Of a stretch of 64,000 nt of DNA, positions 1 to 64,000 are shown piece by piece. Where the stretch lies: assembly GCF_902702775.1 (NCBI RefSeq), contig NZ_LR738724.1:1860001-1924000 (forward strand). The letters are read 5' to 3'. A program made the position numbers and the translations under genes. This DNA is from Streptococcus suis (GTDB lineage: Bacteria > Bacillota > Bacilli > Lactobacillales > Streptococcaceae). How positions within the stretch are numbered: position 1 is the first letter of the stretch; every line of letters starts with the position of its first letter. The notes below the pieces were generated by a model that did not search any database, had not been told where the DNA came from, and saw nothing but the letters and a program-made list of their open reading frames with translations.

Positions 1-1598
1 TTCTGAAAGGGACTCACTTACTGACTCAGAAATTGACTCAGAGACGGATTCGGAAAGAGACTCGCTGACTGACTCTGAGATGGACTCAGATGTAGATTCA
101 GAGATCGACTCGCTGACTGACTCGGAAATTGACTCAGAGACGGATTCGGAAAGGGATTCGCTGACTGACTCTGAGATAGACTCAGAGACGGATTCGGAAA
201 TCGACTCGCTGACCGATTCTGAGATAGATTCAGAAACTGATTCTGAAAGGGATTCAGAGACAGATTCAGAAATTGACTCGCTGACCGACTCTGAGATGGA
301 TTCAGATACGGATTCTGAAAGGGACTCGCTGACCGATTCTGAGATAGATTCACTTACTGACTCAGAGATTGATTCTGAGACTGACTCGGAAATTGACTCA
401 GATACAGATTCGGAAATAGATTCGCCGACCGATTCTGAGATAGATTCAGATGTAGATTCCGAAATGGATTCACTCACTGACTCGGAGATGGATTCTGATG
501 TAGACTCAGAAATTGATTCTGAGACGGATTCGGAAATAGATTCGCTGACTGATTCTGAAATGGACTCAGATGTAGATTCCGAAATTGATTCTGATACTGA
601 CTCGGAGATGGATTCTGAGACGGATTCGGAAATCGACTCGCTTACCGACTCTGAGATGGACTCAGATACAGATTCGGAAATAGATTCGCTTACCGACTCT
701 GAGATGGACTCAGATACAGATTCGGAAATAGATTCGCTGACTGACTCTGAGATAGATTCAGATGTAGATTCCGAAATAGATTCGCTCACTGACTCAGAGA
801 TAGACTCGCTGACTGATTCTGAAATTGACTCAGATGTAGATTCTGAAATCGATTCACTTACTGACTCTGAGATAGATTCAGATACCGATTCTGAAATTGA
901 TTCACTTACCGATTCAGAGATAGATTCTGAGACGGATTCGGAAATTGATTCTGATACTGACTCGGAGATGGATTCTGAGACTGATTCGGAAATTGACTCA
1001 CTGACTGACTCGGAGATGGACTCAGAGACGGATTCTGAAATGGACTCGCTAACTGACTCGGAGATGGATTCTGAGACGGATTCAGAAAGGGACTCACTTA
1101 CTGACTCTGAGATAGATTCTGAGACCGATTCGGAAATCGACTCGCTGACTGACTCGGAGATTGATTCAGATACCGATTCGGAAATCGATTCGCTTACCGA
1201 TTCAGAGATAGATTCTGAGACCGATTCGGAAATCGACTCGCTGACTGACTCGGAGATGGACTCAGATACAGATTCTGAAATCGACTCGCTGACTGACTCG
1301 GAGATAGACTCAGATGTAGATTCTGAGATTGACTCGGAGATAGATTCTGATACAGATTCGGAAATTGATTCTGATACTGACTCAGAGATGGATTCTGAAA
1401 TCGACTCGCTGACCGACTCTGAGATGGACTCAGATACAGATTCTGAAATCGATTCGCTGACTGACTCGGAGATAGACTCAGATGTAGATTCTGAAATCGA
1501 CTCGCTGACTGACTCGGAGATAGATTCAGATACCGATTCGGAAATTGACTCGCTGACCGATTCGGAAATCGATTCAGATACGGATTCTGAAAGGGATT
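1..1598 (-). pseudogene. Downstream in-frame SRR2 repeat region of the same adhesin (after frameshift, partial)
   Basis: Continuation of the adhesin repeat domain. In the frame shifted by one base relative to the upstream ORF, the minus strand reads uninterrupted Ser-Glu-Ser-(Val/Ile/Thr/Leu)-type repeats from 1598 to position 1, with no stop. The segment has no start codon of its own and runs off the left edge, so the wall-anchor end of this gene lies outside the window. Long open frames also exist on the plus strand (Asp-Ser-Glu repeats), but they only mirror the repeat. Confidence 0.75.
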
Positions 1599-2255
1599 AC
1601 TTACTGACTCGGAGATAGACTCAGATGTAGATTCAGAGATTGACTCGCTGACCGACTCTAAGATAGATTCTGAGACTGATTCGGAAATTGACTCAGATAC
1701 AGATTCGGAAATTGATTCTGATACTGACTCGGAGATGGACTCAGAGACGGATTCTGAAATAGACTCACTTACCGACTCGGAGATGGACTCTGATGTAGAT
1801 TCAGAAATCGACTCGCTGACTGACTCGGAGATAGACTCAGATGTAGATTCAGAGATTGACTCGCTGACCGACTCTGAGATGGACTCAGATACAGATTCTG
1901 AAATTGATTCGCTGACTGACTCTGAGATGGATTCTGAGACAGATTCGGAAATCGACTCGCTGACCGACCCTGAGATGGACTCAGATACAGATTCTGAAAT
2001 TGATTCGCTGACTGACTCTGAGATAGATTCTGAGACGGATTCAGATACAGACTCGCTAACTGACTCCGATACCGATTCAGAAATGGATTCACTAACTGAC
2101 TCCGAAATCGATTCAGATACAGATTCATGTACTGATTCTGACACTGAGTTAGAAATCGACTGTGATACTGACTCCGACTTGGACGTTGACTCAGAACTAG
2201 ATACCGATTCTGACGCCGAAACCGAATTAGAAATCGAAATTGATTCAGAAGTATC
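1..2255 (-). repeat. SRR2 repeat array, approximately 18-bp units
   Basis: Degenerate tandem repeat whose plus strand alternates GA(T/C)TC(A/G/T) with GA(A/G)AT(A/T/C/G) triplets, about 18 bp per unit, encoding SESxSE hexapeptides on the minus strand. It fills the window from the left edge to 2255, where the adhesin binding region starts. Codon variants (TCT/TCC/TCG/TCA/AGT/AGC for Ser) keep the units from being identical at the DNA level. Confidence 0.9.
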
Positions 2256-4340
2256 AATCGTATAGTAGTATGTCGTTTCATTTACCGTATTAGAAGTTAG
2301 TCCATTATATAGGTTTGCAGTTACTCCTTTAGTGTTCGGATTAACTGTAGTAAAATTCGGATTATAATCTGGATGAGTTGTTTTGAGAATAGTTTGAACC
2401 AGAATACTTGATGCATAACTGTAACCCGAAGCAGCCTTAGTATAGCCATCAAAACCTATACGAATCGAAAGATAATTATCTTCATAGACAGTGACAAAGA
2501 TATCGTTATCACGTTTACCCGCTTGAGCATTCGCTGTAATCTGCGCAGACTCAGTAGCGTTGATAATGCTATTAGTAGGTACAACCAAACTTGTATTATA
2601 GGTACCCGGAGACATTACTGAGGTCTCCATCACTTTGATAAAACCTGTTGTATCTGCCGAGTTGTAGTCAACCGTACCTGTATAGGTCGGATCCTTTAAC
2701 CAAATTGATTTAATTACATCCCCATCATCACTAACAACTTCTGCTAAACGCTTGATATACGAGGAAGCAATCGCACCATCATTGTAGAGCGTTCCGACAG
2801 AATATAACCTTACAGTTTCTCCACCGGTTTTACTTGCATAATCATATCCTGTAAACGTCCGAACACCTGATGGAGTTGCCATTTGCCCACCAATCCCCAT
2901 CATCGTGTAGGTCGCAATAGTCGTCCCATCTGTTGTTTTATAATAAGTTGTATATAGTTGATAGGTTGGAACCAGCGTGTTCGTTACCGTACCACCATTA
3001 TAGAGAACCTGCAATTCCCCTGCTGTTGTAGAAGATGCCGTGCTATCTCCATACGATACAACTAGCGGAAGATTATTGGCTCCTGAATAGTTTTGGAAAT
3101 AAGTAAAAGTCGCCTGTTGCCCCTTATCCAACGTATGACTTTCTACAACTGTATTCGTAGACTTATTAACCAATTCTACATACGTTGTTGAAGTAGATGA
3201 ATCATAGTCTAGTGAATAGCGGAAGTAATAATTTTCCTTAACGGTAGTATCAGTCAACTGATCCGCAAACCAATTGAGTTTAGAATAATTAAAAGTAAAA
3301 CGCTCCGCTTCCGAAGACGGTGTAAAGGTCGTTGTATTCGTCGGATCTGAAATTTTTGCACCATTTGCATCTGTCATGGCTGGATTTGCAACTGAAGTAG
3401 TAGCAAAAAGAACTCCCTGACCTGTGCCTACTTTGAGAGTAACTGTAGTTGATGTATCTAATGCATATGTAATGATACCATCTTCTTCGTTTTTCAGCAA
3501 CTCTAACCCTAACAATTGAGAACTATTTTGAAGGGCAGAAGTAATCGTCTGAATATCTGTTGTCGTCGCATTCGAATTCCCCAACAATTGTTTCGCTGTT
3601 TCTAAATTTGTTCGGGAAACAGCTACAGCAACTGCTAAATCACTATCTGGAGCAGCCTCTAGTTTCGACTCGGCAATCCGAATAAGAATTTCTGCTTCCG
3701 ACACCACTTGGTCCAAGACTTGTTGAGGAGTTTCTTCTGAAGTTGTCGACTCTGCAGTTGAACTCTCTGATAGCTCTGATGTCGTAGATGAAGACTGACT
3801 ATTTTCTGAAGCAATTGTCGACTCACTTGAAGAAGTAGATTCACTAAATGAAATCGATTCACTTTCTGATATTGACTCACTTGTCGAAGCTGATATGCTA
3901 TCAGATTCCGAACTACTAATAGATTCAGAGTCACTGATTGACTCTGAATGACTTGTCGACTCGGATTCACTTACTGATTGTGAAGATGTATCTGATTCCG
4001 TACCAGCATCACTCATGCTAATAGTGTCTTCGTTAGCCAACACTGATGTGGTTACTTCAGTAGCAATTACCGTATCTTCGGCAAGAACTTGCTCTGCAGT
4101 AAGTCCTCCACCGACCACAGCACTTGCAGCTACCAATCCACGCAACATCTTCGCAGCAGACTCTTGCTGACTTGCAGAAGTTAATTTTATTTTTGGACTT
4201 TCAGAAGCGCTACGTTTCCCCAATTGAATAAGCCCAATCTGTGACATAACTGTACGTACCCAATGCTTCCCAGACTTGTGCATTTTCACTCGGCTTTTAC
4301 GCGAGACCTCAGTATACCGCTTTCCGTTTTTTCTTTCCAT
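1194..4340 (-). CDS. Serine-rich-repeat glycoprotein adhesin, N-terminal part, frameshifted
   Basis: Surface adhesin of the SRRP family, exported through the accessory Sec route and heavily O-glycosylated. Order in the 1048-residue frame: long signal peptide (about 1-90, with a [12 protein letters not shown] head and a hydrophobic stretch ending near AEQVLAED), short Ser/Glu-rich region (about 113-207), a non-repetitive binding region (about 208-690, Thr/Tyr-rich), then the long SES-type repeat from residue 695. Near 1598 one base is missing relative to the repeat (GGATTAC where neighbouring units read GGATTCAC), so the last ~134 residues (NPFQNP...) are out of frame and stop at 1194. The start has a GAGG box 7 nt upstream. 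The repeats resume in the correct frame to position 1. Either the gene is inactive or the deletion is a sequencing error in low-complexity DNA. Family assignment is firm; ligand unknown. Confidence 0.85.
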
Positions 4341-4959
4341 AAATACCTCATAACTTGTATATTGATATATAATTTTCTCGCAAAAACATATTTATAAATA
4401 TATTTTTTTGGAGGTTTATACGATATTCTACCTAAAACAACAAAGGTTGTCAACTCTTTATGCTCAGAACATTCGTTTTTTAATACATTTGTATAAATAA
4501 TAAAATAATTGCCATTTTACAGCGTTTTCAGGCATATAGAGAACCTCAATCAGTCTTTTCATTTAGACAAATCATCGTATTTTCTTAAACAAACATACAT
4601 ATGTTTATATATTAACTTATAAATATACCTTTGTTAATTTAGCAATTTTTTTATTGTTTTTTTAAGTGCGATACACACGTAACATCCTCGCAAAACTTTA
4701 TCAAATTATTCAATATAATCGAATTCATTTTACAGATAATTAGGTAATAAATATATATTTGTTTGTACATTTTTATAAATAAGACCGAGAAAAAATATAG
4801 TTTTCTCTTAACACCAGTAAAAACACAACTCTTTTCGTATGACTAACACTCCAGCAGTCAATCAAAAGAAAGCCCCTACTTTTAATCCATCACTTCCCTC
4901 TCACTATTCAACTACCATGAATTGTATGTCTCTTATTTATAAGATTGATCGCAATAATA
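4341..4959. other. AT-rich intergenic region upstream of the adhesin
   Basis: About 620 bp with no credible gene on either strand. It must hold the adhesin promoter; only the GAGG ribosome binding site just before 4340 is clear. Several AT-rich hexamers resemble -10 boxes but none has a convincing -35 partner at 16-18 bp. Confidence 0.5.
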
Positions 4960-4983
4960 AAAGGGAACAACACCGTTCCCTTT
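4960..4983 (-). terminator. Intrinsic terminator after the SRRP 3' remnant
   Basis: Perfect 9-bp stem AAAGGGAAC / GTTCCCTTT with a 6-nt loop, followed on the minus strand by TTATTATT. It lies about 45 bp after the stop codon of the LPNTG remnant and is probably the original terminator of that gene. Confidence 0.75.
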
Positions 4984-5027
4984 ATTATTATTTTTACTAC
5001 TAGTATACGAACTCTAGTTAGATACAT

Positions 5028-5250
5028 TTATTCAGTTTCTCCATTTTCTTTCTTCCGACGTTTATAGAAGCTACCAAGAAGAAGACCTGCCCCAAGGATT
5101 CCTGTCCAAGCTGATGATTATTCACCAGTATTTGGCAGCACATCTTGTTTACGCGGAGTTTGAGAGTGACGAGACGGAGTTGATTCTGACTCGGAGATAG
5201 ATTCAGAGATTGATTCGGAAAGGGATTCGCTGACTGACTAGGAGATATGA
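5028..5250 (-). pseudogene. 3' end of a second serine-rich-repeat adhesin gene (LPXTG anchor remnant)
   Basis: Reading the minus strand in one frame gives a few SES repeats, a spacer with SRHSQTPRKQ, the sortase motif LPNTGE, a hydrophobic segment (GILGAGLLLGSF) and a basic tail (YKRRKKENGETE), the standard wall-anchor module. It is broken: TAG at 5238-5240 interrupts the repeats and TAA at 5118-5120 falls directly after LPNTGE. There is no start codon or N-terminal part. The fragment lies upstream of the adhesin start, so it is not that gene's own C-terminus. It probably remains from a duplicated or replaced adhesin gene. Confidence 0.85.
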
Positions 5251-5322
5251 AAACAAAAAAATCCCTGTTTTACAGCGTTTTCATCTACTTTGTTCAATTC
5301 TAGTTTATTTTTATAAACATAT

Positions 5323-5351
5323 AAAGCTGTGTTTTCCTTGAACACAGCTTT
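5323..5351 (-). terminator. Hairpin after the glycosyltransferase gene ending at 5356
   Basis: Perfect 11-bp stem AAAGCTGTGTT / AACACAGCTTT with a 7-nt loop, immediately after the stop codon. The downstream run is only moderately T-rich, so efficiency is uncertain. Confidence 0.6.
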
Positions 5352-5355
5352 ATAT

Positions 5356-6246
5356 CTATATATTGTTTTTGTTATAATACTTATTTAGAATGGCTATTTT
5401 TTGTAGGCATTTTTGATATTCTTGCATATGACCCGACGCCAAAAAACTATCCCTGTGAAGATCCAATCTCCACCGATAAGCTCTCAACTCTGCGGCTATA
5501 TCAAAACCAATCAGACTCAAAATAGTTATTCTCTCTTCGATACTTTTTAACGGAAAAACATAAGTCGTCTCTACTGTTTTAGTCACACTAGTCTCGCGCT
5601 TACGATGATAATACAACGCAGTATTGGTAAATACAATCCGATCAGCCATCAAATATAGCTTCCAGGTCGTATAGTCATCCTCAACTTTTTCACCTTCAGG
5701 ATAGCTAATATTCTCAAACAAGGACGCCTTATATAATTTACACCATGGAACTGTAAAACACTGACTAAAGGAAAATCGCCCATCATATTCTCTAGCAAAC
5801 CATTCTTGAGGAGTATAAACCTCTCGAAAATAGTCCTTTTCTGTTACATGAAAAGCAAAACTCCCTCTCTCTTCCATAAATTGCGTAAAATTAACTACAG
5901 CAATATCCGATTCCGTCTCCTTCAACGCTTGGTACAACACTTCTATATGGTTCGGTTCTAACCAATCGTCATTATCAACAAAAAGAACAAAATCACCCGT
6001 GATTAATGGAAGGGCCGAATTACGTGCTGCTCCTACTCCTCCACCACCAAGTTTTTTGTGGATAAGTCGCACACGACCATCTGCCTGTCGATAAGCTTCA
6101 CAAACTTCTGCACTCGCATCTGTTGAACCATCGTTCACTAAAATCAATTCAAAATTTGAATAGGTTTGCGAAAGAATGCTATCTATACACTGTCGCAAAT
6201 AGGGCCCCGCATTATACACAGGAACAATGACAGAAACTTTTTCCAT
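5356..6246 (-). CDS. GT2-family glycosyltransferase
   Basis: Inverting-type GT-A glycosyltransferase (family 2) of 296 residues, expected to add a sugar from a nucleotide donor to the adhesin glycan in the cytoplasm. The N-terminus [11 protein letters not shown], the NDGSTD nucleotide-binding motif near residue 40 and the metal-binding FVDNDDW near residue 92 are visible. Its start codon directly follows the stop of the upstream fusion gene (TAGATG), so the two are cotranscribed. It resembles the GT2 at 8991-9869 and the C-terminal half of 6247-7992, suggesting duplication inside the cluster. Donor and acceptor cannot be read from sequence. Confidence 0.85.
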   Translation of the reverse strand: MEKVSVIVPVYNAGPYLRQCIDSILSQTYSNFELILVNDGSTDASAEVCEAYRQADGRVRLIHKKLGGGGVGAARNSALPLITGDFVLFVDNDDWLEPNHIEVLYQALKETESDIAVVNFTQFMEERGSFAFHVTEKDYFREVYTPQEWFAREYDGRFSFSQCFTVPWCKLYKASLFENISYPEGEKVEDDYTTWKLYLMADRIVFTNTALYYHRKRETSVTKTVETTYVFPLKSIEERITILSLIGFDIAAELRAYRWRLDLHRDSFLASGHMQEYQKCLQKIAILNKYYNKNNI

Positions 6247-7992
6247 CTAGCCCTCCCTCTTTTGATAACCTTCATACAAATCAATTTTTGAACAGATTGT
6301 ACGATAGAGATTAATTTGACCTGCATAGAGGGCATCACCACGACATTTTTTCAAACGCTCAACATAGGATGTAATCTGTGCGGCCGGATTGTAACCAAGT
6401 GCAACCATCAAAGAAATCCGCTCCTCTGCATTGGAAACCATTGTTGCGATATCATCATGCATGGCTGTTCTAGACAATCCCTCCGCACGCTGAGAATAGT
6501 AATAAGTTCCTTCATTAGTAAAATGAATTTGGTTAGCTTTCAAGTATAACTTGTAAATTGTTGCATCGTCTTCGCGCAGGCGACCTACAGGATAGCGAAT
6601 ATCCCCGAATAACTCTCGCTTAAACAACTTCAAAGGTGAAAAAGTGAATGCCAGGTGCATATTATTTTTCATATCACCTTCCAAGTCCATCCATTCTTGC
6701 ACCGAGTACACTTTCTGGAAGTAGGATTCTTTTGTATGATAAAAAAGAAAACTCTGTCTTTCTTCATTAAATGAAGAAAAGTTTGTCGCTGCAATATCAG
6801 AACCCGATGCAACCGCCGCCTGATAGAGATGCTCTAAGTAAAAATCCTCTACAAAATCATCCGAATCAATAAAGGTGATATAAGAGCCTTTTGCTTCATC
6901 AATCGCACGATTCCTAGCAGCAGATACCCCCATATTCTCTTGATGTATCACACGAATACGGCTATCTTTCTTAGCATATTCCTCTAAAATAAAAGCCGAA
7001 CCATCCTTCGAGCCATCATTCACCAACAGAAGTTCAAAATTGGTATGTGTTTGCTTCAGAAGCGAATCGAGACAACGTGCCAAATATGGTTTTACATTAT
7101 ATACCGGTACAATCACGCTGATTAAACTTTGATCCATTACTTCCTCCTCTTTATGAATCAACGACTTAGCTGGGACATCAACCCATTCCAAAACTTGATT
7201 GATATACTCCTCATCGACTACTTCCGCAATATTTTCATCATAATTAAACTCAGCTGTATGTTTGTGTTCCAATTTGACTTTAGACTCCGCCTTCATCTGG
7301 AACCATTCATATTCTGAATCAATATGACCTAAATCTATCGCTTGATAACCACGCTTTGTCAAATCATAAGAAAGCAGTTTAGCAGTCGGTCCCAACATCA
7401 AGATGACCAACCGTCCCTCAGCATGACGTAATATAGAGGAAATAATTCGATCATACGATGAGAAGGCATTTTTTGACGGGCAAATAATCCGTGAAACAGA
7501 ATTGGCTTGCTCAAACAAATCATTTCCCATACCAGAACGTGATGTTTCTCCTTCAACAATTAGAATATCACGACCTGACCATAATTTTTTGATTGCCGCA
7601 AAATACCTATCAGAGTGACTCTTATCAACTAGATCAATATAAGGCCGAGACAGGAACGTCGAACCATACCACTCTGATTGGCATTCTTCTTCGTAAAAAG
7701 CACGGTACTGTTCAAAATGCTTACTCCAGAAATAACGAGCATTGCTATTGTAGCGCTCAAGATTCTGAAAAACATCTGGTAGGCACACCAACAGCTGTTC
7801 ATTACTAGGCATCTGTAAAATTGCTTTCAATGCTCCAGCCAGTTCTTTATCATAAGCCTGATAAGGAATACTATGCCCTAGAATTAGATCGATTTCACCA
7901 TCACCGAATCGGACAACTGAAGCATTATTTTCTTGAATAAACTCAAGGCTTTCTAAAATGGGCAACACCCGAATATCTTCTAATTTTTTCAT
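6247..7992 (-). CDS. Two-domain glycosyltransferase: DUF1792 (GT-D) plus GT2
   Basis: 581-residue fusion. Residues about 1-270 match the DUF1792 / GT-D fold (VVRFGDGEIDLILG near 28; DILIVEGETSRSGMGNDLF in the middle); residues about 288-580 are a GT2 domain with VIVPVYNV, NDGSKDG and FIDSDDF motifs. The same two domain types occur together in dGT1, an SRRP glycosyltransferase of Streptococcus parasanguinis. It lies 6 bp after the Gtf3-like gene and abuts the next GT2, so it is mid-operon. Inferred role: sequential extension of the adhesin O-glycan by two active sites on one chain. Confidence 0.85.
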   Translation of the reverse strand: MKKLEDIRVLPILESLEFIQENNASVVRFGDGEIDLILGHSIPYQAYDKELAGALKAILQMPSNEQLLVCLPDVFQNLERYNSNARYFWSKHFEQYRAFYEEECQSEWYGSTFLSRPYIDLVDKSHSDRYFAAIKKLWSGRDILIVEGETSRSGMGNDLFEQANSVSRIICPSKNAFSSYDRIISSILRHAEGRLVILMLGPTAKLLSYDLTKRGYQAIDLGHIDSEYEWFQMKAESKVKLEHKHTAEFNYDENIAEVVDEEYINQVLEWVDVPAKSLIHKEEEVMDQSLISVIVPVYNVKPYLARCLDSLLKQTHTNFELLLVNDGSKDGSAFILEEYAKKDSRIRVIHQENMGVSAARNRAIDEAKGSYITFIDSDDFVEDFYLEHLYQAAVASGSDIAATNFSSFNEERQSFLFYHTKESYFQKVYSVQEWMDLEGDMKNNMHLAFTFSPLKLFKRELFGDIRYPVGRLREDDATIYKLYLKANQIHFTNEGTYYYSQRAEGLSRTAMHDDIATMVSNAEERISLMVALGYNPAAQITSYVERLKKCRGDALYAGQINLYRTICSKIDLYEGYQKREG

Positions 7993-7998
7993 AATACC

Positions 7999-8991
7999 CT
8001 ACTTACATACCGCTTCAAACACCGCTTCTGTCAACAATTTTCTTGTAAAGAAGCCTTGTCGAACCAAAGAGCTAAATGAGCGGACCCTCGCTACCATTCC
8101 TTGATATTCTTCGACAGACATAGTCTCGATTCGAGCAACAGCTTCCTCTAGACTATCTACAACCATACCCAAGCCATTTTTTTCTACAATTTCTTGATTG
8201 GCTAAACCACGCTGAACAATAACAGGAATCCCTGCAGCAACAAACGCACCTAATTTATAAGGACAGTATAATTTTTGATACTCTTTATCGTGATCATCCA
8301 TCCAAACCAGCCCAAATCCACCTTCTGACATTTCAATCAACAATTGCTCATCTGGTCGATAGGTAAAATGCTTCACATTTGCAGGCAACTCTACTTCCTG
8401 ACGTGCATACAAGTTCAATTGAACGTCATAATCCCAAGATTTCACAAAACTAAATCGTTCTGGGGAACCTGGAAAATGGATTTCTTTTTTGAAAATTGCT
8501 GGTAACTGCGGAACATTGGTTGGATGATCCCACATTCCCTGTACAATTGTTTTTTCTACAGTTAGACCATGACGTCTTAAATTATCAATCATTTGTTGGC
8601 TCGGAGCTACTACAACATCCGCTTGATTATAATATGCAATTGTACGGTCCATCAAATAGTAATTTCCAGCAAACATCAACGGAACAACATCATGAATGAA
8701 GATGACTATTTTAATCTGATATGCACGCAATTTGGCCATTACCTTTTCGTCAAAAGCCGTTGTATTCCAAGTCGGCGTTTGAAAAATGACCACATCCCCG
8801 TGTCTAAGACCTGCAACAATCCCATCCAAACGCTTACTCAGTTCCTCTGGTGTGTCTGCATCCATGCGATAAGCATGGATAGCCATTTCACGATAGCCTA
8901 GCGATGTCGCAATATCCGTTACCATATTCTGACAGATTTGTGCGGTACTAGAAGCCGCATGTCCATTCAAATTTGTAATATATACACGCAT
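7999..8991 (-). CDS. Gtf3-like sugar transferase of SRRP glycosylation
   Basis: 330-residue GT-B type enzyme. The N-terminus [18 protein letters not shown] and the later [20 protein letters not shown] and [19 protein letters not shown] segments are characteristic of Gtf3, which in S. parasanguinis adds glucose to the first GlcNAc on the adhesin. The start codon overlaps the upstream GT2 stop by 1 nt (TAATG). It is the most adhesin-specific enzyme in the cluster and ties the whole set to SRRP modification. Gtf1/Gtf2 (GtfA/B), which would add the first GlcNAc, are not in the window. Confidence 0.85.
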
Positions 8992-9869
8992 TATTTTTTA
9001 CCATATTTTTCTAATAGTCGGATTCGATACTCTAAGTTTTTATAGGCTACTACATCACCTCTTCGCAATTTGCTATCGCGATTTAACTGAGACCTCCACT
9101 TAAAAGCCGCAATTTCTTTGGACAAATCAAAACCAAGAAGCCCCAAAACTTCCAAGCGTTCTGCAACAGGTATAGTTGAAAAAATTGTGGCTTGATCCGC
9201 AGTTTGTGTCATAGAACCTTCATTGACACGATAAATTAGACTTGAGCGATGCATGTATGCAATTTTATTGGCAGCGAGATAGGTTTTCCAGGTTGTACGA
9301 TCATCTTCACCAAAACCATCTGTCGGATACAATATATATTCAAACAAGGATTTTCTATACATTTTTGACCACGGAACAGTGAAGCAAAGACTGATATTGT
9401 GACCAACTCCGTATTGATAGTTAAACCATTCCTCTGGGCTATATACTGCCTCATAGTAATCTTCTGGTCCAATATGAAGGTTATAACGTCCAGTATCCTC
9501 ATAGTATTGGGTGAAATTTGAAATAGCCACATCGCTACCTGTCCGTTGCATCAAGTCATATAGGTCGCTAACATGATTTGGATCTATCCAGTCATCTGCA
9601 TCCACAAACACGATGTACTCTCCTGTGGCAACATCAATCGATGTATTTCTAGCAGCACCGAGACCTTCATTTTGTCGCTTATGAATAACCCTCACTCGAC
9701 TATCCTGATGCTTTAACTGTTCACAAATAAGCGCAGAACCATCTTTGGAACCATCATTTATCAATAATATCTCTAAATTTTTATAATCTTGAGCCATAAT
9801 TGACTCTACACACTGTCTCAGATGTTTCTCTCCATTGTAAACAGGTACGATTACACTGACTTTTTCCAT
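8991..9869 (-). CDS. GT2-family glycosyltransferase
   Basis: 292 residues, opening with [26 protein letters not shown] near 38 and FVDADDW near 90; a GT-A family 2 enzyme. It is close in sequence to the 5356-6246 gene, so the two are probably paralogues with different acceptors. It has a good ribosome binding site (GGGGAG) and about 90 bp of upstream sequence, so it may head the unit 9869 to 5356. Expected to act in the cytoplasm on the unfolded adhesin before export. Confidence 0.85.
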
Positions 9870-9960
9870 GAACGCTCCCCTAAATTTTTATTCTATTACT
9901 AACTATCATAGCATGCCCAACAAATATTTGCAACGTTCATAGAAAAAGGAGGATATCCCC

Positions 9961-10923
9961 TTAGCGATAAATTCCGTGTTCTAGATGAGCAGACCACAAA
10001 CCTGTCGCAAATGATTGTATCAAATCCGGGTCACTTAAAAAATCAACTACTGGTTGTCCGTTTAAATACCCCTGTCCCGAACAAAAGCCTGTATACTCTC
10101 GACATATCCTTATCAACGATTCTCTGATTGGCAGAAAAGTATCAGGATTTTCTTTCGGACGATTGACATCATAAGCTCCAGCTAAAAATTCTTCCTCTGT
10201 CATAGAATGCACTAATTCTCTGAGACCGCTAAAGCGACCTTCTTCATAGCCAGGTAAAGAAATATTTAATACAGGTGTTCCCAATGCTAAACTAGGAAGC
10301 GTTCCATGCAAACGAGTTGTAACAACCAATCTTGCCGACTGATATAAATATAAATAATACTTCGCCAATTTCATACGACGTTCTGTGGACATATAGATAT
10401 GCGCTACGTCTACCATCAATCGTACTACTGGCAATTTTGACTCCGACTTCATTTTTTCGTAAACTTCGTTCGATACATCTACAGCCAATATAAAGTCTTG
10501 TTTCGGAACATCCTTCTCACGTTGAAGAGTCAATGTTAAACAACCCGACCAGTAAGTTTCGACTCCTATTTTTTCAAAAAACTCCTTAGTCCCATAACTT
10601 CTCGCTCCTACCGGACCAAATTTTCGGAAGAACTCCACATTTTCTTTCGAAGAAAAAATAGGCTGAACCGGACCATCAATATACATAGAAATCAACAGAG
10701 GATGAATCTGAGGATGTTTCAAAGGAAAATTTTGTGGATGATGACTGTACCAACCATTCATAATTAGCTTTATCTCTTCGTCAGTAGAGTCGGCAATAAA
10801 ATCATGAAGATAATCACGATTCAGATAGTAGTCTACCTGTGGTAGAAAACGCTCGGCTGCAACCGACTGTATTTCATCACCAATATTTCCAGTACTATAA
10901 CATAATAAAGCAAATTTTGTCAT
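9961..10923 (-). CDS. Polysaccharide pyruvyl transferase family protein
   Basis: 320 residues. YSTGNIGDEIQSVAAERF at the N-terminus and VVTTRLHGTLPSLALGTPV near 205-225 are the hallmarks of the PS_pyruv_trans family (CsaB/WcaK type), which put ketal pyruvate on sugars; some members in SRRP clusters act as glycosyltransferases instead. The gene sits between a terminator after the upstream GT8 gene and the GT2 at 9869. Pyruvylation of an adhesin glycan would be unusual and remains an inference. Confidence 0.75.
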   Translation of the reverse strand: MTKFALLCYSTGNIGDEIQSVAAERFLPQVDYYLNRDYLHDFIADSTDEEIKLIMNGWYSHHPQNFPLKHPQIHPLLISMYIDGPVQPIFSSKENVEFFRKFGPVGARSYGTKEFFEKIGVETYWSGCLTLTLQREKDVPKQDFILAVDVSNEVYEKMKSESKLPVVRLMVDVAHIYMSTERRMKLAKYYLYLYQSARLVVTTRLHGTLPSLALGTPVLNISLPGYEEGRFSGLRELVHSMTEEEFLAGAYDVNRPKENPDTFLPIRESLIRICREYTGFCSGQGYLNGQPVVDFLSDPDLIQSFATGLWSAHLEHGIYR

Positions 10924-10998
10924 AAACCCTCTCTTTTCAAAAATTTTTCAATATTATAGCACAAGAAATATCTAAAACCAATTTATTTGACCATAAAA

Positions 10999-11029
10999 AA
11001 AGAGAGTAGGTTTTGCAACCCGTTCTCTT
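10999..11029 (-). terminator. Terminator overlapping the GT8 stop codon
   Basis: Stem AAGAGA...GGGTT / AACC...TCTCTT with a GCAA loop and a run of seven T on the minus strand. It begins within the last codons of the GT8 gene, so that gene is transcribed separately from the rest of the cluster. Confidence 0.8.
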
Positions 11030-12209
11030 AATTTTTCATTATGAATTCTGCCATTTCTTCTGCCGTATCAAAAACAGCTTCTTCAAAACCATCTGTTTTT
11101 GTCGCAGTGAATGTCAATAGAGGTTTATTTCGATCTACAAGCATTTGCAAAATATCCCTAAATTTTGAACCATGATTAATATCCAAATACATATCGCAGT
11201 TATCAATCCAACGATCCGCTGTATAGTGCATAACATGTGGATAGAGCTTAACATTTTCATAGCTTGCTAATCGCTTCAATTCTGGAACGATGTCTGTAAA
11301 CGCCATAATGTGAAAGTTACAATGTGGCAATAACTGCACCAAACTTTCGATCTGCTCCAATTTTGGAAATTCAAAAATAGTCAACAAATTCTTTTCAGCA
11401 GAAATCGTCAACTGGGAATGATGATGTAAAATATCGGCCCATTCTAGTTGCGAGTAACGCCACCAAACTTCTCTCAAACGACTCGTTGAATATGTCAACC
11501 ATGGTTTTACCGGTGAAACATAGTGAATAATCGCTGGGAGTGGATCAAGTGGAATATCAAAAATAAATTTATAGCCAAATTGCTCTAATAATTTATCTGT
11601 CCCAATTTGGAAATTGTAGGTATCTTCAAGCAGAAGATAACGATCTTTAATGACCATATTCAAGACAGATTGATCCGCTTCTGTCAAGTTTTGATGTTCT
11701 TGACTTACTACCTCCAACAGGCGTTCCATAATTTGTTCATCTTTCCAACGTCTGTTATTAATCAACAGAACTCCTGCATTGAACCTCTCTTCTAGACCAT
11801 AGCCAATCTTTGCAGCAGCAAGATAATAATCTTCAATATCTTTAGCAAATAATCCATCCAATGATCTCGTCACTACTAAGTCACTATCCAGATACAGAAC
11901 CTTGTCTTCTTCAACAAATTTCGGAATAAAGAAACGAGCATACGTCATATAATTTATATGAGGTCCATTCTTAGGCAATGTCCAACCAAGCTCCACTCCG
12001 GTACCGATAAGTTTTACATCAATTAGCTGACTTCCAGTTTCTCGCATTCGTCTTCTGATATAAATAAACCATTCTTGAGGGATGTCCTGGTTAAATAGAT
12101 AAATTTTTACATTGGCATTATGATAACAAATTGATTTAATAGTTGCCTCGATGTAGCGAATATAGCCATAATCTCCTGCCAATACAATTGCCTTTGTTTC
12201 CTTATTCAT
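11028..12209 (-). CDS. GT8-family glycosyltransferase with C-terminal accessory domain
   Basis: 393 residues. The N-terminal half is a retaining GT8 domain: EATIKSICYHNANVKIYLFN near 20-40, MTYARFFIP, the DxD metal site in KVLYLDSDLVV near 115 and DQSVLNMV near 185. The C-terminal ~130 residues (from about 265: LLTIFEFPKLEQI, CDMYLDINHGSKF, NKPLLTFTAT) look like half of a GT-B fold, an arrangement seen in accessory Sec glycosyltransferases. The ATG at 12209 was chosen because GGAG lies 6 nt upstream; a TTG start 21 nt earlier has no such site. Probably part of adhesin glycosylation. Confidence 0.8.
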   Translation of the reverse strand: MNKETKAIVLAGDYGYIRYIEATIKSICYHNANVKIYLFNQDIPQEWFIYIRRRMRETGSQLIDVKLIGTGVELGWTLPKNGPHINYMTYARFFIPKFVEEDKVLYLDSDLVVTRSLDGLFAKDIEDYYLAAAKIGYGLEERFNAGVLLINNRRWKDEQIMERLLEVVSQEHQNLTEADQSVLNMVIKDRYLLLEDTYNFQIGTDKLLEQFGYKFIFDIPLDPLPAIIHYVSPVKPWLTYSTSRLREVWWRYSQLEWADILHHHSQLTISAEKNLLTIFEFPKLEQIESLVQLLPHCNFHIMAFTDIVPELKRLASYENVKLYPHVMHYTADRWIDNCDMYLDINHGSKFRDILQMLVDRNKPLLTFTATKTDGFEEAVFDTAEEMAEFIMKN

Positions 12210-12339
12210 TCTTCTCTCCTGATACTTCAATCAACTTTCTTAATTTGTGGGATAAAAATCCGATGTTACAATTCCATTATACCATGAAAAGAATAAAATA
12301 ACCGAGTAATTTACTACAGACTATTAAAGATACGGTTCT

Positions 12340-12792
12340 CTATAAACTTCTTGCTTGTCCTTCGTTGTTGCCTCCAATAGAAAATAAGTAGCGATGTCCT
12401 TGAGTTAGACTATGATAAAACCCATCTCCTTCATAAATTTGAAAAATCCTCATAGTCTTTTGACTTTCTTCGTCTTTATAGACATGTTGAATATAGTCAT
12501 TATCCGAAAACACCTTGTCCAGCAGTTCTTGACTTGCCAGTCTTGCCTTTCCCTCAATCCGAATAACCTGAATGAGATACTCTTCTTCAGACAAGGCCGA
12601 CAATGCCACGCGACCATCTTCTATTAACTGTCTATAAAAATGAGTCTCAGAACCAGTCATAAAGAAGATACCATCTTCATTCGCAGCAGTAATATGAATA
12701 GGTCGAGCGTGGGGATTTCCTGCTTCATCTACTGTCGCAAAAATCCCCAATTTCATCTCTTCCAAAATTCCCATGATTTCTTTCGTCTTCAT
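12340..12792 (-). CDS. Pyridoxamine 5'-phosphate oxidase family (FMN-binding split barrel) protein
   Basis: About 150 residues. LGIFATVDEAGNPHARPIHI near 15-35, DGIFFMTGSETHFYRQL and GRVALSAL are typical of small PPOX-type flavin-binding proteins, which reduce or sequester unknown substrates. The start at 12792 follows AAGGAG by 7 nt; an in-frame ATG 18 nt upstream has no such spacing. It is a single gene between the adhesin cluster and the rpsI remnant, with no visible functional link to either. Confidence 0.8.
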   Translation of the reverse strand: MKTKEIMGILEEMKLGIFATVDEAGNPHARPIHITAANEDGIFFMTGSETHFYRQLIEDGRVALSALSEEEYLIQVIRIEGKARLASQELLDKVFSDNDYIQHVYKDEESQKTMRIFQIYEGDGFYHSLTQGHRYLFSIGGNNEGQARSL

Positions 12793-12997
12793 CAGCAGTC
12801 TCCTTGACATAAATTCTACCTAGATTATAGCAAATTCTATGCAGAAAGTTAAGATGAATAAATCTAAAACCATATTCCTATATCAGATATATCATTTTAA
12901 TTACTAACAGTCCAATTATAGAATATATCTAGACAGCCATTAATGATAAATACCGCATCCGCTAAAAATAAATAGAATCCATTCCCGTAGAAACCAC

Positions 12998-13031
12998 AAA
13001 AAAAGCACCCATGAGATAATCTCTTGAGCGC
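12998..13031 (-). terminator. Terminator adjoining the rpsI 3' remnant
   Basis: 27-nt imperfect hairpin (GCGCTCAAGAGAT paired with TATCTCATGGGTGC, one mismatch and several G-T pairs) ending in seven T on the minus strand. It sits 28 bp after the stop codon of the S9 C-terminal remnant, much as the rpsI terminator sits after rpsI at 23.15 kb, and is probably the terminator that once served rpsI. Confidence 0.8.
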
Positions 13032-13058
13032 CTTGAAACGTTGATATATCGCTGATAA

Positions 13059-13108
13059 TTAACGTTTTCTAAATTGACTAGCTTTACGAGCTTTCTTAAG
13101 ACCTGGTT
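13059..13108 (-). repeat. Distal attachment-site repeat: displaced 3' end of rpsI
   Basis: Matches 43 of 50 positions of the rpsI 3' end (23193-23242), same orientation, with 19 identical bases (GCTTTCTTAAGACCTGGTT) at the inner end. Read on the minus strand it encodes [19 protein letters not shown], the S9 C-terminus with one substitution, using different synonymous codons (AGT for TCA). This is the expected product of site-specific integration at the 3' end of a gene and marks the left end of the island. The 65-residue ORF over this spot is in another frame and is not a gene. Confidence 0.85.
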
Positions 13109-13377
13109 GGGACTACAAAAATCAAATATCTGCAAAAACTTATTAAACCAAGTTTTCAAATCCCATTTTCATTAAATACAAACATTTATAACCCAACCCT
13201 ACAAATAATGGATTACCATTAGATTACCAAAAATCAGTTTTTGAGCTTATGTAATTGAGAAGTGTACAAATAAATCATTACGGAAATGGCTTGTTTCGAG
13301 ATAACTTCAGGTACCAAACAAGTATGTTTTGCCATATTTATTATATTCGAAAACTTATCGAACTTTACACATCATAA
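13109..13377. other. Island end without a recognised gene
   Basis: AT-rich, with no coding region I can support. It holds a short direct repeat (GATTACCATTA then GATTACCAAAA at about 13211-13231), possibly an arm-type binding site of the lost integrase. No integrase fragment could be recognised. Confidence 0.4.
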
Positions 13378-14184
13378 TCATTTCCCAATATACTCCACAG
13401 CCATACCATTACCAAACTCTTGTCTATACAATCTTCTTGCTTCTGATTTATGCCTATTCACTATCTCCATCGTTTCACTAGAACAACTAATATCCGTGGT
13501 AGACCACTTATATCTACGCATATTATCTACAAAGCGCATTTCAAATTTTCTTTCTTTATACTGCCTACGATTTTTTAATCCTGAGAAACTTATAGCAACA
13601 CTTAGCAAAAATTCTTCAGCAATTACTCGAACCGCTTGATAAATCGGGTTTGATAACGGGGAATCTCCGTAATTGTTTGTGACTCCAAGAGAATTGCATT
13701 TCGTAAGAAGAGCAAATGACTCCTTTAGTTCCGGGTCAACATGTGCTCCACCATCATTATTAGCGACAAAAAGTATAATATCTTTTCTTGTAAAAACATT
13801 TTGTTTATCATCAAATATTATTTCATTCCACCAATCTTCAAACGTTAAATAAAATAAACGCTCTCCTTTTCCATAAAAGTCAAGATTTGGTTTATAGGTT
13901 AACTGATTATCTTTTATCTCTAAGACAAGAAGAGTCCATGTTGAAAGTAAATTTGAAGGAGTATATAAAAAACTAGATGAAAGATAGATTACATTCCGAT
14001 TTAACTGCTTGATTAAAGCTTGTGAGGATTTTGTGTGGTGTAACAAAATCCTCAGACTGCTAGCAATTCGCCTCGCTTCAGTTTCATTTCCTTCATCAAA
14101 ATAATCAATTGCACGTTTTAGGTAACTAATTTGATCATTCCAATACTCCTCAAGTTCATCGGTATTCTTCTTAATTTTTACCAT
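13378..14184 (-). CDS. Hypothetical protein of a genomic island
   Basis: 268 residues, family not recognised. The N-terminal ~65 residues are helical and charged (DELEEYWNDQISYLKRAID, RRIASSLRILLHHTKSS). The centre has FEDWWNEIIF and a striking VANNDGGAHVD near 143-153, and the C-terminus is basic. No signal peptide or membrane segment. The ribosome binding site GGGAGG sits at the end of a 10-bp tandem repeat that fills the whole upstream region, so its expression should depend on that repeat. Its place in a defence-like island suggests, but does not show, a phage-related role. Confidence 0.7.
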   Translation of the reverse strand: MVKIKKNTDELEEYWNDQISYLKRAIDYFDEGNETEARRIASSLRILLHHTKSSQALIKQLNRNVIYLSSSFLYTPSNLLSTWTLLVLEIKDNQLTYKPNLDFYGKGERLFYLTFEDWWNEIIFDDKQNVFTRKDIILFVANNDGGAHVDPELKESFALLTKCNSLGVTNNYGDSPLSNPIYQAVRVIAEEFLLSVAISFSGLKNRRQYKERKFEMRFVDNMRRYKWSTTDISCSSETMEIVNRHKSEARRLYRQEFGNGMAVEYIGK

Positions 14185-14195
14185 AGGCGCCTCCC

Positions 14196-14430
14196 TACTG
14201 TATTCTACATGTATTCTACTGTATTCTACTGTATTCTACTGTATTCTACTGTATTCTACTGTATTCTACTGTATTCTACTGTATTCTACTGTATTCTACT
14301 GTATTCTACTGTATTCTACTGTATTCTACTGTATTCTACTGTATTCTACTGTATTCTACTGTATTCTACTGTATTCTACTGTATTCTACTGTATTCTACT
14401 GTATTCTACTGTATTCTACTGTATTCTTAT
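14196..14430 (-). repeat. 10-bp tandem repeat array (unit CAGTAGAATA), 21 perfect copies
   Basis: Plus-strand unit GTATTCTACT occurs 21 times without error from 14211 to 14420, with one degenerate copy at each end. It lies between the stop codon of the AlbA_2 gene (14454) and the ribosome binding site of the unknown gene at 14184. On the minus strand every unit contains TAGAAT, one base from a -10 consensus, spaced exactly one helical turn. Copy number is probably variable. Not CRISPR: units are contiguous with no spacers. Confidence 0.95.
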
Positions 14431-14453
14431 TACTAATAGTATCCTGACTGCAG

Positions 14454-15887
14454 TCATTTATCAACTAAAAGATAATACTGATTGCGGTCATTTTTACTTG
14501 AACCAAACCAAGTAATGATTTCTAAATCACGAAGTTTATGTAACATTTTAACAACAAATGAGCGACTTCTACCAGTCAATTCAACAGCTTTTGCCGTTGT
14601 CATTCTCTCGCCTGAATTATACATATAGTGGATAATCAGTTGCTCATCTGCTGTTAATTCACCAAAATCAGAGAACTGTTTTTCCAAACTGTCTCGTGTG
14701 CGCAGATGTCGGCTGACAATATTATTCTCAAGCGTCAGGACAACCTTATTCCCAGGTTCTGAGTATTTAGGTTCATGGAGAAAAGCAGATTCCATCTCAG
14801 AATAGATACGCTTAACACCTTCATTCATCTCACGTACCCAACCGAACTCTGTCAAGGTTCTAGCAATGCGAGGGTTTCTCGAAAAACGTTCATGCTTGAT
14901 ATTTTCAACTGTTACAATATTAGGTAATTTCCCTGGGCTATGAATCTCTAGTCGATCATCAAACATAAGGACACGAATGTGATCTCCATAGACAGAATAA
15001 TCACGGTGAGTTACGGCATTGACAACACCTTCAACCCAAGCAAATTCAGGATACTCAGGTAAAATTTGGAATTGCCCGTTGTCATCTAAATACTGAAATT
15101 CACGAAGCTGAGTACGGATAAAATCTCTAACCTTGATAATCAAAGTTGGGAGAGCATCATCAAAGGTCACTTCCTTGATAACATTAAAACTACTTCCAGT
15201 CCCCATGTCAGTACCATCAAACCGTTGAAAACGAACACGCGCTTGAGGAAAGAAAGCTGACGGATATTTACCAAAAAGCAAAATGGCTGCCTTAGTTAAT
15301 TTCCCATTGATTAGAAAACGACGAGCTTTGAGAATTTCTTCTGTAGAACGATCTGAAATATCAAAACGATTTTTAAAATCCTGAACCAGATGGTCATCAA
15401 TATCTTCCAAGGTCGCATCAGATACAATTTCATCCTCAAAGAAACGTTGTCCCTTATCATAGCTGAGCTGAGTGCGTTGCTCGTAGCTCAACTTGACCGT
15501 TTCATCACCCTGACGAAGATAAACCTCATCACTTGGTGCTGCAATCACACGATTTGACGACAATTCCACAGAGATAACTAAAATAAGATCTTCTTCCCCC
15601 TTATGATTAACCGCAGGGATTTCTTCAAAAGATAGATCCAAAGGAGTCTCACGCATCTCACGATCAATCTTTTTGAAATCTTCAATCGGATAAGCTTTCC
15701 CATCTTTGAAACCTGTAATAATATTACCCTGTTTCTCATCTTCAATACCAATAACTAACTGACCTCCGTCCGCATTTGCAAAAGCAATCAGGTGTTTGAG
15801 AAGTTCAGAAGGTTTCTTTCTAGCTGATTTTCTATCTAGGTATTGGTTTTCTGGAGAAAATTGATAGTGAGATAAGTTTTGATTCAT
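14454..15887 (-). CDS. AlbA_2 (Schlafen-like) / GHKL-type ATP-binding protein
   Basis: 477 residues. The N-terminal AlbA_2 domain (about 10-130: YLDRKSARKKPSELLKHLIA, FANADGGQLVIGIED) is a nucleic-acid-binding fold shared with Schlafens. A GHKL ATPase-like domain follows (about 285-400: WVEGVVNAVTHRDYS, LEIHSPGKLPNIV, NPRIARTLTEFGWVREMNEGVKR), then a C-terminal winged helix (TTAKAVELTGRSRSFVVKMLHKL). The family is usually annotated as putative transcriptional regulator and is common in defence islands. ATG 15887 follows AAGGAG by 6 nt, which rules out the ATG 18 nt upstream. It lies 44 bp after the XRE-ImmA gene, probably in the same operon. Confidence 0.85.
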   Translation of the reverse strand: MNQNLSHYQFSPENQYLDRKSARKKPSELLKHLIAFANADGGQLVIGIEDEKQGNIITGFKDGKAYPIEDFKKIDREMRETPLDLSFEEIPAVNHKGEEDLILVISVELSSNRVIAAPSDEVYLRQGDETVKLSYEQRTQLSYDKGQRFFEDEIVSDATLEDIDDHLVQDFKNRFDISDRSTEEILKARRFLINGKLTKAAILLFGKYPSAFFPQARVRFQRFDGTDMGTGSSFNVIKEVTFDDALPTLIIKVRDFIRTQLREFQYLDDNGQFQILPEYPEFAWVEGVVNAVTHRDYSVYGDHIRVLMFDDRLEIHSPGKLPNIVTVENIKHERFSRNPRIARTLTEFGWVREMNEGVKRIYSEMESAFLHEPKYSEPGNKVVLTLENNIVSRHLRTRDSLEKQFSDFGELTADEQLIIHYMYNSGERMTTAKAVELTGRSRSFVVKMLHKLRDLEIITWFGSSKNDRNQYYLLVDK

Positions 15888-15931
15888 ATAGTTCTCCTTA
15901 AACATATAAAAAATAATTAAAAATTCATGAT

Positions 15932-17089
15932 TTACAAAGTCCTAGATTTTAAATGTACAATATTATTTCTCTCTTGTAACAACGTCTCCTTTGGAATGTC
16001 CATAAGCTCTGAAAGTATCTCTACTGGAAGAGGATAGCCGTACTTAAGATTAAATCGCTGGACTATAGATTGATTTTCAAATAAGCCCGCATCCGTCAGT
16101 AATTTATATGCCTGTTTAGCAAGGATTGGTCGTGATACTGGAATACTTGTATCCTCTGGCTCCTCTCTTCGCCATCCTCTGGCACTCATTCTTTTTTGTA
16201 GACGAGTATATTGTTCCGAATTTAACAAACCCAAATCCTTTGCACGATAAATCATACTGGCTATAGATACATTCCACTTAGACTTCAATTTCAAATAATA
16301 TACGAGGTCTTCTTCATGTCCTTTTAGATCTTCGGAAAAAGCAGAGGCTGGTAATAAAAAACTCGAAGCAAATCTATTAGCTTCTTGCTCCATTTGTCTA
16401 TATTCAACATTGGAAAGCTCCTGTGGATATACTGTTCTAGCATGCAAAACCCAATGCCCTAACTCATGAGCCAAGCTAAATTGTTGCCTGAAAAAATTAT
16501 TATTATCTTGGTCGATTAAAATACAATAATATCTCTCAGAATCTGTTCCCATTTTCAATTCAACAAAACTTCCAAAAGCATCCACTTTCTCAGACTTTGA
16601 ATTAATTATTGCAATATGGAAGCCATTTGTTTCTAGTAACCTGAGAACACTGGAAATTGGGTTATCACCCAATCCCCAACTCTTTCTTATCTGATCTGCA
16701 ACTTCCTCTGGTGAAGCATTTTCATGACTTTCAAATTCTGCTAATTTCGGGAAATCAACATAATCTTCAAAAAAATTCGCCAAGAGAGCCAGTGCTTTTT
16801 TTAGCATCTCACTAGACTTCTTCTCAGTTTGTGAGGATGTTAACTTACTCCTATAAAAAGTTCCTAAATCAGTAGTTATAAATTTATCTTTTGTTTGATA
16901 GAAGGACAGCGGAAATTTCAGTTCAAAAATTATTTTTTGCAATACCTCAGAACTCGGCTTTGATAAATTCTTTTCGTATTTAGAAATCATCTGTTTAGAA
17001 ACTCCAACGTTCTCCGCCAATTGGCTAATGGAATAATGTCTAAAATATCTCGATTCCCTAAGTCTATCTCCATTAAATTCTTGAGCCAT
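15932..17089 (-). CDS. XRE-family regulator with ImmA/IrrE metallopeptidase domain
   Basis: 385 residues. An N-terminal helix-turn-helix (about 8-62: YSISQLAENVGVSKQMISKYE) is followed by a gluzincin-like domain with the zinc motif HELGHW near 207 and a downstream EQEANRFASSFLLP, as in ImmA/IrrE anti-repressor proteases. Proteins of this build sense a signal and cleave or release a repressor, or act as toxin-antitoxin partners. The start overlaps the stop of the preceding gene by 1 nt (TAATG), so the two are translationally coupled. The substrate may be its partner or the protein's own DNA-binding domain. Confidence 0.85.
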   Translation of the reverse strand: MAQEFNGDRLRESRYFRHYSISQLAENVGVSKQMISKYEKNLSKPSSEVLQKIIFELKFPLSFYQTKDKFITTDLGTFYRSKLTSSQTEKKSSEMLKKALALLANFFEDYVDFPKLAEFESHENASPEEVADQIRKSWGLGDNPISSVLRLLETNGFHIAIINSKSEKVDAFGSFVELKMGTDSERYYCILIDQDNNNFFRQQFSLAHELGHWVLHARTVYPQELSNVEYRQMEQEANRFASSFLLPASAFSEDLKGHEEDLVYYLKLKSKWNVSIASMIYRAKDLGLLNSEQYTRLQKRMSARGWRREEPEDTSIPVSRPILAKQAYKLLTDAGLFENQSIVQRFNLKYGYPLPVEILSELMDIPKETLLQERNNIVHLKSRTL

Positions 17090-17799
17090 TATAACGTTCC
17101 TTTTACTATTGGTTTTAATGTAACGAGTTGAGGCTCATCTACTAAATCATTCACCTGTTCATCACGTATAGCCTCAGTTCTAATTATACCAGCTGAACTT
17201 GGAAGCAAGTGAGAAATATCTACTGAACCAACTGATAAAAATTGTGGAGTGTAGTCTTCTAACGAAGCACTCACAGCTTCTTGACCTACATAATCAACAA
17301 TCAAGAATCTAATCTTAGTCACATGTTCACAATACTCACCAAGCATCCTAATCAGATCAGCTTCTTTTCTTTTCACTTCAGAGCTATCAGCATCAAAAAG
17401 AGAAAGCTGTTCCACTTCTTGTTCAGGATAAAGCCCCTCATTTTTCAAAAGTAAACTTAAGGTATAATGAGTAGAGGTTCCATTTTTGAAATATCGATTA
17501 CGAATTGTCCTAAAATTATTTTTGGAGAAGAAGGCTATTAGTTCACCTGTCTCAATATTCAATATAGGGTCAAATTGCCAAATCCCCCTCTTAATATGCA
17601 AAACTTTCCAAATACTAGTATTTTCAAATAATCCTTGAAGCATATCCGCTCTTCGTGCCCATGTAGCCTGATAAATTCCATTTTGACTAGTCTCTGAGAT
17701 AGCAACTTTAAAATCCTGCTCCAGATGCCTAGTTGTAAAACTCATCGCTTCCAAACACTTGATGATTACTTCCCTTTCAATATTATAACTATGTTTCAT
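17089..17799 (-). CDS. Hypothetical protein coupled to the XRE-ImmA gene
   Basis: 236 residues, family not confidently recognised. No signal peptide or membrane segment; a central basic stretch (FFSKNNFRTIRNRYFKNG) is followed by an acidic LSLFDADSSEV. It resembles proteins found next to ImmA/IrrE genes that bind or are processed by the peptidase, but this is inference. First gene of the operon 17799-14454; strong GAGGTG ribosome binding site and its own promoter upstream. Confidence 0.7.
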   Translation of the reverse strand: MKHSYNIEREVIIKCLEAMSFTTRHLEQDFKVAISETSQNGIYQATWARRADMLQGLFENTSIWKVLHIKRGIWQFDPILNIETGELIAFFSKNNFRTIRNRYFKNGTSTHYTLSLLLKNEGLYPEQEVEQLSLFDADSSEVKRKEADLIRMLGEYCEHVTKIRFLIVDYVGQEAVSASLEDYTPQFLSVGSVDISHLLPSSAGIIRTEAIRDEQVNDLVDEPQLVTLKPIVKGTL

Positions 17800-17833
17800 T
17801 TATTCACCTCAATTCATATGTTATCTTAACCAC

Positions 17834-17862
17834 ATTATAACAGAGAAAGGAGACAAAAACAA
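17834..17862 (-). promoter_or_regulatory. Promoter of the XRE-ImmA operon
   Basis: Minus strand TTGTTT, 17-bp spacer, TATAAT with an upstream TG (extended -10). It lies about 35 bp before the start of the 17799 gene and just after the terminator of the restriction operon. Confidence 0.75.
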
Positions 17863-17866
17863 GAAA

Positions 17867-17903
17867 AACCACCAAAAAAGTCAACCGCTTTTTGTGGTGG
17901 TTT
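17867..17903 (-). terminator. Terminator of the restriction-modification-like operon
   Basis: About 13-bp stem (AACCACCACAAAAAG / CTTTTTTGGTGGTT, one bulge) ending in TTTTTC on the minus strand, right after the stop of the 17910 gene. It separates the two island operons. Confidence 0.8.
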
Positions 17904-17909
17904 ATGCAT

Positions 17910-20900
17910 CTACCCCATCTCCTTCACTTTACTTTCAATAAATTCAATTTCATCATCCGAAAGACCATATTTTCGATAGAGTTGTGCGTTTATCTCGGAT
18001 ATTGATTGTGACCAATCAATATCCGAGTTAGATGTAAAGTCCTGGAGGGGGACAAAGCGATAAGTTTTTCTAGTTCCATTTTGATTCGCTTTCGCAACGC
18101 TAATTAAGAATCTCACAAATCTAGTGGTTAAGTATTTTCCTAAATTCTTAGACGAATCTAATGACAAATTTAAACTAGCTCCAATAACAAGATAAGTTTC
18201 CGTACAAATTTCCTTAGGACTCGCAATGATAGTGTTCAAATTGTCATCTGATAAATCAGTTCCAATGTTATTTGCAAATGCAGTTAAAACTTTGTAGTTC
18301 TCAATAATACTAGTATTTTTTGAAATTAGCGAAGAATCAATATACCCTACATTACCTTTACTGGCATATACTCTTAAATCATTTGCACTTGATGACTCAA
18401 CTGATAGTTTATATGTCGTTGGTATCCCAAAAGGGTTACGCTCAGATATATACTTATAAAGCATTCTATTACTATTCTCATACTCTCCTACAATCATTTG
18501 CTTTTTTAGCAGTTTATCAAGGAGTTTAAAAGAACTAGACTCCGAAATAAAAATATCTAATTCTCTCAATCTATACGGTCTAAACCCAGTATCAAAAAGC
18601 TTGCCATTCTTGAATGTATTTACTAAAATATCAGATTTTTTGTTATCAAAAGAGCTATCCCAAAGAAAAAAATTCACCCCACCTCTTAAGTTGACATTAC
18701 TGAAAACATCGTTCGGAGTCAAGTAGTTATTAAATACTTTAAAATGCCTATCTTCTAATAAGCGATTTCTAAATTCATCTAAGCCTTTCCCTCCTAAAAA
18801 CCATACACTTGGCGTTATCAATGTTATATAGCGAGGGGATAACGAAATAGCTAAATCGATAAATTTATCATATAAAGGCTTGGCGCTGCCATTCCCCGAA
18901 GAATTATCACTTTCCTGATACGGAGGATTTCCTATCACTACATCAAATTTCACCTTGTTAAATACCTCCTCGACTAGTTTTTTACCTTGTTCAATATCTG
19001 TTTTAAGCGTTTCTGTCAGTTTCTCAATGTAAGTTACATTAGTCTTATACTTCCGATAGCCTGTCAGTGTACGTTCAGTGATGGTTTTTGCCATTGGTGT
19101 TTTGGCAATAGCATAGATGTTATTCGCTAAAATCTCCTGATAGACTTGGTCAGCTTCAAAACGATTATCATCATTTTCTGCCACTCGTTGATAATACAGA
19201 CTAATGGCACTATGAAGGGGATAGAGACCTGTCTTCGAGTTGATGTCTAAAATTTTAGTTTCTTTCTGATAAATAGATGAGGCAATCTCATTGTCTACCC
19301 AGTGAAGATTTGACGTCGCACCATCTGTCACCGACTCAAAGTTATCATCATAGAAATTCAAACCGCCTACCGACTTAGATACTTGTAGATTTACCACGCG
19401 CCACGGTGTCAGTACCGTTTCCTTGTCAGGATTTTTAAAGGTGCTAAACAGCTCTGCAATCTGCTCTGCCCGCTCGATGAAGTCCAGGTCCTCAAATGAT
19501 TTGGCACGCTGACGGATAATACGACCCGCTTCGATAAAGACCTCAGCATCATAATACTTGGTAATCTCACTAAACATTCCCTTGGTGAAACCTTTTGGCA
19601 TGAACTCTTTCCACGATTCATCATCCACCTGCTTGATAAAGTCCTGAATGGTGATGTCTTTTGATAAATCGACCGCCATACCGTAAATCATCATCGGAAT
19701 ACGGATAGATACCCCACGTAAAATAGAGATCATATTTTTCCGCTGTTTCTTAGCTTCTTTTTGTTTTTCGATAACTTCCAGCTCTTCTGGAGTCCGTTTA
19801 ACTTTGGGTTTCTTCTTAGCCCGTTCAGCTTGCTCGTGTTCTTCATCTGTCAAACCATTTTCGTTAATCACAACTTTCTTAGGTGTTTTTTGACTCTGCG
19901 TCTTACCAACGATAGCATTGAGTTTGGTAAACATACTTGCATCATCAGCAGTTAAAGTTAGAAGATTATCATTATAGAGACTGTCGTCTTCAAAACCTGA
20001 CCGCACTGCCTTTTCAGCATAAACTTTCTTGAGCTGTGTCAACATTCTATCGACATCGTAAGTCTTCATACCATGCTCAGAAGCCCCTAAAATTGGCATA
20101 AAGTTTAACAGACGAGCCATAGCTTGCTTTTGTGCTTTCGTATTTTTCTTCCCTACACCTGAGTTAATCTGAGCACTCTCCGCCATGACAGTCAAGGCTC
20201 TATCAGGAGCAAAATCAAAGACATAGCAATTGGTCTTCATTCCCAATTTCTCATGTGAGAAAGGCGTCTGGGCACGAAAGGCAGCTTGCAGGTAGTTCAT
20301 GGCACTATTGGTATTTGACAAGAACATGACCGCTGTCCACTCTGGGATATTGACGCCTGTTGTCAACTTACGAACAGTCAGGGTAATGGTTTTTGTCTGA
20401 GATGGGTCTTGACCAATAGCAGAGCGAACTTTCTCTATATCCGCATCGTTAGCAATTCCGTCATCGCTACTTGAGCCTCGAACCACGTTAACAATTTTGT
20501 ATTCTTTCCCGAAAATCGGATGTTCTTTCAGCAAGTCCTCAAAGGCATTAGCTTCCTTAACACCTGGCATGAGCCAAAGTGTATGCCGCAACTCCTCACG
20601 ATAATTCTTCGTTGAGAAAGGGTAATTAGTACTGCTATCTGGATGCGTAATATTGTCTAAGAACTGACAAACCTCTTGCCGATAAACAAGTTTGCCATCC
20701 TCAGACACACGGAAGAACTCTCTGAAGTTGAACGATTTGCTCTCATCGGAAAAACGTTCCTTGTGTTTCATTTCAAAAGTGTACATCGATACTTTTGGTA
20801 ACGTTTCATAAGGGTTTGGCTCATTTGGACGTTCTAATTCCCACTTCTTCTTAGCCTGTTGTTCCATGACATAGTCCCAAGTATAGACTTGCTCCTCATC

Positions 20901-22292
20901 AAATTGATCCAAAAGATTAAATGGCGTCCCAGATAGTTCTAGTATTCTTGTATGCTCTTTGACCAATTCCTTCATAACGGTGTCACTGAGCTCGGTTTGC
21001 GTTCCCTCGTGCGCCTCATCAATGATGATCAAATCCCAATCCACATCCGCAAAATCTTTCAGGTTGGTTTGTCCACCATTGTATCGAAGGAGTTGGATGG
21101 AGGCAAAATAGATAAATGGTTTCTCACCTCGCTTCAGGTTTTCAAGCGTTTCTCCTTTATTGACAGAGCCAAAGTCGTAGCCTGCCTCACTCATCTTCAT
21201 TTTCTTGAAATCATCAAACCAAGAATCTGCCACAACAGGGCGATGTGTCATGATAAGAACTTTTTGAAAGGCTTCATTCTTGACTAATTGTAAGGACGTC
21301 AAGGTCTTACCAAAACGCATTTTGGCATTCCAAAGCATCTTATCTTTTTTCTTAAAGACTTTTTGCGTCTGCTCGACTGCGGCTTCTTGTTCTGGACGAA
21401 GGGTGATGACTGGTTCCTCAATAAATGATTCTTTGGCAGTAATATTTAAATAATTTCTACCTTCTTTAACCGCTTTAATGGCAGCCTTAGCTGTCTCTAA
21501 ATCTGTCTTGAACCACTCTGTTCCTTCCAGTTGATCAGCCCGCTTAATCCCTGAACGCTTCAAGACATTATGCACATCATAATCATGAAACCATGACTTG
21601 GTTGCCTTTTTATAAGCAAGCTCTACCCAGCCAAGCGTGTAAGGCAAACCAGATGTTTTCATATACTGGTTGATACGTTTTGGGGCAACTGTTCTCAAAA
21701 AGTCACTATTGGGTGACCAATCCGTCTCAATGTCATCCGAAGAAACCGTCCCCTCACCGATTTTTTGCGTGCCTTCAAAAGCGTTAAATAGCCCACTGTC
21801 ATTATTAACCGTTTGAATATAGATAAACTTCCGCTCAGCCGTGGTGTACATTTCTTGTGCTCGTGGTTCTAAAAACTGACCGATTGCACCTGCTTTAATA
21901 TCTGGTTCAATATATGTCAGCATGACCCAAGCTAGGATTTCAAAGACTTGTTTCAACGATTTTAAAGCATTTTCTTTCGTCGCATCTTCTGGATTGAGGA
22001 CATGAGCAGAATTATTCCCCTTGCCCTTGATGTCATAGAAATGATCAATAATAGTCTTATTATCAATAAGGCCTTTTATCTCACTTAGCACATCGTTAAA
22101 AGTCGCACGTTCACGAATATCTAGGTATTCTCTATCAGCAACCAACCTTGCTGTATTTTCAGCAACTTTCCTCACTTTTGTTAGCGTGCCTTCATAATCC
22201 CCGTGCGTATAATTTTCTTCAGCCATATTTATAGTTCTAAAAAGCTCGGCTGTATCTATATCAATTGCCAAAAATTCGAAATTTGAAATCAT
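17910..22292 (-). CDS. Restriction-type fusion: DUF4145, possible GIY-YIG nuclease, SF2 helicase, adenine methyltransferase catalytic half
   Basis: 1460 residues. Order: DUF4145-like region (about 10-130, ending KGNNSAHVL); a segment at about 155-280 with IYIQTV...KIGEG...DVHNVL...GTEWFKTD resembling T5orf172/MUG113 GIY-YIG nucleases; an SF2 translocase (about 300-720) with Walker A AKMRFGKT, IIIDEAHE, LSGTPF and LQAAFRAQ; a Lys-rich linker; then a methyltransferase region with the N6-adenine motif NPPY (VVIGNPPYQESD) and a C-terminal part likely to hold target recognition. No SAM-binding motif I is visible here; it lies in the partner gene 4 bp upstream. The architecture recalls Type ISP/IIL restriction enzymes with a different nuclease and a split methyltransferase. 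Nuclease assignment is an inference. Confidence 0.8.
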   Translation of the reverse strand: MISNFEFLAIDIDTAELFRTINMAEENYTHGDYEGTLTKVRKVAENTARLVADREYLDIRERATFNDVLSEIKGLIDNKTIIDHFYDIKGKGNNSAHVLNPEDATKENALKSLKQVFEILAWVMLTYIEPDIKAGAIGQFLEPRAQEMYTTAERKFIYIQTVNNDSGLFNAFEGTQKIGEGTVSSDDIETDWSPNSDFLRTVAPKRINQYMKTSGLPYTLGWVELAYKKATKSWFHDYDVHNVLKRSGIKRADQLEGTEWFKTDLETAKAAIKAVKEGRNYLNITAKESFIEEPVITLRPEQEAAVEQTQKVFKKKDKMLWNAKMRFGKTLTSLQLVKNEAFQKVLIMTHRPVVADSWFDDFKKMKMSEAGYDFGSVNKGETLENLKRGEKPFIYFASIQLLRYNGGQTNLKDFADVDWDLIIIDEAHEGTQTELSDTVMKELVKEHTRILELSGTPFNLLDQFDEEQVYTWDYVMEQQAKKKWELERPNEPNPYETLPKVSMYTFEMKHKERFSDESKSFNFREFFRVSEDGKLVYRQEVCQFLDNITHPDSSTNYPFSTKNYREELRHTLWLMPGVKEANAFEDLLKEHPIFGKEYKIVNVVRGSSSDDGIANDADIEKVRSAIGQDPSQTKTITLTVRKLTTGVNIPEWTAVMFLSNTNSAMNYLQAAFRAQTPFSHEKLGMKTNCYVFDFAPDRALTVMAESAQINSGVGKKNTKAQKQAMARLLNFMPILGASEHGMKTYDVDRMLTQLKKVYAEKAVRSGFEDDSLYNDNLLTLTADDASMFTKLNAIVGKTQSQKTPKKVVINENGLTDEEHEQAERAKKKPKVKRTPEELEVIEKQKEAKKQRKNMISILRGVSIRIPMMIYGMAVDLSKDITIQDFIKQVDDESWKEFMPKGFTKGMFSEITKYYDAEVFIEAGRIIRQRAKSFEDLDFIERAEQIAELFSTFKNPDKETVLTPWRVVNLQVSKSVGGLNFYDDNFESVTDGATSNLHWVDNEIASSIYQKETKILDINSKTGLYPLHSAISLYYQRVAENDDNRFEADQVYQEILANNIYAIAKTPMAKTITERTLTGYRKYKTNVTYIEKLTETLKTDIEQGKKLVEEVFNKVKFDVVIGNPPYQESDNSSGNGSAKPLYDKFIDLAISLSPRYITLITPSVWFLGGKGLDEFRNRLLEDRHFKVFNNYLTPNDVFSNVNLRGGVNFFLWDSSFDNKKSDILVNTFKNGKLFDTGFRPYRLRELDIFISESSSFKLLDKLLKKQMIVGEYENSNRMLYKYISERNPFGIPTTYKLSVESSSANDLRVYASKGNVGYIDSSLISKNTSIIENYKVLTAFANNIGTDLSDDNLNTIIASPKEICTETYLVIGASLNLSLDSSKNLGKYLTTRFVRFLISVAKANQNGTRKTYRFVPLQDFTSNSDIDWSQSISEINAQLYRKYGLSDDEIEFIESKVKEMG

Positions 22293-22295
22293 AGC

Positions 22296-22991
22296 CTAAT
22301 CTCCTAGCAAATACACTTTCTGAATACTTATCTCTTCTATTGCATCTGTTTTTTCAACAACTTCATCTTCTATTTTAAATTCATCATCGATATCAAAAAA
22401 GCTCAGTTGTCCTTCTACGACTGCCCTATCATCTTCAACCTCTTTACCTAAAAGTTCTGATAATGCAAAAGGAATTTTTCTCACCAAACTAGGATGTCCT
22501 TTAACCATTTGCCATTCATTAAACCTGATAGGCTCCCCTGTGACTGGGTGCTGCTGAGTCAAGGTATTTCCTCTCACAATATTTTTATGAATAAGATAGT
22601 GAGCTGATTTGTAGATATCACTCTTACTACTCAGTTTCACACTAAAAGTTCTTTCATACCAATCTAGGTAATAAAGAAACATGCGCGATCGTGCCACTTC
22701 TAGGTTATCTTCTAAAAACTCTATGCCATAAATAGACGAGAGAGCAACTAAAGACTTTGTTTTCCAATTTCTTTTGTCATACTGTCTGACCACTGCCTTT
22801 AGTTTTCTCTCCAAAATAGCTTGCAAAAAATTGCCATCACCTGCAGATGGCTCTAAAAAGGTCTTATATACACTTTCACAAGCTTCTTTCACACCCGGAG
22901 TATCCAGCATTTTCTGAACCATCCAGGCAGGTGTAAAGACTTCACCATGTTTTTGAACACGTTGTTTTGATTTGATTAAATTCTCTTCCAA
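22296..22991 (-). CDS. SAM-binding half of a split N6-adenine methyltransferase
   Basis: About 230 residues. GEVFTP (motif X), LEPSAGDGNFL (motif I, SAM binding), YGIEFLEDNLEVARSRM (motif II) and VRGNTL are present, but the chain ends without the catalytic NPPY motif, which is found in the gene immediately downstream. The two probably form one enzyme. Start: a minus-strand TATAAT with upstream TG at 23026-23031 lies inside the longest frame (ATG at 23042), and AAGGAG precedes a TTG codon at 22991 by 6 nt. I therefore prefer TTG 22991; both ATG options lack a ribosome binding site. Confidence 0.8.
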   Translation of the reverse strand: MEENLIKSKQRVQKHGEVFTPAWMVQKMLDTPGVKEACESVYKTFLEPSAGDGNFLQAILERKLKAVVRQYDKRNWKTKSLVALSSIYGIEFLEDNLEVARSRMFLYYLDWYERTFSVKLSSKSDIYKSAHYLIHKNIVRGNTLTQQHPVTGEPIRFNEWQMVKGHPSLVRKIPFALSELLGKEVEDDRAVVEGQLSFFDIDDEFKIEDEVVEKTDAIEEISIQKVYLLGD

Positions 22992-23025
22992 AGCCAACTC
23001 CTTGAAAACGTTTATCTTGACTATC

Positions 23026-23035
23026 ATTATACCAT
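23026..23035 (-). promoter_or_regulatory. Extended -10 promoter of the split-methyltransferase operon
   Basis: TGGTATAAT on the minus strand, about 30 bp before the TTG 22991 start; no good -35 box, as is usual for extended -10 promoters. Inferred. Confidence 0.5.
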
Positions 23036-23138
23036 TTTCCAATGAACACTACTAGATTTCATCAGCGCTTTATCCAAAAAACGTCAAATAAAATTGGTAC
23101 ACGATTTTTAACAAATGCTTTTCAAAAATCACGAAAAA

Positions 23139-23166
23139 ACACCCCATGGTGTGAACCATGAAGTGT
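23139..23166 (-). terminator. Terminator of rplM-rpsI
   Basis: 12-bp stem (ACACTTCATGGT / ACCATGGGGTGT, with G-T pairs) and TCAC loop, followed by TTTTTTC on the minus strand, 27 bp after the rpsI stop. Confidence 0.85.
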
Positions 23167-23192
23167 TGTAAATGCAGCATTGTAGCTGGTTC

Positions 23193-23585
23193 TTAACGTT
23201 TTGAGAATTGTGAAGCTTTACGTGCTTTCTTAAGACCTGGTTTCTTACGTTCAACCATACGAGCGTCACGTGTAAGAAGGCCTGCGCGTTTCAATGAATC
23301 GCGGAAGTCTGGGTCTACTTGAAGCAATGCACGCGCGATACCGTGACGGATCGCACCTGATTGACCACCGTAACCACCACCGTTCACGTTAACGAAAACG
23401 TCGTATGAACCTTGTGTTGAAGTTACTGCGAATGGTTGGTTGATAACCAAACGAAGGTCAGCGTGTGGGATGTACTCTTCTACATCTTTTTTGTTTACTG
23501 TGATTTTACCAGTACCTGGGACCAAACGTACGCGTGCAACCGCGTTTTTACGACGACCAGTACCTGTGTATTGTGCTTGTGCCAT
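23193..23585 (-). CDS. rpsI: 30S ribosomal protein S9
   Basis: 130 residues, full length for bacterial S9: [25 protein letters not shown] at the start and the basic tail ending KASQFSKR that reaches the ribosomal P-site region. It follows rplM by 19 bp and is cotranscribed with it. Its last 50 bases are repeated at 13059-13108, so the reading frame has been restored after an island integrated into the 3' end; the product is intact. Confidence 0.97.
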
Positions 23586-23604
23586 TTAGATTACGTCCTT
23601 TCCC

Positions 23605-24051
23605 TTAGATAAGACCTGAAATATCAAGTACTTCTGGTTGTTGTGCAGCGTGAGTGTGCTCAGCACCTACAAACACTTTCAATTTCATGCCTTGTGCACG
23701 ACCAAGTGTGTTGTGTGGAAGCATACCTTTAACTGATTTTTCAATCAAACGAACAGCGTTTTTAGAACGCAATTCACCAGCTGAGATTGATTTCAATCCG
23801 CCTGGGTGGTTTGAGTGAGTGTAGTAGATTTTATCAGTTGCTTTTTTACCAGTCAATTTCACTTTCTCAGCGTTGATAACGATAACGAAGTCACCAGTAT
23901 CAGTGTGAGGTGTGAAAGTTGGTTTGTTTTTACCGCGAAGAACGCTAGCAACTACTGCTGAAAGGCGTCCAAGAGGTACATCAGTAGCGTCTACTACATA
24001 CCATTTACGTTCAACTTGGCCTGGTTTAGCCATAAATGTTGTTTTGTTCAT
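23605..24051 (-). CDS. rplM: 50S ribosomal protein L13
   Basis: 148 residues, complete: [61 protein letters not shown]. Early-assembling large-subunit protein. First gene of the rplM-rpsI operon, preceded by a GGAG site, a structured leader and a consensus promoter. Confidence 0.97.
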
Positions 24052-24076
24052 GATTTCTCCTATACGAATCGTTTTT

Positions 24077-24144
24077 GTTTACTGGGCGGATGTTCCGGTC
24101 CGCGGGTATTTGGAAGGTTCCGGGGCCTTTCAAATGGGGTAAAC
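24077..24144 (-). ncRNA. L13-type ribosomal protein leader
   Basis: GC-rich 5' leader between promoter and rplM. The ends pair (GTTTAC at the 5' side with GTAAAC at the 3' side) and enclose a hairpin GCGGA/TCCGC and a GGCCCCGGAACCTTCC segment. Position and shape fit the L13 leader family of Firmicutes, thought to mediate autoregulation. Assigned by eye, without a covariance model. Confidence 0.6.
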
Positions 24145-24157
24145 AATACCGTCTACC

Positions 24158-24186
24158 ATTTTATCAAATCTACTAGTCTCCGTCAA
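24158..24186 (-). promoter_or_regulatory. rplM-rpsI promoter
   Basis: Minus strand TTGACG, 17-bp spacer, TAAAAT; the predicted start of transcription falls just before the structured leader. Confidence 0.85.
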
Positions 24187-24265
24187 GCTATTTTACCTTA
24201 CTTTTTTTATTTTTTGAAAGATAGCAGAGCTGCTGAGAATGAAAGCCTTATCAGGTTTACTTTTC

Positions 24266-24976
24266 CTACTGACCTAGCTGTCCAGGTAAGACCAGCTTCT
24301 CTTTATAAGGGAAGGTCTTATCAAATTCTTCCAAGACCAATTCATCCACCGTGTAACCCGGCGGATCTGTAAACCACCAGTCCCGGCCTTCCAGAACTTC
24401 TGGTCGGAACAACTTGACCAAGAAATAATCAGCTTCTGGGTCCGCCTGATAACGAACGCCGACCTCCTTCCCCTTGACAAAACCAAATCGACTGTAGTAA
24501 TCAGGAGAGCCTGTAATGGCCACCAAGACTGCTCCGCTATTTTCCGCCAAAGCCAGCGAATACTACAAAAGTGCCTGACCGTAACCACGACCTTGCTGGT
24601 CTGGCGAGATGCTAAAGGGACCAAAGGTCAGACTGGGCAGGCGAGCGCCGTCTGCCGTGATCTCCGACGCGACATAGAGGATATGCCCCACCAGCTGACC
24701 GTCGGCTTCCGCCACAAGATTGAGGTCTTTTATGACGTGTTTTTGCTCCCGTAACTGATGCACAATCAGATGCTCCGTCGCACTCAGATAATAGTCCTTC
24801 AGTTTACTTTTAGTACAAGGCAACGAGTTGCAGACAGTACTGGAGTACGGCAAAACGAGTTAACGATGTAATAAAAGATAAACTGACGGACGAAAGACAT
24901 TCCAAAAAGCCTCCCGTGTTGGCTCTTCAACCGCCCGATGATCCTTTTCTTCTTCTTTTCTGATGATTAGTGACAT
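24266..24976 (-). pseudogene. GNAT-family N-acetyltransferase, disrupted
   Basis: The reading frame starts well (AAGGAG, then MSLIIRKEEEKDHRAVEE...AFWNVFRP), is interrupted by a ~100-bp inverted-repeat element that introduces a stop, resumes at ATEHLIVHQLRE, shows the acetyl-CoA motif QQGRGYGQALL, hits TAG at 24563-24565, then continues in frame to PGQLGQ. Both defects leave the same frame, so loss was by insertion and point mutation, not frameshift. It follows degV by 20 bp, presumably once in its operon. Confidence 0.85.
24791..24893. mobile_element. Miniature inverted-repeat element inside the GNAT pseudogene
   Basis: Ends pair as imperfect inverted repeats: CAGTTTACTTTTAGTAC on the left, and GTAATAAAAGATAAACTG on the right, whose complement is CAGTTTATCTTTTATTAC. 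The ~60-bp core has no coding capacity. The same terminal sequence bounds the element at 46074-46394. Boundaries are approximate; no clear target duplication was read. Confidence 0.7.
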
Positions 24977-24996
24977 CTTATCTCCTTTTGATTATC

Positions 24997-25920
24997 CTAT
25001 TCTACATAAGTCGTCATCACACAAAAAGGAATACATCTTTGCAAGAAATATCCCTTAGAATCTAGGCTCTCATTTCCAATTGATAAAATAGCTAGGACTC
25101 CTGTCCCTGTATGAGTGGCAATAACTGGTCCTAATTCTGTCAATAGAACATCAGAAACACGGTCGTCTTCCAATAAACTAGATTTGACGCCCTCTGCCAC
25201 CTCAATATCACCCGTATAAGCAACCATGACTGTAGAATGATCCAAGTTGTCCAAGGTCAGGTTCAGCATTTCTCTGATTCCTTTTTTGCGACCACGGATT
25301 TTAGCAATAGGCACAAGTTTCCCTTCTACATCTAGCGAAAGCAGAGGTTTGATATTCACTAAGCCACCAATAAGGCCTGCTGTTTTCGATAAGCGACCAC
25401 CACGCACCAGGTGGTTAAGGTCATCGACCAAGAGGTAGGTCCGTAAGCGCGGCACCAAATCTTCTACGATTGCCTTAGTTTCCGCCAAAGTCTTACCCTC
25501 AGCACGCGCCTCAACGGCCTTCATGACCAAGTAGCCTTCTCCAATGGTCGCTGCCTTTGTATCAACGATGGTGATAACTGCTTCTGGATATTGATCCATA
25601 ACCATATCTCGTGCAATGACTGCACTCTGGTAGGTCCCTGAAAGAGCTGCTGAGAAAGCAAGATAAAGCACCTCTTGACCTTCCTTGGCTGCTGCCTCAA
25701 AAACTTCTTCAAACTGACCAACATTGACCTGACTGGTCGTAGGTTGACTGCCAGAAGCCATTTTCTCCAGCAAATCTGCTGAGGTCAAGCGGTTTTCACC
25801 GACTGTTTTATAAGTCACTCCGTCTAGGTTAATGGTCAAACCAAGCACGGTCACATCGTTTTCTTGGAACCAGCTGATTGGCAAATCCGATGTCGAATCG
25901 GTTACGATTGTAAATGTCAC
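24997..25920 (-). CDS. DegV family fatty-acid-binding protein
   Basis: 307 residues. TIVTDSTSDLPISW at the start, TSQVNVGQFEEVFE near 80, SAALSGTYQSA and GPVIATHTGTGVLAI near the end are DegV/FakB signatures; such proteins bind a fatty acid and present it to the FakA kinase. The last ~22 residues (NESLDSKGYFLQR...TTYVE) extend past the usual end of the family, possibly through a downstream rearrangement next to the broken GNAT gene. Start overlaps the yacP stop by 4 nt. Confidence 0.9.
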   Translation of the reverse strand: MTFTIVTDSTSDLPISWFQENDVTVLGLTINLDGVTYKTVGENRLTSADLLEKMASGSQPTTSQVNVGQFEEVFEAAAKEGQEVLYLAFSAALSGTYQSAVIARDMVMDQYPEAVITIVDTKAATIGEGYLVMKAVEARAEGKTLAETKAIVEDLVPRLRTYLLVDDLNHLVRGGRLSKTAGLIGGLVNIKPLLSLDVEGKLVPIAKIRGRKKGIREMLNLTLDNLDHSTVMVAYTGDIEVAEGVKSSLLEDDRVSDVLLTELGPVIATHTGTGVLAILSIGNESLDSKGYFLQRCIPFCVMTTYVE

Positions 25921-26438
25921 TCTTTCATTTCCTCCATCATTTCTCTTAAGGCTTGAAAATTCCCATCTGACCAGGGATTGAGCCGTGGGGTGTAGAGCTC
26001 TACCTGATCCACAAACTTGTCCAAGTCCTTTTTGATGACCCTGGTTCTTTCCTCCAACTCACGCGCCGAAACCCGTAAGGCCCCTTGTGAAAAGACCACC
26101 CATTGTTCGTTGAGATCGCTGGTTGCGACGAAAACCTGCTTGCGTCGGTCACTATTGAGCTGGGCACTGAGTCGTTCGATGTAGCTATCTGCCGTCTCTT
26201 CCTCCTCTGTAAAAATGACCGATACCTTGTATTCGTCATACTGCTGGCGAAGACCTGGCACATGATGGGCATCAAAGACACAAATCACCTCAATCTGTTC
26301 AAAGGCTGCGTAGTGAGACAAGGTGCGAAGTAAGGTCGTTCTGGCCGCATCCAAGTCTCCCTTTTTAAAATCTTGCTTGGTGGCCTGCCAAAAGGCAATC
26401 ATGTTGTAGCCATCTACAATGAGAACTTTTTCTTTCAT
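25917..26438 (-). CDS. YacP-like NYN-domain ribonuclease (Rae1 homologue)
   Basis: 173 residues with the NYN/PIN core: VLIVDGYNMIAFW at the start, VICVFDAHHVPG near 53, EEETADSYIERL near 80 and VATSDLNEQWV near 104, contributing acidic catalytic residues. In Bacillus subtilis the homologue Rae1 cleaves mRNA in the ribosomal A site. The gene directly follows rlmB and overlaps degV (ATGA). Confidence 0.9.
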   Translation of the reverse strand: MKEKVLIVDGYNMIAFWQATKQDFKKGDLDAARTTLLRTLSHYAAFEQIEVICVFDAHHVPGLRQQYDEYKVSVIFTEEEETADSYIERLSAQLNSDRRKQVFVATSDLNEQWVVFSQGALRVSARELEERTRVIKKDLDKFVDQVELYTPRLNPWSDGNFQALREMMEEMKE

Positions 26439-27167
26439 TTAGATTTTCTTCCGAAATACCTCATACATCAGCACAGCTGCTGCTACGCTGGCGTTGAGAG
26501 ATTGGACATGGCCCTTCATAGGAATGGTAATCATCTCATCCACCTGCTTTTTGATATTACTGGAGATGCCCTTGCCTTCGTTACCAATAATAAGAGCTAG
26601 TTTGCCAGCCGTATTCCACTTGTGGCTTGGGGTTCCGTTCATATCGGTACCAAATACCCAGAAACCAGCCTCCTTGAGCTTGTCGAGGGTTTGGCTAAGA
26701 TTGGTTACTCGGGCGATTGGGACATGGGCCACCGCACCTGTGGAGGTCTTAGCCACAACAGGCGTCACGCCAACTGCTCGGTGCTTGGGAATGATGATGC
26801 CTGCTACCTGAGTCGCATCTGCGGTCCGTAAAATCGAGCCCAAGTTGTGGGGGTCTGTCAGCCCGTCCAAGATGAGAATGAGAGGATTTTCTTCCTGCTC
26901 TGCTTTTTCTAGAATTACCGAAAGGTCTGCATAGGCAAACTCGGAGACCCGCAGGACAAAGCCTTGGTGGACGGCGCCTTCTGTCATGTCAGACAGGGTC
27001 TTTTTCGGCGTCCAAGAAATCGACACCTTCTTCTCTGCCGCCAATGCCTTGATTTTTTCTACATTTTTTCCGCGCAAATCATCCTGAATGTAGAGTTTGT
27101 TGCCGGTGTTGGCCTCCAAACTCTCCACTACAGCATGTACGCCATATACGATATCATTTTGTTCCAT
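26439..27167 (-). CDS. rlmB: 23S rRNA (guanosine-2'-O)-methyltransferase, TrmH/SpoU family
   Basis: 242 residues. An N-terminal substrate-binding part (VYGVHAVVESLEA) precedes the SPOUT domain with motifs LDGLTDPHNLGSILRTADA, LIIGNEGKGIS and IPMKGHVQSLNASVAAAVLMYE. It methylates G2251 of 23S rRNA in E. coli. It abuts yacP. In many streptococci mrnC lies close upstream; here mrnC is 26 kb away beyond the N-glycan locus. Confidence 0.93.
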   Translation of the reverse strand: MEQNDIVYGVHAVVESLEANTGNKLYIQDDLRGKNVEKIKALAAEKKVSISWTPKKTLSDMTEGAVHQGFVLRVSEFAYADLSVILEKAEQEENPLILILDGLTDPHNLGSILRTADATQVAGIIIPKHRAVGVTPVVAKTSTGAVAHVPIARVTNLSQTLDKLKEAGFWVFGTDMNGTPSHKWNTAGKLALIIGNEGKGISSNIKKQVDEMITIPMKGHVQSLNASVAAAVLMYEVFRKKI

Positions 27168-27227
27168 AAGAGTATTATAGCATAGGTTGACTGAAAATAG
27201 GCACTCACTATATCACAGCTGAAAAAC

Positions 27228-27256
27228 TTGACCTCCTTACCAAACCATGGTATTCT
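27228..27256 (+). promoter_or_regulatory. Promoter of the DUF1761-type gene
   Basis: TTGACC, 17-bp spacer, TATTCT, just ahead of a perfect dyad operator. Confidence 0.7.
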
Positions 27257-27269
27257 GTTATCTATCATT

Positions 27270-27287
27270 TGTCCGTACAAACGGACA
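27270..27287. promoter_or_regulatory. Operator-like dyad TGTCCGT-N4-ACGGACA
   Basis: Perfect 7-bp inverted repeat around ACAA, lying between the -10 box and the ribosome binding site of the 27303 gene. This size and placement are typical of TetR-family operators; no TetR gene is adjacent. Confidence 0.7.
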
Positions 27288-27302
27288 CAAAAAGGAGAAT
27301 GT

Positions 27303-27692
27303 ATGACACTTATTTTGGGAATTGTGGCAGGGCTGATTCCCTTTGCTATTGGTGGTTTATGGTATGGTTTGATTTTCCGTGATGCTTGGATTGAAGCCTC
27401 TGGCATTGACATGGCCAAGGTAGAAGCTGACAGTCAGGCTGGGAAAAATGGCCAGAAGGAAATGATGATTGCCTTGGCGATTGAAGTACTGACTGCTGTT
27501 GTGGCGATTTTCTTCATCAAGACCCTTGATGTTTCACCACTCCACGCAGCTGGCGGCATGGGTGTGATTGCAGTCCTTGCTTCATTGAAGAACTATGTCT
27601 TTGAGCAACGCCCTCTTAAACTCATCCTCATCAACGAAAACTACAAACTGGTCTGCTATTTGGTAGTCGGAATCATTGCCTTGTTTGCATAA
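27303..27692 (+). CDS. DUF1761-like small membrane protein
   Basis: 129 residues, three to four predicted membrane helices. The opening LGIVAGLIPFAIGGLWYGLIF followed by WIEASG and the later MGVIAVLASLKNYVFEQRPL resemble DUF1761 proteins of unknown function. ATG 27303 has an AAAGGAG site; the longer frame starting upstream would run through the promoter and operator. Probably repressed by an unlinked TetR-type protein. Confidence 0.75.
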   Translation: MTLILGIVAGLIPFAIGGLWYGLIFRDAWIEASGIDMAKVEADSQAGKNGQKEMMIALAIEVLTAVVAIFFIKTLDVSPLHAAGGMGVIAVLASLKNYVFEQRPLKLILINENYKLVCYLVVGIIALFA

Positions 27693-27696
27693 AGTC

Positions 27697-27720
27697 AACC
27701 CTCCTAACCTTAGGAGGGTT
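27697..27720 (+). terminator. Terminator after the DUF1761-like gene
   Basis: Perfect 11-bp stem AACCCTCCTAA / TTAGGAGGGTT with a 2-nt apex, followed by TTTAT. Confidence 0.75.
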
Positions 27721-27762
27721 TTATGGTACAATAAAAGGAAGACTAAGACTAAAGGAGCCCCC

Positions 27763-28743
27763 ATGTCCCTCTCCCTCCGAACGATTAAACTGATATTTGC
27801 CACCGTTCTGGCCATTTACCTAGCGACCGCCCTGGGTTTGTCCTATGCGACGGCAGCTGGCATCATCGCCATTCTCAGCGTCCTCGACACCCGCAAGTCC
27901 AGCTTCAAAATGGCCCGCAACCGCCTCTTTTCCACCCTCCTGGCCCTGACCATAGCCGTCCTGACCTTCGCCCTCTTTGGCTTTGGCATCTGGACCCTAG
28001 GCATTTACCTGGCACTCTACGTCCCTCTAGCCTACAGATTCAACTGGGAGGCTGGCATCGCCCCCTCGACCGTCCTCGTCACCCACCTCTTGCTAGAGCA
28101 GGATATTTCGCTGATTTTTTTGGGAAATGAGCTGGCGCTTTTTCTGATTGGGGCAGGACTGGCACTCTTGTTTAACCTCTATATGCCCTCGCAAGAAAAG
28201 AAAATCGAGGCCTACCACGACCAAGTCGAAGACCTGCTCAAGCAGATTCTCCTCCGCTTTGAAGCCTTTCTGCTCAACGGCGACGGACGAAACGAGGCAG
28301 CATTGATTACGCAGCTGGATAAGACCTTGGACGAGGCCCTCAAAGTCGTCTATCTAGACCGCCACAACCAGCTCTTCCAACAGACCAACTACCAGGTCCA
28401 TTACTTTGAAATGCGAGCTGCACAAAACAAAATCCTGCGGACCATGGCAGGAAATATCAACAAGTGTTTACTGGAAGGCAGAGAAAATGTCATCCTGTCC
28501 AGCCTCTTCGAGCGAGCAGCCCAGCAACTGAGCCGAGAAAACTCCGCCAAGGAACTGCTCCTAGACATCGAACTCTTCCATGCCACCTTCCGCGAGCGAC
28601 CACTGCCACAAACCCGAGAAGAATTTGAAACCCGTGCCACCCTCTTCCAACTCCTACACGATATGGAAGCCTTTATTCGCCTCAAGGTTGAATTTTATGA
28701 GGTTTATAAAGATGAAGATGAGGGTAGTGAAAAAGGAAATTAA
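27763..28743 (+). CDS. Aromatic acid exporter (ArAE) family protein
   Basis: 326 residues. Four or more N-terminal membrane helices (about 5-150, including GLSYATAAGIIAILSVLDTRKSS) precede a ~170-residue soluble helical domain (YHDQVEDLLKQILLRFEAF, ENSAKELLLDIELFHATFRERP). This matches the ArAE_1/DUF939 family of putative exporters. ATG 27763 follows AAAGGAG; the longer frame would begin inside the preceding terminator. Substrate unknown. Confidence 0.8.
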   Translation: MSLSLRTIKLIFATVLAIYLATALGLSYATAAGIIAILSVLDTRKSSFKMARNRLFSTLLALTIAVLTFALFGFGIWTLGIYLALYVPLAYRFNWEAGIAPSTVLVTHLLLEQDISLIFLGNELALFLIGAGLALLFNLYMPSQEKKIEAYHDQVEDLLKQILLRFEAFLLNGDGRNEAALITQLDKTLDEALKVVYLDRHNQLFQQTNYQVHYFEMRAAQNKILRTMAGNINKCLLEGRENVILSSLFERAAQQLSRENSAKELLLDIELFHATFRERPLPQTREEFETRATLFQLLHDMEAFIRLKVEFYEVYKDEDEGSEKGN

Positions 28744-28831
28744 AATGAATCGCAATTTTTACTTCTATCTTTCAAAATTGATGTGCCTCTGTAAATAAAT
28801 ATCTATGACTACTATATTATACGGAGGGACC

Positions 28832-29419
28832 ATGACTATTATTACTTATGCACTGATTCTCGGTATTTCAACAAGTATCGATTATTTCCTAATTTTATTC
28901 CTTTTATTTTCACAGGCAAAAAAACCAGGTGAAAGACGCACAATCTATCTTGGACAACTACTTGCTAGTTTTATACTCATTCTCTTAAGTTCGACCCTTA
29001 GCCAAGTTGCCAATGTTTTTCTAGCTGACTGGATCCTTGGTCTGCTCGGCTTCGTCCCTATTCTACTAGGGGTTAGAATCCTTTTTGAAAACGAAGCAGA
29101 GACAGAGATTCCTGATAGCAAAATCGGACTACTATCTATAATTTTTATTTCATTAGCATCGGGAGTAGATAATTTAGGAATATTCACACCCTATTTTACA
29201 ACTTTAAGTACCTTAGAAACGTTCTTAACTGCTGGCCTGATCTTGCTAGAGACAGTCGCCATTTGCTACCTAGCAGAAAAATTTGGGAGTCTCCATAGCA
29301 TTTCTGAATTCATAGAAAAATATGAAAAAATGATTCTTCCAACCATTTTTATCATATTAGGAATCTACATTTTATTCGAATTCGGAACAATGACCTACCT
29401 ACTGCAATTACTAACATAA
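28832..29419 (+). CDS. CadD-like cadmium resistance family transporter
   Basis: 195 residues with about six membrane helices. ISTSIDYFLILFLLFSQAKK, GQLLASFILILLSS and SLASGVDNLGIFTPYF are diagnostic of the CadD family, which confers cadmium tolerance in staphylococci and streptococci. ATG 28832 has a GGAGG site 5 nt upstream; an in-frame ATG 27 nt earlier does not. No CadX/CadC regulator is adjacent. Metal specificity cannot be read from sequence. Confidence 0.8.
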   Translation: MTIITYALILGISTSIDYFLILFLLFSQAKKPGERRTIYLGQLLASFILILLSSTLSQVANVFLADWILGLLGFVPILLGVRILFENEAETEIPDSKIGLLSIIFISLASGVDNLGIFTPYFTTLSTLETFLTAGLILLETVAICYLAEKFGSLHSISEFIEKYEKMILPTIFIILGIYILFEFGTMTYLLQLLT

Positions 29420-29423
29420 GAAA

Positions 29424-29453
29424 AAGAACCGTCAGTTTAAACCGACGGTTCTT
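29424..29453 (+). terminator. Terminator after the CadD-like gene
   Basis: Perfect 10-bp stem AAGAACCGTC / GACGGTTCTT with CTATTTT following. Confidence 0.8.
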
Positions 29454-29580
29454 CTATTTTCCCATGAAATTCATCCAATACTTGGTTATGCAAATGCACG
29501 AAAGATATACCCATCATGACCGTATTCCCTGCGACTGCAATGATAAATTCCTCCTTGGAGGACACCTTCCCTAGCCAAAA

Positions 29581-29604
29581 ACCGCCAGATTTTCATCTGA
29601 CGGT
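29581..29604 (-). terminator. Terminator of msmK
   Basis: 10-bp stem ACCGTCAGAT / ATCTGGCGGT (one G-T pair) with a GAAA tetraloop and TTTTTGG on the minus strand, about 30 bp after the msmK stop. Confidence 0.75.
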
Positions 29605-29633
29605 CAGGTGTTTTATGAACAAATTATAAAAGA

Positions 29634-30764
29634 TTAAACAATGGCTTGATCTGTTTCATCATCAAAGAAATGAGCTTTGTTGAGGTTGAAGGTCAAGCGC
29701 ACCTTGTCTCCTGGATTGTGGTAATCACGCGCATCTACACGAGATACAAATTCTGTATTTCCTACTTTAGAGTATAGCATGGTTTCCGCACCAAGAAGCT
29801 CTGAAACGACAACTTCTGCTTCCACGATAGAAGATGGATAAGTGTCCAACTCCAATTGTGAAGCTTTAATGTCTTCTGGACGGATACCCAATGTAAATGA
29901 TTTACCGTTGTAACCTTTTTCTTCCAAGTGCTTGCGACGACCTTCTGGAAGATCTACTTTGAAACCATCTCCAACAAGCACACCCTCTTGAAGAGTCACT
30001 GTAAAGAAGTTCATTGCAGGACTACCGATGAAGCTGGCAACAAATTTGTTTACAGGTTTATTGTAAAGCTCTTCTGGGCTACCAATTTGTTCGATACGAC
30101 CGATTGTACCTGTACCTGCTTCATTCTTAGTCGCAGACATAATAACAATACGGTCAGCCAAGGTCATGGCTTCTGTTTGGTCATGCGTTACGTAGATCGT
30201 TGTTGCACCAATACGACGGTGGATTTTAGCAATCTCTGTACGCATGGATACACGCAATTTGGCATCCAAGTTTGACAAAGGCTCATCCATCAAGAATACT
30301 TTTGCATCACGGACAATGGCACGACCCATGGCAACACGTTGGCGTTGACCACCAGAAAGGTCAGCAGGTTTACGTTGCAAGAATTCTGTCAAGCCAAGAA
30401 TTTGTGCTGCTTCTTCCACACGTTTTTTGATTTCATCCTTGCTGTATTTACGCAATTTCAAACCGAAAGCCATGTTGTCAAATACAGTCATGTGTGGGTA
30501 AAGGGCATAGTTCTGGAATACCATGGCAATATCACGGTCTTTTGGTGCCACATCATTCATCAACACACCGTCGATGTAAGCTTCACCTTCTGTAATATCT
30601 TCCAATCCAGCAATCATACGAAGAGTAGTTGATTTACCGCATCCTGAAGGACCTACGAAAACAATAAACTCTTTATCTTTAATATCTAGATTAAAGTTTT
30701 CAACGGAATAATGCTCGCTATTTGGATATTTTTTATAAATATTTTTTAAATTAAGTTGAACCAT
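29634..30764 (-). CDS. msmK: Multi-sugar ABC transporter ATPase MsmK
   Basis: 376 residues, the usual MsmK/UgpC length. Walker A GPSGCGKST, Q-loop FQNYALYPHM, signature LSGGQRQR, Walker B VFLMDEPLSNLDA and H-loop VTHDQ are intact, with a C-terminal TOBE/MalK regulatory domain. MsmK energises several CUT1 sugar importers in streptococci; here it lies beside an importer lacking its own ATPase gene. ATG 30764 has GAGG 7 nt upstream. A cre-like site in the upstream region suggests CcpA control. Confidence 0.93.
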   Translation of the reverse strand: MVQLNLKNIYKKYPNSEHYSVENFNLDIKDKEFIVFVGPSGCGKSTTLRMIAGLEDITEGEAYIDGVLMNDVAPKDRDIAMVFQNYALYPHMTVFDNMAFGLKLRKYSKDEIKKRVEEAAQILGLTEFLQRKPADLSGGQRQRVAMGRAIVRDAKVFLMDEPLSNLDAKLRVSMRTEIAKIHRRIGATTIYVTHDQTEAMTLADRIVIMSATKNEAGTGTIGRIEQIGSPEELYNKPVNKFVASFIGSPAMNFFTVTLQEGVLVGDGFKVDLPEGRRKHLEEKGYNGKSFTLGIRPEDIKASQLELDTYPSSIVEAEVVVSELLGAETMLYSKVGNTEFVSRVDARDYHNPGDKVRLTFNLNKAHFFDDETDQAIV

Positions 30765-30800
30765 GTTCAAGCCTCACTTTCTTTGATAGTTTTATTGTAA

Positions 30801-30815
30801 ATGAAAGCGTTTTAT
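30801..30815. promoter_or_regulatory. cre-like site upstream of msmK
   Basis: ATGAAAGCGTTTTAT matches the catabolite-responsive element consensus WTGNAANCGNWNNCA except at the C near the end. Position between terminator and start codon fits CcpA repression. Inferred. Confidence 0.55.
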
Positions 30816-30842
30816 TTTTCTAGGTCAAGGTGAACAAAAAGA

Positions 30843-30879
30843 ACACAATCTTTTGTACAAGTTGCACAAAAGACTGTGT
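30843..30879 (-). terminator. Terminator upstream of msmK
   Basis: 14-bp near-perfect stem ACACAGTCTTTTGT / ACAAAAGATTGTGT followed by TCTTTTTG on the minus strand; ends transcription of the regulator at 31000 before msmK. Confidence 0.8.
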
Positions 30880-30999
30880 TACTGAAATAGTTGACTTTTC
30901 AAAAATTCGATGGGCCCTTTGGGATTTTCAGTAAAAAAGGGACGAAGCGATGGGCGGCATTCTCAAAGGCTACAATGCTTTTCTCATCATTAGCTCCTA

Positions 31000-31860
31000 T
31001 TAGATACTTAAATCCATGATAACCATGTAGCAAACTGCCAAATCCGTCAATTCCTTGAGCTGTAATCCCGTCCAATCAAACCATTTGTCCAAGCGATACT
31101 GCAACGTATTTCGATGGATATAGAGAGACTGGGCTGCCTTGGTTATGACCGCACCTTCTTGCCAAAGAGCTACAATTTCCTTTTCTAGCTGCTGGTGGGC
31201 AATCAAACTAGCAAGTCCTTCTCTCAAAACGGGGTGAAGTTGACCTGCCCAAAGATAGAGCTGACCGAAGGTAAGCAACCGTGATTGATGGTGGCTGCTT
31301 CGCCAATGGTGAAAAAGGGATTGTTCAGCTTCGATTAATTGTGGCCAAGAGTGTACCAATTTGGCTGGCCAGATTTGACCTAAAAACAATGTAATTCTCA
31401 GACCAAAATCGAACTCCATGGTAGCAAGGGTATCACGCAGTATTTCTTTGACATCAAAAAGAGGTGCCTGATGTAGAATGAACAGGTAATCCTGTCCATT
31501 GCCTGTATAGTAGCCTTGGAGATTGGGGAGGAGTTTGGCCATCATATCAAGCCAGGCTACCTTTCCATCTTCATCGGATACATGGCCTACATGAGCATGA
31601 ATAACCTGTAGCTTTTCCAAGTTTTGCGGAAGAGGACCTCCCCCTTGGAAATAGCGTCCCCAAGGATGACCTTGTTCTGCGCTCAAGTCATTCATCAGCA
31701 AGTCAATCAGTTCGATTTCTCGATCTGTCAAATCCTTGCGTTCGATGGAAAACCAAGTATGATCAGCCAGAGGCAACTGGATACTTGCTCCGTTTTCTGC
31801 CTCTTCAAATACAAGCCTTCCTTTTGGAAATAGGTGCTGCAATTCTTCCCTTTTGCTCAT
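31000..31860 (-). CDS. PucR/CdaR-type helix-turn-helix regulator
   Basis: 286 residues. The C-terminus AAQSLYIHRNTLQYRLDKW is the PucR_HTH (CdaR-like) DNA-binding motif; the N-terminal part is a poorly conserved sensor region. It follows the YesN-type response regulator by 12 bp, so it is likely the last gene of that unit and may control msmK or the sugar locus. Ligand unknown. Confidence 0.8.
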   Translation of the reverse strand: MSKREELQHLFPKGRLVFEEAENGASIQLPLADHTWFSIERKDLTDREIELIDLLMNDLSAEQGHPWGRYFQGGGPLPQNLEKLQVIHAHVGHVSDEDGKVAWLDMMAKLLPNLQGYYTGNGQDYLFILHQAPLFDVKEILRDTLATMEFDFGLRITLFLGQIWPAKLVHSWPQLIEAEQSLFHHWRSSHHQSRLLTFGQLYLWAGQLHPVLREGLASLIAHQQLEKEIVALWQEGAVITKAAQSLYIHRNTLQYRLDKWFDWTGLQLKELTDLAVCYMVIMDLSI

Positions 31861-31872
31861 CTCGCCTCCATC

Positions 31873-33165
31873 TCATTCTGTCTGTAATTGACCGATTTTC
31901 TGTCGGTAATTTTTGGGAGATTCCCCACAAATGCGTTTAAAAATCTTATAGAAGTAGCCCACATTCGTGTAACCAACTTGAAAACAAATTTCTTCGATTC
32001 CCAACTGACTGTTCAAAAGAAGCTGCTGTGCTACCTTGATTCGCTGATGATTGAGCAATTCTGCAAAAGTATGCCCAGTCTCTTTTTTGATAAGTTGACC
32101 TAGGTAAACCGTATTTAGGTAGAGATGGGCACTCATATCTTTCAAAGACAGTTCCTCTGCAAAGCGTTCACGAACAATCGTAACAACTTCCTGTACATGA
32201 GGACTGTAAGTGGAACTCTCGGAAAATTTTTTCAGATAATGACAAAAATACTCCATTAGTTGATGTAGATCTCGACTTGCTTCTACCTTTACATAGAAAT
32301 CTTCCAAGCGCTGATGGTCTTCTTCATTAAAATAGTAAAACACATCCGACATCATCTGATTAAAAAATTGTTTTGTTAGGTAGACTGCCGGAGTGGTTTC
32401 TCGCAATTTATCAGCCAAATGTGGTAAAACATCAACGATTTTTGCCAATTTTCCTGCACGTAGAAGCGGTTCCATATCTTTATAGAGTTCTGTGGTAGTA
32501 GCCGTTAAATCTTCTGATAGTTGCCTATAAAATAAGCGCCTCTCTACCTTATCAATCAACTGCCGTATGGTCATCGTCGGGGTAACTTCTTCTGTATATA
32601 GACTACCCTCTAGTCGACTTTCTGTCAACTGAAAATAGTAGACTTGATGCAAAATATTTTTTTCACGACAGTAGCCCATTGGGTTTGGAGTCTCTCTAGC
32701 GGCAAACCATGTTTTCTGGGAGTGACTTAATAACTCACTCGCTGTCAGGGTTCCTGCCAAGAATCCCCTGGTATATTCCCTATCTGTCTCTTTCTTCAAC
32801 GTTGGTAGCTGTTGGAGCAGCTTAGCCAGTTCTTGTTTATTGATGGGCTTAAGGAGGTAATCCATTGCCCCGAGGGAGATAGCTTTACGGGCATATTCGA
32901 ATTCTTGAAAGCCTGACATGATGATAATGTGGGTATCAGGCGATTGTTCTTTCATTCGTCGAACCATTTCTAGGCCTGTCATATCTGGCATGCTGACATC
33001 GGTTAGGACAAGGTCCACAGTATGCTGTGAAAAATAATCCAGCGCTTCTTCGGCGTTCTCTGCCGTATAAACAATCTCGACATTGTATTCATGATAAGGG
33101 AGAAGATGCTTCATCCCTTCCAAAATCATATATTCGTCATCAACTACTAACATCTTATGCATCAT
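31873..33165 (-). CDS. YesN-type response regulator, REC plus AraC helix-turn-helix
   Basis: About 430 residues. Receiver domain MLVVDDEYMILEGMKHLL with phospho-acceptor in VDLVLTDVSMPDMTG and the conserved Lys in YLLKPINK, then a ~200-residue linker and a C-terminal AraC domain (LYLNTVYLGQLIKKETGHTF; IEEICFQVGYTNVGYFYKIF). ATG 33165 lies 6 nt after GAGGAG and overlaps the kinase stop by 11 nt; the earlier in-frame starts lack a site. Expected to activate the N-glycan transporter on phosphorylation. Confidence 0.9.
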   Translation of the reverse strand: MMHKMLVVDDEYMILEGMKHLLPYHEYNVEIVYTAENAEEALDYFSQHTVDLVLTDVSMPDMTGLEMVRRMKEQSPDTHIIIMSGFQEFEYARKAISLGAMDYLLKPINKQELAKLLQQLPTLKKETDREYTRGFLAGTLTASELLSHSQKTWFAARETPNPMGYCREKNILHQVYYFQLTESRLEGSLYTEEVTPTMTIRQLIDKVERRLFYRQLSEDLTATTTELYKDMEPLLRAGKLAKIVDVLPHLADKLRETTPAVYLTKQFFNQMMSDVFYYFNEEDHQRLEDFYVKVEASRDLHQLMEYFCHYLKKFSESSTYSPHVQEVVTIVRERFAEELSLKDMSAHLYLNTVYLGQLIKKETGHTFAELLNHQRIKVAQQLLLNSQLGIEEICFQVGYTNVGYFYKIFKRICGESPKNYRQKIGQLQTE

Positions 33166-34804
33166 GCTCATCTCCTCGGGGGAAGATACCTTCAAATAAG
33201 ATTGAATAGGTCACCCCTTCCCCTTCTTTAGAATCTAATTCTATCTGGTAACGGTCTCCAAAATAGAGAAGTAACCGCTCGTGAACGTTTCGTAATCCGA
33301 TTGATTGTGACCGATTTTCTTGCGACAGTTCTCGACTTGCCAAGAGCTGTTTGTAGGCTTCTAGGGTTTCTGCGTCCATTCCCTTACCATTATCTCTGAT
33401 GAGAATTTCCATATCCTGTCCATGCTTGAGAGCTTTGACACTAAGCGCATTGTCTTTTCGTTTGAGGTCTACTCCATGAACAAAATAATTTTCTACCAAA
33501 GGCTGGATTACAAAACGAGGAATTTCAACCCTTTCGCACCCAGGATCCATTTGATAGGCATAGGCAATGGAACGAGGATATCGGATTTGACAAATGTAGC
33601 TATGTTTTTCGCAAAATGAAAGTTCTTCTGCCACCGTTGTCATTTTTGCCTGTGTCACACTACTGCGAAGCAAGCTTGAAAATTCATAAATCATATCCCC
33701 TAGCTCATCCATCTGCTTGCTGACCGCATACATACGGAAAAATTCCAAGGTATTGTAGAGAAAATGGGGGTTAATCTGGGCTTGTAAGGCTCGCATATTG
33801 GCATCTTTCTGAGCTAACTGCAAGCGATATATGTCTTGAATACTCTGGTCCATAGCATCCAGCATCTGATTGATTTCTGATGAAATAAGATACATTTCCT
33901 GCTCTTTATTATCCGTCTGTAGACGAAGATGCCTGTCTTCGCCACGAATCTGTTGCATGGTATCAACAATGTCCAGTACTTGAACTTCATATCGTTTAAA
34001 CACCCTTCTCAGGACCAGTAGTAAAAGAGCAACGAGGCAACTACTTCCTAGAAAAATGATTCCGACTAGGCTGCCAACTTTTTCAATAGCATGCTGCTGG
34101 TCAACCCCAACTGCAATTTGCAAATCCCCACTCATTCGATAGGAGAGCGGAGGCGAGGCAACATCTGGTCTCAGACTATAAAATTCCCGATCCAGAGAAT
34201 CTTGAACTCTAACGGTCATGGGGAGATCCGTCTTACGTTGAATATATTGTTCGAGCAAATCCGCATCGATGGTGACATAGATGGTCGCAATACCTTCTGT
34301 TGTCGACGGAGAAAATAAGGTCATCGAGATACTATGTTGCGGAGCCTTGTAATTTTCGGCCGTGACCTTTTTACCAGACTTTAAGTCAGAGGTAGAAACA
34401 AAGACAGTATTTGCATCCATCGGAGCAATATCGACTCCTTCTACGAAGGGATAATAGAGATAGAGAGTGCGAACAGAATCCTGCAAGGAAATCCGTTTGA
34501 CCATCAGGTGAGGGTGACTCAGTAACCAGACCTGGTACTGAGAAGGAGATAATTGAAAATAGTGATAAAGACTGTCTAGACGATCCTTGTCCGTAATGTA
34601 GTCTGCTAGATAATTCCCAACCCGTCCTTGATAATAATCCAACTCCTCTTTTAGACCATCTGCTACTTCCTGTTGAATGCGGATACGATTGGTGTCATAC
34701 TGATACCAACTGATGTAGGAAAGAATACTGGCAAAGAAAATGACAATCCCAATCACTAATAAAGAATAACTTTTCAAAAGAGTATGAATTAAAACTTTTT
34801 TCAT
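33155..34804 (-). CDS. YesM-type sensor histidine kinase
   Basis: 549 residues. A transmembrane helix at about 12-35, an extracellular sensor of ~210 residues, a second helix at about 245-268, a HAMP-like linker, the His_kinase domain with the phosphorylated His in INPHFLYNTLEFF and a GHKL ATPase with VENYFVHG and DNGKGMD. Sensors of this class usually detect extracellular oligosaccharide, often through the solute-binding protein. Overlaps YesL by 4 nt and the regulator by 11 nt. Confidence 0.92.
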   Translation of the reverse strand: MKKVLIHTLLKSYSLLVIGIVIFFASILSYISWYQYDTNRIRIQQEVADGLKEELDYYQGRVGNYLADYITDKDRLDSLYHYFQLSPSQYQVWLLSHPHLMVKRISLQDSVRTLYLYYPFVEGVDIAPMDANTVFVSTSDLKSGKKVTAENYKAPQHSISMTLFSPSTTEGIATIYVTIDADLLEQYIQRKTDLPMTVRVQDSLDREFYSLRPDVASPPLSYRMSGDLQIAVGVDQQHAIEKVGSLVGIIFLGSSCLVALLLLVLRRVFKRYEVQVLDIVDTMQQIRGEDRHLRLQTDNKEQEMYLISSEINQMLDAMDQSIQDIYRLQLAQKDANMRALQAQINPHFLYNTLEFFRMYAVSKQMDELGDMIYEFSSLLRSSVTQAKMTTVAEELSFCEKHSYICQIRYPRSIAYAYQMDPGCERVEIPRFVIQPLVENYFVHGVDLKRKDNALSVKALKHGQDMEILIRDNGKGMDAETLEAYKQLLASRELSQENRSQSIGLRNVHERLLLYFGDRYQIELDSKEGEGVTYSILFEGIFPRGDEHDA

Positions 34805-35406
34805 AAGTAATCCTTGTCAACTTGCTTGTACACTGGATCAAAGGCATCATAGAGAAATAAGAGCCATAGGACCGGTAGGAAGAAGAATAAAATCAAGGGA
34901 AGCTTGAATAGCATGAACCCACAGACGAGACTGCCTAACAAAAATTTGACCAGGGCTTTCCAATCAAGAAAAAGCGAGACAGCTGCCAACTGTAAGCCTG
35001 TTTTTAGACTAAATTCAAAATGTACTTGAAGTTTTAAAAAGAGAGCATAGAGCGCAAAAACATAGAAAAGACCAAAAGCATTTGTAATAAGAACTGCTGG
35101 CATCCACCAGGTCTGGGGCAATTGAATCAGGAGCCAAATGCCGCTAAATAAAAGACCAATCAATACGAGGACAAGACCGAGGCCAAGGTTAAGCCGAATA
35201 AAATGCTCTTTAAAATAGCCAAACGCCTCTCGAAAATTGTACTTAGATGCATCCATATGATAGTTATCGTAGAGGTAAAGTATCGTTCCATTTGCTGGTG
35301 AAATGCCCAGCAATACGCCTCCTAGCAATAGAAGAACCAAATAGATGGCACTCAATTTCATGAGGAAGAAAAGAAGAGTAAAAAGCCTGTCTAACCACCC
35401 TAACAT
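34801..35406 (-). CDS. YesL family (DUF624) membrane protein
   Basis: 201 residues with four to five hydrophobic helices (LSAIYLVLLLLGGVLLGISP; LVLVLIGLLFSGIWLL). YesL-type proteins are coded next to YesM/YesN kinases and CUT1 oligosaccharide transporters; they are thought to assist sensing or transport. Start overlaps nothing upstream; a terminator lies between it and the solute-binding protein gene. Confidence 0.85.
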   Translation of the reverse strand: MLGWLDRLFTLLFFLMKLSAIYLVLLLLGGVLLGISPANGTILYLYDNYHMDASKYNFREAFGYFKEHFIRLNLGLGLVLVLIGLLFSGIWLLIQLPQTWWMPAVLITNAFGLFYVFALYALFLKLQVHFEFSLKTGLQLAAVSLFLDWKALVKFLLGSLVCGFMLFKLPLILFFFLPVLWLLFLYDAFDPVYKQVDKDYL

Positions 35407-35483
35407 TGTATATTCCTCCTTTTTTATCTATTTTATCAAAAATCGGTGCTTTTTGTATATATTAACATAAAACAAATGCAAAA

Positions 35484-35506
35484 AGGTTGGATGTTGAACC
35501 CAACCT
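35484..35506 (-). terminator. Hairpin between the solute-binding protein and YesL genes
   Basis: 7-bp stem AGGTTGG / CCAACCT with TTTTTG following on the minus strand. It should make the abundant binding protein transcript largely separate from the regulator genes. Confidence 0.7.
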
Positions 35507-35534
35507 CTTTTCACACTTCATCACCTGTATCGAA

Positions 35535-37016
35535 TTATTTATTTGCTAAAAACGCATCGTATTGTTTTTGCATTTCTTCTTTTACTTTTTTGTAGGATTC
35601 TTCTGCTTCCAATTTTTTCAGCATTTCTGGAACAGCAACATCAGGATCCACAGTACCAGTATTGATACTTGCTGCATATTGGCTCATGATATTTTGGATA
35701 CTTGTAATTTCAGTCTTAACTGCATCAGCATTGAAGTTGAAGCCAAGAAGTGGAGACTCTTCTGCACCTGCCAGCAATTCTTCTGCTTTTTTCACATCTT
35801 CATCTGTTACCTTGTCAGTGATGTACAGAATTTGGCTGTTACCTGTGTTCCAAGCTGACATACGAGTATCGCCTTTGTAACCATCCAACAACTTAATACG
35901 ATTTTCAGCACTTGGGTCTTTTTCCCAGTTGACTCCCTCTGGACCAAATACCAAGCCGTTCAGCAATTCTGGATTTGTATTGATAAGAGTCAATACTTCC
36001 ATAGCTTTTTCTTTGTTCTTAGATGTTTTTGAAATGACAAAGTTTGCTACTTGGGTAGAGCCGCTTGTCTTATAGGCAGATGTGATTGGTTTAGAAGTAA
36101 TCTTATAGCCTGCAACTGTTGAAAGGAGGCTATCACCAAAGTCAGCTGGTCCTTGTGTTTCTTCACGAACGAACCAGTTTGCTACATCAAGTGAGAAGGT
36201 TGCATCAGTAGTCGCTGCATCTGCCATAATGTAGCCAGCCTTATAGTATTTGTGAATGGTACGAAGGTTATTCATGTGACGGTCCACTTCAAATGGGTTT
36301 ACCACTTTTGTAGTGTCGCCTTTCAAGTCGATAGCAAATGGTAACTCATTTCCAGCTGGATATTCCAAACCGTCTGTTGATGGTTTGCTAGATTTTACCC
36401 AGGCAAATGGTGTCACATCTGCTTCTTTTTCTTTGATGGTTGCCAACATGCTTTCCACATCATCGTAGCTATCTACTTTGGAAATGTCAAAACCATACTT
36501 ATCAACCATGTCTTGGTTGAAGGAAAGCATCTGTTGACTAGCTACGTTACCGATGACAGGGACTGCGTAGATTTTTCCGTCGATGGTATTTCCTTTGATG
36601 TAGGCAGGGTCAATAATGTCATAGAGAGCCTTGCCTTCTTTCTTGTAAAGTTCTGTTAAATCAGCATAAGCTCCTTTTTGCGCATTGATAATATAGTTGT
36701 CTGCAAAGGCAATATCATATTCCTCACCAGATGAGGTAATAATGGCCATTTTATCCTTATAGTCACCCCATGAGATATACTTGATGTCTAGATGGGCACC
36801 TGCTTCTTTTTCGATAATCTTATTGGCATTTTCCAAAAGAACATCAATGTTTTTCGGTGCGTCTCCGATTTGATACATGAGGATGTTTGTCAATCCATCT
36901 TCTGTTGTAGCGCTACTTGATGCGGTCTTATTTCCAGTCAGACTACCACAAGCGGCAAGGGCAGCTGCGGACGCAAGTGTCACGCAGGAGTAGGCAAATT
37001 TTTTCCATGTTTTCAT
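35535..37016 (-). CDS. ABC transporter solute-binding lipoprotein, NgtS-like (N-glycan uptake)
   Basis: 493 residues. Signal peptide with lipobox LAAC (Cys23), extracellular solute-binding domain and a C-terminal DUF3502-like region. Length, the two LplB/LplC-type permeases upstream and the glycosidase locus match the pneumococcal complex N-glycan importer NgtS (SP_0092). Binds oligosaccharide outside the membrane and delivers it to the permeases. Exact glycan preference is inferred from context. Confidence 0.88.
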   Translation of the reverse strand: MKTWKKFAYSCVTLASAAALAACGSLTGNKTASSSATTEDGLTNILMYQIGDAPKNIDVLLENANKIIEKEAGAHLDIKYISWGDYKDKMAIITSSGEEYDIAFADNYIINAQKGAYADLTELYKKEGKALYDIIDPAYIKGNTIDGKIYAVPVIGNVASQQMLSFNQDMVDKYGFDISKVDSYDDVESMLATIKEKEADVTPFAWVKSSKPSTDGLEYPAGNELPFAIDLKGDTTKVVNPFEVDRHMNNLRTIHKYYKAGYIMADAATTDATFSLDVANWFVREETQGPADFGDSLLSTVAGYKITSKPITSAYKTSGSTQVANFVISKTSKNKEKAMEVLTLINTNPELLNGLVFGPEGVNWEKDPSAENRIKLLDGYKGDTRMSAWNTGNSQILYITDKVTDEDVKKAEELLAGAEESPLLGFNFNADAVKTEITSIQNIMSQYAASINTGTVDPDVAVPEMLKKLEAEESYKKVKEEMQKQYDAFLANK

Positions 37017-37084
37017 TTGGCTGTTCCTTTCTATTTTTTAGATAATGAAGTATGGAATACGATTGTTAAGCTAGAGTGATGTCT

Positions 37085-38008
37085 CTACTCCTTGACTCCG
37101 CCAATTGTCAAACCTTTGACAAAGTAACGTTGGAAGAAAGGATAGAGACAGGCAATTGGTAGAGTCGATACGACCACAATAGCCATACGTGTTGCTTCTT
37201 TTGGAAGGGCCCCTGCAACTTCTGATGACATAGCCGCTGCCGCGGCAGCATTTTCAGAGAGATATTGAATGTTTGCTTGAATTTTCATCAGCAGGTATTG
37301 GAGGGGGAAAAGGTTATCGCTCTGGATATAGAGGAGAGCGTTGTACCAGTCATTCCAAAAAGCAAGGGCTGTAAAGAGAGCGATGGTTGCGATACCTGGT
37401 AGGGTTAGTGGCAAGCAGATTTGGAAGAAAATCCGAAATTCACTGGCCCCGTCAATCCTGGCGGATTCGATAATAGACTCAGAAATAGTCTTTCTAAAGA
37501 AGGACCTCATCACCATGATATTGAAAGGAGACAGCAGCATGGGTAGAATCAAGGCTGCCACTGTATCTTTGAGATTTAAAAACGAGGTCATGACGATATA
37601 GGTTGGAATGGTCCCTGCGCTAAACAGCATGGTAAAGAGAGCCATCAGGGTAAAAAATCGTCTGTATCTGAAACTGTTTCTCGAAATGGCATAGGCGTAA
37701 AGAACGGTGAAGAAGACATTCAAACTCGTCCCTACAATGGTCACAAAGAAGGTGATAAAGAGGGCTTGGAGAATCTGATCTTTCAATTGAAAGAGATATT
37801 CATAACCTGCCAAACTCCATTGCTCTGGCCAGAAAGAATAGCCGTTGATAGCCAAGCTTGTCTCATCTGTCATAGAAATGATGATAACAAATATGAAGGG
37901 AAGGGTACAGGATAGGGCAAATATCCCTAGTAAACTTGAGAAAAATAGATCTGTTTTCTTACTAAATGAATGAATAGAAACAGAAGTGATTTGTTTCTTT
38001 TTTTTCAT
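37085..38008 (-). CDS. CUT1 carbohydrate ABC permease (LplC/NgtP2-like)
   Basis: 307 residues, six membrane helices. The cytoplasmic EAA loop (ESIIESARIDGASEFRIFF followed by PLTLPGIATIALF) docks the ATPase. Second permease of the importer, 9 bp after the first permease gene. Proteins of this class end in GGVKE, as here. Confidence 0.9.
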   Translation of the reverse strand: MKKKKQITSVSIHSFSKKTDLFFSSLLGIFALSCTLPFIFVIIISMTDETSLAINGYSFWPEQWSLAGYEYLFQLKDQILQALFITFFVTIVGTSLNVFFTVLYAYAISRNSFRYRRFFTLMALFTMLFSAGTIPTYIVMTSFLNLKDTVAALILPMLLSPFNIMVMRSFFRKTISESIIESARIDGASEFRIFFQICLPLTLPGIATIALFTALAFWNDWYNALLYIQSDNLFPLQYLLMKIQANIQYLSENAAAAAAMSSEVAGALPKEATRMAIVVVSTLPIACLYPFFQRYFVKGLTIGGVKE

Positions 38009-38017
38009 ACTCCCCTC

Positions 38018-38947
38018 CTAGAATAAGGCTGATTCCTTATCAAAGCGACGAACAATCAGGTTGGTCACTACCACCAAGATACAGCCGACAACAGATTGAT
38101 AGAGGCCTGCCGCGATAGCCATACCGATGTCCCCTGTTCCTGCAATTCCACGATAAACATAGGTATCAAGGACTTGAGTCACATTGAAGAGAGGACCTGA
38201 ATTTTTCGGAATTTGATAGAAAAGGCCAAAGTCTGCTCGGAAAATATTTCCGACAGCCAGAATCGTTAAAATAGTCATCAGAGGCATTAACTGAGGAAGG
38301 GTGACATAGCGGATGCGTTGCCACTTGGTCGCTCCATCCACAATCGCAGCTTCATAATAGGTTGGATCAATGCCCATAATGGTTGCATAATAAATAATAC
38401 TGTTGTAGCCCAAACCTTTCCAAATTCCTAAGAAAAGCAAGATGAAGGGCCAATAGGTCGGTGTGCTGTACCAGTTGATAGGATCCATCCCCATTCCTTT
38501 GAGAATATTGTTTATCAATCCTTTATCTGGACTCAAAAATGCGTAAACGAAGAAACTGATAATGACCCAAGAAAGGAAATAAGGGAACAAGGTTGTGGTC
38601 TGGTAGATCTTTACCAGCTTCTTCGACCGCATCTCACTAAAGATAATGGCAATACCTACTGCAAATATTAGCCCTAACACGATAAAACCAAGATTATATA
38701 AGATGGTATTTCTTGTGATGATATAGGCATCGGATGACTGAAATAGAAATTTAAAATTATCCAATCCTATCCACTTACTTTGTATGAGGCTATCCCAAAA
38801 ACCGTTACCTGTATGGCGATAGTCCTTAAAAGCAATCACATTGCCAAATACTGGAATATAGAAAAATAGAATGAGCCAGATGACTCCTGGCAATACCATT
38901 AGGAAAAAAATGGCATTTTGTTTTAGATTTTTTATGAGGTCTTTCAT
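38018..38947 (-). CDS. CUT1 carbohydrate ABC permease (LplB/NgtP1-like)
   Basis: 309 residues, six helices. LPGVIWLILFFYIPVFGNVIAF near the start and the EAA loop (YYEAAIVDGATKWQRIRYV) are typical. First gene of the importer operon, with 160 bp of upstream sequence holding a repeated motif. ATG 38947 is 5 nt after AAAGGAG; the adjacent ATG at 38950 is too close. Confidence 0.9.
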   Translation of the reverse strand: MKDLIKNLKQNAIFFLMVLPGVIWLILFFYIPVFGNVIAFKDYRHTGNGFWDSLIQSKWIGLDNFKFLFQSSDAYIITRNTILYNLGFIVLGLIFAVGIAIIFSEMRSKKLVKIYQTTTLFPYFLSWVIISFFVYAFLSPDKGLINNILKGMGMDPINWYSTPTYWPFILLFLGIWKGLGYNSIIYYATIMGIDPTYYEAAIVDGATKWQRIRYVTLPQLMPLMTILTILAVGNIFRADFGLFYQIPKNSGPLFNVTQVLDTYVYRGIAGTGDIGMAIAAGLYQSVVGCILVVVTNLIVRRFDKESALF

Positions 38948-39018
38948 CATAGCTCCTTTCTATTATGAACCTTTACATTATTAGTTTACTCCTGATTGGG
39001 CCAACTGTGAATTGCCAC

Positions 39019-39047
39019 ATTATAGGCAAAATTCTACAAATTATAGG
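39019..39047 (-). promoter_or_regulatory. Direct repeat CCTATAAT, two copies 21 bp apart, before the importer operon
   Basis: The minus strand carries CCTATAAT at 39047-39040 and again at 39026-39019. Spacing of two helical turns is typical of AraC-type binding sites, so this may be the operator of the YesN-like regulator. The proximal copy also contains a consensus TATAAT box. Confidence 0.45.
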
Positions 39048-39122
39048 TGTATATAACAACCGATATATCTTCTGTAAAAAACAAAGAAAATCTGGGTTGC
39101 TAATCAACATTTGCATAAAAAA

Positions 39123-39142
39123 TCGAGCCCTTTCGAGCTCGA
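39123..39142 (-). terminator. Terminator of the glycosidase operon
   Basis: TCGAGC / GCTCGA stem with TTTTTT on the minus strand, 7 bp after the GH20 stop. Confidence 0.85.
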
Positions 39143-39148
39143 ATATCA

Positions 39149-41035
39149 CTAGGTTGTGTAGATGGTTGAAGCCGTCGCAATAATCTGCCATTGGTTGGCA
39201 GTTGTCGCACGAAAACCCTTGTCCTGATGGAAGTCATCGTAAGGGAGAATAGCCACTTCTAGTTCATCTAGTTTAGGCACTTCATTGTTCAGATAGGCTT
39301 GCAACCGCTGGATTGCTCGGCGAATGCGGGCATCCAAGCCCCCTAGGCGAATGTCCACCGTATCCAGACCAAACACCTTCTTCTCTACCATCCATTGGTA
39401 GCTGAGCGCCTGATAGAAGCTTTCTAGGTCTATCCTAAGCTGCTGCAAACCGTCAACTTGCTCTGCCAAGACCTGACGATTTCCTTCCTGGTAGGCCTGA
39501 CGAATACCTGCCGAAATTGCCGCCTTGGTCGCCAAAACCTGACACAACTTAGCCTGAGTATCAAAGAGATAGGCATAGCCCTTGGATCGGCTTCCAATCT
39601 CTGCCAATCTAGGCGCTAATTCTTGATAAAAGGCACTATCTTTTTCGGCATCAATATGCTCTTGCAACAAGGGGCAGAGAATATCCTGATACAAGATGTA
39701 GCGACTAGGGTTGAAACCGTGATGACCTGGACCTGGGTGGCTAGGTGTCTTATTTGGTAAATCCAGTTGCAGGAAGTCATCTAGGGAAACTTGGTGTAGT
39801 TGATAGAAATGCTCAGCCAGACAGTCCAAATTTCCTCGGTACTGGAGTTCTGCCCAAGCATGAAGACTCGGCAAGATCGAGAAGGTGGCACATTCCCCAC
39901 CATTATCTCCCCAAGCGGTCACCGTCACTTCTTGGACACCATATTCTTGGCAGGCAGCATGGGCTTCTGGTGCAATCCGCATACTGAAATCATTATCAGG
40001 AGTAAAACCAATCCACTTCCAAGCCCCACCAGCAAAAGCAATCTGTTCTCCCAACTGCTGATGACTTACTAGTTTTTGAGCATAACTCTCACGACTGGTC
40101 TGATAGTAATCCCAATAAATCAAGGTCACTCTGTCCTTGAGACGATCCAAGTAAGCCTGAATTTCCGAGTCAATTTCCAACTGACCAGTATAATCCTTAC
40201 TCGCTGTCAACAACTGGAAGAACATATCACTCCACATACTACAATGGAAACCATACTTGTCAGCAATATCCAAGACCCGTTCCAAGTGTTGACACATAAT
40301 CAGACTTCGTTTCTGATAGCCATGCTGATTGAGGTATTGCCCCAGCCCAACCAAGTGAGCCTCATCCATACCGATGTTAATGGTTCGTGTTTTCAGATAG
40401 GACAAGGCCTCAAACATCTTATCAATCAAGGCATAGGTCCTCTCATCCCCAATCAAGAGAATATTGTCCACATCTCGAATGGCCTGAATAGATGATATAT
40501 TCCACTTGAGGTAGGCAATCAGATGGGCCAAGGTCTGGATACAGGGAATAAATTCCATACCGTAACGGTGGCACTCCTCCTCAATAGCCTGCAATTCTTC
40601 TCTTGTATAGGCCCCTCGGAAATAGCCAAAATAGGGTTCCTCACGCAGTTGGTAGGTATCTTCCATATAAAGTTGGAAATGGCTGTAGCCCATCAAGGCC
40701 AGTTGTCTAATCAAGATCTTACTGGCTTCAACCGTCAGGACAGCATTTCGAGAACAATCTTCCATAAAACCGAGTTGACGGTAGGCAGGTCTTTCCTGGA
40801 TCTGTATATCAGTCTCGCCCTGAGCCAACTGACTGGCCAAAACAAGCAAGCCTCTATAAATCATGTGTTCTTTGGGCGCACGGATACGGTAAGAACCTGC
40901 TGAACCTTCAATCCGCAAACTCTCCTTGCCATCGACTTCAAGTTCTAACTGGCAATCCAAACCCAGCCCAGAACAAATCTCTTCCAAGCCCCCCTCCGAC
41001 TGTTGTAACGAATGGTTTATTTGTAACATCATCAT
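39149..41035 (-). CDS. GH20 beta-N-acetylhexosaminidase, GH20C type, cytoplasmic
   Basis: About 628 residues, no signal peptide. GFMEDCSRNAVL near 90, the catalytic Asp-Glu pair in NIGMDEAH near 220, SMWSDMFF and AFAGGAWKWIGF are visible. It resembles the intracellular GH20C of S. pneumoniae, which removes terminal GlcNAc/GalNAc from imported glycans. Last gene of the operon GH125-GH38-ROK-GH20. Three ATG codons lie in tandem at the start; given GGAG, the second or third (41032, 41029) is best spaced. Confidence 0.88.
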   Translation of the reverse strand: MMMLQINHSLQQSEGGLEEICSGLGLDCQLELEVDGKESLRIEGSAGSYRIRAPKEHMIYRGLLVLASQLAQGETDIQIQERPAYRQLGFMEDCSRNAVLTVEASKILIRQLALMGYSHFQLYMEDTYQLREEPYFGYFRGAYTREELQAIEEECHRYGMEFIPCIQTLAHLIAYLKWNISSIQAIRDVDNILLIGDERTYALIDKMFEALSYLKTRTINIGMDEAHLVGLGQYLNQHGYQKRSLIMCQHLERVLDIADKYGFHCSMWSDMFFQLLTASKDYTGQLEIDSEIQAYLDRLKDRVTLIYWDYYQTSRESYAQKLVSHQQLGEQIAFAGGAWKWIGFTPDNDFSMRIAPEAHAACQEYGVQEVTVTAWGDNGGECATFSILPSLHAWAELQYRGNLDCLAEHFYQLHQVSLDDFLQLDLPNKTPSHPGPGHHGFNPSRYILYQDILCPLLQEHIDAEKDSAFYQELAPRLAEIGSRSKGYAYLFDTQAKLCQVLATKAAISAGIRQAYQEGNRQVLAEQVDGLQQLRIDLESFYQALSYQWMVEKKVFGLDTVDIRLGGLDARIRRAIQRLQAYLNNEVPKLDELEVAILPYDDFHQDKGFRATTANQWQIIATASTIYTT

Positions 41036-41041
41036 TTCTCC

Positions 41042-41908
41042 TTATTGTAGGGTCTTCATATAAGCACCCATGAGATTGGCATCCTGCTGATAGTGACAGG
41101 CACGAATAGCAGGTAGATAAGGAAATTCTTCTGGATATTCCTTTTGTATAGCCTCTAGTTGCTCCTGAATGACTTGGATAAAGACTGGATTCTGGCTGAT
41201 AGAGCCGCCGATAGCCAGCACTTCTGGTTCCAGGAAATAGGAGATATTTAAAATGCCATAGGCCAGATTGCGTGTCATTTCTTCAATGGCTAATTGACAT
41301 ACCTCATCTCCCTGTTCTGCTAGTTCAAAAATCCGCTTCCCGTTCCAATCTTCCACAGCTTCCTCATACTGACTAGCAACCTGTCTGACCAAACTTCCAG
41401 TAGAAGCCAGTTGGGACCAGTTTTTTAGAGGTCCCTTTCCAGTAGCAATCAGCATATAGCCAAATTCGCCACCGAAACCTTGTCTCCCTCGAATGAGTTT
41501 TCTATCCACAATCAAGGCACCACCGATACCTGTCCCACAGACGACACAGGCAAAGGTCGATAACTGGTCATCAACAGCCAATTCACTCAGACCGACACAA
41601 TTGGCATCATTTTCCAAATAAACAGGACAGCCATACTGACTTAATAAGTCATACCAAGATACACCATGGATATAAGGAACCGCACTCAGCCCCTGGATAA
41701 TACCTGTTTCAAGGTCTACCGCTCCAGGTATACTGAGGGAAATGGCCTCCAAGCCGCCTACCGGCTGAATAACACTGTCCATAAGCGCCAATAATTCTGC
41801 TAAACTGGCCGGTGTTGGCCATTCCTGTCGATGGTTGATCTGCTTATCTGAACCAATCAGGGCCGCCTTTATGCCCGTACCTCCAATATCAAAACAAGCT
41901 ACTACCAT
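41042..41908 (-). CDS. ROK family sugar kinase
   Basis: 288 residues. VVACFDIGGTGIKAALIG (ATP-binding DxGGT), ENDANCVGLSE, VVCGTGIGGALIVD and IGGSISQNPVF are ROK signatures. The zinc-binding CxCGxxGC motif of many glucokinases and NagC repressors is absent. A kinase for mannose or N-acetylglucosamine released by the neighbouring glycosidases is likely. ATG 41908 has AAAGGAG 7 nt upstream and overlaps the GH38 gene by 20 nt. Confidence 0.88.
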   Translation of the reverse strand: MVVACFDIGGTGIKAALIGSDKQINHRQEWPTPASLAELLALMDSVIQPVGGLEAISLSIPGAVDLETGIIQGLSAVPYIHGVSWYDLLSQYGCPVYLENDANCVGLSELAVDDQLSTFACVVCGTGIGGALIVDRKLIRGRQGFGGEFGYMLIATGKGPLKNWSQLASTGSLVRQVASQYEEAVEDWNGKRIFELAEQGDEVCQLAIEEMTRNLAYGILNISYFLEPEVLAIGGSISQNPVFIQVIQEQLEAIQKEYPEEFPYLPAIRACHYQQDANLMGAYMKTLQ

Positions 41909-44561
41909 ATTCTTTCTCCTTTTCAAGATAGCCAACGACCTCTGTTCGGATTGCCTGAGGTTCAATCCTAACCGGCAAAACCTCTAGTGGTTCTTCTAGC
42001 AAATCAACCCCTTCAGTCCACTCGCTCCAGCCTGCTAACTGCTCCTGGCTCATATTGTAATAACGGAGCAGGATGCGGTCCGAAGTTTCTGCCACCTTCA
42101 AAGAAGTCACACATAAGCAATCCTCTTCCAGTGCTGGATGATTCAAAAACTGATGATTGCAAGGCAAGTGTCCACTATGGCTGGTTACTTGTTTGGTTAG
42201 CAGGTGTCCTTGGAAGGCTTGAGCTCTTTGGAAGCTGGCAAAACCTTCCTCTACCGAGCAAATTTCAAGAGCATAATCCAACTGACATTCCCTCAAACAC
42301 TGGGCTTCTGGTGTTGGGAAGTAGCCCCAATCTCCCAACTCTCCAGTCGCACGAAGTAGTGTCAAAGCTATCTTGCCCCTGTCTAGGATTTCATACTCAT
42401 GTAGGCCCTTACTCGAAACGGTCATGGCTTGTCGACCATCTGATAGACAAATAAAACTACGATGACGTTGAGGATTGGACGGATTTTCCCAAGCTGGATG
42501 AGGCTGATTTGGACGTTCAACGACTTCAAAGATAGAATCCGCCAAGTGGTTCTCAGCTTCTATACCAATATCAAAGACAGCTCGTAAGCGATGGTCCTTG
42601 ATTTGGTTGTGGAAATTGGTCTGGATGCGAATGTGTGGTTGATGGCGGTAGAGGGTCAGATAGGTGGTAAGGAGCAGGTCTTTCTTTTCCTGACTCCTTT
42701 GAGAGGTTCGATGTTTAAATTCTATCAGGCGCTTCTGTTCATCTTCCAGACTTGTTTCCATAGCTATAGGCAGTTGCAAACGATGAATGACCTTGGCAAT
42801 GCTGACTGCTTCTGTTTGGTAGACAAGACCGAAGTCCTCTATCTGACCATCGATTGGTTGATCATTCTTAGGCGCCATAAAGATGTATTCATTACCCAAA
42901 TCTCCACAATCTTCAAACCGTAGCCAGTCTTTATAGGCTTGACCCCTTCTCTTGTCTTCTAGTAAGAGCTGACCATCCACCACGTCAATACGGTAGTAAT
43001 CATTCTCAAACTGTTCACTTAAACGGCTATTCACCCTAGTGTCACCAATCGGCTTGACTTGATAGGTCTGCCATGAAAATGGTGCCTGATTTTCCACTAC
43101 AAAGCGGACACGAATCTGGCGGGCAAAATTGGCAGAGCGAAAAGCATCTTTTGGTAAATCGTAGCGGAAGTTGACACCTAGATCTTCAATGGTTGCTTCC
43201 AGCTCTTGGCCTTGACTGGTAAAGAGACCCAAGGCTGGCAGAGAAATAGCTGCCATGGATTGGAAATGTTGTTCTAACTGCCCATCTCGGAAATCTTCCT
43301 GTTCAACAAGCAAATCAACCTCCACTAGCTGGGTTTGTCGGCAGGCTGTAGTATTGAAAACCGTAAATAGTAAGCCGTCTAATTGGCTAGAATCCACCTG
43401 CTTTTCCCACCTGTCTAGGGAGCGCTGGCTCAGGAAATGAGCGACTTGCTTGACCTTCTTAAAGCGAGTTTCCATCTCACTATGCACCTGGTCTACGCTA
43501 CAACCACAGATGCTATCATGGGGGGCATTCTGCAACAAGAGTTTCCAGGCATAGCGCAACTCATCTCTCGGCACCTTATCTCCTGTCATCACCACCAAGG
43601 GTTCTACAACTTGTTCCAAAAGCTGACTGGCTTGGTCATTGGCCTGCTTGAGATAGATTCTCGAAGAGGCCGTATTTGCCAAGGTGTACCAGCCATCTGT
43701 TTCCTGGCTAGTCAATTCTCCCTTGACGCGGCTAAGGTCCTCGGGTAACTCTTCCTTGACAGCAGCTATGTATTCTTCAAAGCTTGAATGAACAAAGTCT
43801 ATATCTGGATACAATGTTCGAGCCAGTCGCAAAGCTTGGCTGAGATTTTTCTGGACAGGCTGGTGATCACAGCCATTCATCAGCAGATAGTGGGAGGTTG
43901 AAGCGTATTTGCGGACATCTGCAAATTTTTTCTCCCAGAAAACACGCGCGTCCTCCTCATCAACTGGGATTTCATTGCCATTGCTGTACCAGTTAGCAAA
44001 TAAAATTCCCAGAACCTGACTGCCATCTGCCCCCTCCCAAATCATCTCCGAGAAAGTGGACTGGAATTGGTCATCTCCCAGAACCTGATTATCAAAGCCA
44101 ACTGGTTTAACCCCACGACCAAACAAGGCCACATCTATACCAGCCTGACGCAGTAGCTGAGGAGCCTGCCCCATATTGCCAAAAGTATCTGGATAGTAGC
44201 CAATCTTCGGAGCCTGTCCCCACTTCTTGCTTTCCAAGTGGCCCAGAAGGGTATTGCGCATATTGGCCTCGCTGGTGATGAGGTAATCATCCTGCAAGAT
44301 GTAAAAGGGTCCAATAATCAGCCGACTGTCTTGAATGTATTTCTTCAATAATTCTCGATTCTGCGGACGAATTTCCAGATAGTCATCTAGAACAATGGTC
44401 TGACCATCTAGATGAAAACTCCGAAACTCAGGATCTGTTTCAAATAAGTCAAATAAGTCATCAAATAGCTCTACTAAGCGCATCCGATGTTCTTCCAAAG
44501 GAAGATACCACTCCCTATCCCAGTGGCTATGTGAAATAATATGAACCGTTTCTTTTCCCAT
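41889..44561 (-). CDS. GH38 alpha-mannosidase
   Basis: 890 residues, cytoplasmic. Zinc ligands in HSHWDREW (11-18), nucleophile in YYPDTFGN (Asp125), a helical middle domain with SICGCSVDQVHSE, and a long beta C-terminus. Related to pneumococcal SP_2143 and likely cleaves alpha-1,3-mannosyl links of the N-glycan core. ATG 44561 follows GGAGG by 6 nt and comes 1 nt after the GH125 stop. Confidence 0.92.
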   Translation of the reverse strand: MGKETVHIISHSHWDREWYLPLEEHRMRLVELFDDLFDLFETDPEFRSFHLDGQTIVLDDYLEIRPQNRELLKKYIQDSRLIIGPFYILQDDYLITSEANMRNTLLGHLESKKWGQAPKIGYYPDTFGNMGQAPQLLRQAGIDVALFGRGVKPVGFDNQVLGDDQFQSTFSEMIWEGADGSQVLGILFANWYSNGNEIPVDEEDARVFWEKKFADVRKYASTSHYLLMNGCDHQPVQKNLSQALRLARTLYPDIDFVHSSFEEYIAAVKEELPEDLSRVKGELTSQETDGWYTLANTASSRIYLKQANDQASQLLEQVVEPLVVMTGDKVPRDELRYAWKLLLQNAPHDSICGCSVDQVHSEMETRFKKVKQVAHFLSQRSLDRWEKQVDSSQLDGLLFTVFNTTACRQTQLVEVDLLVEQEDFRDGQLEQHFQSMAAISLPALGLFTSQGQELEATIEDLGVNFRYDLPKDAFRSANFARQIRVRFVVENQAPFSWQTYQVKPIGDTRVNSRLSEQFENDYYRIDVVDGQLLLEDKRRGQAYKDWLRFEDCGDLGNEYIFMAPKNDQPIDGQIEDFGLVYQTEAVSIAKVIHRLQLPIAMETSLEDEQKRLIEFKHRTSQRSQEKKDLLLTTYLTLYRHQPHIRIQTNFHNQIKDHRLRAVFDIGIEAENHLADSIFEVVERPNQPHPAWENPSNPQRHRSFICLSDGRQAMTVSSKGLHEYEILDRGKIALTLLRATGELGDWGYFPTPEAQCLRECQLDYALEICSVEEGFASFQRAQAFQGHLLTKQVTSHSGHLPCNHQFLNHPALEEDCLCVTSLKVAETSDRILLRYYNMSQEQLAGWSEWTEGVDLLEEPLEVLPVRIEPQAIRTEVVGYLEKEKEYGSSLF

Positions 44562-44562
44562 T

Positions 44563-45849
44563 TTATTCCTCCGGTCGTATATCATAATAATCTAAAACCA
44601 ATTCGCAAAACATCATATTTGCCCAGGAGAACCACTCCCTAGAGTAAAGCGTCGGATCATCCACATGGAAACTCTCATGCATCAGTCCTGTACCGCCATC
44701 ACAGGCCACCATGGTATCCAATAAGCGCGCTTTTTCTTCCTTGTCATCCGTCGTCAATCCTTGAATAGCCAAGGCAATCGGCCAAATATAGCGATAGAAG
44801 GTATGACTGGAACCAAGACCCGCAGCATAGTCTCCCTCATAGTAATAGGGATTTTCTTGACTTAAAATAGTCCGACGGGTTGCCAAATAGATAGGATCAT
44901 CTTTGGAACAATATCCTAGATAGGGAGCCGCCAACAAGCTAGGGACATTGGGATCATCCATGATCGACTGATTGCCCAATCCGTCCACTTCATAGGCAAA
45001 AATAGTTTCTCCCGCCTGATTCTTGGTCAGCCCGAAGGTCCGAATCCCCTGGTCAATTTCCTGCGCCAACTGTCTGGCACCTTCAGCTAAATCTGAGAAC
45101 TCCTCACTGGCAAACTGCTCTGCTATTTCCCCTAAATAGCCCAAGACGACGACCGCAAACATATTTGAGGGGATGAGGTAAGGGTAGATACAGGCATCAT
45201 CGCTTGGACGAAAACCAGACCAAGTCATCCCTGTATAGGCGCAGGGAGCCCCTTTCCCTTGGTGCGTGAGGGTATCCTCTAGCCGGTCAGTGTCCCGTTC
45301 AAAGCTATAAGGGGAGTTTTCATGGTGCTGCTCCAATTTCCAGAGTTGAACAATTTTTTCAGCTGCCCCAAAGAAGGTCTGGTTAAAATGGCTGGTTTCC
45401 CCTGTCGCTTTCCAAAGTAGATAGGCTAATTGAAGGGGATAGCAGAGGGAATCCACTTCATATTTTCGCTCCCAAATCCAGGGTCCCATCTGAGTGTGGT
45501 CAGTCTGGTGCCCATGTCCATTGGCTGCCTGATTAAAGGCATTGGCATAAGGATCCATCAAAATAAAGGCCATTTGCCGCTCTACCAGACCTACAATCAT
45601 CTGGCGCAATGTCTCATCCTTGCCTGCTAGGGCTAGATAGGGTTTGACCTGGGCTGTCGAGTCCCTCAACCACATGGCTGGAATGTCCCCTGTTAAGACA
45701 AAAGTAGTCCCATCCTCCAGCTGACTAATGGTCCTATCAAGCGTATCCGTGTAACACCTTTCAAATACACTCCCCCAACTTGGGTGATCTGCTGTTTTCT
45801 TCTGAATGTCCGTTAGCCACTTCTCTATGATTTCTTTTGTATAAAACAT
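44563..45849 (-). CDS. GH125 exo-alpha-1,6-mannosidase
   Basis: 428 residues. [21 protein letters not shown] near 52-72, [48 protein letters not shown] pattern and [11 protein letters not shown] near the end match GH125 (pneumococcal SP_2144), specific for non-reducing alpha-1,6-mannose. First gene of the operon; the upstream region carries a cre-like site. No signal peptide. Confidence 0.92.
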
Positions 45850-46011
45850 GATTTCTCCTTTTCATCCTTTGCTCAGACTTCTTCCAACCTCTATCTGGCA
45901 AGTCCATATCATTTTCATTGGACACAAGGTTCCTAGTATCAGTCTATACAATTCCAAATGCAAATCCTATACACAAATTAAACGCATTTTTACACAAATA
46001 TTGCCAGTTTT

Positions 46012-46025
46012 AGAAACCGCTTTCT
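46012..46025. promoter_or_regulatory. cre-like site between GH125 and GH92 genes
   Basis: AGAAAGCGGTTTCT on the minus strand is a near-perfect palindromic catabolite-responsive element. Lying in the divergent region, it could place both operons under CcpA. Confidence 0.65.
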
Positions 46026-46073
46026 TTTTGCTCCCTTTCTCTATATAATTAGAATGACACTACTTGTTATCAA

Positions 46074-46394
46074 TATCGTCTTTTAGTTTACTTTTAATAC
46101 TCGCTTCAAAGGTTTGGGAAACCTTTGAAGGCTGGAGATAGTGCGAACCAAGTTCGCTTCAAAAGCCGCAGACATAACTCAATGCTTTTCTTGTTTCTAG
46201 GTGACCAGCTGATGTACTTCGCTTTTTTGTTTTCAGGCTCAGGTACGAATAGTCCACCGGACTATTCGTATCCCCCAGACTGTTTCAATCAGGCAAGGCG
46301 AGTTCAAACACTCCAGTGGAGTGTTTGAAGTTGGAAATAAGGAAACGGAGTTTCCTCTTATGTCTAAGTAATAAAAGTCAACTAAATGACGATA
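46074..46394. mobile_element. 321-bp inverted-repeat element (MITE-like) with internal hairpins
   Basis: 28-bp terminal inverted repeats, 25 of 28 matching (46074-46101 with 46367-46394; core TAGTTTACTTTTAATAC). Inside are at least five perfect small dyads: CAAAGGTTT/AAACCTTTG, GCGAAC/GTTCGC, CGAATAGTCC/GGACTATTCG, CAAACACTCC/GGAGTGTTTG and GGAAAC/GTTTCC. No transposase. Fills most of the space between the divergent GH125 and GH92 genes, so it may carry or block promoters. Short ORFs in it are spurious. Confidence 0.8.
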
Positions 46395-46418
46395 AAATAA
46401 AAAAGAAAAGGATAACCT

Positions 46419-48560
46419 ATGCATACCTCCATCGTTTCAACCATTGACACCCGCTATGGTACTTATAACTCACATGCCTTTTCAAACGGAAATACCCTGC
46501 CATTGACAGGTGCCCCTTTCGGCATGAATTATTTTGCTCCCCAGACCAGCGACCAGACTGGAAACTGGTGGTTCAATCCCTATGAACCTGTCTATCAAGG
46601 CATTCGCTTGACCCATCAACCCAGTCCTTGGTTGGGAGATTTTTCCTCCCTCCTATTGACGCCTGTCACAGGCGAATTAAGCCGAGATAGCCTCTTTCAC
46701 CGTCAATCTAGCTACCAACTGGATCAGGCTGTTTTCCGACCTGACCTTCTTCAATTACAATCCAACCGCTATCGCTTGATAAGCCGTTTAGCTCCCAGCC
46801 GATACGGATCCAGTTTTGAGATAGCGTCTTTTGCTAACCAGCCTGTCGGAATAGTCTTCTATTCATCTGGAAAATCCATTTATCGACTGCTCAATCCTCA
46901 TCAATTGCTCATTCAGATTTTTCAGGTCAGCGCCTGCCAATCCCCTGATTTCTGCATGTATGCTCTCCTAGAATTTGAAGAGGAAATAACAGAATGTTAC
47001 CATCTGGTCAAGGATCGCAAGATAGCTAAAACGGAAGTGGTGGGAGAAGATTTGCACCTTCGCATCAACTTCTCAAGCACTTCTATCAAGGGGCGTTTGG
47101 CTACCTCTTTTATCAGCCCTGAGCAGGCCGCCTTTCTATTGAAAGATGTTCCTGACTTCCCCCAAGCCCAAAAACAGGCGGAAAGCAACTGGAACCAACT
47201 ACTGGGCCGTGTTCAGATTCGTGACAAAAAAACAGAAGACATCAATTTCTTCTACCACTGCCTCTATCGTTGCCTACTTTACCCACAGACTTTCTACGAA
47301 CCTAGTCCTGATGGACAAGCCATTCATTTTGACCCTATCAGCAACCAGGCCAAACTAGGCAAATTTTTCACCAACAACGGCTACTGGGACACCTTCCGTT
47401 CCTCCTATCCCCTGCTTTCACTTATCTACCCAGACTATTTGGAAGAGTTTCTCCACGGCATTCTCCAACACTATCGAGATACTGGATTTTTACCCAAATG
47501 GCTATCACCAGACGAACGCGGTATCATGCCAGGAACTCTTGTAGATGGAGTCATTGCTGATGCGGCCTGCAAGGGACTTGTTCCTGATTTGATGGAAGAT
47601 TTTCTCCAGGCCATGATAGAAACCAGTCAAAAGACCGATGCGGATCAGCGCTACGGTCGCCATGGTAGTCAGATTTACCGCCAGTTAAACTATCTCCCTC
47701 TTGATTTCAACGAATCTGTGAGCCATTCTCTTGATTATGCCTACAGTGATTGGGCTATCAGCCAAGTAGCAGAAAAACTGGAGCAGGACCAACTGGCTAA
47801 GCAGTACGCTCAAATGAGCCTGGGCTACCGACAGTTATTCGATAGCCAAACAGGTCTCATGCGTGCCAAGGATAGACAGAAACAATTCCGAGCAGATTTT
47901 TCCCCTCTAAGCTGGGGAAGAGACTATGCCGAATGTTCTGCCCTACAAGCAACCCTGTCTGTCTTTCATGACATCGATGGACTGATCGAATTGATGGGCG
48001 GAAAAGAAGCCTTTACCACCTACCTCATCCAACTGTGCAATCAGGAAGCTTTTTTCTCACCTGAACAGTACGGCTACGAAATCCACGAAATGTCTGAAAT
48101 GGCACAAGCCAATCTCGGTCAGCTTGCTATTTCAAATCAACCGAGCTTCCATATCCCTTATCTTTTCCAATGGTCCACCAAACCAGAATACACTAGTCTG
48201 CTCATTCACAAAATCAGACAAACAGCTTTCAAGACAGGTTTTCAAGCCTATCCAGGTGACGAGGATAATGGTAGCCTTTCAGCCTGGTACATTTTCTCCT
48301 GTCTAGGCTTCTATCCTGTCTGTCCAGGAAAAGCTGACTACCAAATCGGACTACCGCATTTTAAGGAAGTAGACTTGCTACTTGCAGATCAACACAAGCT
48401 GACCATTTCTACTCCAAAGAGCGATGCAAATTTCCAATTTGTCAAGCAAGTTTCATTAGACACACAAGTCATCCAAACCATCAAGCATGACCAACTGATA
48501 AAATCAAACTGCCTAGAATTTGACCTATCTATACTTCCAAGTAAGGAGCCATACTCTTAG
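46419..48560 (+). CDS. GH92 alpha-1,2-mannosidase
   Basis: 713 residues, no signal peptide. DTRYGTYNSHAFSNGNTLPL near the start, FFTNNGYWDTFRSSYPL near 310 and the calcium/catalytic block GDEDNGSLSAWYIFSCLGFYPVCPG pattern near 615 define GH92 (like pneumococcal SP_2145). Trims alpha-1,2-mannose from high-mannose glycans in the cytoplasm. Divergent from the other glycosidases; its promoter region is occupied by the inverted-repeat element. Ribosome binding site AAAGGAT. Confidence 0.92.
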   Translation: MHTSIVSTIDTRYGTYNSHAFSNGNTLPLTGAPFGMNYFAPQTSDQTGNWWFNPYEPVYQGIRLTHQPSPWLGDFSSLLLTPVTGELSRDSLFHRQSSYQLDQAVFRPDLLQLQSNRYRLISRLAPSRYGSSFEIASFANQPVGIVFYSSGKSIYRLLNPHQLLIQIFQVSACQSPDFCMYALLEFEEEITECYHLVKDRKIAKTEVVGEDLHLRINFSSTSIKGRLATSFISPEQAAFLLKDVPDFPQAQKQAESNWNQLLGRVQIRDKKTEDINFFYHCLYRCLLYPQTFYEPSPDGQAIHFDPISNQAKLGKFFTNNGYWDTFRSSYPLLSLIYPDYLEEFLHGILQHYRDTGFLPKWLSPDERGIMPGTLVDGVIADAACKGLVPDLMEDFLQAMIETSQKTDADQRYGRHGSQIYRQLNYLPLDFNESVSHSLDYAYSDWAISQVAEKLEQDQLAKQYAQMSLGYRQLFDSQTGLMRAKDRQKQFRADFSPLSWGRDYAECSALQATLSVFHDIDGLIELMGGKEAFTTYLIQLCNQEAFFSPEQYGYEIHEMSEMAQANLGQLAISNQPSFHIPYLFQWSTKPEYTSLLIHKIRQTAFKTGFQAYPGDEDNGSLSAWYIFSCLGFYPVCPGKADYQIGLPHFKEVDLLLADQHKLTISTPKSDANFQFVKQVSLDTQVIQTIKHDQLIKSNCLEFDLSILPSKEPYS

Positions 48561-48563
48561 AAC

Positions 48564-48599
48564 AATAAATAGTCAGGGAACAAACCCTGACTATTTATT
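48564..48599. terminator. Bidirectional terminator between GH92 and GH85 genes
   Basis: Perfect 15-bp stem AATAAATAGTCAGGG / CCCTGACTATTTATT with 6-nt loop, serving both convergent genes. Confidence 0.85.
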
Positions 48600-51500
48600 T
48601 TATTCACCTTGCTTTCTGAGCTTAGCTAACTGAGATAGGCCAGCCAGAGCCATACCAACTAACCCAAGAAGGACATACTTCTCCTGATAGGTATCACCAG
48701 TTTGTGGAAGACCGCTCTTCTGCAGAGAAGCATCTCTGATCTGCTTTTCAACCTGCGGGCTATTTTCTACCATTAAAGTCTTCTCCTGCTGGATAGGCAA
48801 ACCGCTGCCGACCTCCACTATTTTCGGCTGACTCTCATTAGCAACTGTTCGTGAATACAGCTCGCGACGGCCATCACTATAGACTAGGTGAGCTACCATC
48901 ATTTGACCATCCGCCCCCTCCTGAACAATTCGCTCTTTGCCCAGTGGCAAATCAGTGCTGGTCCGTTTGATGACTTGTCTCGGCACCAGCTCATAGGTCA
49001 AATCCATCCTCGGTTTTTCAGGAGTCAGTAAATTCTTAGACTCCATCGAATCTCTTGTACCGACATGCGTTACCAGACTAGACTGTTCAAACAAATCAGT
49101 CCATTCATTGAGCAGCTCCTTCATCTCATCTGGACGAATACTATCTGAACCCAAAATTTTCTCAGTTTTTTCAAGTAAAGAACTCAGCTCAGAAGAATTT
49201 ATAGGCGTATCTATTCCTTTCACCTCTTGGATTAGCTGATTGAGACGTCCAAGATCTGCTTGGTAAAGTTTCTCCCCATCCAGCTCTCCTAACTGTTTCT
49301 CTAAAAGAGTTTGAGCGGCTTCAACCTGCTCGACTGTCCGATTGGTATCTGCTACCACAGACTGAGCTTCTTCCAAGGCAGTTTGCAAGGCAAGTTGTGT
49401 CTGCTCACTAGAATAGAGATAGGCTGTTTGGGTTTGTAGAGCCTCAATTTCTGCTATTTTCTGCTTTAGATACTCATCATTGACGATTGGCTTCGGTGAA
49501 ACAAGGACATCAAATGAAGTCTCCAAACCAGCATACCGTAAACCTAGGCTCTGACGCCCCTCTTTACGGGAATCGAAACCAACAATTTCTACTCCAGCTT
49601 CTGTCAAAGAGAAGGACTGAGTTGACTCATCGTCATAGATAATAACAAATCGACCATTTGTGATATCCAAATCATCTCCTACAACATACTGCACTTTTGG
49701 TAACTGTTGGATTTCTAGACCGACTGCTTTTTTCTCACCTTGGGCTATATCTTCAACAACATATACCGTCAGTGGCTGAGCAAGTGTTTCGCCTAGATAA
49801 GAAACGGTCAATGTTTGTTCACCTAATTTTTGCGGATCATATCCCCTTACTGTAACTGCCGGATTGGTGGTATTCACTCGTTCAGCAGGCCAATCTCCTT
49901 CAAAAGCTACACGGAATTGTGCTCCTGCAAGCGATAAAGGACTACCTTGTCGGTAAACTTTTTTCTCTAGGGGAGCTATCCATTCCATCGCTTTCACGAC
50001 TTTTTCACCTTGCGGAACGCGAATGGCCAATAGATTGCTCCAATCCTTTCCTTCCTCCAGAGTACGGTAGTAAATGAACTCAGGCAGGGACTCAAAGCGA
50101 ATCGGGTCGAATATAAGATTTCCTGACTCTGTCGATTCCAATTCTGCCAGTGGTTTTACGGCATCTGAACTAGAATAAAGTGCTATTTTCCGATTGGCAG
50201 GGACATCCTTGAAACCTACTTGAATCTGATGATTACCGAGATGGCGAGCAACAGCATGGGTCATCGGAATGTTTTGTGTCTCCATGTCCAATTCTTCATA
50301 CATACGCCAATTATAAATACGAATGGCCTTCCAAGGAGTGCCATTATCAGAAGTCAAGACATCCAAACGCCATTCCTGCGCTCGAATTGGCTTGTCCAAT
50401 ACGATGTCTGTTACATGATCACGATTGCCACGAACTTCTTTGGCTAACACCCAGTCACCATTCTCATTTTTATAATAGAGATCGAAATCCTTGGTGTTCA
50501 TTAAGCCATCATTGACCGATTCACCACCTGCACCAGCATGATCCATAGCCCATCGCACGACTGTCCGAGGTTGGGTCAAACGAATATCTACATGGCCACT
50601 CAATTGATGGGAAGACCATTTATCTGACAGACTGGTGATGGTCCCATTCAACATGCCCTCAATGCCTTCTCCACCTTCTTTTTTTGCAAAACTTGAACCG
50701 ATGACTTCTGCTCCGAGAACAATGTTTTCTGCCAATGGTTTAGGAAGGCTAGTATCTTTCACCGTCATTTCCCAATCAAAGATAAACTCCCCAGCTTCCG
50801 AACGCAAACCGTTTTTCCCAACGGCATGAACTTTCAAAGCCTGGGTTCGACCTTCTGCCTGAGCAGAACGAACTAGCTGAGGGAGGTAAATCCTTGTATT
50901 AGAAGAACCTGTCAGCAATTTCCACTGTCCGTCAACCTGCGCATAGACTTCATAATAGTCTGCATCATCTGTCCCTGTAAAGCTAATCACAGCTTCAGCA
51001 TCTTGGGCATTCTTCAATCGCTTAGCAAGGACTTGGCCATCTTTCGGTGCAGTAGGTGAATTTTCTTGGTCATAAACAGCCAACTGCCCTAAACGAAAAT
51101 CAAAATCCGACAGCGCTGCTTCATTTTCAACAACCACTTGGATACCGTACACTGTCTTTCCTGCCAGACTAGATAAATCAAAAGTCTGATCTTGCCAATC
51201 TCCTGATAGTTTAAGCAAGCGCCACGCTTCTTTATTCGCAAATTGATAATCTGGTTCAAGCGCTAGAGCTAGGGAGATATTTGCACCTTGCCCTCCTTTG
51301 TGCGCAACCCTTAAACGACTTGTTTCTGATAGAGGAATCTTGGTGGAATACAACTTAACTTCCTGCTTACCATTCTTTTCCAAATTGCCTGTAAAACGAA
51401 GAGAGTTGCCCCCATTATAGGCATCATCAAAATCATAAGCCGCAGCAAGCTTTTCACCACTTGCTTCAATCCACCACCGCCAGGTTGGTAAAATACCAGA

Positions 51501-53075
51501 CACAGAGCGATAATTCCATTCCCCATCCTTGGCAACCTTGCCATCTACAAACCATTTTTTCCCGTGCCCTGTATTAAAGGAACTATTGAAATTACTGCTT
51601 GTAATAGCCGTCTTATCCGCAATGAGATTTGCCAAGCCATACCAATTTTTATCCGAAGGTTTCTGCTTGGTTGGATCACCTTGATAGCCTGTAAAGAAGA
51701 TATTCTCATTCTCATGATAATCCTCACCCGTCGCACCCAAACTTGTAATGGTATCTGGCGCAAACAGACCGAGTGATAATTTCAATTTCCCATTTTCATC
51801 AAACAGAGCATCCCAGTTAATTTGCGTTTTGTAAGAGCCTCCCCGTTGCAATTCAAATCCAGCAAAAATATCAAATGGATCTCGACCGATTCGTTTCGCC
51901 ACTTCGATTGAATAGTTATTTTTCGCCCGTGTCCAGTTAAAATTCGCAAAGAAACGATCCGCAGGGACCTTGTCTCCTTCCTTTTCCATAAACGGATAGT
52001 TGTACTCACCCAAACCATCTTCGTGATAGCGACCATATTCGTAGGTCATGGCATCATACCAAGAATACGTAATCGGATAACCAATCGATTCTGCATATTC
52101 CTTGGTATAGAGCATGAAGTTTCTCATTGTTTCCCCTAATGGTTGAACCATGCTTCCTGTAGTCTCTTGATTAATGAAATAACCATCGAAACCATAGTAT
52201 TTTGCCATATCTACCAACTTACGAGCCACAGGAAAACTTCCATCAGGATCCTGTCTCATAGAAGCCACAAACTTCTCTTGGTCTTCAATACTACTGGACC
52301 AATTGTAGAAAATCGTTCCCAAAACAGGCACACCATTGCGGTGTCCAGCATCAATGACGTCTGGGCTAGGAATCAAGCCTTCCCAAAATACCATTGAATC
52401 AATATACTGCCAGTAATCAAAGGCATAGGCTTTAAACTCTTCTCCCCCAACAGAGGCATGGTCTTTCGCCTTAGAGTTGGTATTTGAAAGAGCTTCTACC
52501 TTTGCATTCTCATTGGCTCTCTCATTGACGACATGCCCTCTAAAGCGCTCAACCAACTCTACAGAAGCACGGTTCAAATCATCATCTGGACGAGCACCCG
52601 GCTCCCAGGCAAGCACCTGATCCCAGTTGTCAAACTTAATCTCTTTCGGACGAATTCCTTGATCCTCTACCTGAGGAAAATCAGAAAGCAACAGACCAAA
52701 ATCCGAAGAATCTATCTCTTTATCTTCCGCTTCCTCTGTATCCTCTAGTTTATTTTCTGGATTATCAGACGGAGTTGAAGGTAGTTTTTCTTCTCTACTA
52801 TCTGATACAGATACTTCTCCATTCAACTCTTCGGTCACCGCTTTCTCATCTGCTGAAATTGGTGATATTCCTTCCTCAGCTTCGGTCTTTTCCACATGTT
52901 CGTTCCCTACCGAAGAGAGCTCAACAGCTGGCTCTGACAAGCTGTCCACATTTTCTAGCTGGTCCGCAGAAACCTGTGTCCCAAATAAGGTCGCACCAAT
53001 CAAAACAGAACAGGCACCTATTGTAAATTTTCGAATACCGAATCGCTCACGTTTGTCGAAATCACATTTTGTCAT
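48600..53075 (-). CDS. Cell-wall-anchored GH85 endo-beta-N-acetylglucosaminidase (EndoD-like)
   Basis: 1491 residues. YSIRK-like signal (FGIRKFTIGACS at 12-23, cleavage near 38), acidic linker, GH85 domain (about 140-500) with catalytic Asn302 and Glu304 in FINQET, beta-sandwich modules (about 500-930), Ig-like repeats around 1000-1200, a FIVAR-like helical stretch, a G5-like segment near 1380, and the sortase motif LPQTG followed by a hydrophobic tail and LRKQGE. It cuts between the two core GlcNAc of N-glycans on host glycoproteins, supplying substrate for the importer and mannosidases. Separate transcript, convergent with GH92. Confidence 0.93.
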   Translation of the reverse strand: MTKCDFDKRERFGIRKFTIGACSVLIGATLFGTQVSADQLENVDSLSEPAVELSSVGNEHVEKTEAEEGISPISADEKAVTEELNGEVSVSDSREEKLPSTPSDNPENKLEDTEEAEDKEIDSSDFGLLLSDFPQVEDQGIRPKEIKFDNWDQVLAWEPGARPDDDLNRASVELVERFRGHVVNERANENAKVEALSNTNSKAKDHASVGGEEFKAYAFDYWQYIDSMVFWEGLIPSPDVIDAGHRNGVPVLGTIFYNWSSSIEDQEKFVASMRQDPDGSFPVARKLVDMAKYYGFDGYFINQETTGSMVQPLGETMRNFMLYTKEYAESIGYPITYSWYDAMTYEYGRYHEDGLGEYNYPFMEKEGDKVPADRFFANFNWTRAKNNYSIEVAKRIGRDPFDIFAGFELQRGGSYKTQINWDALFDENGKLKLSLGLFAPDTITSLGATGEDYHENENIFFTGYQGDPTKQKPSDKNWYGLANLIADKTAITSSNFNSSFNTGHGKKWFVDGKVAKDGEWNYRSVSGILPTWRWWIEASGEKLAAAYDFDDAYNGGNSLRFTGNLEKNGKQEVKLYSTKIPLSETSRLRVAHKGGQGANISLALALEPDYQFANKEAWRLLKLSGDWQDQTFDLSSLAGKTVYGIQVVVENEAALSDFDFRLGQLAVYDQENSPTAPKDGQVLAKRLKNAQDAEAVISFTGTDDADYYEVYAQVDGQWKLLTGSSNTRIYLPQLVRSAQAEGRTQALKVHAVGKNGLRSEAGEFIFDWEMTVKDTSLPKPLAENIVLGAEVIGSSFAKKEGGEGIEGMLNGTITSLSDKWSSHQLSGHVDIRLTQPRTVVRWAMDHAGAGGESVNDGLMNTKDFDLYYKNENGDWVLAKEVRGNRDHVTDIVLDKPIRAQEWRLDVLTSDNGTPWKAIRIYNWRMYEELDMETQNIPMTHAVARHLGNHQIQVGFKDVPANRKIALYSSSDAVKPLAELESTESGNLIFDPIRFESLPEFIYYRTLEEGKDWSNLLAIRVPQGEKVVKAMEWIAPLEKKVYRQGSPLSLAGAQFRVAFEGDWPAERVNTTNPAVTVRGYDPQKLGEQTLTVSYLGETLAQPLTVYVVEDIAQGEKKAVGLEIQQLPKVQYVVGDDLDITNGRFVIIYDDESTQSFSLTEAGVEIVGFDSRKEGRQSLGLRYAGLETSFDVLVSPKPIVNDEYLKQKIAEIEALQTQTAYLYSSEQTQLALQTALEEAQSVVADTNRTVEQVEAAQTLLEKQLGELDGEKLYQADLGRLNQLIQEVKGIDTPINSSELSSLLEKTEKILGSDSIRPDEMKELLNEWTDLFEQSSLVTHVGTRDSMESKNLLTPEKPRMDLTYELVPRQVIKRTSTDLPLGKERIVQEGADGQMMVAHLVYSDGRRELYSRTVANESQPKIVEVGSGLPIQQEKTLMVENSPQVEKQIRDASLQKSGLPQTGDTYQEKYVLLGLVGMALAGLSQLAKLRKQGE

Positions 53076-53290
53076 ATTTTCCTCCTACACAATTCTAGTG
53101 CTACAGCTATTCTCAATTTACTCCTTTCCAGATCATAGTTGGCACATGCTACCTTTGATAGAACAGCTATCACACGAAGTTTATCAGGTTTTATTAATTC
53201 CATTGTACAGAGGAAAAATATGACCTTCAAGCCCTCATGGTCCCCTTCTTTAAATCAGATAAAAAGAACTTTAGTTTAGAGAAAACAAAA

Positions 53291-53310
53291 AAGAGGAAGT
53301 TTCCCTCCTC
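53291..53310 (-). terminator. Terminator of cysS-mrnC
   Basis: GAGGA-GGGAAACT-TCCTC hairpin with TTTTTTG on the minus strand, 12 bp after the mrnC stop. Confidence 0.75.
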
Positions 53311-53320
53311 ATTGTCTTAG

Positions 53321-53719
53321 TTAATTATTTTCTACAAACTCAATACACCAGCCCACCAGTTCATCCAGGCGTTCCATCTGCTCGGTCATGTGCAAATAGC
53401 CCAAAACCGCCTCAAAACCTGTGGACATTCGATAGGTGACCACATCCGCATTCTTAGCCTTGGTGTGGCTATTGGCATTACGCCCCCGCTTGTAGATTTC
53501 TTCCTCTTTTTCGGTCAATAGCTGAGCTTCTAAGAGGGCAGAAATCAGGCTTGCCTGAGCCTTAGCCGAGACGTATTTGTTAGCCTCACCGTGCAATTTA
53601 TTAGGCTTGGTCAGCCCCTTGAAAATCAAGTGCCGTCTGATATACATGGAATAGACAGCATCCCCTTCAAAAGCCAGGGCAATACCGTTGATGAGATTGA
53701 CATCTACTGCCTTAGTCAC
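53321..53719 (-). CDS. mrnC: Mini-ribonuclease 3
   Basis: 132 residues, a RNase III catalytic domain without dsRBD: NGIALAFEGDAVYSMYIRRH (acidic signature), LHGEANKYVSAKAQA and STGFEAVLGYLHM. Matures 23S rRNA in Firmicutes. Starts with GTG 53719 after GAGGTG, overlapping the cysS stop by 8 nt. Confidence 0.92.
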   Translation of the reverse strand: MTKAVDVNLINGIALAFEGDAVYSMYIRRHLIFKGLTKPNKLHGEANKYVSAKAQASLISALLEAQLLTEKEEEIYKRGRNANSHTKAKNADVVTYRMSTGFEAVLGYLHMTEQMERLDELVGWCIEFVENN

Positions 53720-55055
53720 GTGTCCACCTCACACCATCCTTGGTATCCAAGAGCTTGATGCCCTGGGCTTCCAATTCATCACGAATGCGGTCAGCCGTCG
53801 CAAAATCCCGATTGGCACGCGCTGCTTGACGTTCTTCTATTAATGCTTCAATCTCGCTGTCCAAGACTTCTTCTTCAAAGACAATACCGAACACTTGCAG
53901 CATGTTTCCAAAGGCTACTTTTACAGTTTCATCGTAGTTGCCAGAGTTGATCCATTTGGCAAAGTCAAAGATAGCCGTAATCCCATTTGCCGCATTGAAA
54001 TCATCATCCATTGCCGCTTCAAAGGCTGCCAAATGCAATTCAAGACCTGACTTATCCACAGAGTTTTGCACAGGTTGTGTATAAGTATTTTTTAGATATT
54101 TGAGATTGATTTCCGCATCTGAAATAGCCTTCTCAGTGTAGTTGAGTGGACGGCGGTAGTGCTGGGTCGATAGGAAGAATCGCAAGACCTGACCGTCAAT
54201 TTGCTCCAACATATCATGGGCTGTCAGGAAATTGCCCAAGGACTTGGACATCTTCTCATCATTGATATTGAGCATGGCATTGTGCATCCAGTAGTTGGCA
54301 AAGGTTTGCCCTGTTTTGCACTCAGACTGGGCGATCTCATTGGTATGGTGAGGGAATTCCAAGTCCGCACCACCACCGTGAATATCAATGGTATCTCCCA
54401 AAATCTCTGTCGCCATAACCGAACACTCGATATGCCAACCTGGACGACCTGCTCCCCAAGGACTTTCCCAATAAACTTCGCCTGGCTTGGCAGTTTTCCA
54501 CAGGGCAAAGTCGAAGGGGTGTTCTTTGAGTTGACCTTCTCCCTCAACACGACCAGAAGCCCCAGCTTCTAAGTCAGGCAGCGTTTTGTTGGCCAAACGA
54601 GCATAATTCTCAGCCTTTTCCACACGGAAATAAACATCGCCAGCCGCTTCATAAGCGTATCCCTTGTCAATCAAGACCTGCACAAAATCAATGATTTCAT
54701 CCATGTAGTCAATAACGCGAGGATTTTTGGTAGCTGGTTTGACACCTAACTTTGCCACATCTTCCTTGAAAGCTGCGATAAACTTATCAGAAAGTTCCTT
54801 GGTTGTCATGCCTGCTTCATTAGCAGCTTTGATAATCTTGTCATCCACATCCGTAAAGTTAGAAATGTACGCTACATCAAAGCCACGGTATTCAAAATAG
54901 CGGCGGATGGTATCAAAAGCCACGACACTACGGGCATTTCCGATATGGATATAGTTGTAAACCGTTGGACCGCAAACATACATCTTGACCTTACCCTCTT
55001 CCAAGGGCACAAAGTCACGCAAACTGCGAGTCATGGTATCGTAAATTTTAATCAT
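53712..55055 (-). CDS. cysS: Cysteinyl-tRNA synthetase
   Basis: 447 residues, class I. HIGH-type motif YIHIGNAR near 35, zinc ligands CGPTVY and GWHIECSVMA, HTNEIAQSE and the KMSKS motif (DEKMSKSLGN) are intact. Downstream of cysE and translationally coupled to mrnC, as in other streptococci. Confidence 0.96.
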   Translation of the reverse strand: MIKIYDTMTRSLRDFVPLEEGKVKMYVCGPTVYNYIHIGNARSVVAFDTIRRYFEYRGFDVAYISNFTDVDDKIIKAANEAGMTTKELSDKFIAAFKEDVAKLGVKPATKNPRVIDYMDEIIDFVQVLIDKGYAYEAAGDVYFRVEKAENYARLANKTLPDLEAGASGRVEGEGQLKEHPFDFALWKTAKPGEVYWESPWGAGRPGWHIECSVMATEILGDTIDIHGGGADLEFPHHTNEIAQSECKTGQTFANYWMHNAMLNINDEKMSKSLGNFLTAHDMLEQIDGQVLRFFLSTQHYRRPLNYTEKAISDAEINLKYLKNTYTQPVQNSVDKSGLELHLAAFEAAMDDDFNAANGITAIFDFAKWINSGNYDETVKVAFGNMLQVFGIVFEEEVLDSEIEALIEERQAARANRDFATADRIRDELEAQGIKLLDTKDGVRWTRD

Positions 55056-55065
55056 AGTTTCTCCA

Positions 55066-55251
55066 TTACTTCTGAGTATTCTTTAGGACTTGATACTTTT
55101 GATACAATTTTACTAGCCAATAAGCTGTCACTGCCAGCCAAATCATCCCTAGCTGCCAGTTTCCTTGGGAAAACTTAAGGATAGATAGAATTGTTCCAGC
55201 GATGGAGGTCAACACATAAGGCCAGTTTTGTCTTACTAATTTTTTTAACAT
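55066..55251 (-). CDS. Small conserved membrane protein
   Basis: 61 residues: basic N-terminus (MLKKLVRQNW), two hydrophobic helices (YVLTSIAGTILSILKF and LGMIWLAVTAYWLVKLY) and a basic tail. Lies between cysE and cysS, where related streptococci also have a short ORF. Function unknown. Confidence 0.65.
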   Translation of the reverse strand: MLKKLVRQNWPYVLTSIAGTILSILKFSQGNWQLGMIWLAVTAYWLVKLYQKYQVLKNTQK

Positions 55252-55324
55252 GATGTACTTTCTAATTTTCTTGCAATCGCCATAGCCACTTCAAAGAAGG
55301 TCATACTGTCAGCCATCCGCTTTC

Positions 55325-55942
55325 CTACAAATGTGACGAACGGTGGCTGGCTTCTCGTAATTCCGCAAGCTTAGTCGTGTAGTGTTCACGGCCATCTTCC
55401 ATGTCATGAATGACCTTCTCATCTTTTTGACCGTGTACACGGACAATTTTAGCTGGCATACCGACCACTGTCACATCTGCTGGAACATCGGCTAGGACAA
55501 CGGCAGCTGCACCCACTTTAGCATTTTCTCCGATTTCAACTGGTCCAATAACCTGTGCGTGTGCAGAAACAAGGGCACCCTTTCGGACAGTTGGATGGCG
55601 TTTACCCGTATCCTTTCCTGTTCCACCAAGCGTTACGCCGTGGTAGAGCATGACACCAGACTCAATAATAGCTGTCTCACCGATAACCAAACCAGCTCCA
55701 TGGTCAATGAAGACTCCCGAAGCAATCTCGGCACCTGGATGAATCTCAATATTGGTCCAAAAGCGCCAAAATTGGCTGTGCATCCGAGCCAAGAGTTTAA
55801 AGCCTTTTTTCCACATCCAATGGGACAGACGGTGGGCAGCCAAGGCCTTGACACCTGGGTAGGTCAAAAGAACTTCCAAGGTCGTCCGTGCTGCCGGATC
55901 TTTTTCTTTTACAATCTCAATGGTGTCCTTCCACCAACCCAT
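55325..55942 (-). CDS. cysE: Serine O-acetyltransferase
   Basis: 205 residues. Left-handed beta-helix hexapeptide repeats with IDHGAGLVIGETAIIESG, HGVTLGGTGKD and ILGNAKVGAAAV-like repeats; catalyses the first step of cysteine synthesis from serine and acetyl-CoA. ATG 55942 lies 5 nt after AAGGAG; a GTG 6 nt upstream overlaps that site. Just downstream of pnp. Confidence 0.94.
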   Translation of the reverse strand: MGWWKDTIEIVKEKDPAARTTLEVLLTYPGVKALAAHRLSHWMWKKGFKLLARMHSQFWRFWTNIEIHPGAEIASGVFIDHGAGLVIGETAIIESGVMLYHGVTLGGTGKDTGKRHPTVRKGALVSAHAQVIGPVEIGENAKVGAAAVVLADVPADVTVVGMPAKIVRVHGQKDEKVIHDMEDGREHYTTKLAELREASHRSSHL

Positions 55943-55995
55943 AGTCACTCCTTCTAGCGAGAAGACAAGCCCGCTACCGAACTTGTCTACTCAGC

Positions 55996-58215
55996 TTATT
56001 TCTTTTCAACCTTGTGGAATTTGAATTCACCAAAGTTGTTATCTTTTTTCTCTTTGTTGTCTTTATGACGGCGTGGTCTGTCAGAACGCTCGCGTTTTTC
56101 TGGCTCCACATAACCTTCTGGTTTTGGAAGAAGAGCCTTCATAGAAGCGTCAATACGTCCTTTATCATCAATCTTGATGACTTTAACATCGACAATATCG
56201 CCGATTTCAACTAGGTCTTCTGGTTTATTGACACGAGTCCAAGCCATTTCAGAAACGTGGACCAGGGCATCTGTCTTGTCAAAGAGGTTGACAAAGGCAC
56301 CGAATTTCTCCAAACGGACAACTTTTGCCTGGAAGACTTCGTCCACTTTTGCCTCACGAACAAGGCCTGCGATGATTTCCTTGGTCCGCTCAATCGCATC
56401 GCGATCTGGTGAGAAGATCGCCACAAGACCGTCTTCGTCAATATCGATTTTCACGCCAGTTTCTGCAATAATCTTATCGATGGTTTCGCCACCCTTACCG
56501 ATAACAATCTTGATCTTATCTATATCAATCTTGATAGTGTCAATCTTCGGTGCAGTTGGTGCCAAGTCAGGACGAACTTCTGGGATTGTCGCTTCGATGA
56601 CATCAAGGATTTCAAAACGTGCCTTCTTAGCTTGTGCCAAGGCTTCTTCCAAGATTTGCGGTGTGATACCATCGATCTTGATGTCCATTTGAAGGGCTGT
56701 GATGCCGTCACGAGTACCCGCCACCTTGAAGTCCATGTCACCAAAGTGATCCTCAAGACCTTGAATATCGGTCAAGACAGTGTAGTTGGTACCGTCTGAA
56801 ATCAGACCCATGGCAATCCCTGCAACTGGTGCCTTGATTGGCACACCACCTGCCATAAGGGCAAGGGTACCAGCTGTGATAGAAGCCTGCGATGAAGAAC
56901 CGTTTGATTCCAAGACTTCTGCTACCAAGCGGATAGCGTAAGGGAAGTCTTCCAAGCTAGGTAGAACTTGCTCGAGAGCACGCTCACCAAGGGCACCGTG
57001 ACCGATCTCACGACGGCCAGGTGCACCGTAGCGACCAGTTGAGCCCACTGAATATTGTGGGAAGTTGTAATGGTGCAAGAAGCGTTTCTTGTACTCGTCG
57101 TCCAATCCGTCGATGATTTGAGTTTCACCCATTGGGGCCAAGGTCAAGACAGAAAGAGCTTGCGTTTGACCACGGGTAAAGAGACCTGAGCCATGAACGT
57201 TTGGCAAGAAGTCCACTTCTGCGTCCAGCGGACGAATTTCATCCACACGACGACCGTCTGGGCGGACCTTGTCTTCTGTAATCAAACGACGAACTTCTGC
57301 GTGCTCCATGAGTTCCAAGATTTCATGGACATCCCGCATGATGCGGTCGAATTCTTCGTGTTCAGCATATTTTTCTTCGTAGGCTGCGATGACGGTCTCA
57401 CGCACCGCATTGGTCGCATCTTCACGGGCCAATTTTTCTTCTACCTGCACCGCTTTTTTCAAATCGTCATTGTAAGCTGCGACAATCTCAGCCTGCAATT
57501 CTGGGTCCACTTGAAGAAGTTCCACATCTGCCTTTTCCTTGCCGACTGCTGCCACGATTTGATTTTGGAAGTCAAGGAGTTCTTGAATAGCCTCATGACC
57601 TTTGAGGAGTGCTTCCAACATGATGTCTTCTGACAATTCTTTGGCACCAGACTCTACCATGTTGATGGCGTCCTTGTTACCAGCTACTGTCAAGTCAAGG
57701 AGAGACTCTTCCATCTGAGCCTTGTCAGGGTTGATGATGAGTTCACCATTGACATAACCGACCTGGACACCTGCGATTGGACCGTTGAATGGGATGTCTG
57801 AGATTGCCAATGCCAATGAAGAACCAAACATGGCTGCCATTGGAGCAGAGGCATCTGGATCGTAAGAAAGAACTGTGTTGATGACTTGAACTTCGTTACG
57901 GAAGCCTTCCGCAAACATTGGACGAATCGGACGGTCAATCAAACGAGCTGTCAAGGTCGCATCGGTTGACGGACGGCCTTCACGCTTCATCCAGCCACCT
58001 GGGAATTTCCCAGCAGCGTACATTTTCTCTTCATAGTTGACTTGGAGTGGGAAGAAATCACCCGTTGCCATTTTCTTGGACATAACTGCCGCTGTAAGGA
58101 CTGTTGAGTCGCCATAGCGAACAACAACCGCACCATTGGCTTGTTTGGCAACCTGGCCAGTTTCAACGACTAGTTTCTTGCCAGCAAAAACCGTTTCAAA
58201 TACTTGTTTTGACAT
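55996..58215 (-). CDS. pnp: Polyribonucleotide nucleotidyltransferase (PNPase)
   Basis: 739 residues: two RNase PH domains ([31 protein letters not shown] and [15 protein letters not shown]), KH domain ([16 protein letters not shown]) and C-terminal S1 domain ([13 protein letters not shown]), with a charged tail. 3'-5' phosphorolytic exoribonuclease of the degradosome. Separate from cysE by 53 bp. Confidence 0.96.
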
Positions 58216-58428
58216 GAATTGTCTCCTATTTTTTCTGAAATTTTTCTTGCGTGTTTTCTACAAAAGACAATCAAACAAGCTTGTTTCACTCTCTTTTGCA
58301 CAAAACCACGCATACTTTTTATTTTATCATATTTGACGGAAAATGTGGGGAATTGAGGAAGGAATTTGAGGGAAAATCTAACCTGCTATATAAACAACCG
58401 AACGAATCAAATACTCTTCAATCAAACG

Positions 58429-58457
58429 AAGAACACCCAGCTTTTCTGAGTGTTCTT
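58429..58457. terminator. Hairpin after the toxin gene
   Basis: 12-bp stem AAGAACACTCAG / CTGGGTGTTCTT (one G-T pair), T-rich on both sides, more so on the plus strand. Confidence 0.6.
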
Positions 58458-58466
58458 TTGTGTATT

Positions 58467-58802
58467 CTATTTGAACAATCTCATATAGTCGCTCTTGCTT
58501 GCGACAAGATAGCGAACGTTTACGACCTTTTGTGCTTCATCAATGTTATAAATAGCTATATAATCCTTTTTGATTGGTAGTCCTCGCGTCAGCTGACCTG
58601 GGACTAGCTGTCCCTTTTTAGAGCGTTCATCTACGTTAAAACCCCGCTCTGGGAAAATTTCAAGGCTTCTAAGTCCTGCTATTAGCTCTTGGATTTTTTT
58701 GTCCGCAGCATCAGGGCTTTTTAGTTCTTCCCTAATGTAGCTGCGAATGTCAGCTAGTTCCTCATATATAGCTAGAGGTAGGTTTACTTGGTACTTATCC
58801 AA
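58467..58802 (-). CDS. RelE/ParE-family toxin
   Basis: 111 residues: YQVNLPLAIYEELADIRSYIREEL, then AGLRSLEIFPERGF and KDYIAIYNIDEAQKVVNVRYL, the alpha-beta fold of ParE/RelE toxins, which block ribosomes or gyrase. The frame opens earlier, but a TTG at 58802, overlapping the antitoxin stop (GGATAAG), fits best; GGAG lies 10 nt upstream. Paired with the gene at 58795-59082. Confidence 0.8.
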   Translation of the reverse strand: MDKYQVNLPLAIYEELADIRSYIREELKSPDAADKKIQELIAGLRSLEIFPERGFNVDERSKKGQLVPGQLTRGLPIKKDYIAIYNIDEAQKVVNVRYLVASKSDYMRLFK

Positions 58803-59082
58803 AGAGCTTGGTCTCCATTTCGTCCAATGATAGATAGTTGCCCGCATTCATTTCAGCTACATTTTTCATCACTTCTGCTTGCAGTTCGGCAAATAGTCGC
58901 TCTTTTTCCAGTTCTTCTTCACTTTTAAGCCCAATTTCTCCTGTTACTACAATATTTTTGAGAAACAGGTTGAGAGCTTGAGTCATGGTCATATTTTGAC
59001 TTGCCAAGACCACTTTTGCTTCTTCTACAAGTGATTTTTCTGATTGAAAGTTAATCAATTTCTTTTTAGCTGTTAAGGCCAT
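58795..59082 (-). CDS. RelB/DinJ-like antitoxin
   Basis: 95 residues. NFQSEKSLVEEAKVVLASQNMTMTQALNLFL is a ribbon-helix-helix RelB/DinJ motif; the acidic C-terminus would wrap the toxin. Translationally coupled to the toxin gene. Presumably autoregulates the pair from its own promoter. Confidence 0.82.
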   Translation of the reverse strand: MALTAKKKLINFQSEKSLVEEAKVVLASQNMTMTQALNLFLKNIVVTGEIGLKSEEELEKERLFAELQAEVMKNVAEMNAGNYLSLDEMETKLFG

Positions 59083-59258
59083 AAGATGGTACCTCTTTAT
59101 ATTTTTCTTTATTTTAATCTTTATATCTCAAAAAATCAATCCTTAACCCCAAACAACACACTTTTTCCGAAAAACTTAATCCTTTTGAATTGTTAACACG
59201 AATTGCATTCGCTCCACCTCCAACAGCCTAAAAACTCGGAAAAAAGAAAACGGGAAAA
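59083..59258. other. AT-rich intergenic stretch upstream of the antitoxin
   Basis: No gene supported on either strand. Must contain the toxin-antitoxin promoter; no operator dyad stood out. Confidence 0.4.
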
Positions 59259-59264
59259 CAAAAA

Positions 59265-59281
59265 AGCCTGAAAAACAGGCT
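59265..59281 (-). terminator. Terminator of rpsO
   Basis: AGCCTG / CAGGCT stem with 5-nt loop and TTTTTTGTTTT on the minus strand. Confidence 0.8.
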
Positions 59282-59395
59282 CTTTCTGAATTGAACTCGA
59301 ACGAAAATCCTAGTGAAAAAGATAGATTGCCTTGCGACGAGTCGCTGTGACAATCTCCTATTTTCATACGGATTTTTTGCGTTCTCGTATCTTGA

Positions 59396-59665
59396 TTAAC
59401 GACGGAGTCCGAGTGAGTGAATCAATTCACGGTAACGGTTTACGTCTGTGCGGCGTAGGTATGCCAACAAGTTACGACGGCGACCGATTTTTTTCATCAA
59501 ACCACGGTAAGTTGCGTGGTCTTTTTTGTGTTGTTTGATGTGGTCGTTAAGGTGGTTGATTTCCCAAGTAAGTACTGCTACTTGTACTTCAACTGAACCT
59601 GTGTCGCCTTCATGACGAGCATATTGTGCCATGATTTCATTTTTTTTCTCTTTTGAGATTGCCAT
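59396..59665 (-). CDS. rpsO: 30S ribosomal protein S15
   Basis: 89 residues, full length: [44 protein letters not shown]. Primary 16S rRNA-binding protein. Single-gene unit with its own promoter. Confidence 0.97.
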
Positions 59666-59758
59666 GATATGTTCTCCTTTGTTTTGAGCCTAATCCGAGT
59701 GACAGGTTGGCGACCTGCAACCAAGAAAAAGCTAGATTTGTCCTTTTGGACCTTAACC

Positions 59759-59787
59759 ATTCTATCAAGGAATAGCTCTTTTGTCAA
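59759..59787 (-). promoter_or_regulatory. rpsO promoter
   Basis: Minus strand TTGACA, 17-bp spacer, TAGAAT. Confidence 0.85.
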
Positions 59788-59831
59788 CTGATTTAAGAAA
59801 TAGCTGAGCTGCTCTGCTATTTTCAAAAAAA

Positions 59832-59849
59832 GCCAGCCGAAGCTGACTT
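59832..59849 (-). terminator. Terminator of the uracil permease gene
   Basis: AGTCAGC / GCTGGCT stem with a TTCG tetraloop and seven T on the minus strand. Confidence 0.88.
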
Positions 59850-59867
59850 TCTGCTTGTATATCACAT

Positions 59868-61145
59868 TTACTCAGCCTTTTCTGCTTTTGGCAAGATAAG
59901 ATTGAGGATAATACCTACAATGGCTGAGAGGGCTGTACCTGAAAGGGTAATAGCACCGATGTTGAGAACTGCACCACCAAGACCCAATACCAGCATTGAG
60001 CTTGCAATAATCAGGTTGCGGACTTGACCGAAATCAACACGGCTTTCAATCAAAACTTTCAAACCGTTTGAGGCGATAACACCGTAAAGTAAGATAGACA
60101 TACCACCAAGAACGGCACTTGGAATAGTTGAGATAAGGGCTGTAAATTTACCCAAGAATGAGAAGGCAATGGCAATCAGGGCTGCGTTACGGATAACGGA
60201 TACTGATGCGATGCGAGTCATACCGATAACCCCTGTATTTTCACCATAAGTCGTGTTAGCAGGTCCACCGATAAAGGCAGATACAGCAGTCGCTACACCA
60301 TCTCCAATCAAGGTACGGCTGAGGCCTGGGTCTTTCAAGAACTGGCGGCCGCAGATTTGGCTGAGAACGGTGTGGTCACCGATATGCTCAGCTACTGTTA
60401 CAACAGCAATTGGTAAGATAGCAATCATTTCTGGACCGAAGTAGAAATTGTACGACTTGAAGGCACCTGTTTCAAATGGTAGGTAGAAACCTGGTAATTC
60501 AAACCAAGCTGCTTCCAGAACAGGTGTGAAGTCAACCAAACCAAGACAGAGGGCAATCACGTAACCACCGATGATGGCAATCAAGAAAGGAACAATCTTG
60601 GCGAAGCCTTTCCCTTTGGTATTGACAAAAGCAGCAATCAAGAAGGTTGCAATCGCCACGACGACGTTTTTCCAGTCGCCGTCTGCGACGAAGCCTGCTG
60701 AAATCACGGCAGAGTTGGCAAGACCCAGACCGATGACGATAATCATTGGACCGATGACAATCGGTGGCAAGAGGCTGTCAATCCACTTAGTACCGATAAC
60801 TTTGACAAGTGCAGCGATCAACACGTAAATCAAGCCGACGAAGAGAATACCAGTCTGAGCTGCCGACACATCACCACCCATTTCCTTGATAGCAAGGGCC
60901 ATAGCTGATATATAGGCAAAGGAAGAACCTAGGTAAACCGGAACCTTAAACTGTGTCGCTACTTGGTAAATCAAGGTCCCGACACCTGATGCGAAGAGGG
61001 CAACCGATACGGGCATACCGAGAATCAGCGGCACCAAAATCGTCGCACCAAACATAGCAAACACGTGCTGGAAACTCAACAAAATCCCTTGAAGCGGTGC
61101 TGGTTTCTCATGGACATCAAACAAAAGATTGGCTTTTGTACTCAT
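59868..61145 (-). CDS. NCS2-family uracil permease
   Basis: 425 residues, about 14 membrane helices. LSFQHVFAMFGATILVPLI near 25 and the transport signature EHIGDHTVLSQICGR, with GGPANTTYGENTGVIGMTR, match UraA/PyrP uracil-proton symporters. ATG 61145 follows GGGAG by 5 nt; the longer frame enters the structured leader. Likely regulated by PyrR attenuation. Confidence 0.92.
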   Translation of the reverse strand: MSTKANLLFDVHEKPAPLQGILLSFQHVFAMFGATILVPLILGMPVSVALFASGVGTLIYQVATQFKVPVYLGSSFAYISAMALAIKEMGGDVSAAQTGILFVGLIYVLIAALVKVIGTKWIDSLLPPIVIGPMIIVIGLGLANSAVISAGFVADGDWKNVVVAIATFLIAAFVNTKGKGFAKIVPFLIAIIGGYVIALCLGLVDFTPVLEAAWFELPGFYLPFETGAFKSYNFYFGPEMIAILPIAVVTVAEHIGDHTVLSQICGRQFLKDPGLSRTLIGDGVATAVSAFIGGPANTTYGENTGVIGMTRIASVSVIRNAALIAIAFSFLGKFTALISTIPSAVLGGMSILLYGVIASNGLKVLIESRVDFGQVRNLIIASSMLVLGLGGAVLNIGAITLSGTALSAIVGIILNLILPKAEKAE

Positions 61146-61157
61146 AAATCTCCCATT

Positions 61158-61262
61158 CTGGGTACACAAAAAGACCCAGACTTTCTAAATATACATAGTC
61201 ATAGGCCCTTAATAATTTTTCCTGTTGTCTTTCTCACCTCACGGGATGAGTTTAAAAACCTA
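61158..61262 (-). promoter_or_regulatory. PyrR-type RNA leader of the uracil permease gene
   Basis: The leader has CTCA-TCCCGTGAGG-TGAG, close to the conserved PyrR-binding anti-antiterminator hairpin, followed by a further hairpin CTGGGT/ACCCAG with TCTTTTTG near the gene. Binding of PyrR with UMP would reduce permease expression. Assigned by eye. Confidence 0.6.
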
Positions 61263-61272
61263 CGCTTTTGGT

Positions 61273-61301
61273 ATTGTAACATAAGCCCTTACTTTTGGCA
61301 A
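61273..61301 (-). promoter_or_regulatory. Promoter of the uracil permease gene
   Basis: Minus strand TTGCCA, 17-bp spacer, TACAAT, upstream of the PyrR-type leader. Confidence 0.85.
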
Positions 61302-61363
61302 GAGATTTTTTTATTTTTTGTTCTCTTAGGAAAATGGCAGAGCGGGGATAAGAACTCCATTGC

Positions 61364-61837
61364 TTATTCAAGTTCATCTACCAGCTCTTTTTCCATCTGC
61401 TTCTGACGGTACTTATTCGCCCAAGAGAGAAGATTCGCCAGCAAGAAAATGAGACCTGTGATAGAAAGAAAGAATATCAAAATCACCACCCAAAAATGCC
61501 AATCCCAGATGCCAGTATAATGCTGTCCATAGGTCTGGTAGTTGGTCCAAGCCATTACAATCGTTGTCCCTGCAATCACCCCTCCTAAGTAAAGGTAAGC
61601 CTGCCAAGTAGTTCCTCTTTCCATATCAAGCCCCTTCCTCCAATAACCGTAAAAGAGATAGACTGAAACGACCAACATGGCAATCAGTTCAAAAACATAG
61701 GTATCAAACGGCCATTTTAATACCAGACTTTTGATGAGAAATGAGAGAGGCAAAAGAATATTCATTGTCCTGCCCACCCAGGCAAAGACTTGGTTTTCTT
61801 CTTGTTGAACACGTTCATCAGTCACAATTTTTTTCAT
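61364..61837 (-). CDS. Integral membrane protein (DUF6773-like)
   Basis: 157 residues with four membrane helices (NILLPLSFLIKSLVL, LIAMLVVSVYLFYGYW, YLGGVIAGTTIVMAW, VVILIFFLSITGLIFLLA). Overlaps the small XRE regulator upstream, a pairing common in Firmicutes where the regulator controls the membrane protein. Function unknown. Confidence 0.75.
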   Translation of the reverse strand: MKKIVTDERVQQEENQVFAWVGRTMNILLPLSFLIKSLVLKWPFDTYVFELIAMLVVSVYLFYGYWRKGLDMERGTTWQAYLYLGGVIAGTTIVMAWTNYQTYGQHYTGIWDWHFWVVILIFFLSITGLIFLLANLLSWANKYRQKQMEKELVDELE

Positions 61838-62036
61838 CAGTTGGTTCCTCCCAAAATAATTGATCTAAACTTTTTCCTAAGCAGTGGCAAATCGATAGAC
61901 AAAGACTTAGACTAGGATTGTATTTCCCTGCTTCAATCAGACCGATGGTCTGGCGGGTCACTCCAATAGCATCTGCCAGATCCCCTTGGGTCATATCTTT
62001 TTCCACACGCGCCAACTTTAACCGAAGATTTTTCAT
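61818..62036 (-). CDS. Small XRE-family transcriptional regulator
   Basis: 72 residues, almost entirely a helix-turn-helix (MTQGDLADAIGVTRQTIGLIE, NPSLSLCLSICHCLGKSLDQLFW), like YozG/Cro-type regulators. Translationally coupled to the membrane protein gene. Confidence 0.88.
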   Translation of the reverse strand: MKNLRLKLARVEKDMTQGDLADAIGVTRQTIGLIEAGKYNPSLSLCLSICHCLGKSLDQLFWEEPTDEKNCD

Positions 62037-62189
62037 GCCATAGCCATCCTCCTGTGCATTTTTATAACCTTATTATACACTATATTTTCCAATTCGCAAT
62101 ATATAAATTGCATTTTGTTTGGTTTTTTTACAAAAAAAGAAGACAATATTGCCTTCGTAATATACGTACATATTCAGGTATTACTCTCC

Positions 62190-62699
62190 CTACTCCACAC
62201 TCTTAATCCGTTTCTTAATCTTCTGACCAAACTCCATCATTCTCCGCTTTTCCTCCGGCCAGATTTTGGTCACGCGGTCAACAGCAATTATGAAGATGAT
62301 TACCGCAGCATAGTCCTTGGCTTTTTCAATCAGACCAACACTTTCAGCAACTACTAAAAGTAGATAGAATGTGAATAAAATAGTTCGTTTGGGTAATGCC
62401 ATCAAAAACTCAATCCCTGCCTTATAGCCCAGATAAATCTGCCGATTAAGCCCTTTAGCCTTTTCCAAACGACGATTGAGAAAGGCACGAATCCGCTTGT
62501 AAAACCAATCCGAAGTCAGAAAAAGTGATTGGGCACCAATTACAATCAAAGAAACATTATTGGCATGTTCTTCCTTAAGCCCAAGCGCTCTAGTCACAAC
62601 GTAGGTCCAATCACCATTATCAATACAGATAAAAATAGTAAAGTAAACAACCGCTCCCGCTACTATAACAAGGGGAAGGGCACGGATATATTTCAACAT
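62190..62699 (-). CDS. Hypothetical membrane protein
   Basis: 169 residues, three to four hydrophobic segments ([62 protein letters not shown]) and a basic C-terminus ending KIKKRIKSVE. ATG 62699 has GAGAGG 7 nt upstream. No family recognised. Confidence 0.7.
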   Translation of the reverse strand: MLKYIRALPLVIVAGAVVYFTIFICIDNGDWTYVVTRALGLKEEHANNVSLIVIGAQSLFLTSDWFYKRIRAFLNRRLEKAKGLNRQIYLGYKAGIEFLMALPKRTILFTFYLLLVVAESVGLIEKAKDYAAVIIFIIAVDRVTKIWPEEKRRMMEFGQKIKKRIKSVE

Positions 62700-63060
62700 A
62701 TAATAACCTCTCTTGGACAAATCTTAGAACCTATATTCATAAACAAAGTGTCCTTATGCAAGAAATCGTTTTTGCTCATCAAGGCAATTTTTTGAAGGAA
62801 TACTTGACTCTATCATCATTTAGTCTCACTTCATTGCTTCGACGAGTAAAAAGCTCCTGTGGCTGTTTTCGCCTACCACCTAATTGGTCAGGAATTTCCT
62901 TTCCTTATCTCCAACTTCAAACACTCCAATGGAAGCTATGAATTGTGAACACAGGTTCTTATATATATTGTAATATGTTATACCAAATACGGTCAAGCAG
63001 GGGCTAGAATTTCAGATACGACAACTGTACATCCTTAGCATTTTTTACTTACCCTAAAAA
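62700..63060. other. Intergenic region with a degenerate copy of an inverted-repeat element
   Basis: No gene supported. About 62880-62925 matches part of the 46.1-46.4 kb element (CTTATCTCCAACTTCAAACA then CTCCAATGGA), so a decayed copy lies here; its terminal repeats are not visible. The 61-residue plus-strand ORF crosses this repeat and is probably spurious. Confidence 0.5.
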
Positions 63061-63063
63061 AAA

Positions 63064-63090
63064 GAAGAAGAACACAAATGGACCTTCTTC
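63064..63090 (-). terminator. Terminator of the xanthine permease gene
   Basis: GAAGAAGG...CTTCTTC hairpin with eight T on the minus strand, about 35 bp after the stop. Confidence 0.75.
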
Positions 63091-63123
63091 TCTTTTCATC
63101 TAAGTAAGCTAATAAAATAACTC

Positions 63124-64000
63124 TTATTTTTCCTCTTTTAACACCAGATTTAATACCAAGGCAGCCAAGGTCCCTGTTGAAATACCTGATGAGAAGACCA
63201 TTTGAAGTGCTGATGGAAGATGGCTTAACAATTCTGGACGAACGGTCACTCCAATCCCAAGCGCAAAAGCAATAGAGATAATCAAGAGCTCACGGTCCCC
63301 AATTTTAACCGTTGCAAGTGTCTTAATCCCTTGGGCAGCAACCAAACCGAACATGATAATTCCAACACCACCAAGAACAGGCTGCGGCATGATGGAAATC
63401 AAGGCTGATAATTTGGGAAAGACACCAAGTAGGGTCAAGATAATACCTGCTAAAATCATGACATGACGACTGGCAACTTTTGTCAAAGTAATGAGGCCAA
63501 CGTTTTGTGAGAAGGCTGTATTTGGACCAGCCCCAAAAATACCGGCAATTAAGGAACCAACTCCGTCTGCCAGAACACCATTTGCCGCCCGCTCAGAAGA
63601 AATCTTTTGATTTGAGGCTTCTCCAATGGCCATCATAATCCCCACCGTTCCAATCAAGGATACAACATAGGCCGGGATGAAGGCTAGAATAGAAGATAGG
63701 TCAAATTTTACACCGTAATGGAAAATTTTAGGAAGAGCAAACCAGGCTGCCTCTCCAACAGCAGACATGTCTACTTTTCCAAGCAGAATACAGAGGACAT
63801 ATCCAAAGACCATCCCAAAGAAGACTGACGCTGTTTTCAACATTCCTTTACCATAATGATTCAATGCCAGAGTAAAGACCAAGACGATAAAGGCAATACC
63901 GATATTTTCAACTGAAGCATAGTCTGAAGCGCCAGCTCCACCAGCTGCCCAGTCCATACTTACTGGCATGAGGGTAATACCGATGAGGGATACAACAGTC
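63124..64000 (-). CDS. pbuX: Xanthine permease (NCS2), C-terminal part, cut by window edge
   Basis: About 290 residues visible of an NCS2 purine permease. GAGPNTAFSQNVGLITLTKVASRH is the family signature around the substrate site, and PQPVLGGVGIIMFGLVAAQGIKTL follows; the sequence fits PbuX-type xanthine transporters rather than the uracil permease at 59.9 kb. The frame is open to the right edge (TVVSLIGITLMPVSMDW), so the internal ATG at 63969 is not the start. Confidence 0.88.
   Translation of the reverse strand, partial: TVVSLIGITLMPVSMDWAAGGAGASDYASVENIGIAFIVLVFTLALNHYGKGMLKTASVFFGMVFGYVLCILLGKVDMSAVGEAAWFALPKIFHYGVKFDLSSILAFIPAYVVSLIGTVGIMMAIGEASNQKISSERAANGVLADGVGSLIAGIFGAGPNTAFSQNVGLITLTKVASRHVMILAGIILTLLGVFPKLSALISIMPQPVLGGVGIIMFGLVAAQGIKTLATVKIGDRELLIISIAFALGIGVTVRPELLSHLPSALQMVFSSGISTGTLAALVLNLVLKEEK

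Follow-up and report, generated by a model that had tools for sequence, protein, structure and literature searches.

A candidate two-gene, ATP-dependent restriction-modification system of Streptococcus suis in which adenine methylation may need both proteins

The window, a 64,000-nucleotide stretch of the Streptococcus suis contig NZ_LR738724.1, contains two adjoining genes that raise the question of how an adenine methyltransferase (MTase) with parts on two chains would be assembled, and what the helicase and nuclease-like segments of the longer chain contribute. The two open reading frames lie on the minus strand and are separated by 3 bp, rather than the 4 bp given in an earlier, sequence-only reading of this DNA, and the larger encodes 1460 residues, as that reading stated.

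22296..23042, minus strand: small gene, N2, encoding a gamma-class MTase front half; its homology is to the N-terminal half of relatives with a single chain
17910..22292, minus strand: large gene, R-N1-C, 1460 residues, from its open reading frame and profile matches

Counted from a TTG codon, the small frame has 248 residues, but a later start is likely, given homologues of 243 and 231 residues. Of 80 loci, 72 have the small gene next to the large one and the other 8 lie at contig ends; this recurrence places the pairing beyond chance and supports a conserved pair. Judged from its matches, the family is widespread and no one-off: the C-terminal part of the large protein is matched by 7987 of 7999 scored candidates at E ≤ 0.001, and the large protein has matches in 90 of 72,556 plasmid records. 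The neighboring genes include a predicted RosmerTA pair, in which an HTH and ImmA-type RmrA is adjacent to RmrT (profile E values of 9e-121 and 2.1e-26). Integration with duplication of the rpsI end was considered and rejected, as a search of the window allowing up to 3 mismatches found a single copy of the 24-base end. Scans for promoters (30 found, 31.9 expected) and terminators (7 found, 6.2 expected) were at the level of chance.

The division of the MTase is seen most directly in the small protein and the C-terminal part of the large protein, where the following features were located.

22929..22943, minus strand: motif X, EVFTP, small-protein residues 34-38; EVFTP in 90 of 91 readable N2 rows, EVLTP in 1
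22824..22856, minus strand: motif I, LEPSAGDGNFL, small-protein residues 63-73; E64 and G68 in 92 of 92 readable rows
17913..18962, minus strand: C, the catalytic half and target-recognition part, large-protein residues 1111-1460, from alignments of relatives and AlphaFold
18918..18929, minus strand: motif IV, NPPY, large-protein residues 1122-1125, in 83 of 83 rows

The N2 of the window has canonical motifs X, I, and II, with GEVFTP at residue 33 and PSAGDG at residue 65; G70 of motif I is present in all 60 type-a rows but in only 3 of 32 type-b rows. NPPY was searched for in the small protein and not found, and its location in the large protein alone, at residue 1122, agrees with the earlier claim; the Pfam family Eco57I matches residues 1057–1197 of the large protein (E 2.8e-30). 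In 8 of 12 R-type relatives, the homologues of the small protein and of the large C-terminal part are fused in one chain of about 630 residues, and in the other 4 the catalytic half is a free gene, which is strong evidence that a single MTase is divided between the small protein and the C-terminal part of the large protein. Motifs X, I, and IV (NPPY), in that order, and the matching fold are those of a gamma-class N6-adenine MTase, but the canonical motifs are found only across the two chains, with altered X and I inside the large one.

The large protein does not bear out the earlier proposal that only the small gene has motifs X and I, since it has a front half of its own that is conserved in 83 rows.

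19023..19757, minus strand: N1, residues 846-1090, a second MTase front half with an HsdM-like helical part, from the AlphaFold fold, structural matches, and alignments
19389..19433, minus strand: motif-X-like NPDKETVLTPWRVVN, residues 954-968; LTP in 83 of 83 rows, aligning to FTP of R-type relatives
19215..19253, minus strand: motif-I-like ILDINSKTGLYPL, residues 1014-1026; K1020 and G1022 in 83 of 83 rows

Twelve of the 15 positions of NPDKETVLTPWRVVN are identical in all 83 rows and the others in 79 or 82. The N1 motifs are altered yet conserved: X reads VLTP, I has the form K-T-G, with a lysine replacing the first glycine, and Ala or Cys replaces the acid of motif II, the last two changes being present in 83 of 83 rows. 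Although [FY]TP occurs between N1 residues 975 and 1014 in only 2 of 83 rows, this is no sign that motif X has been lost, because profile alignment places it further upstream, as VLTP, in all 83. A large protein without any cofactor motifs is ruled out by this VLTP and by ILDINSKTGLYPL. The claim of an MTase split across both genes therefore stands with regard to the halves fused in relatives but not with regard to a large protein lacking a front half. The sequence-only reading had named a complete motif I in the large protein, or a predicted structure with neither a GIY-YIG fold nor a complementary MTase interface, as evidence against itself; the outcome is intermediate, as motif I is present there but altered, and an MTase interface is plausible.

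In the AlphaFold model of the large protein, N1 and the NPPY half form one complete, confident MTase fold, which matches HsdM, CamA, BREX PglX, and LlaBIII structures, and the N2-C chain of a fused relative is also modeled as a complete MTase fold. Both N1-C and N2-C match HsdM structures such as 2okc, a likeness to the modification subunit of Type I systems. Because AlphaFold completes the fold in either case, two front halves are predicted to fit one catalytic half. These models could mean that the large protein is a complete MTase alone, with an unusual cofactor pocket, and that the small protein is accessory or regulatory, for example in allosteric control or recruitment to the replication fork. 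The confident N1-C fold with its structural matches and the strong conservation of N1 motifs X, I, and II in 83 rows are consistent with this, and M.TaqI also has an altered motif I. However, the lysine in motif I and the loss of the motif II acid are found in every row, the small protein retains the cofactor motifs and is missing only from the 8 of 80 loci at contig ends, and it is N2, not N1, that is fused to C in 8 of 12 R-type relatives; we regard a large protein sufficient for methylation as rather unlikely. Assembly of the two proteins is likely, rather than certain, to be needed for modification, since N1 is predicted to pack on the same C.

The modules are arranged among relatives in three ways: a single N2-C chain with a helicase ending in N1; three genes for N2, R-N1, and C; and, as in the window, N2 with R-N1-C. 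C halves appear to be exchanged between these arrangements. In each of the one-chain and fused arrangements, a single C is accompanied by two front halves, one of them in cis and the other in trans, and the front halves of the R-type and small proteins compared end without motif IV. Together with the folding of N1-C and N2-C as the same MTase, this would fit a scheme in which both front halves are used in turn, C joining N2 and cofactor to modify DNA and the motor-linked N1 to restrict it, a single recognition half thereby serving two states; but AlphaFold may complete the fold with whichever front half is in the chain, and such alternation seems improbable. In a more specific form, to which we attach little credence, the front halves would compete for C, the cofactor-binding N2 giving a methylase, and the lysine-bearing N1 giving a sensor that, free of cofactor, detects unmethylated sites and triggers the translocase and nuclease.

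The part of the large protein preceding N1 contains three segments.

21843..22292, minus strand: DUF4145-like N-terminal part, residues 1-150, from the match to HsdR model PRK11448; the matches of distant relatives start at residues 144-177
21423..21842, minus strand: GIY-YIG-like segment, residues 151-290, with conserved Y158, K177-I/V-G179, R206, D237, H241, and E259-W260
19833..21422, minus strand: SF2 helicase/translocase, residues 291-820, with DEAH at 425, from a profile match and the motif

Residues 3–151 align to positions 4–145 of PRK11448, a resemblance to the HsdR of Type I systems; the whole-protein E value is 5e-21, with a score well short of the model's cut-off. PF13643 (DUF4145) is precomputed on one homologue, P0090; these observations support the earlier assignment of DUF4145. 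The SF2 translocase was also correctly recognized, ResIII matching residues 296–458 with an E value of 7e-16 in Pfam. The proposed T5orf172/MUG113-like segment fares differently at two levels: in profile searches of the window protein, the matches at residues 204–275 are weak and below cut-offs (E 0.056 and 0.046), but with E values up to 0.1 accepted, T5orf172 is listed for 10 of the 12 R-part relatives, the best value being 1.9e-7, so that the GIY-YIG reading of residues 151–290 has support at the family level. Against the sequences of solved structures, the small protein had no match and the large protein 3 weak ones, the best being a tyrosine kinase with E 0.022.

GIY-YIG nucleases usually have Glu at the catalytic position, and in the large protein the presumed equivalent, residue 237, is Asp in 83 of 83 rows. 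This substitution and the weak Pfam score of the window protein are what would be expected if the domain were not a nuclease and the system, under any of the readings above, were modification-only or non-cutting, with defense, if any, through ATP-driven blocking as in BREX. However, Y158, K177, and G179 are invariant in the 82 readable rows and Y210, D237, and E259 in all 83, which points to a constrained site, and R206 is retained in 82 of 83; the non-cutting alternative is viewed as quite doubtful.

The tail of the small protein carries a further element.

22395..22409, minus strand: QLSFF, clamp-binding-like peptide, small-protein residues 212-216, the window form having F instead of L at position 4

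A sliding-clamp-like peptide, QLSLF, is carried by many N2 proteins. With the consensus of sliding-clamp binders taken from PMC12309361, QL[S/D]LF or QxxLF were scored as strict and looser forms. Among 92 N2 rows, 43 have the strict form and 53 the looser; the corresponding counts are 50 and 117 among 120 close homologues, and 4 and 23 among 493 other open reading frames. In the available portion of PMC12707154, the term "sliding clamp" is absent and the single "split" concerns something unrelated.

The large chain combines the GIY-YIG-like segment and SF2 motor with a non-canonical N1 and the sole catalytic and target-recognition half, C; the small chain consists of a canonical front half, N2, that lacks motif IV. 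We lean toward a two-subunit, ATP-dependent restriction-modification system in which adenine methylation needs both proteins. The two would form one complex, in which N2 would bind S-adenosylmethionine and C would contribute NPPY and the DNA target, so that host DNA acquires m6A. When foreign DNA is unmethylated, its site would be recognized by that same C half, the motor would run on ATP, and the GIY-YIG domain would cut. N1 probably anchors C to the motor, holding it while N2 is away, and the clamp-binding-like peptide of N2 may bring methylation to freshly replicated DNA.

Type ISP enzymes have all activities in one polypeptide, with an N-terminal Mrr/PD-(D/E)xK nuclease. Like LlaGI and LlaBIII, whose structures (5ffj and 4xqk) are matched by the MTase part, the large protein unites in one long chain an SF2 translocase, a gamma-class, HsdM-like MTase, and target recognition. 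In contrast, there are two open reading frames here, the small beside the large in 72 of 80 loci; a separate second MTase front half belongs to the system; and a GIY-YIG-like segment is present, with no Pfam match to PD-(D/E)xK/Mrr in the large protein, an absence that is weak evidence. The C-terminal part of the large protein matches the PADLOC Type IIG model PDLC03626 (E 1.2e-129 for the whole protein), but Type IIG enzymes are not known to have an ATP-driven helicase, and the clear ResIII match, the DEAH motif, and the conserved partner gene set the system apart. Type I systems differ from it in that here target recognition is within the large chain and the MTase halves are on different genes; no separate HsdS-type specificity subunit was found among the six proteins scanned with profiles. 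CamA is an adenine MTase of one chain without motor or nuclease, whereas two chains, a motor, and a nuclease-like domain are present here. AquI resembles the system in having its MTase halves on two genes but is a cytosine (m5C) enzyme without a motor or a duplicate front half.

A GIY-YIG domain within an ATP-dependent restriction subunit has been noted before, a figure legend in PMC1564403 describing one inserted near position 800 of a putative HsdR; here, the GIY-YIG-like segment precedes the helicase and the MTase halves are in the same operon. An Enterococcus faecium "type IIG" system, with m6A at 2094 of 2996 GGAGG sites according to PMC12323599, might be a relative. A literature search of titles and the starts of abstracts did not find the split system named, which is weak evidence of novelty as most subscription journals and REBASE were outside its scope.

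The family is at present filed as a generic restriction enzyme. PADLOC lists relatives of each half under a different Type II methyltransferase model (PDLC03390 and PDLC03375), so annotation tools may misread the system. It appears to be a variant, new in detail, of a kind of restriction-modification already known, and its function is a candidate one. If the front halves do compete for C, their exchange would be a switch between self-marking and restriction, the methylase state would follow the fork through the tie of N2 to the replication clamp, and replacement of the C cassette would alter the two specificities together. If the favored two-subunit reading is true, this would be an ATP-dependent type of restriction-modification in which methylation depends on a separately encoded second MTase half; the natural series of split and fused forms would allow study of how such enzymes assemble, and a clamp-binding tail would suggest, in testable form, how a restriction-modification system keeps pace with replication.

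The small protein (248 residues), which carries a methyltransferase front half (N2), and the large protein (1460 residues), which joins a GIY-YIG-like segment and helicase (together R) to a second front half (N1) and a catalytic half with motif IV and target recognition (C), constitute a real and widespread two-protein system of the ATP-dependent type. We infer its activity, cofactor site, cleavage, and clamp binding; no description of the system was found in the literature searched, coverage of which was partial. The operon sits after rpsI, with rplM and rpsI upstream, in a genome of 2,189,829 bases, and its two ORFs are on the same strand with a gap of 3 bp.

22296-23042, minus strand: small gene, 248-residue ORF with a TTG start
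17910-22292, minus strand: large gene, 1460-residue ORF
15932-17799, directly downstream of the restriction operon: RmrA-like (HTH and ImmA/IrrE peptidase) and RmrT-like (DUF5986) pair, from profile matches
14454-15905, downstream of the operon: AlbA_2/HATPase gene

Close relatives are found in Streptococcus, and 90 plasmid records match the large protein, 48 of them over at least 80% of its length. In seven other loci, one from Ligilactobacillus, rpsI lies 0.15 to ∼6.5 kb before the system; the stretch after rpsI (position 23193 in the window, and L077, L042, L021, L058, L045, L043, and L090 among the fetched loci) seems to be a recurrent landing site. The RmrT/RmrA-like pair is a candidate toxin-antitoxin of the type named RosmerTA in PMC10440598. 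In seven fetched loci, a homologue of the AlbA_2/HATPase gene comes after the large gene in the same orientation (one match is weak, E 2.2e-6); one of the seven is L104, a Proteiniphilum MAG, where the homologue lies at 12976-14430, 13 bp past the large gene. Farther along, positions 14195-14427 hold 23.2 copies of the 10-base unit CTACTGTATT (99% matches) just upstream of the start of a minus-strand ORF (13378-14184), whose expression could be altered by changes in copy number; a BLAST search with this ORF (E 1e-8) matched none of the ORFs from the fetched loci.

Co-occurrence was assessed in 80 loci from genome contigs, the top-scoring ones among at least 566. The small protein was found by profile in 72; the eight loci without it (L050, L068, L078, L079, L084, L085, L102, and L114) all have a contig end on one or both sides. 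The distance between the genes, measurable in 68 loci, is −35 to 74 bp in 63 and 860 and 976 bp in L082 and L116, and the three large negative values (−5197, −4966, and −110) are read as overlaps from an over-long predicted start. Four of the 72 (L063, L074, L105, and L110) have no large ORF of >1200 residues, perhaps because the large gene is broken or truncated in these loci. On a Limosilactobacillus reuteri plasmid (L038), a type IV-like nuclease gene (10440-11369; PADLOC mREase_IV, E 5e-24) lies between large and small. A 9.5-kb contig labeled Proteus sp. (L059) also has a copy, possibly through contamination, and its small protein has a score similar to those from Lactobacillales.

Residues 3-151 of the large protein align with the beginning of an HsdR model, and Pfam places ResIII at 296-458, Eco57I at 1057-1197, and a weak T5orf172/MUG113 match at 204-275 (E about 0.05); in PADLOC, the protein best fits a Type IIG model, most strongly over 1051-1459. 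In an alignment of the window protein with 82 homologues (83 rows), Tyr210, Asp237, and Glu259 of the GIY-YIG-like segment are present in all, Arg206 in 82, and His241 in 80, and Tyr158, Lys177, and Gly179 are in 82 of 82 readable rows. The site that we take to be usually occupied by the catalytic glutamate holds Asp here.

Of 98 genomes searched, including that of the window, 16 gave matches, with the full-length large protein in four and a weak helicase match alone in one; 15 regions were fetched. At 12 places in these genomes there is an R-type protein of ∼1100 residues, which covers the large protein from the GIY-YIG segment through the helicase, and one genome (G055) has both forms. T5orf172 was matched in 10 of the 12 at E up to 0.1 (best E 1.9e-7; L026, E 0.058). 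Three arrangements are seen. The window and its full-length relatives have the C half joined to R in one chain. In eight R-type loci, a single chain of ∼630 residues (M) consists of a small-like half (detected by profile in all eight, by BLAST in three) followed by a counterpart of large-protein residues 1105-1459; in two of these, L025 and L033, M and R are not direct neighbors. In the other four (L026, L027, L029, and L030), the two halves are separate genes, one on each side of R, and the C-like gene begins close to motif IV.

In a midpoint-rooted FastTree phylogeny of the C half (93 rows), all arrangements are intermixed, with some inner supports low (down to 0.19) and the variable part poorly aligned; the helicase tree (95 rows) places the fused and R types apart with supports of 0.98 and 1.0. 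The free C half of L026 and the C half of L021 share 71% identity, compared with 39% for the helicases of these two loci. The large proteins of the window and L077 (S. suis strain 2187) share 94-99% identity up to residue 1110 but 39% over 1171-1395. From these comparisons, specificity looks like a swapped cassette.

A QL[SD]LF-type peptide occurs in the N2 tail or, where N2 and C form one chain, in the linker between them; 43 of 92 loci have it in the strict form, and 53 fit a looser pattern. Among 120 close homologues of the small protein, many near-identical, the strict pattern is present in 50, the looser one in 117, and QLSFF, as in the window, in 59; the background in 493 other ORFs of 200-400 residues is 4 and 23, respectively, and the strict pattern occurs in none of 83 large proteins. 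The five type-b small proteins (below) inspected from distant phyla lack the Gln but keep LF. The sliding-clamp-binding consensus is QL[S/D]LF or QxxLF according to PMC12309361; the peptide could equally be a docking site for another subunit.

Small proteins have two flavors, GEVFTP (type a, as in the window) and AEVFTP (type b, longer), and hhalign shows the two to be related, with a probability of 99.2. Of the 91 or 92 rows of N2 that can be read, all but one (EVLTP) have EVFTP, and all have Glu64 and Gly68; residue 108 is acidic (91 Glu, 1 Asp), and residue 70 is Gly in all 60 type-a rows, whereas 29 of the 32 type-b rows have Ala there. The sequence-only reading, in which the methyltransferase is split, was partly right, but the large protein also has a front half of its own. 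Its N1 has VLTP, Lys1020, and Gly1022 in 83 of 83 rows; position 1016 is Glu or Asp, position 1063 is Ala or Cys, and position 1064 is Lys in 80 of 83; the N1 of the 12 R-type proteins has F/YTP and K-S-G, with the acid absent. By hhalign, the R-type N1 matches N2 of type a (probability 95.3) but not type b (6.4), and it matches the fused-type N1 over the larger domain (96.1), although weakly over a shorter piece (32.4, E 0.00047); the fused-type N1 gave no match with N2 (2.2 and 0.5). Motif X is placed in N1 because of the larger-domain alignment and the conservation of the motif. Columns with at least 97% of one residue number 33 of 138 in N1 (950-1090), 118 of 520 in the helicase, and 2 of 198 over 1171-1395; judged by this conservation, N1 is not in decay, because its share of near-invariant columns resembles that of the helicase. 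The surprising feature of the system is that one catalytic half is accompanied by two front halves.
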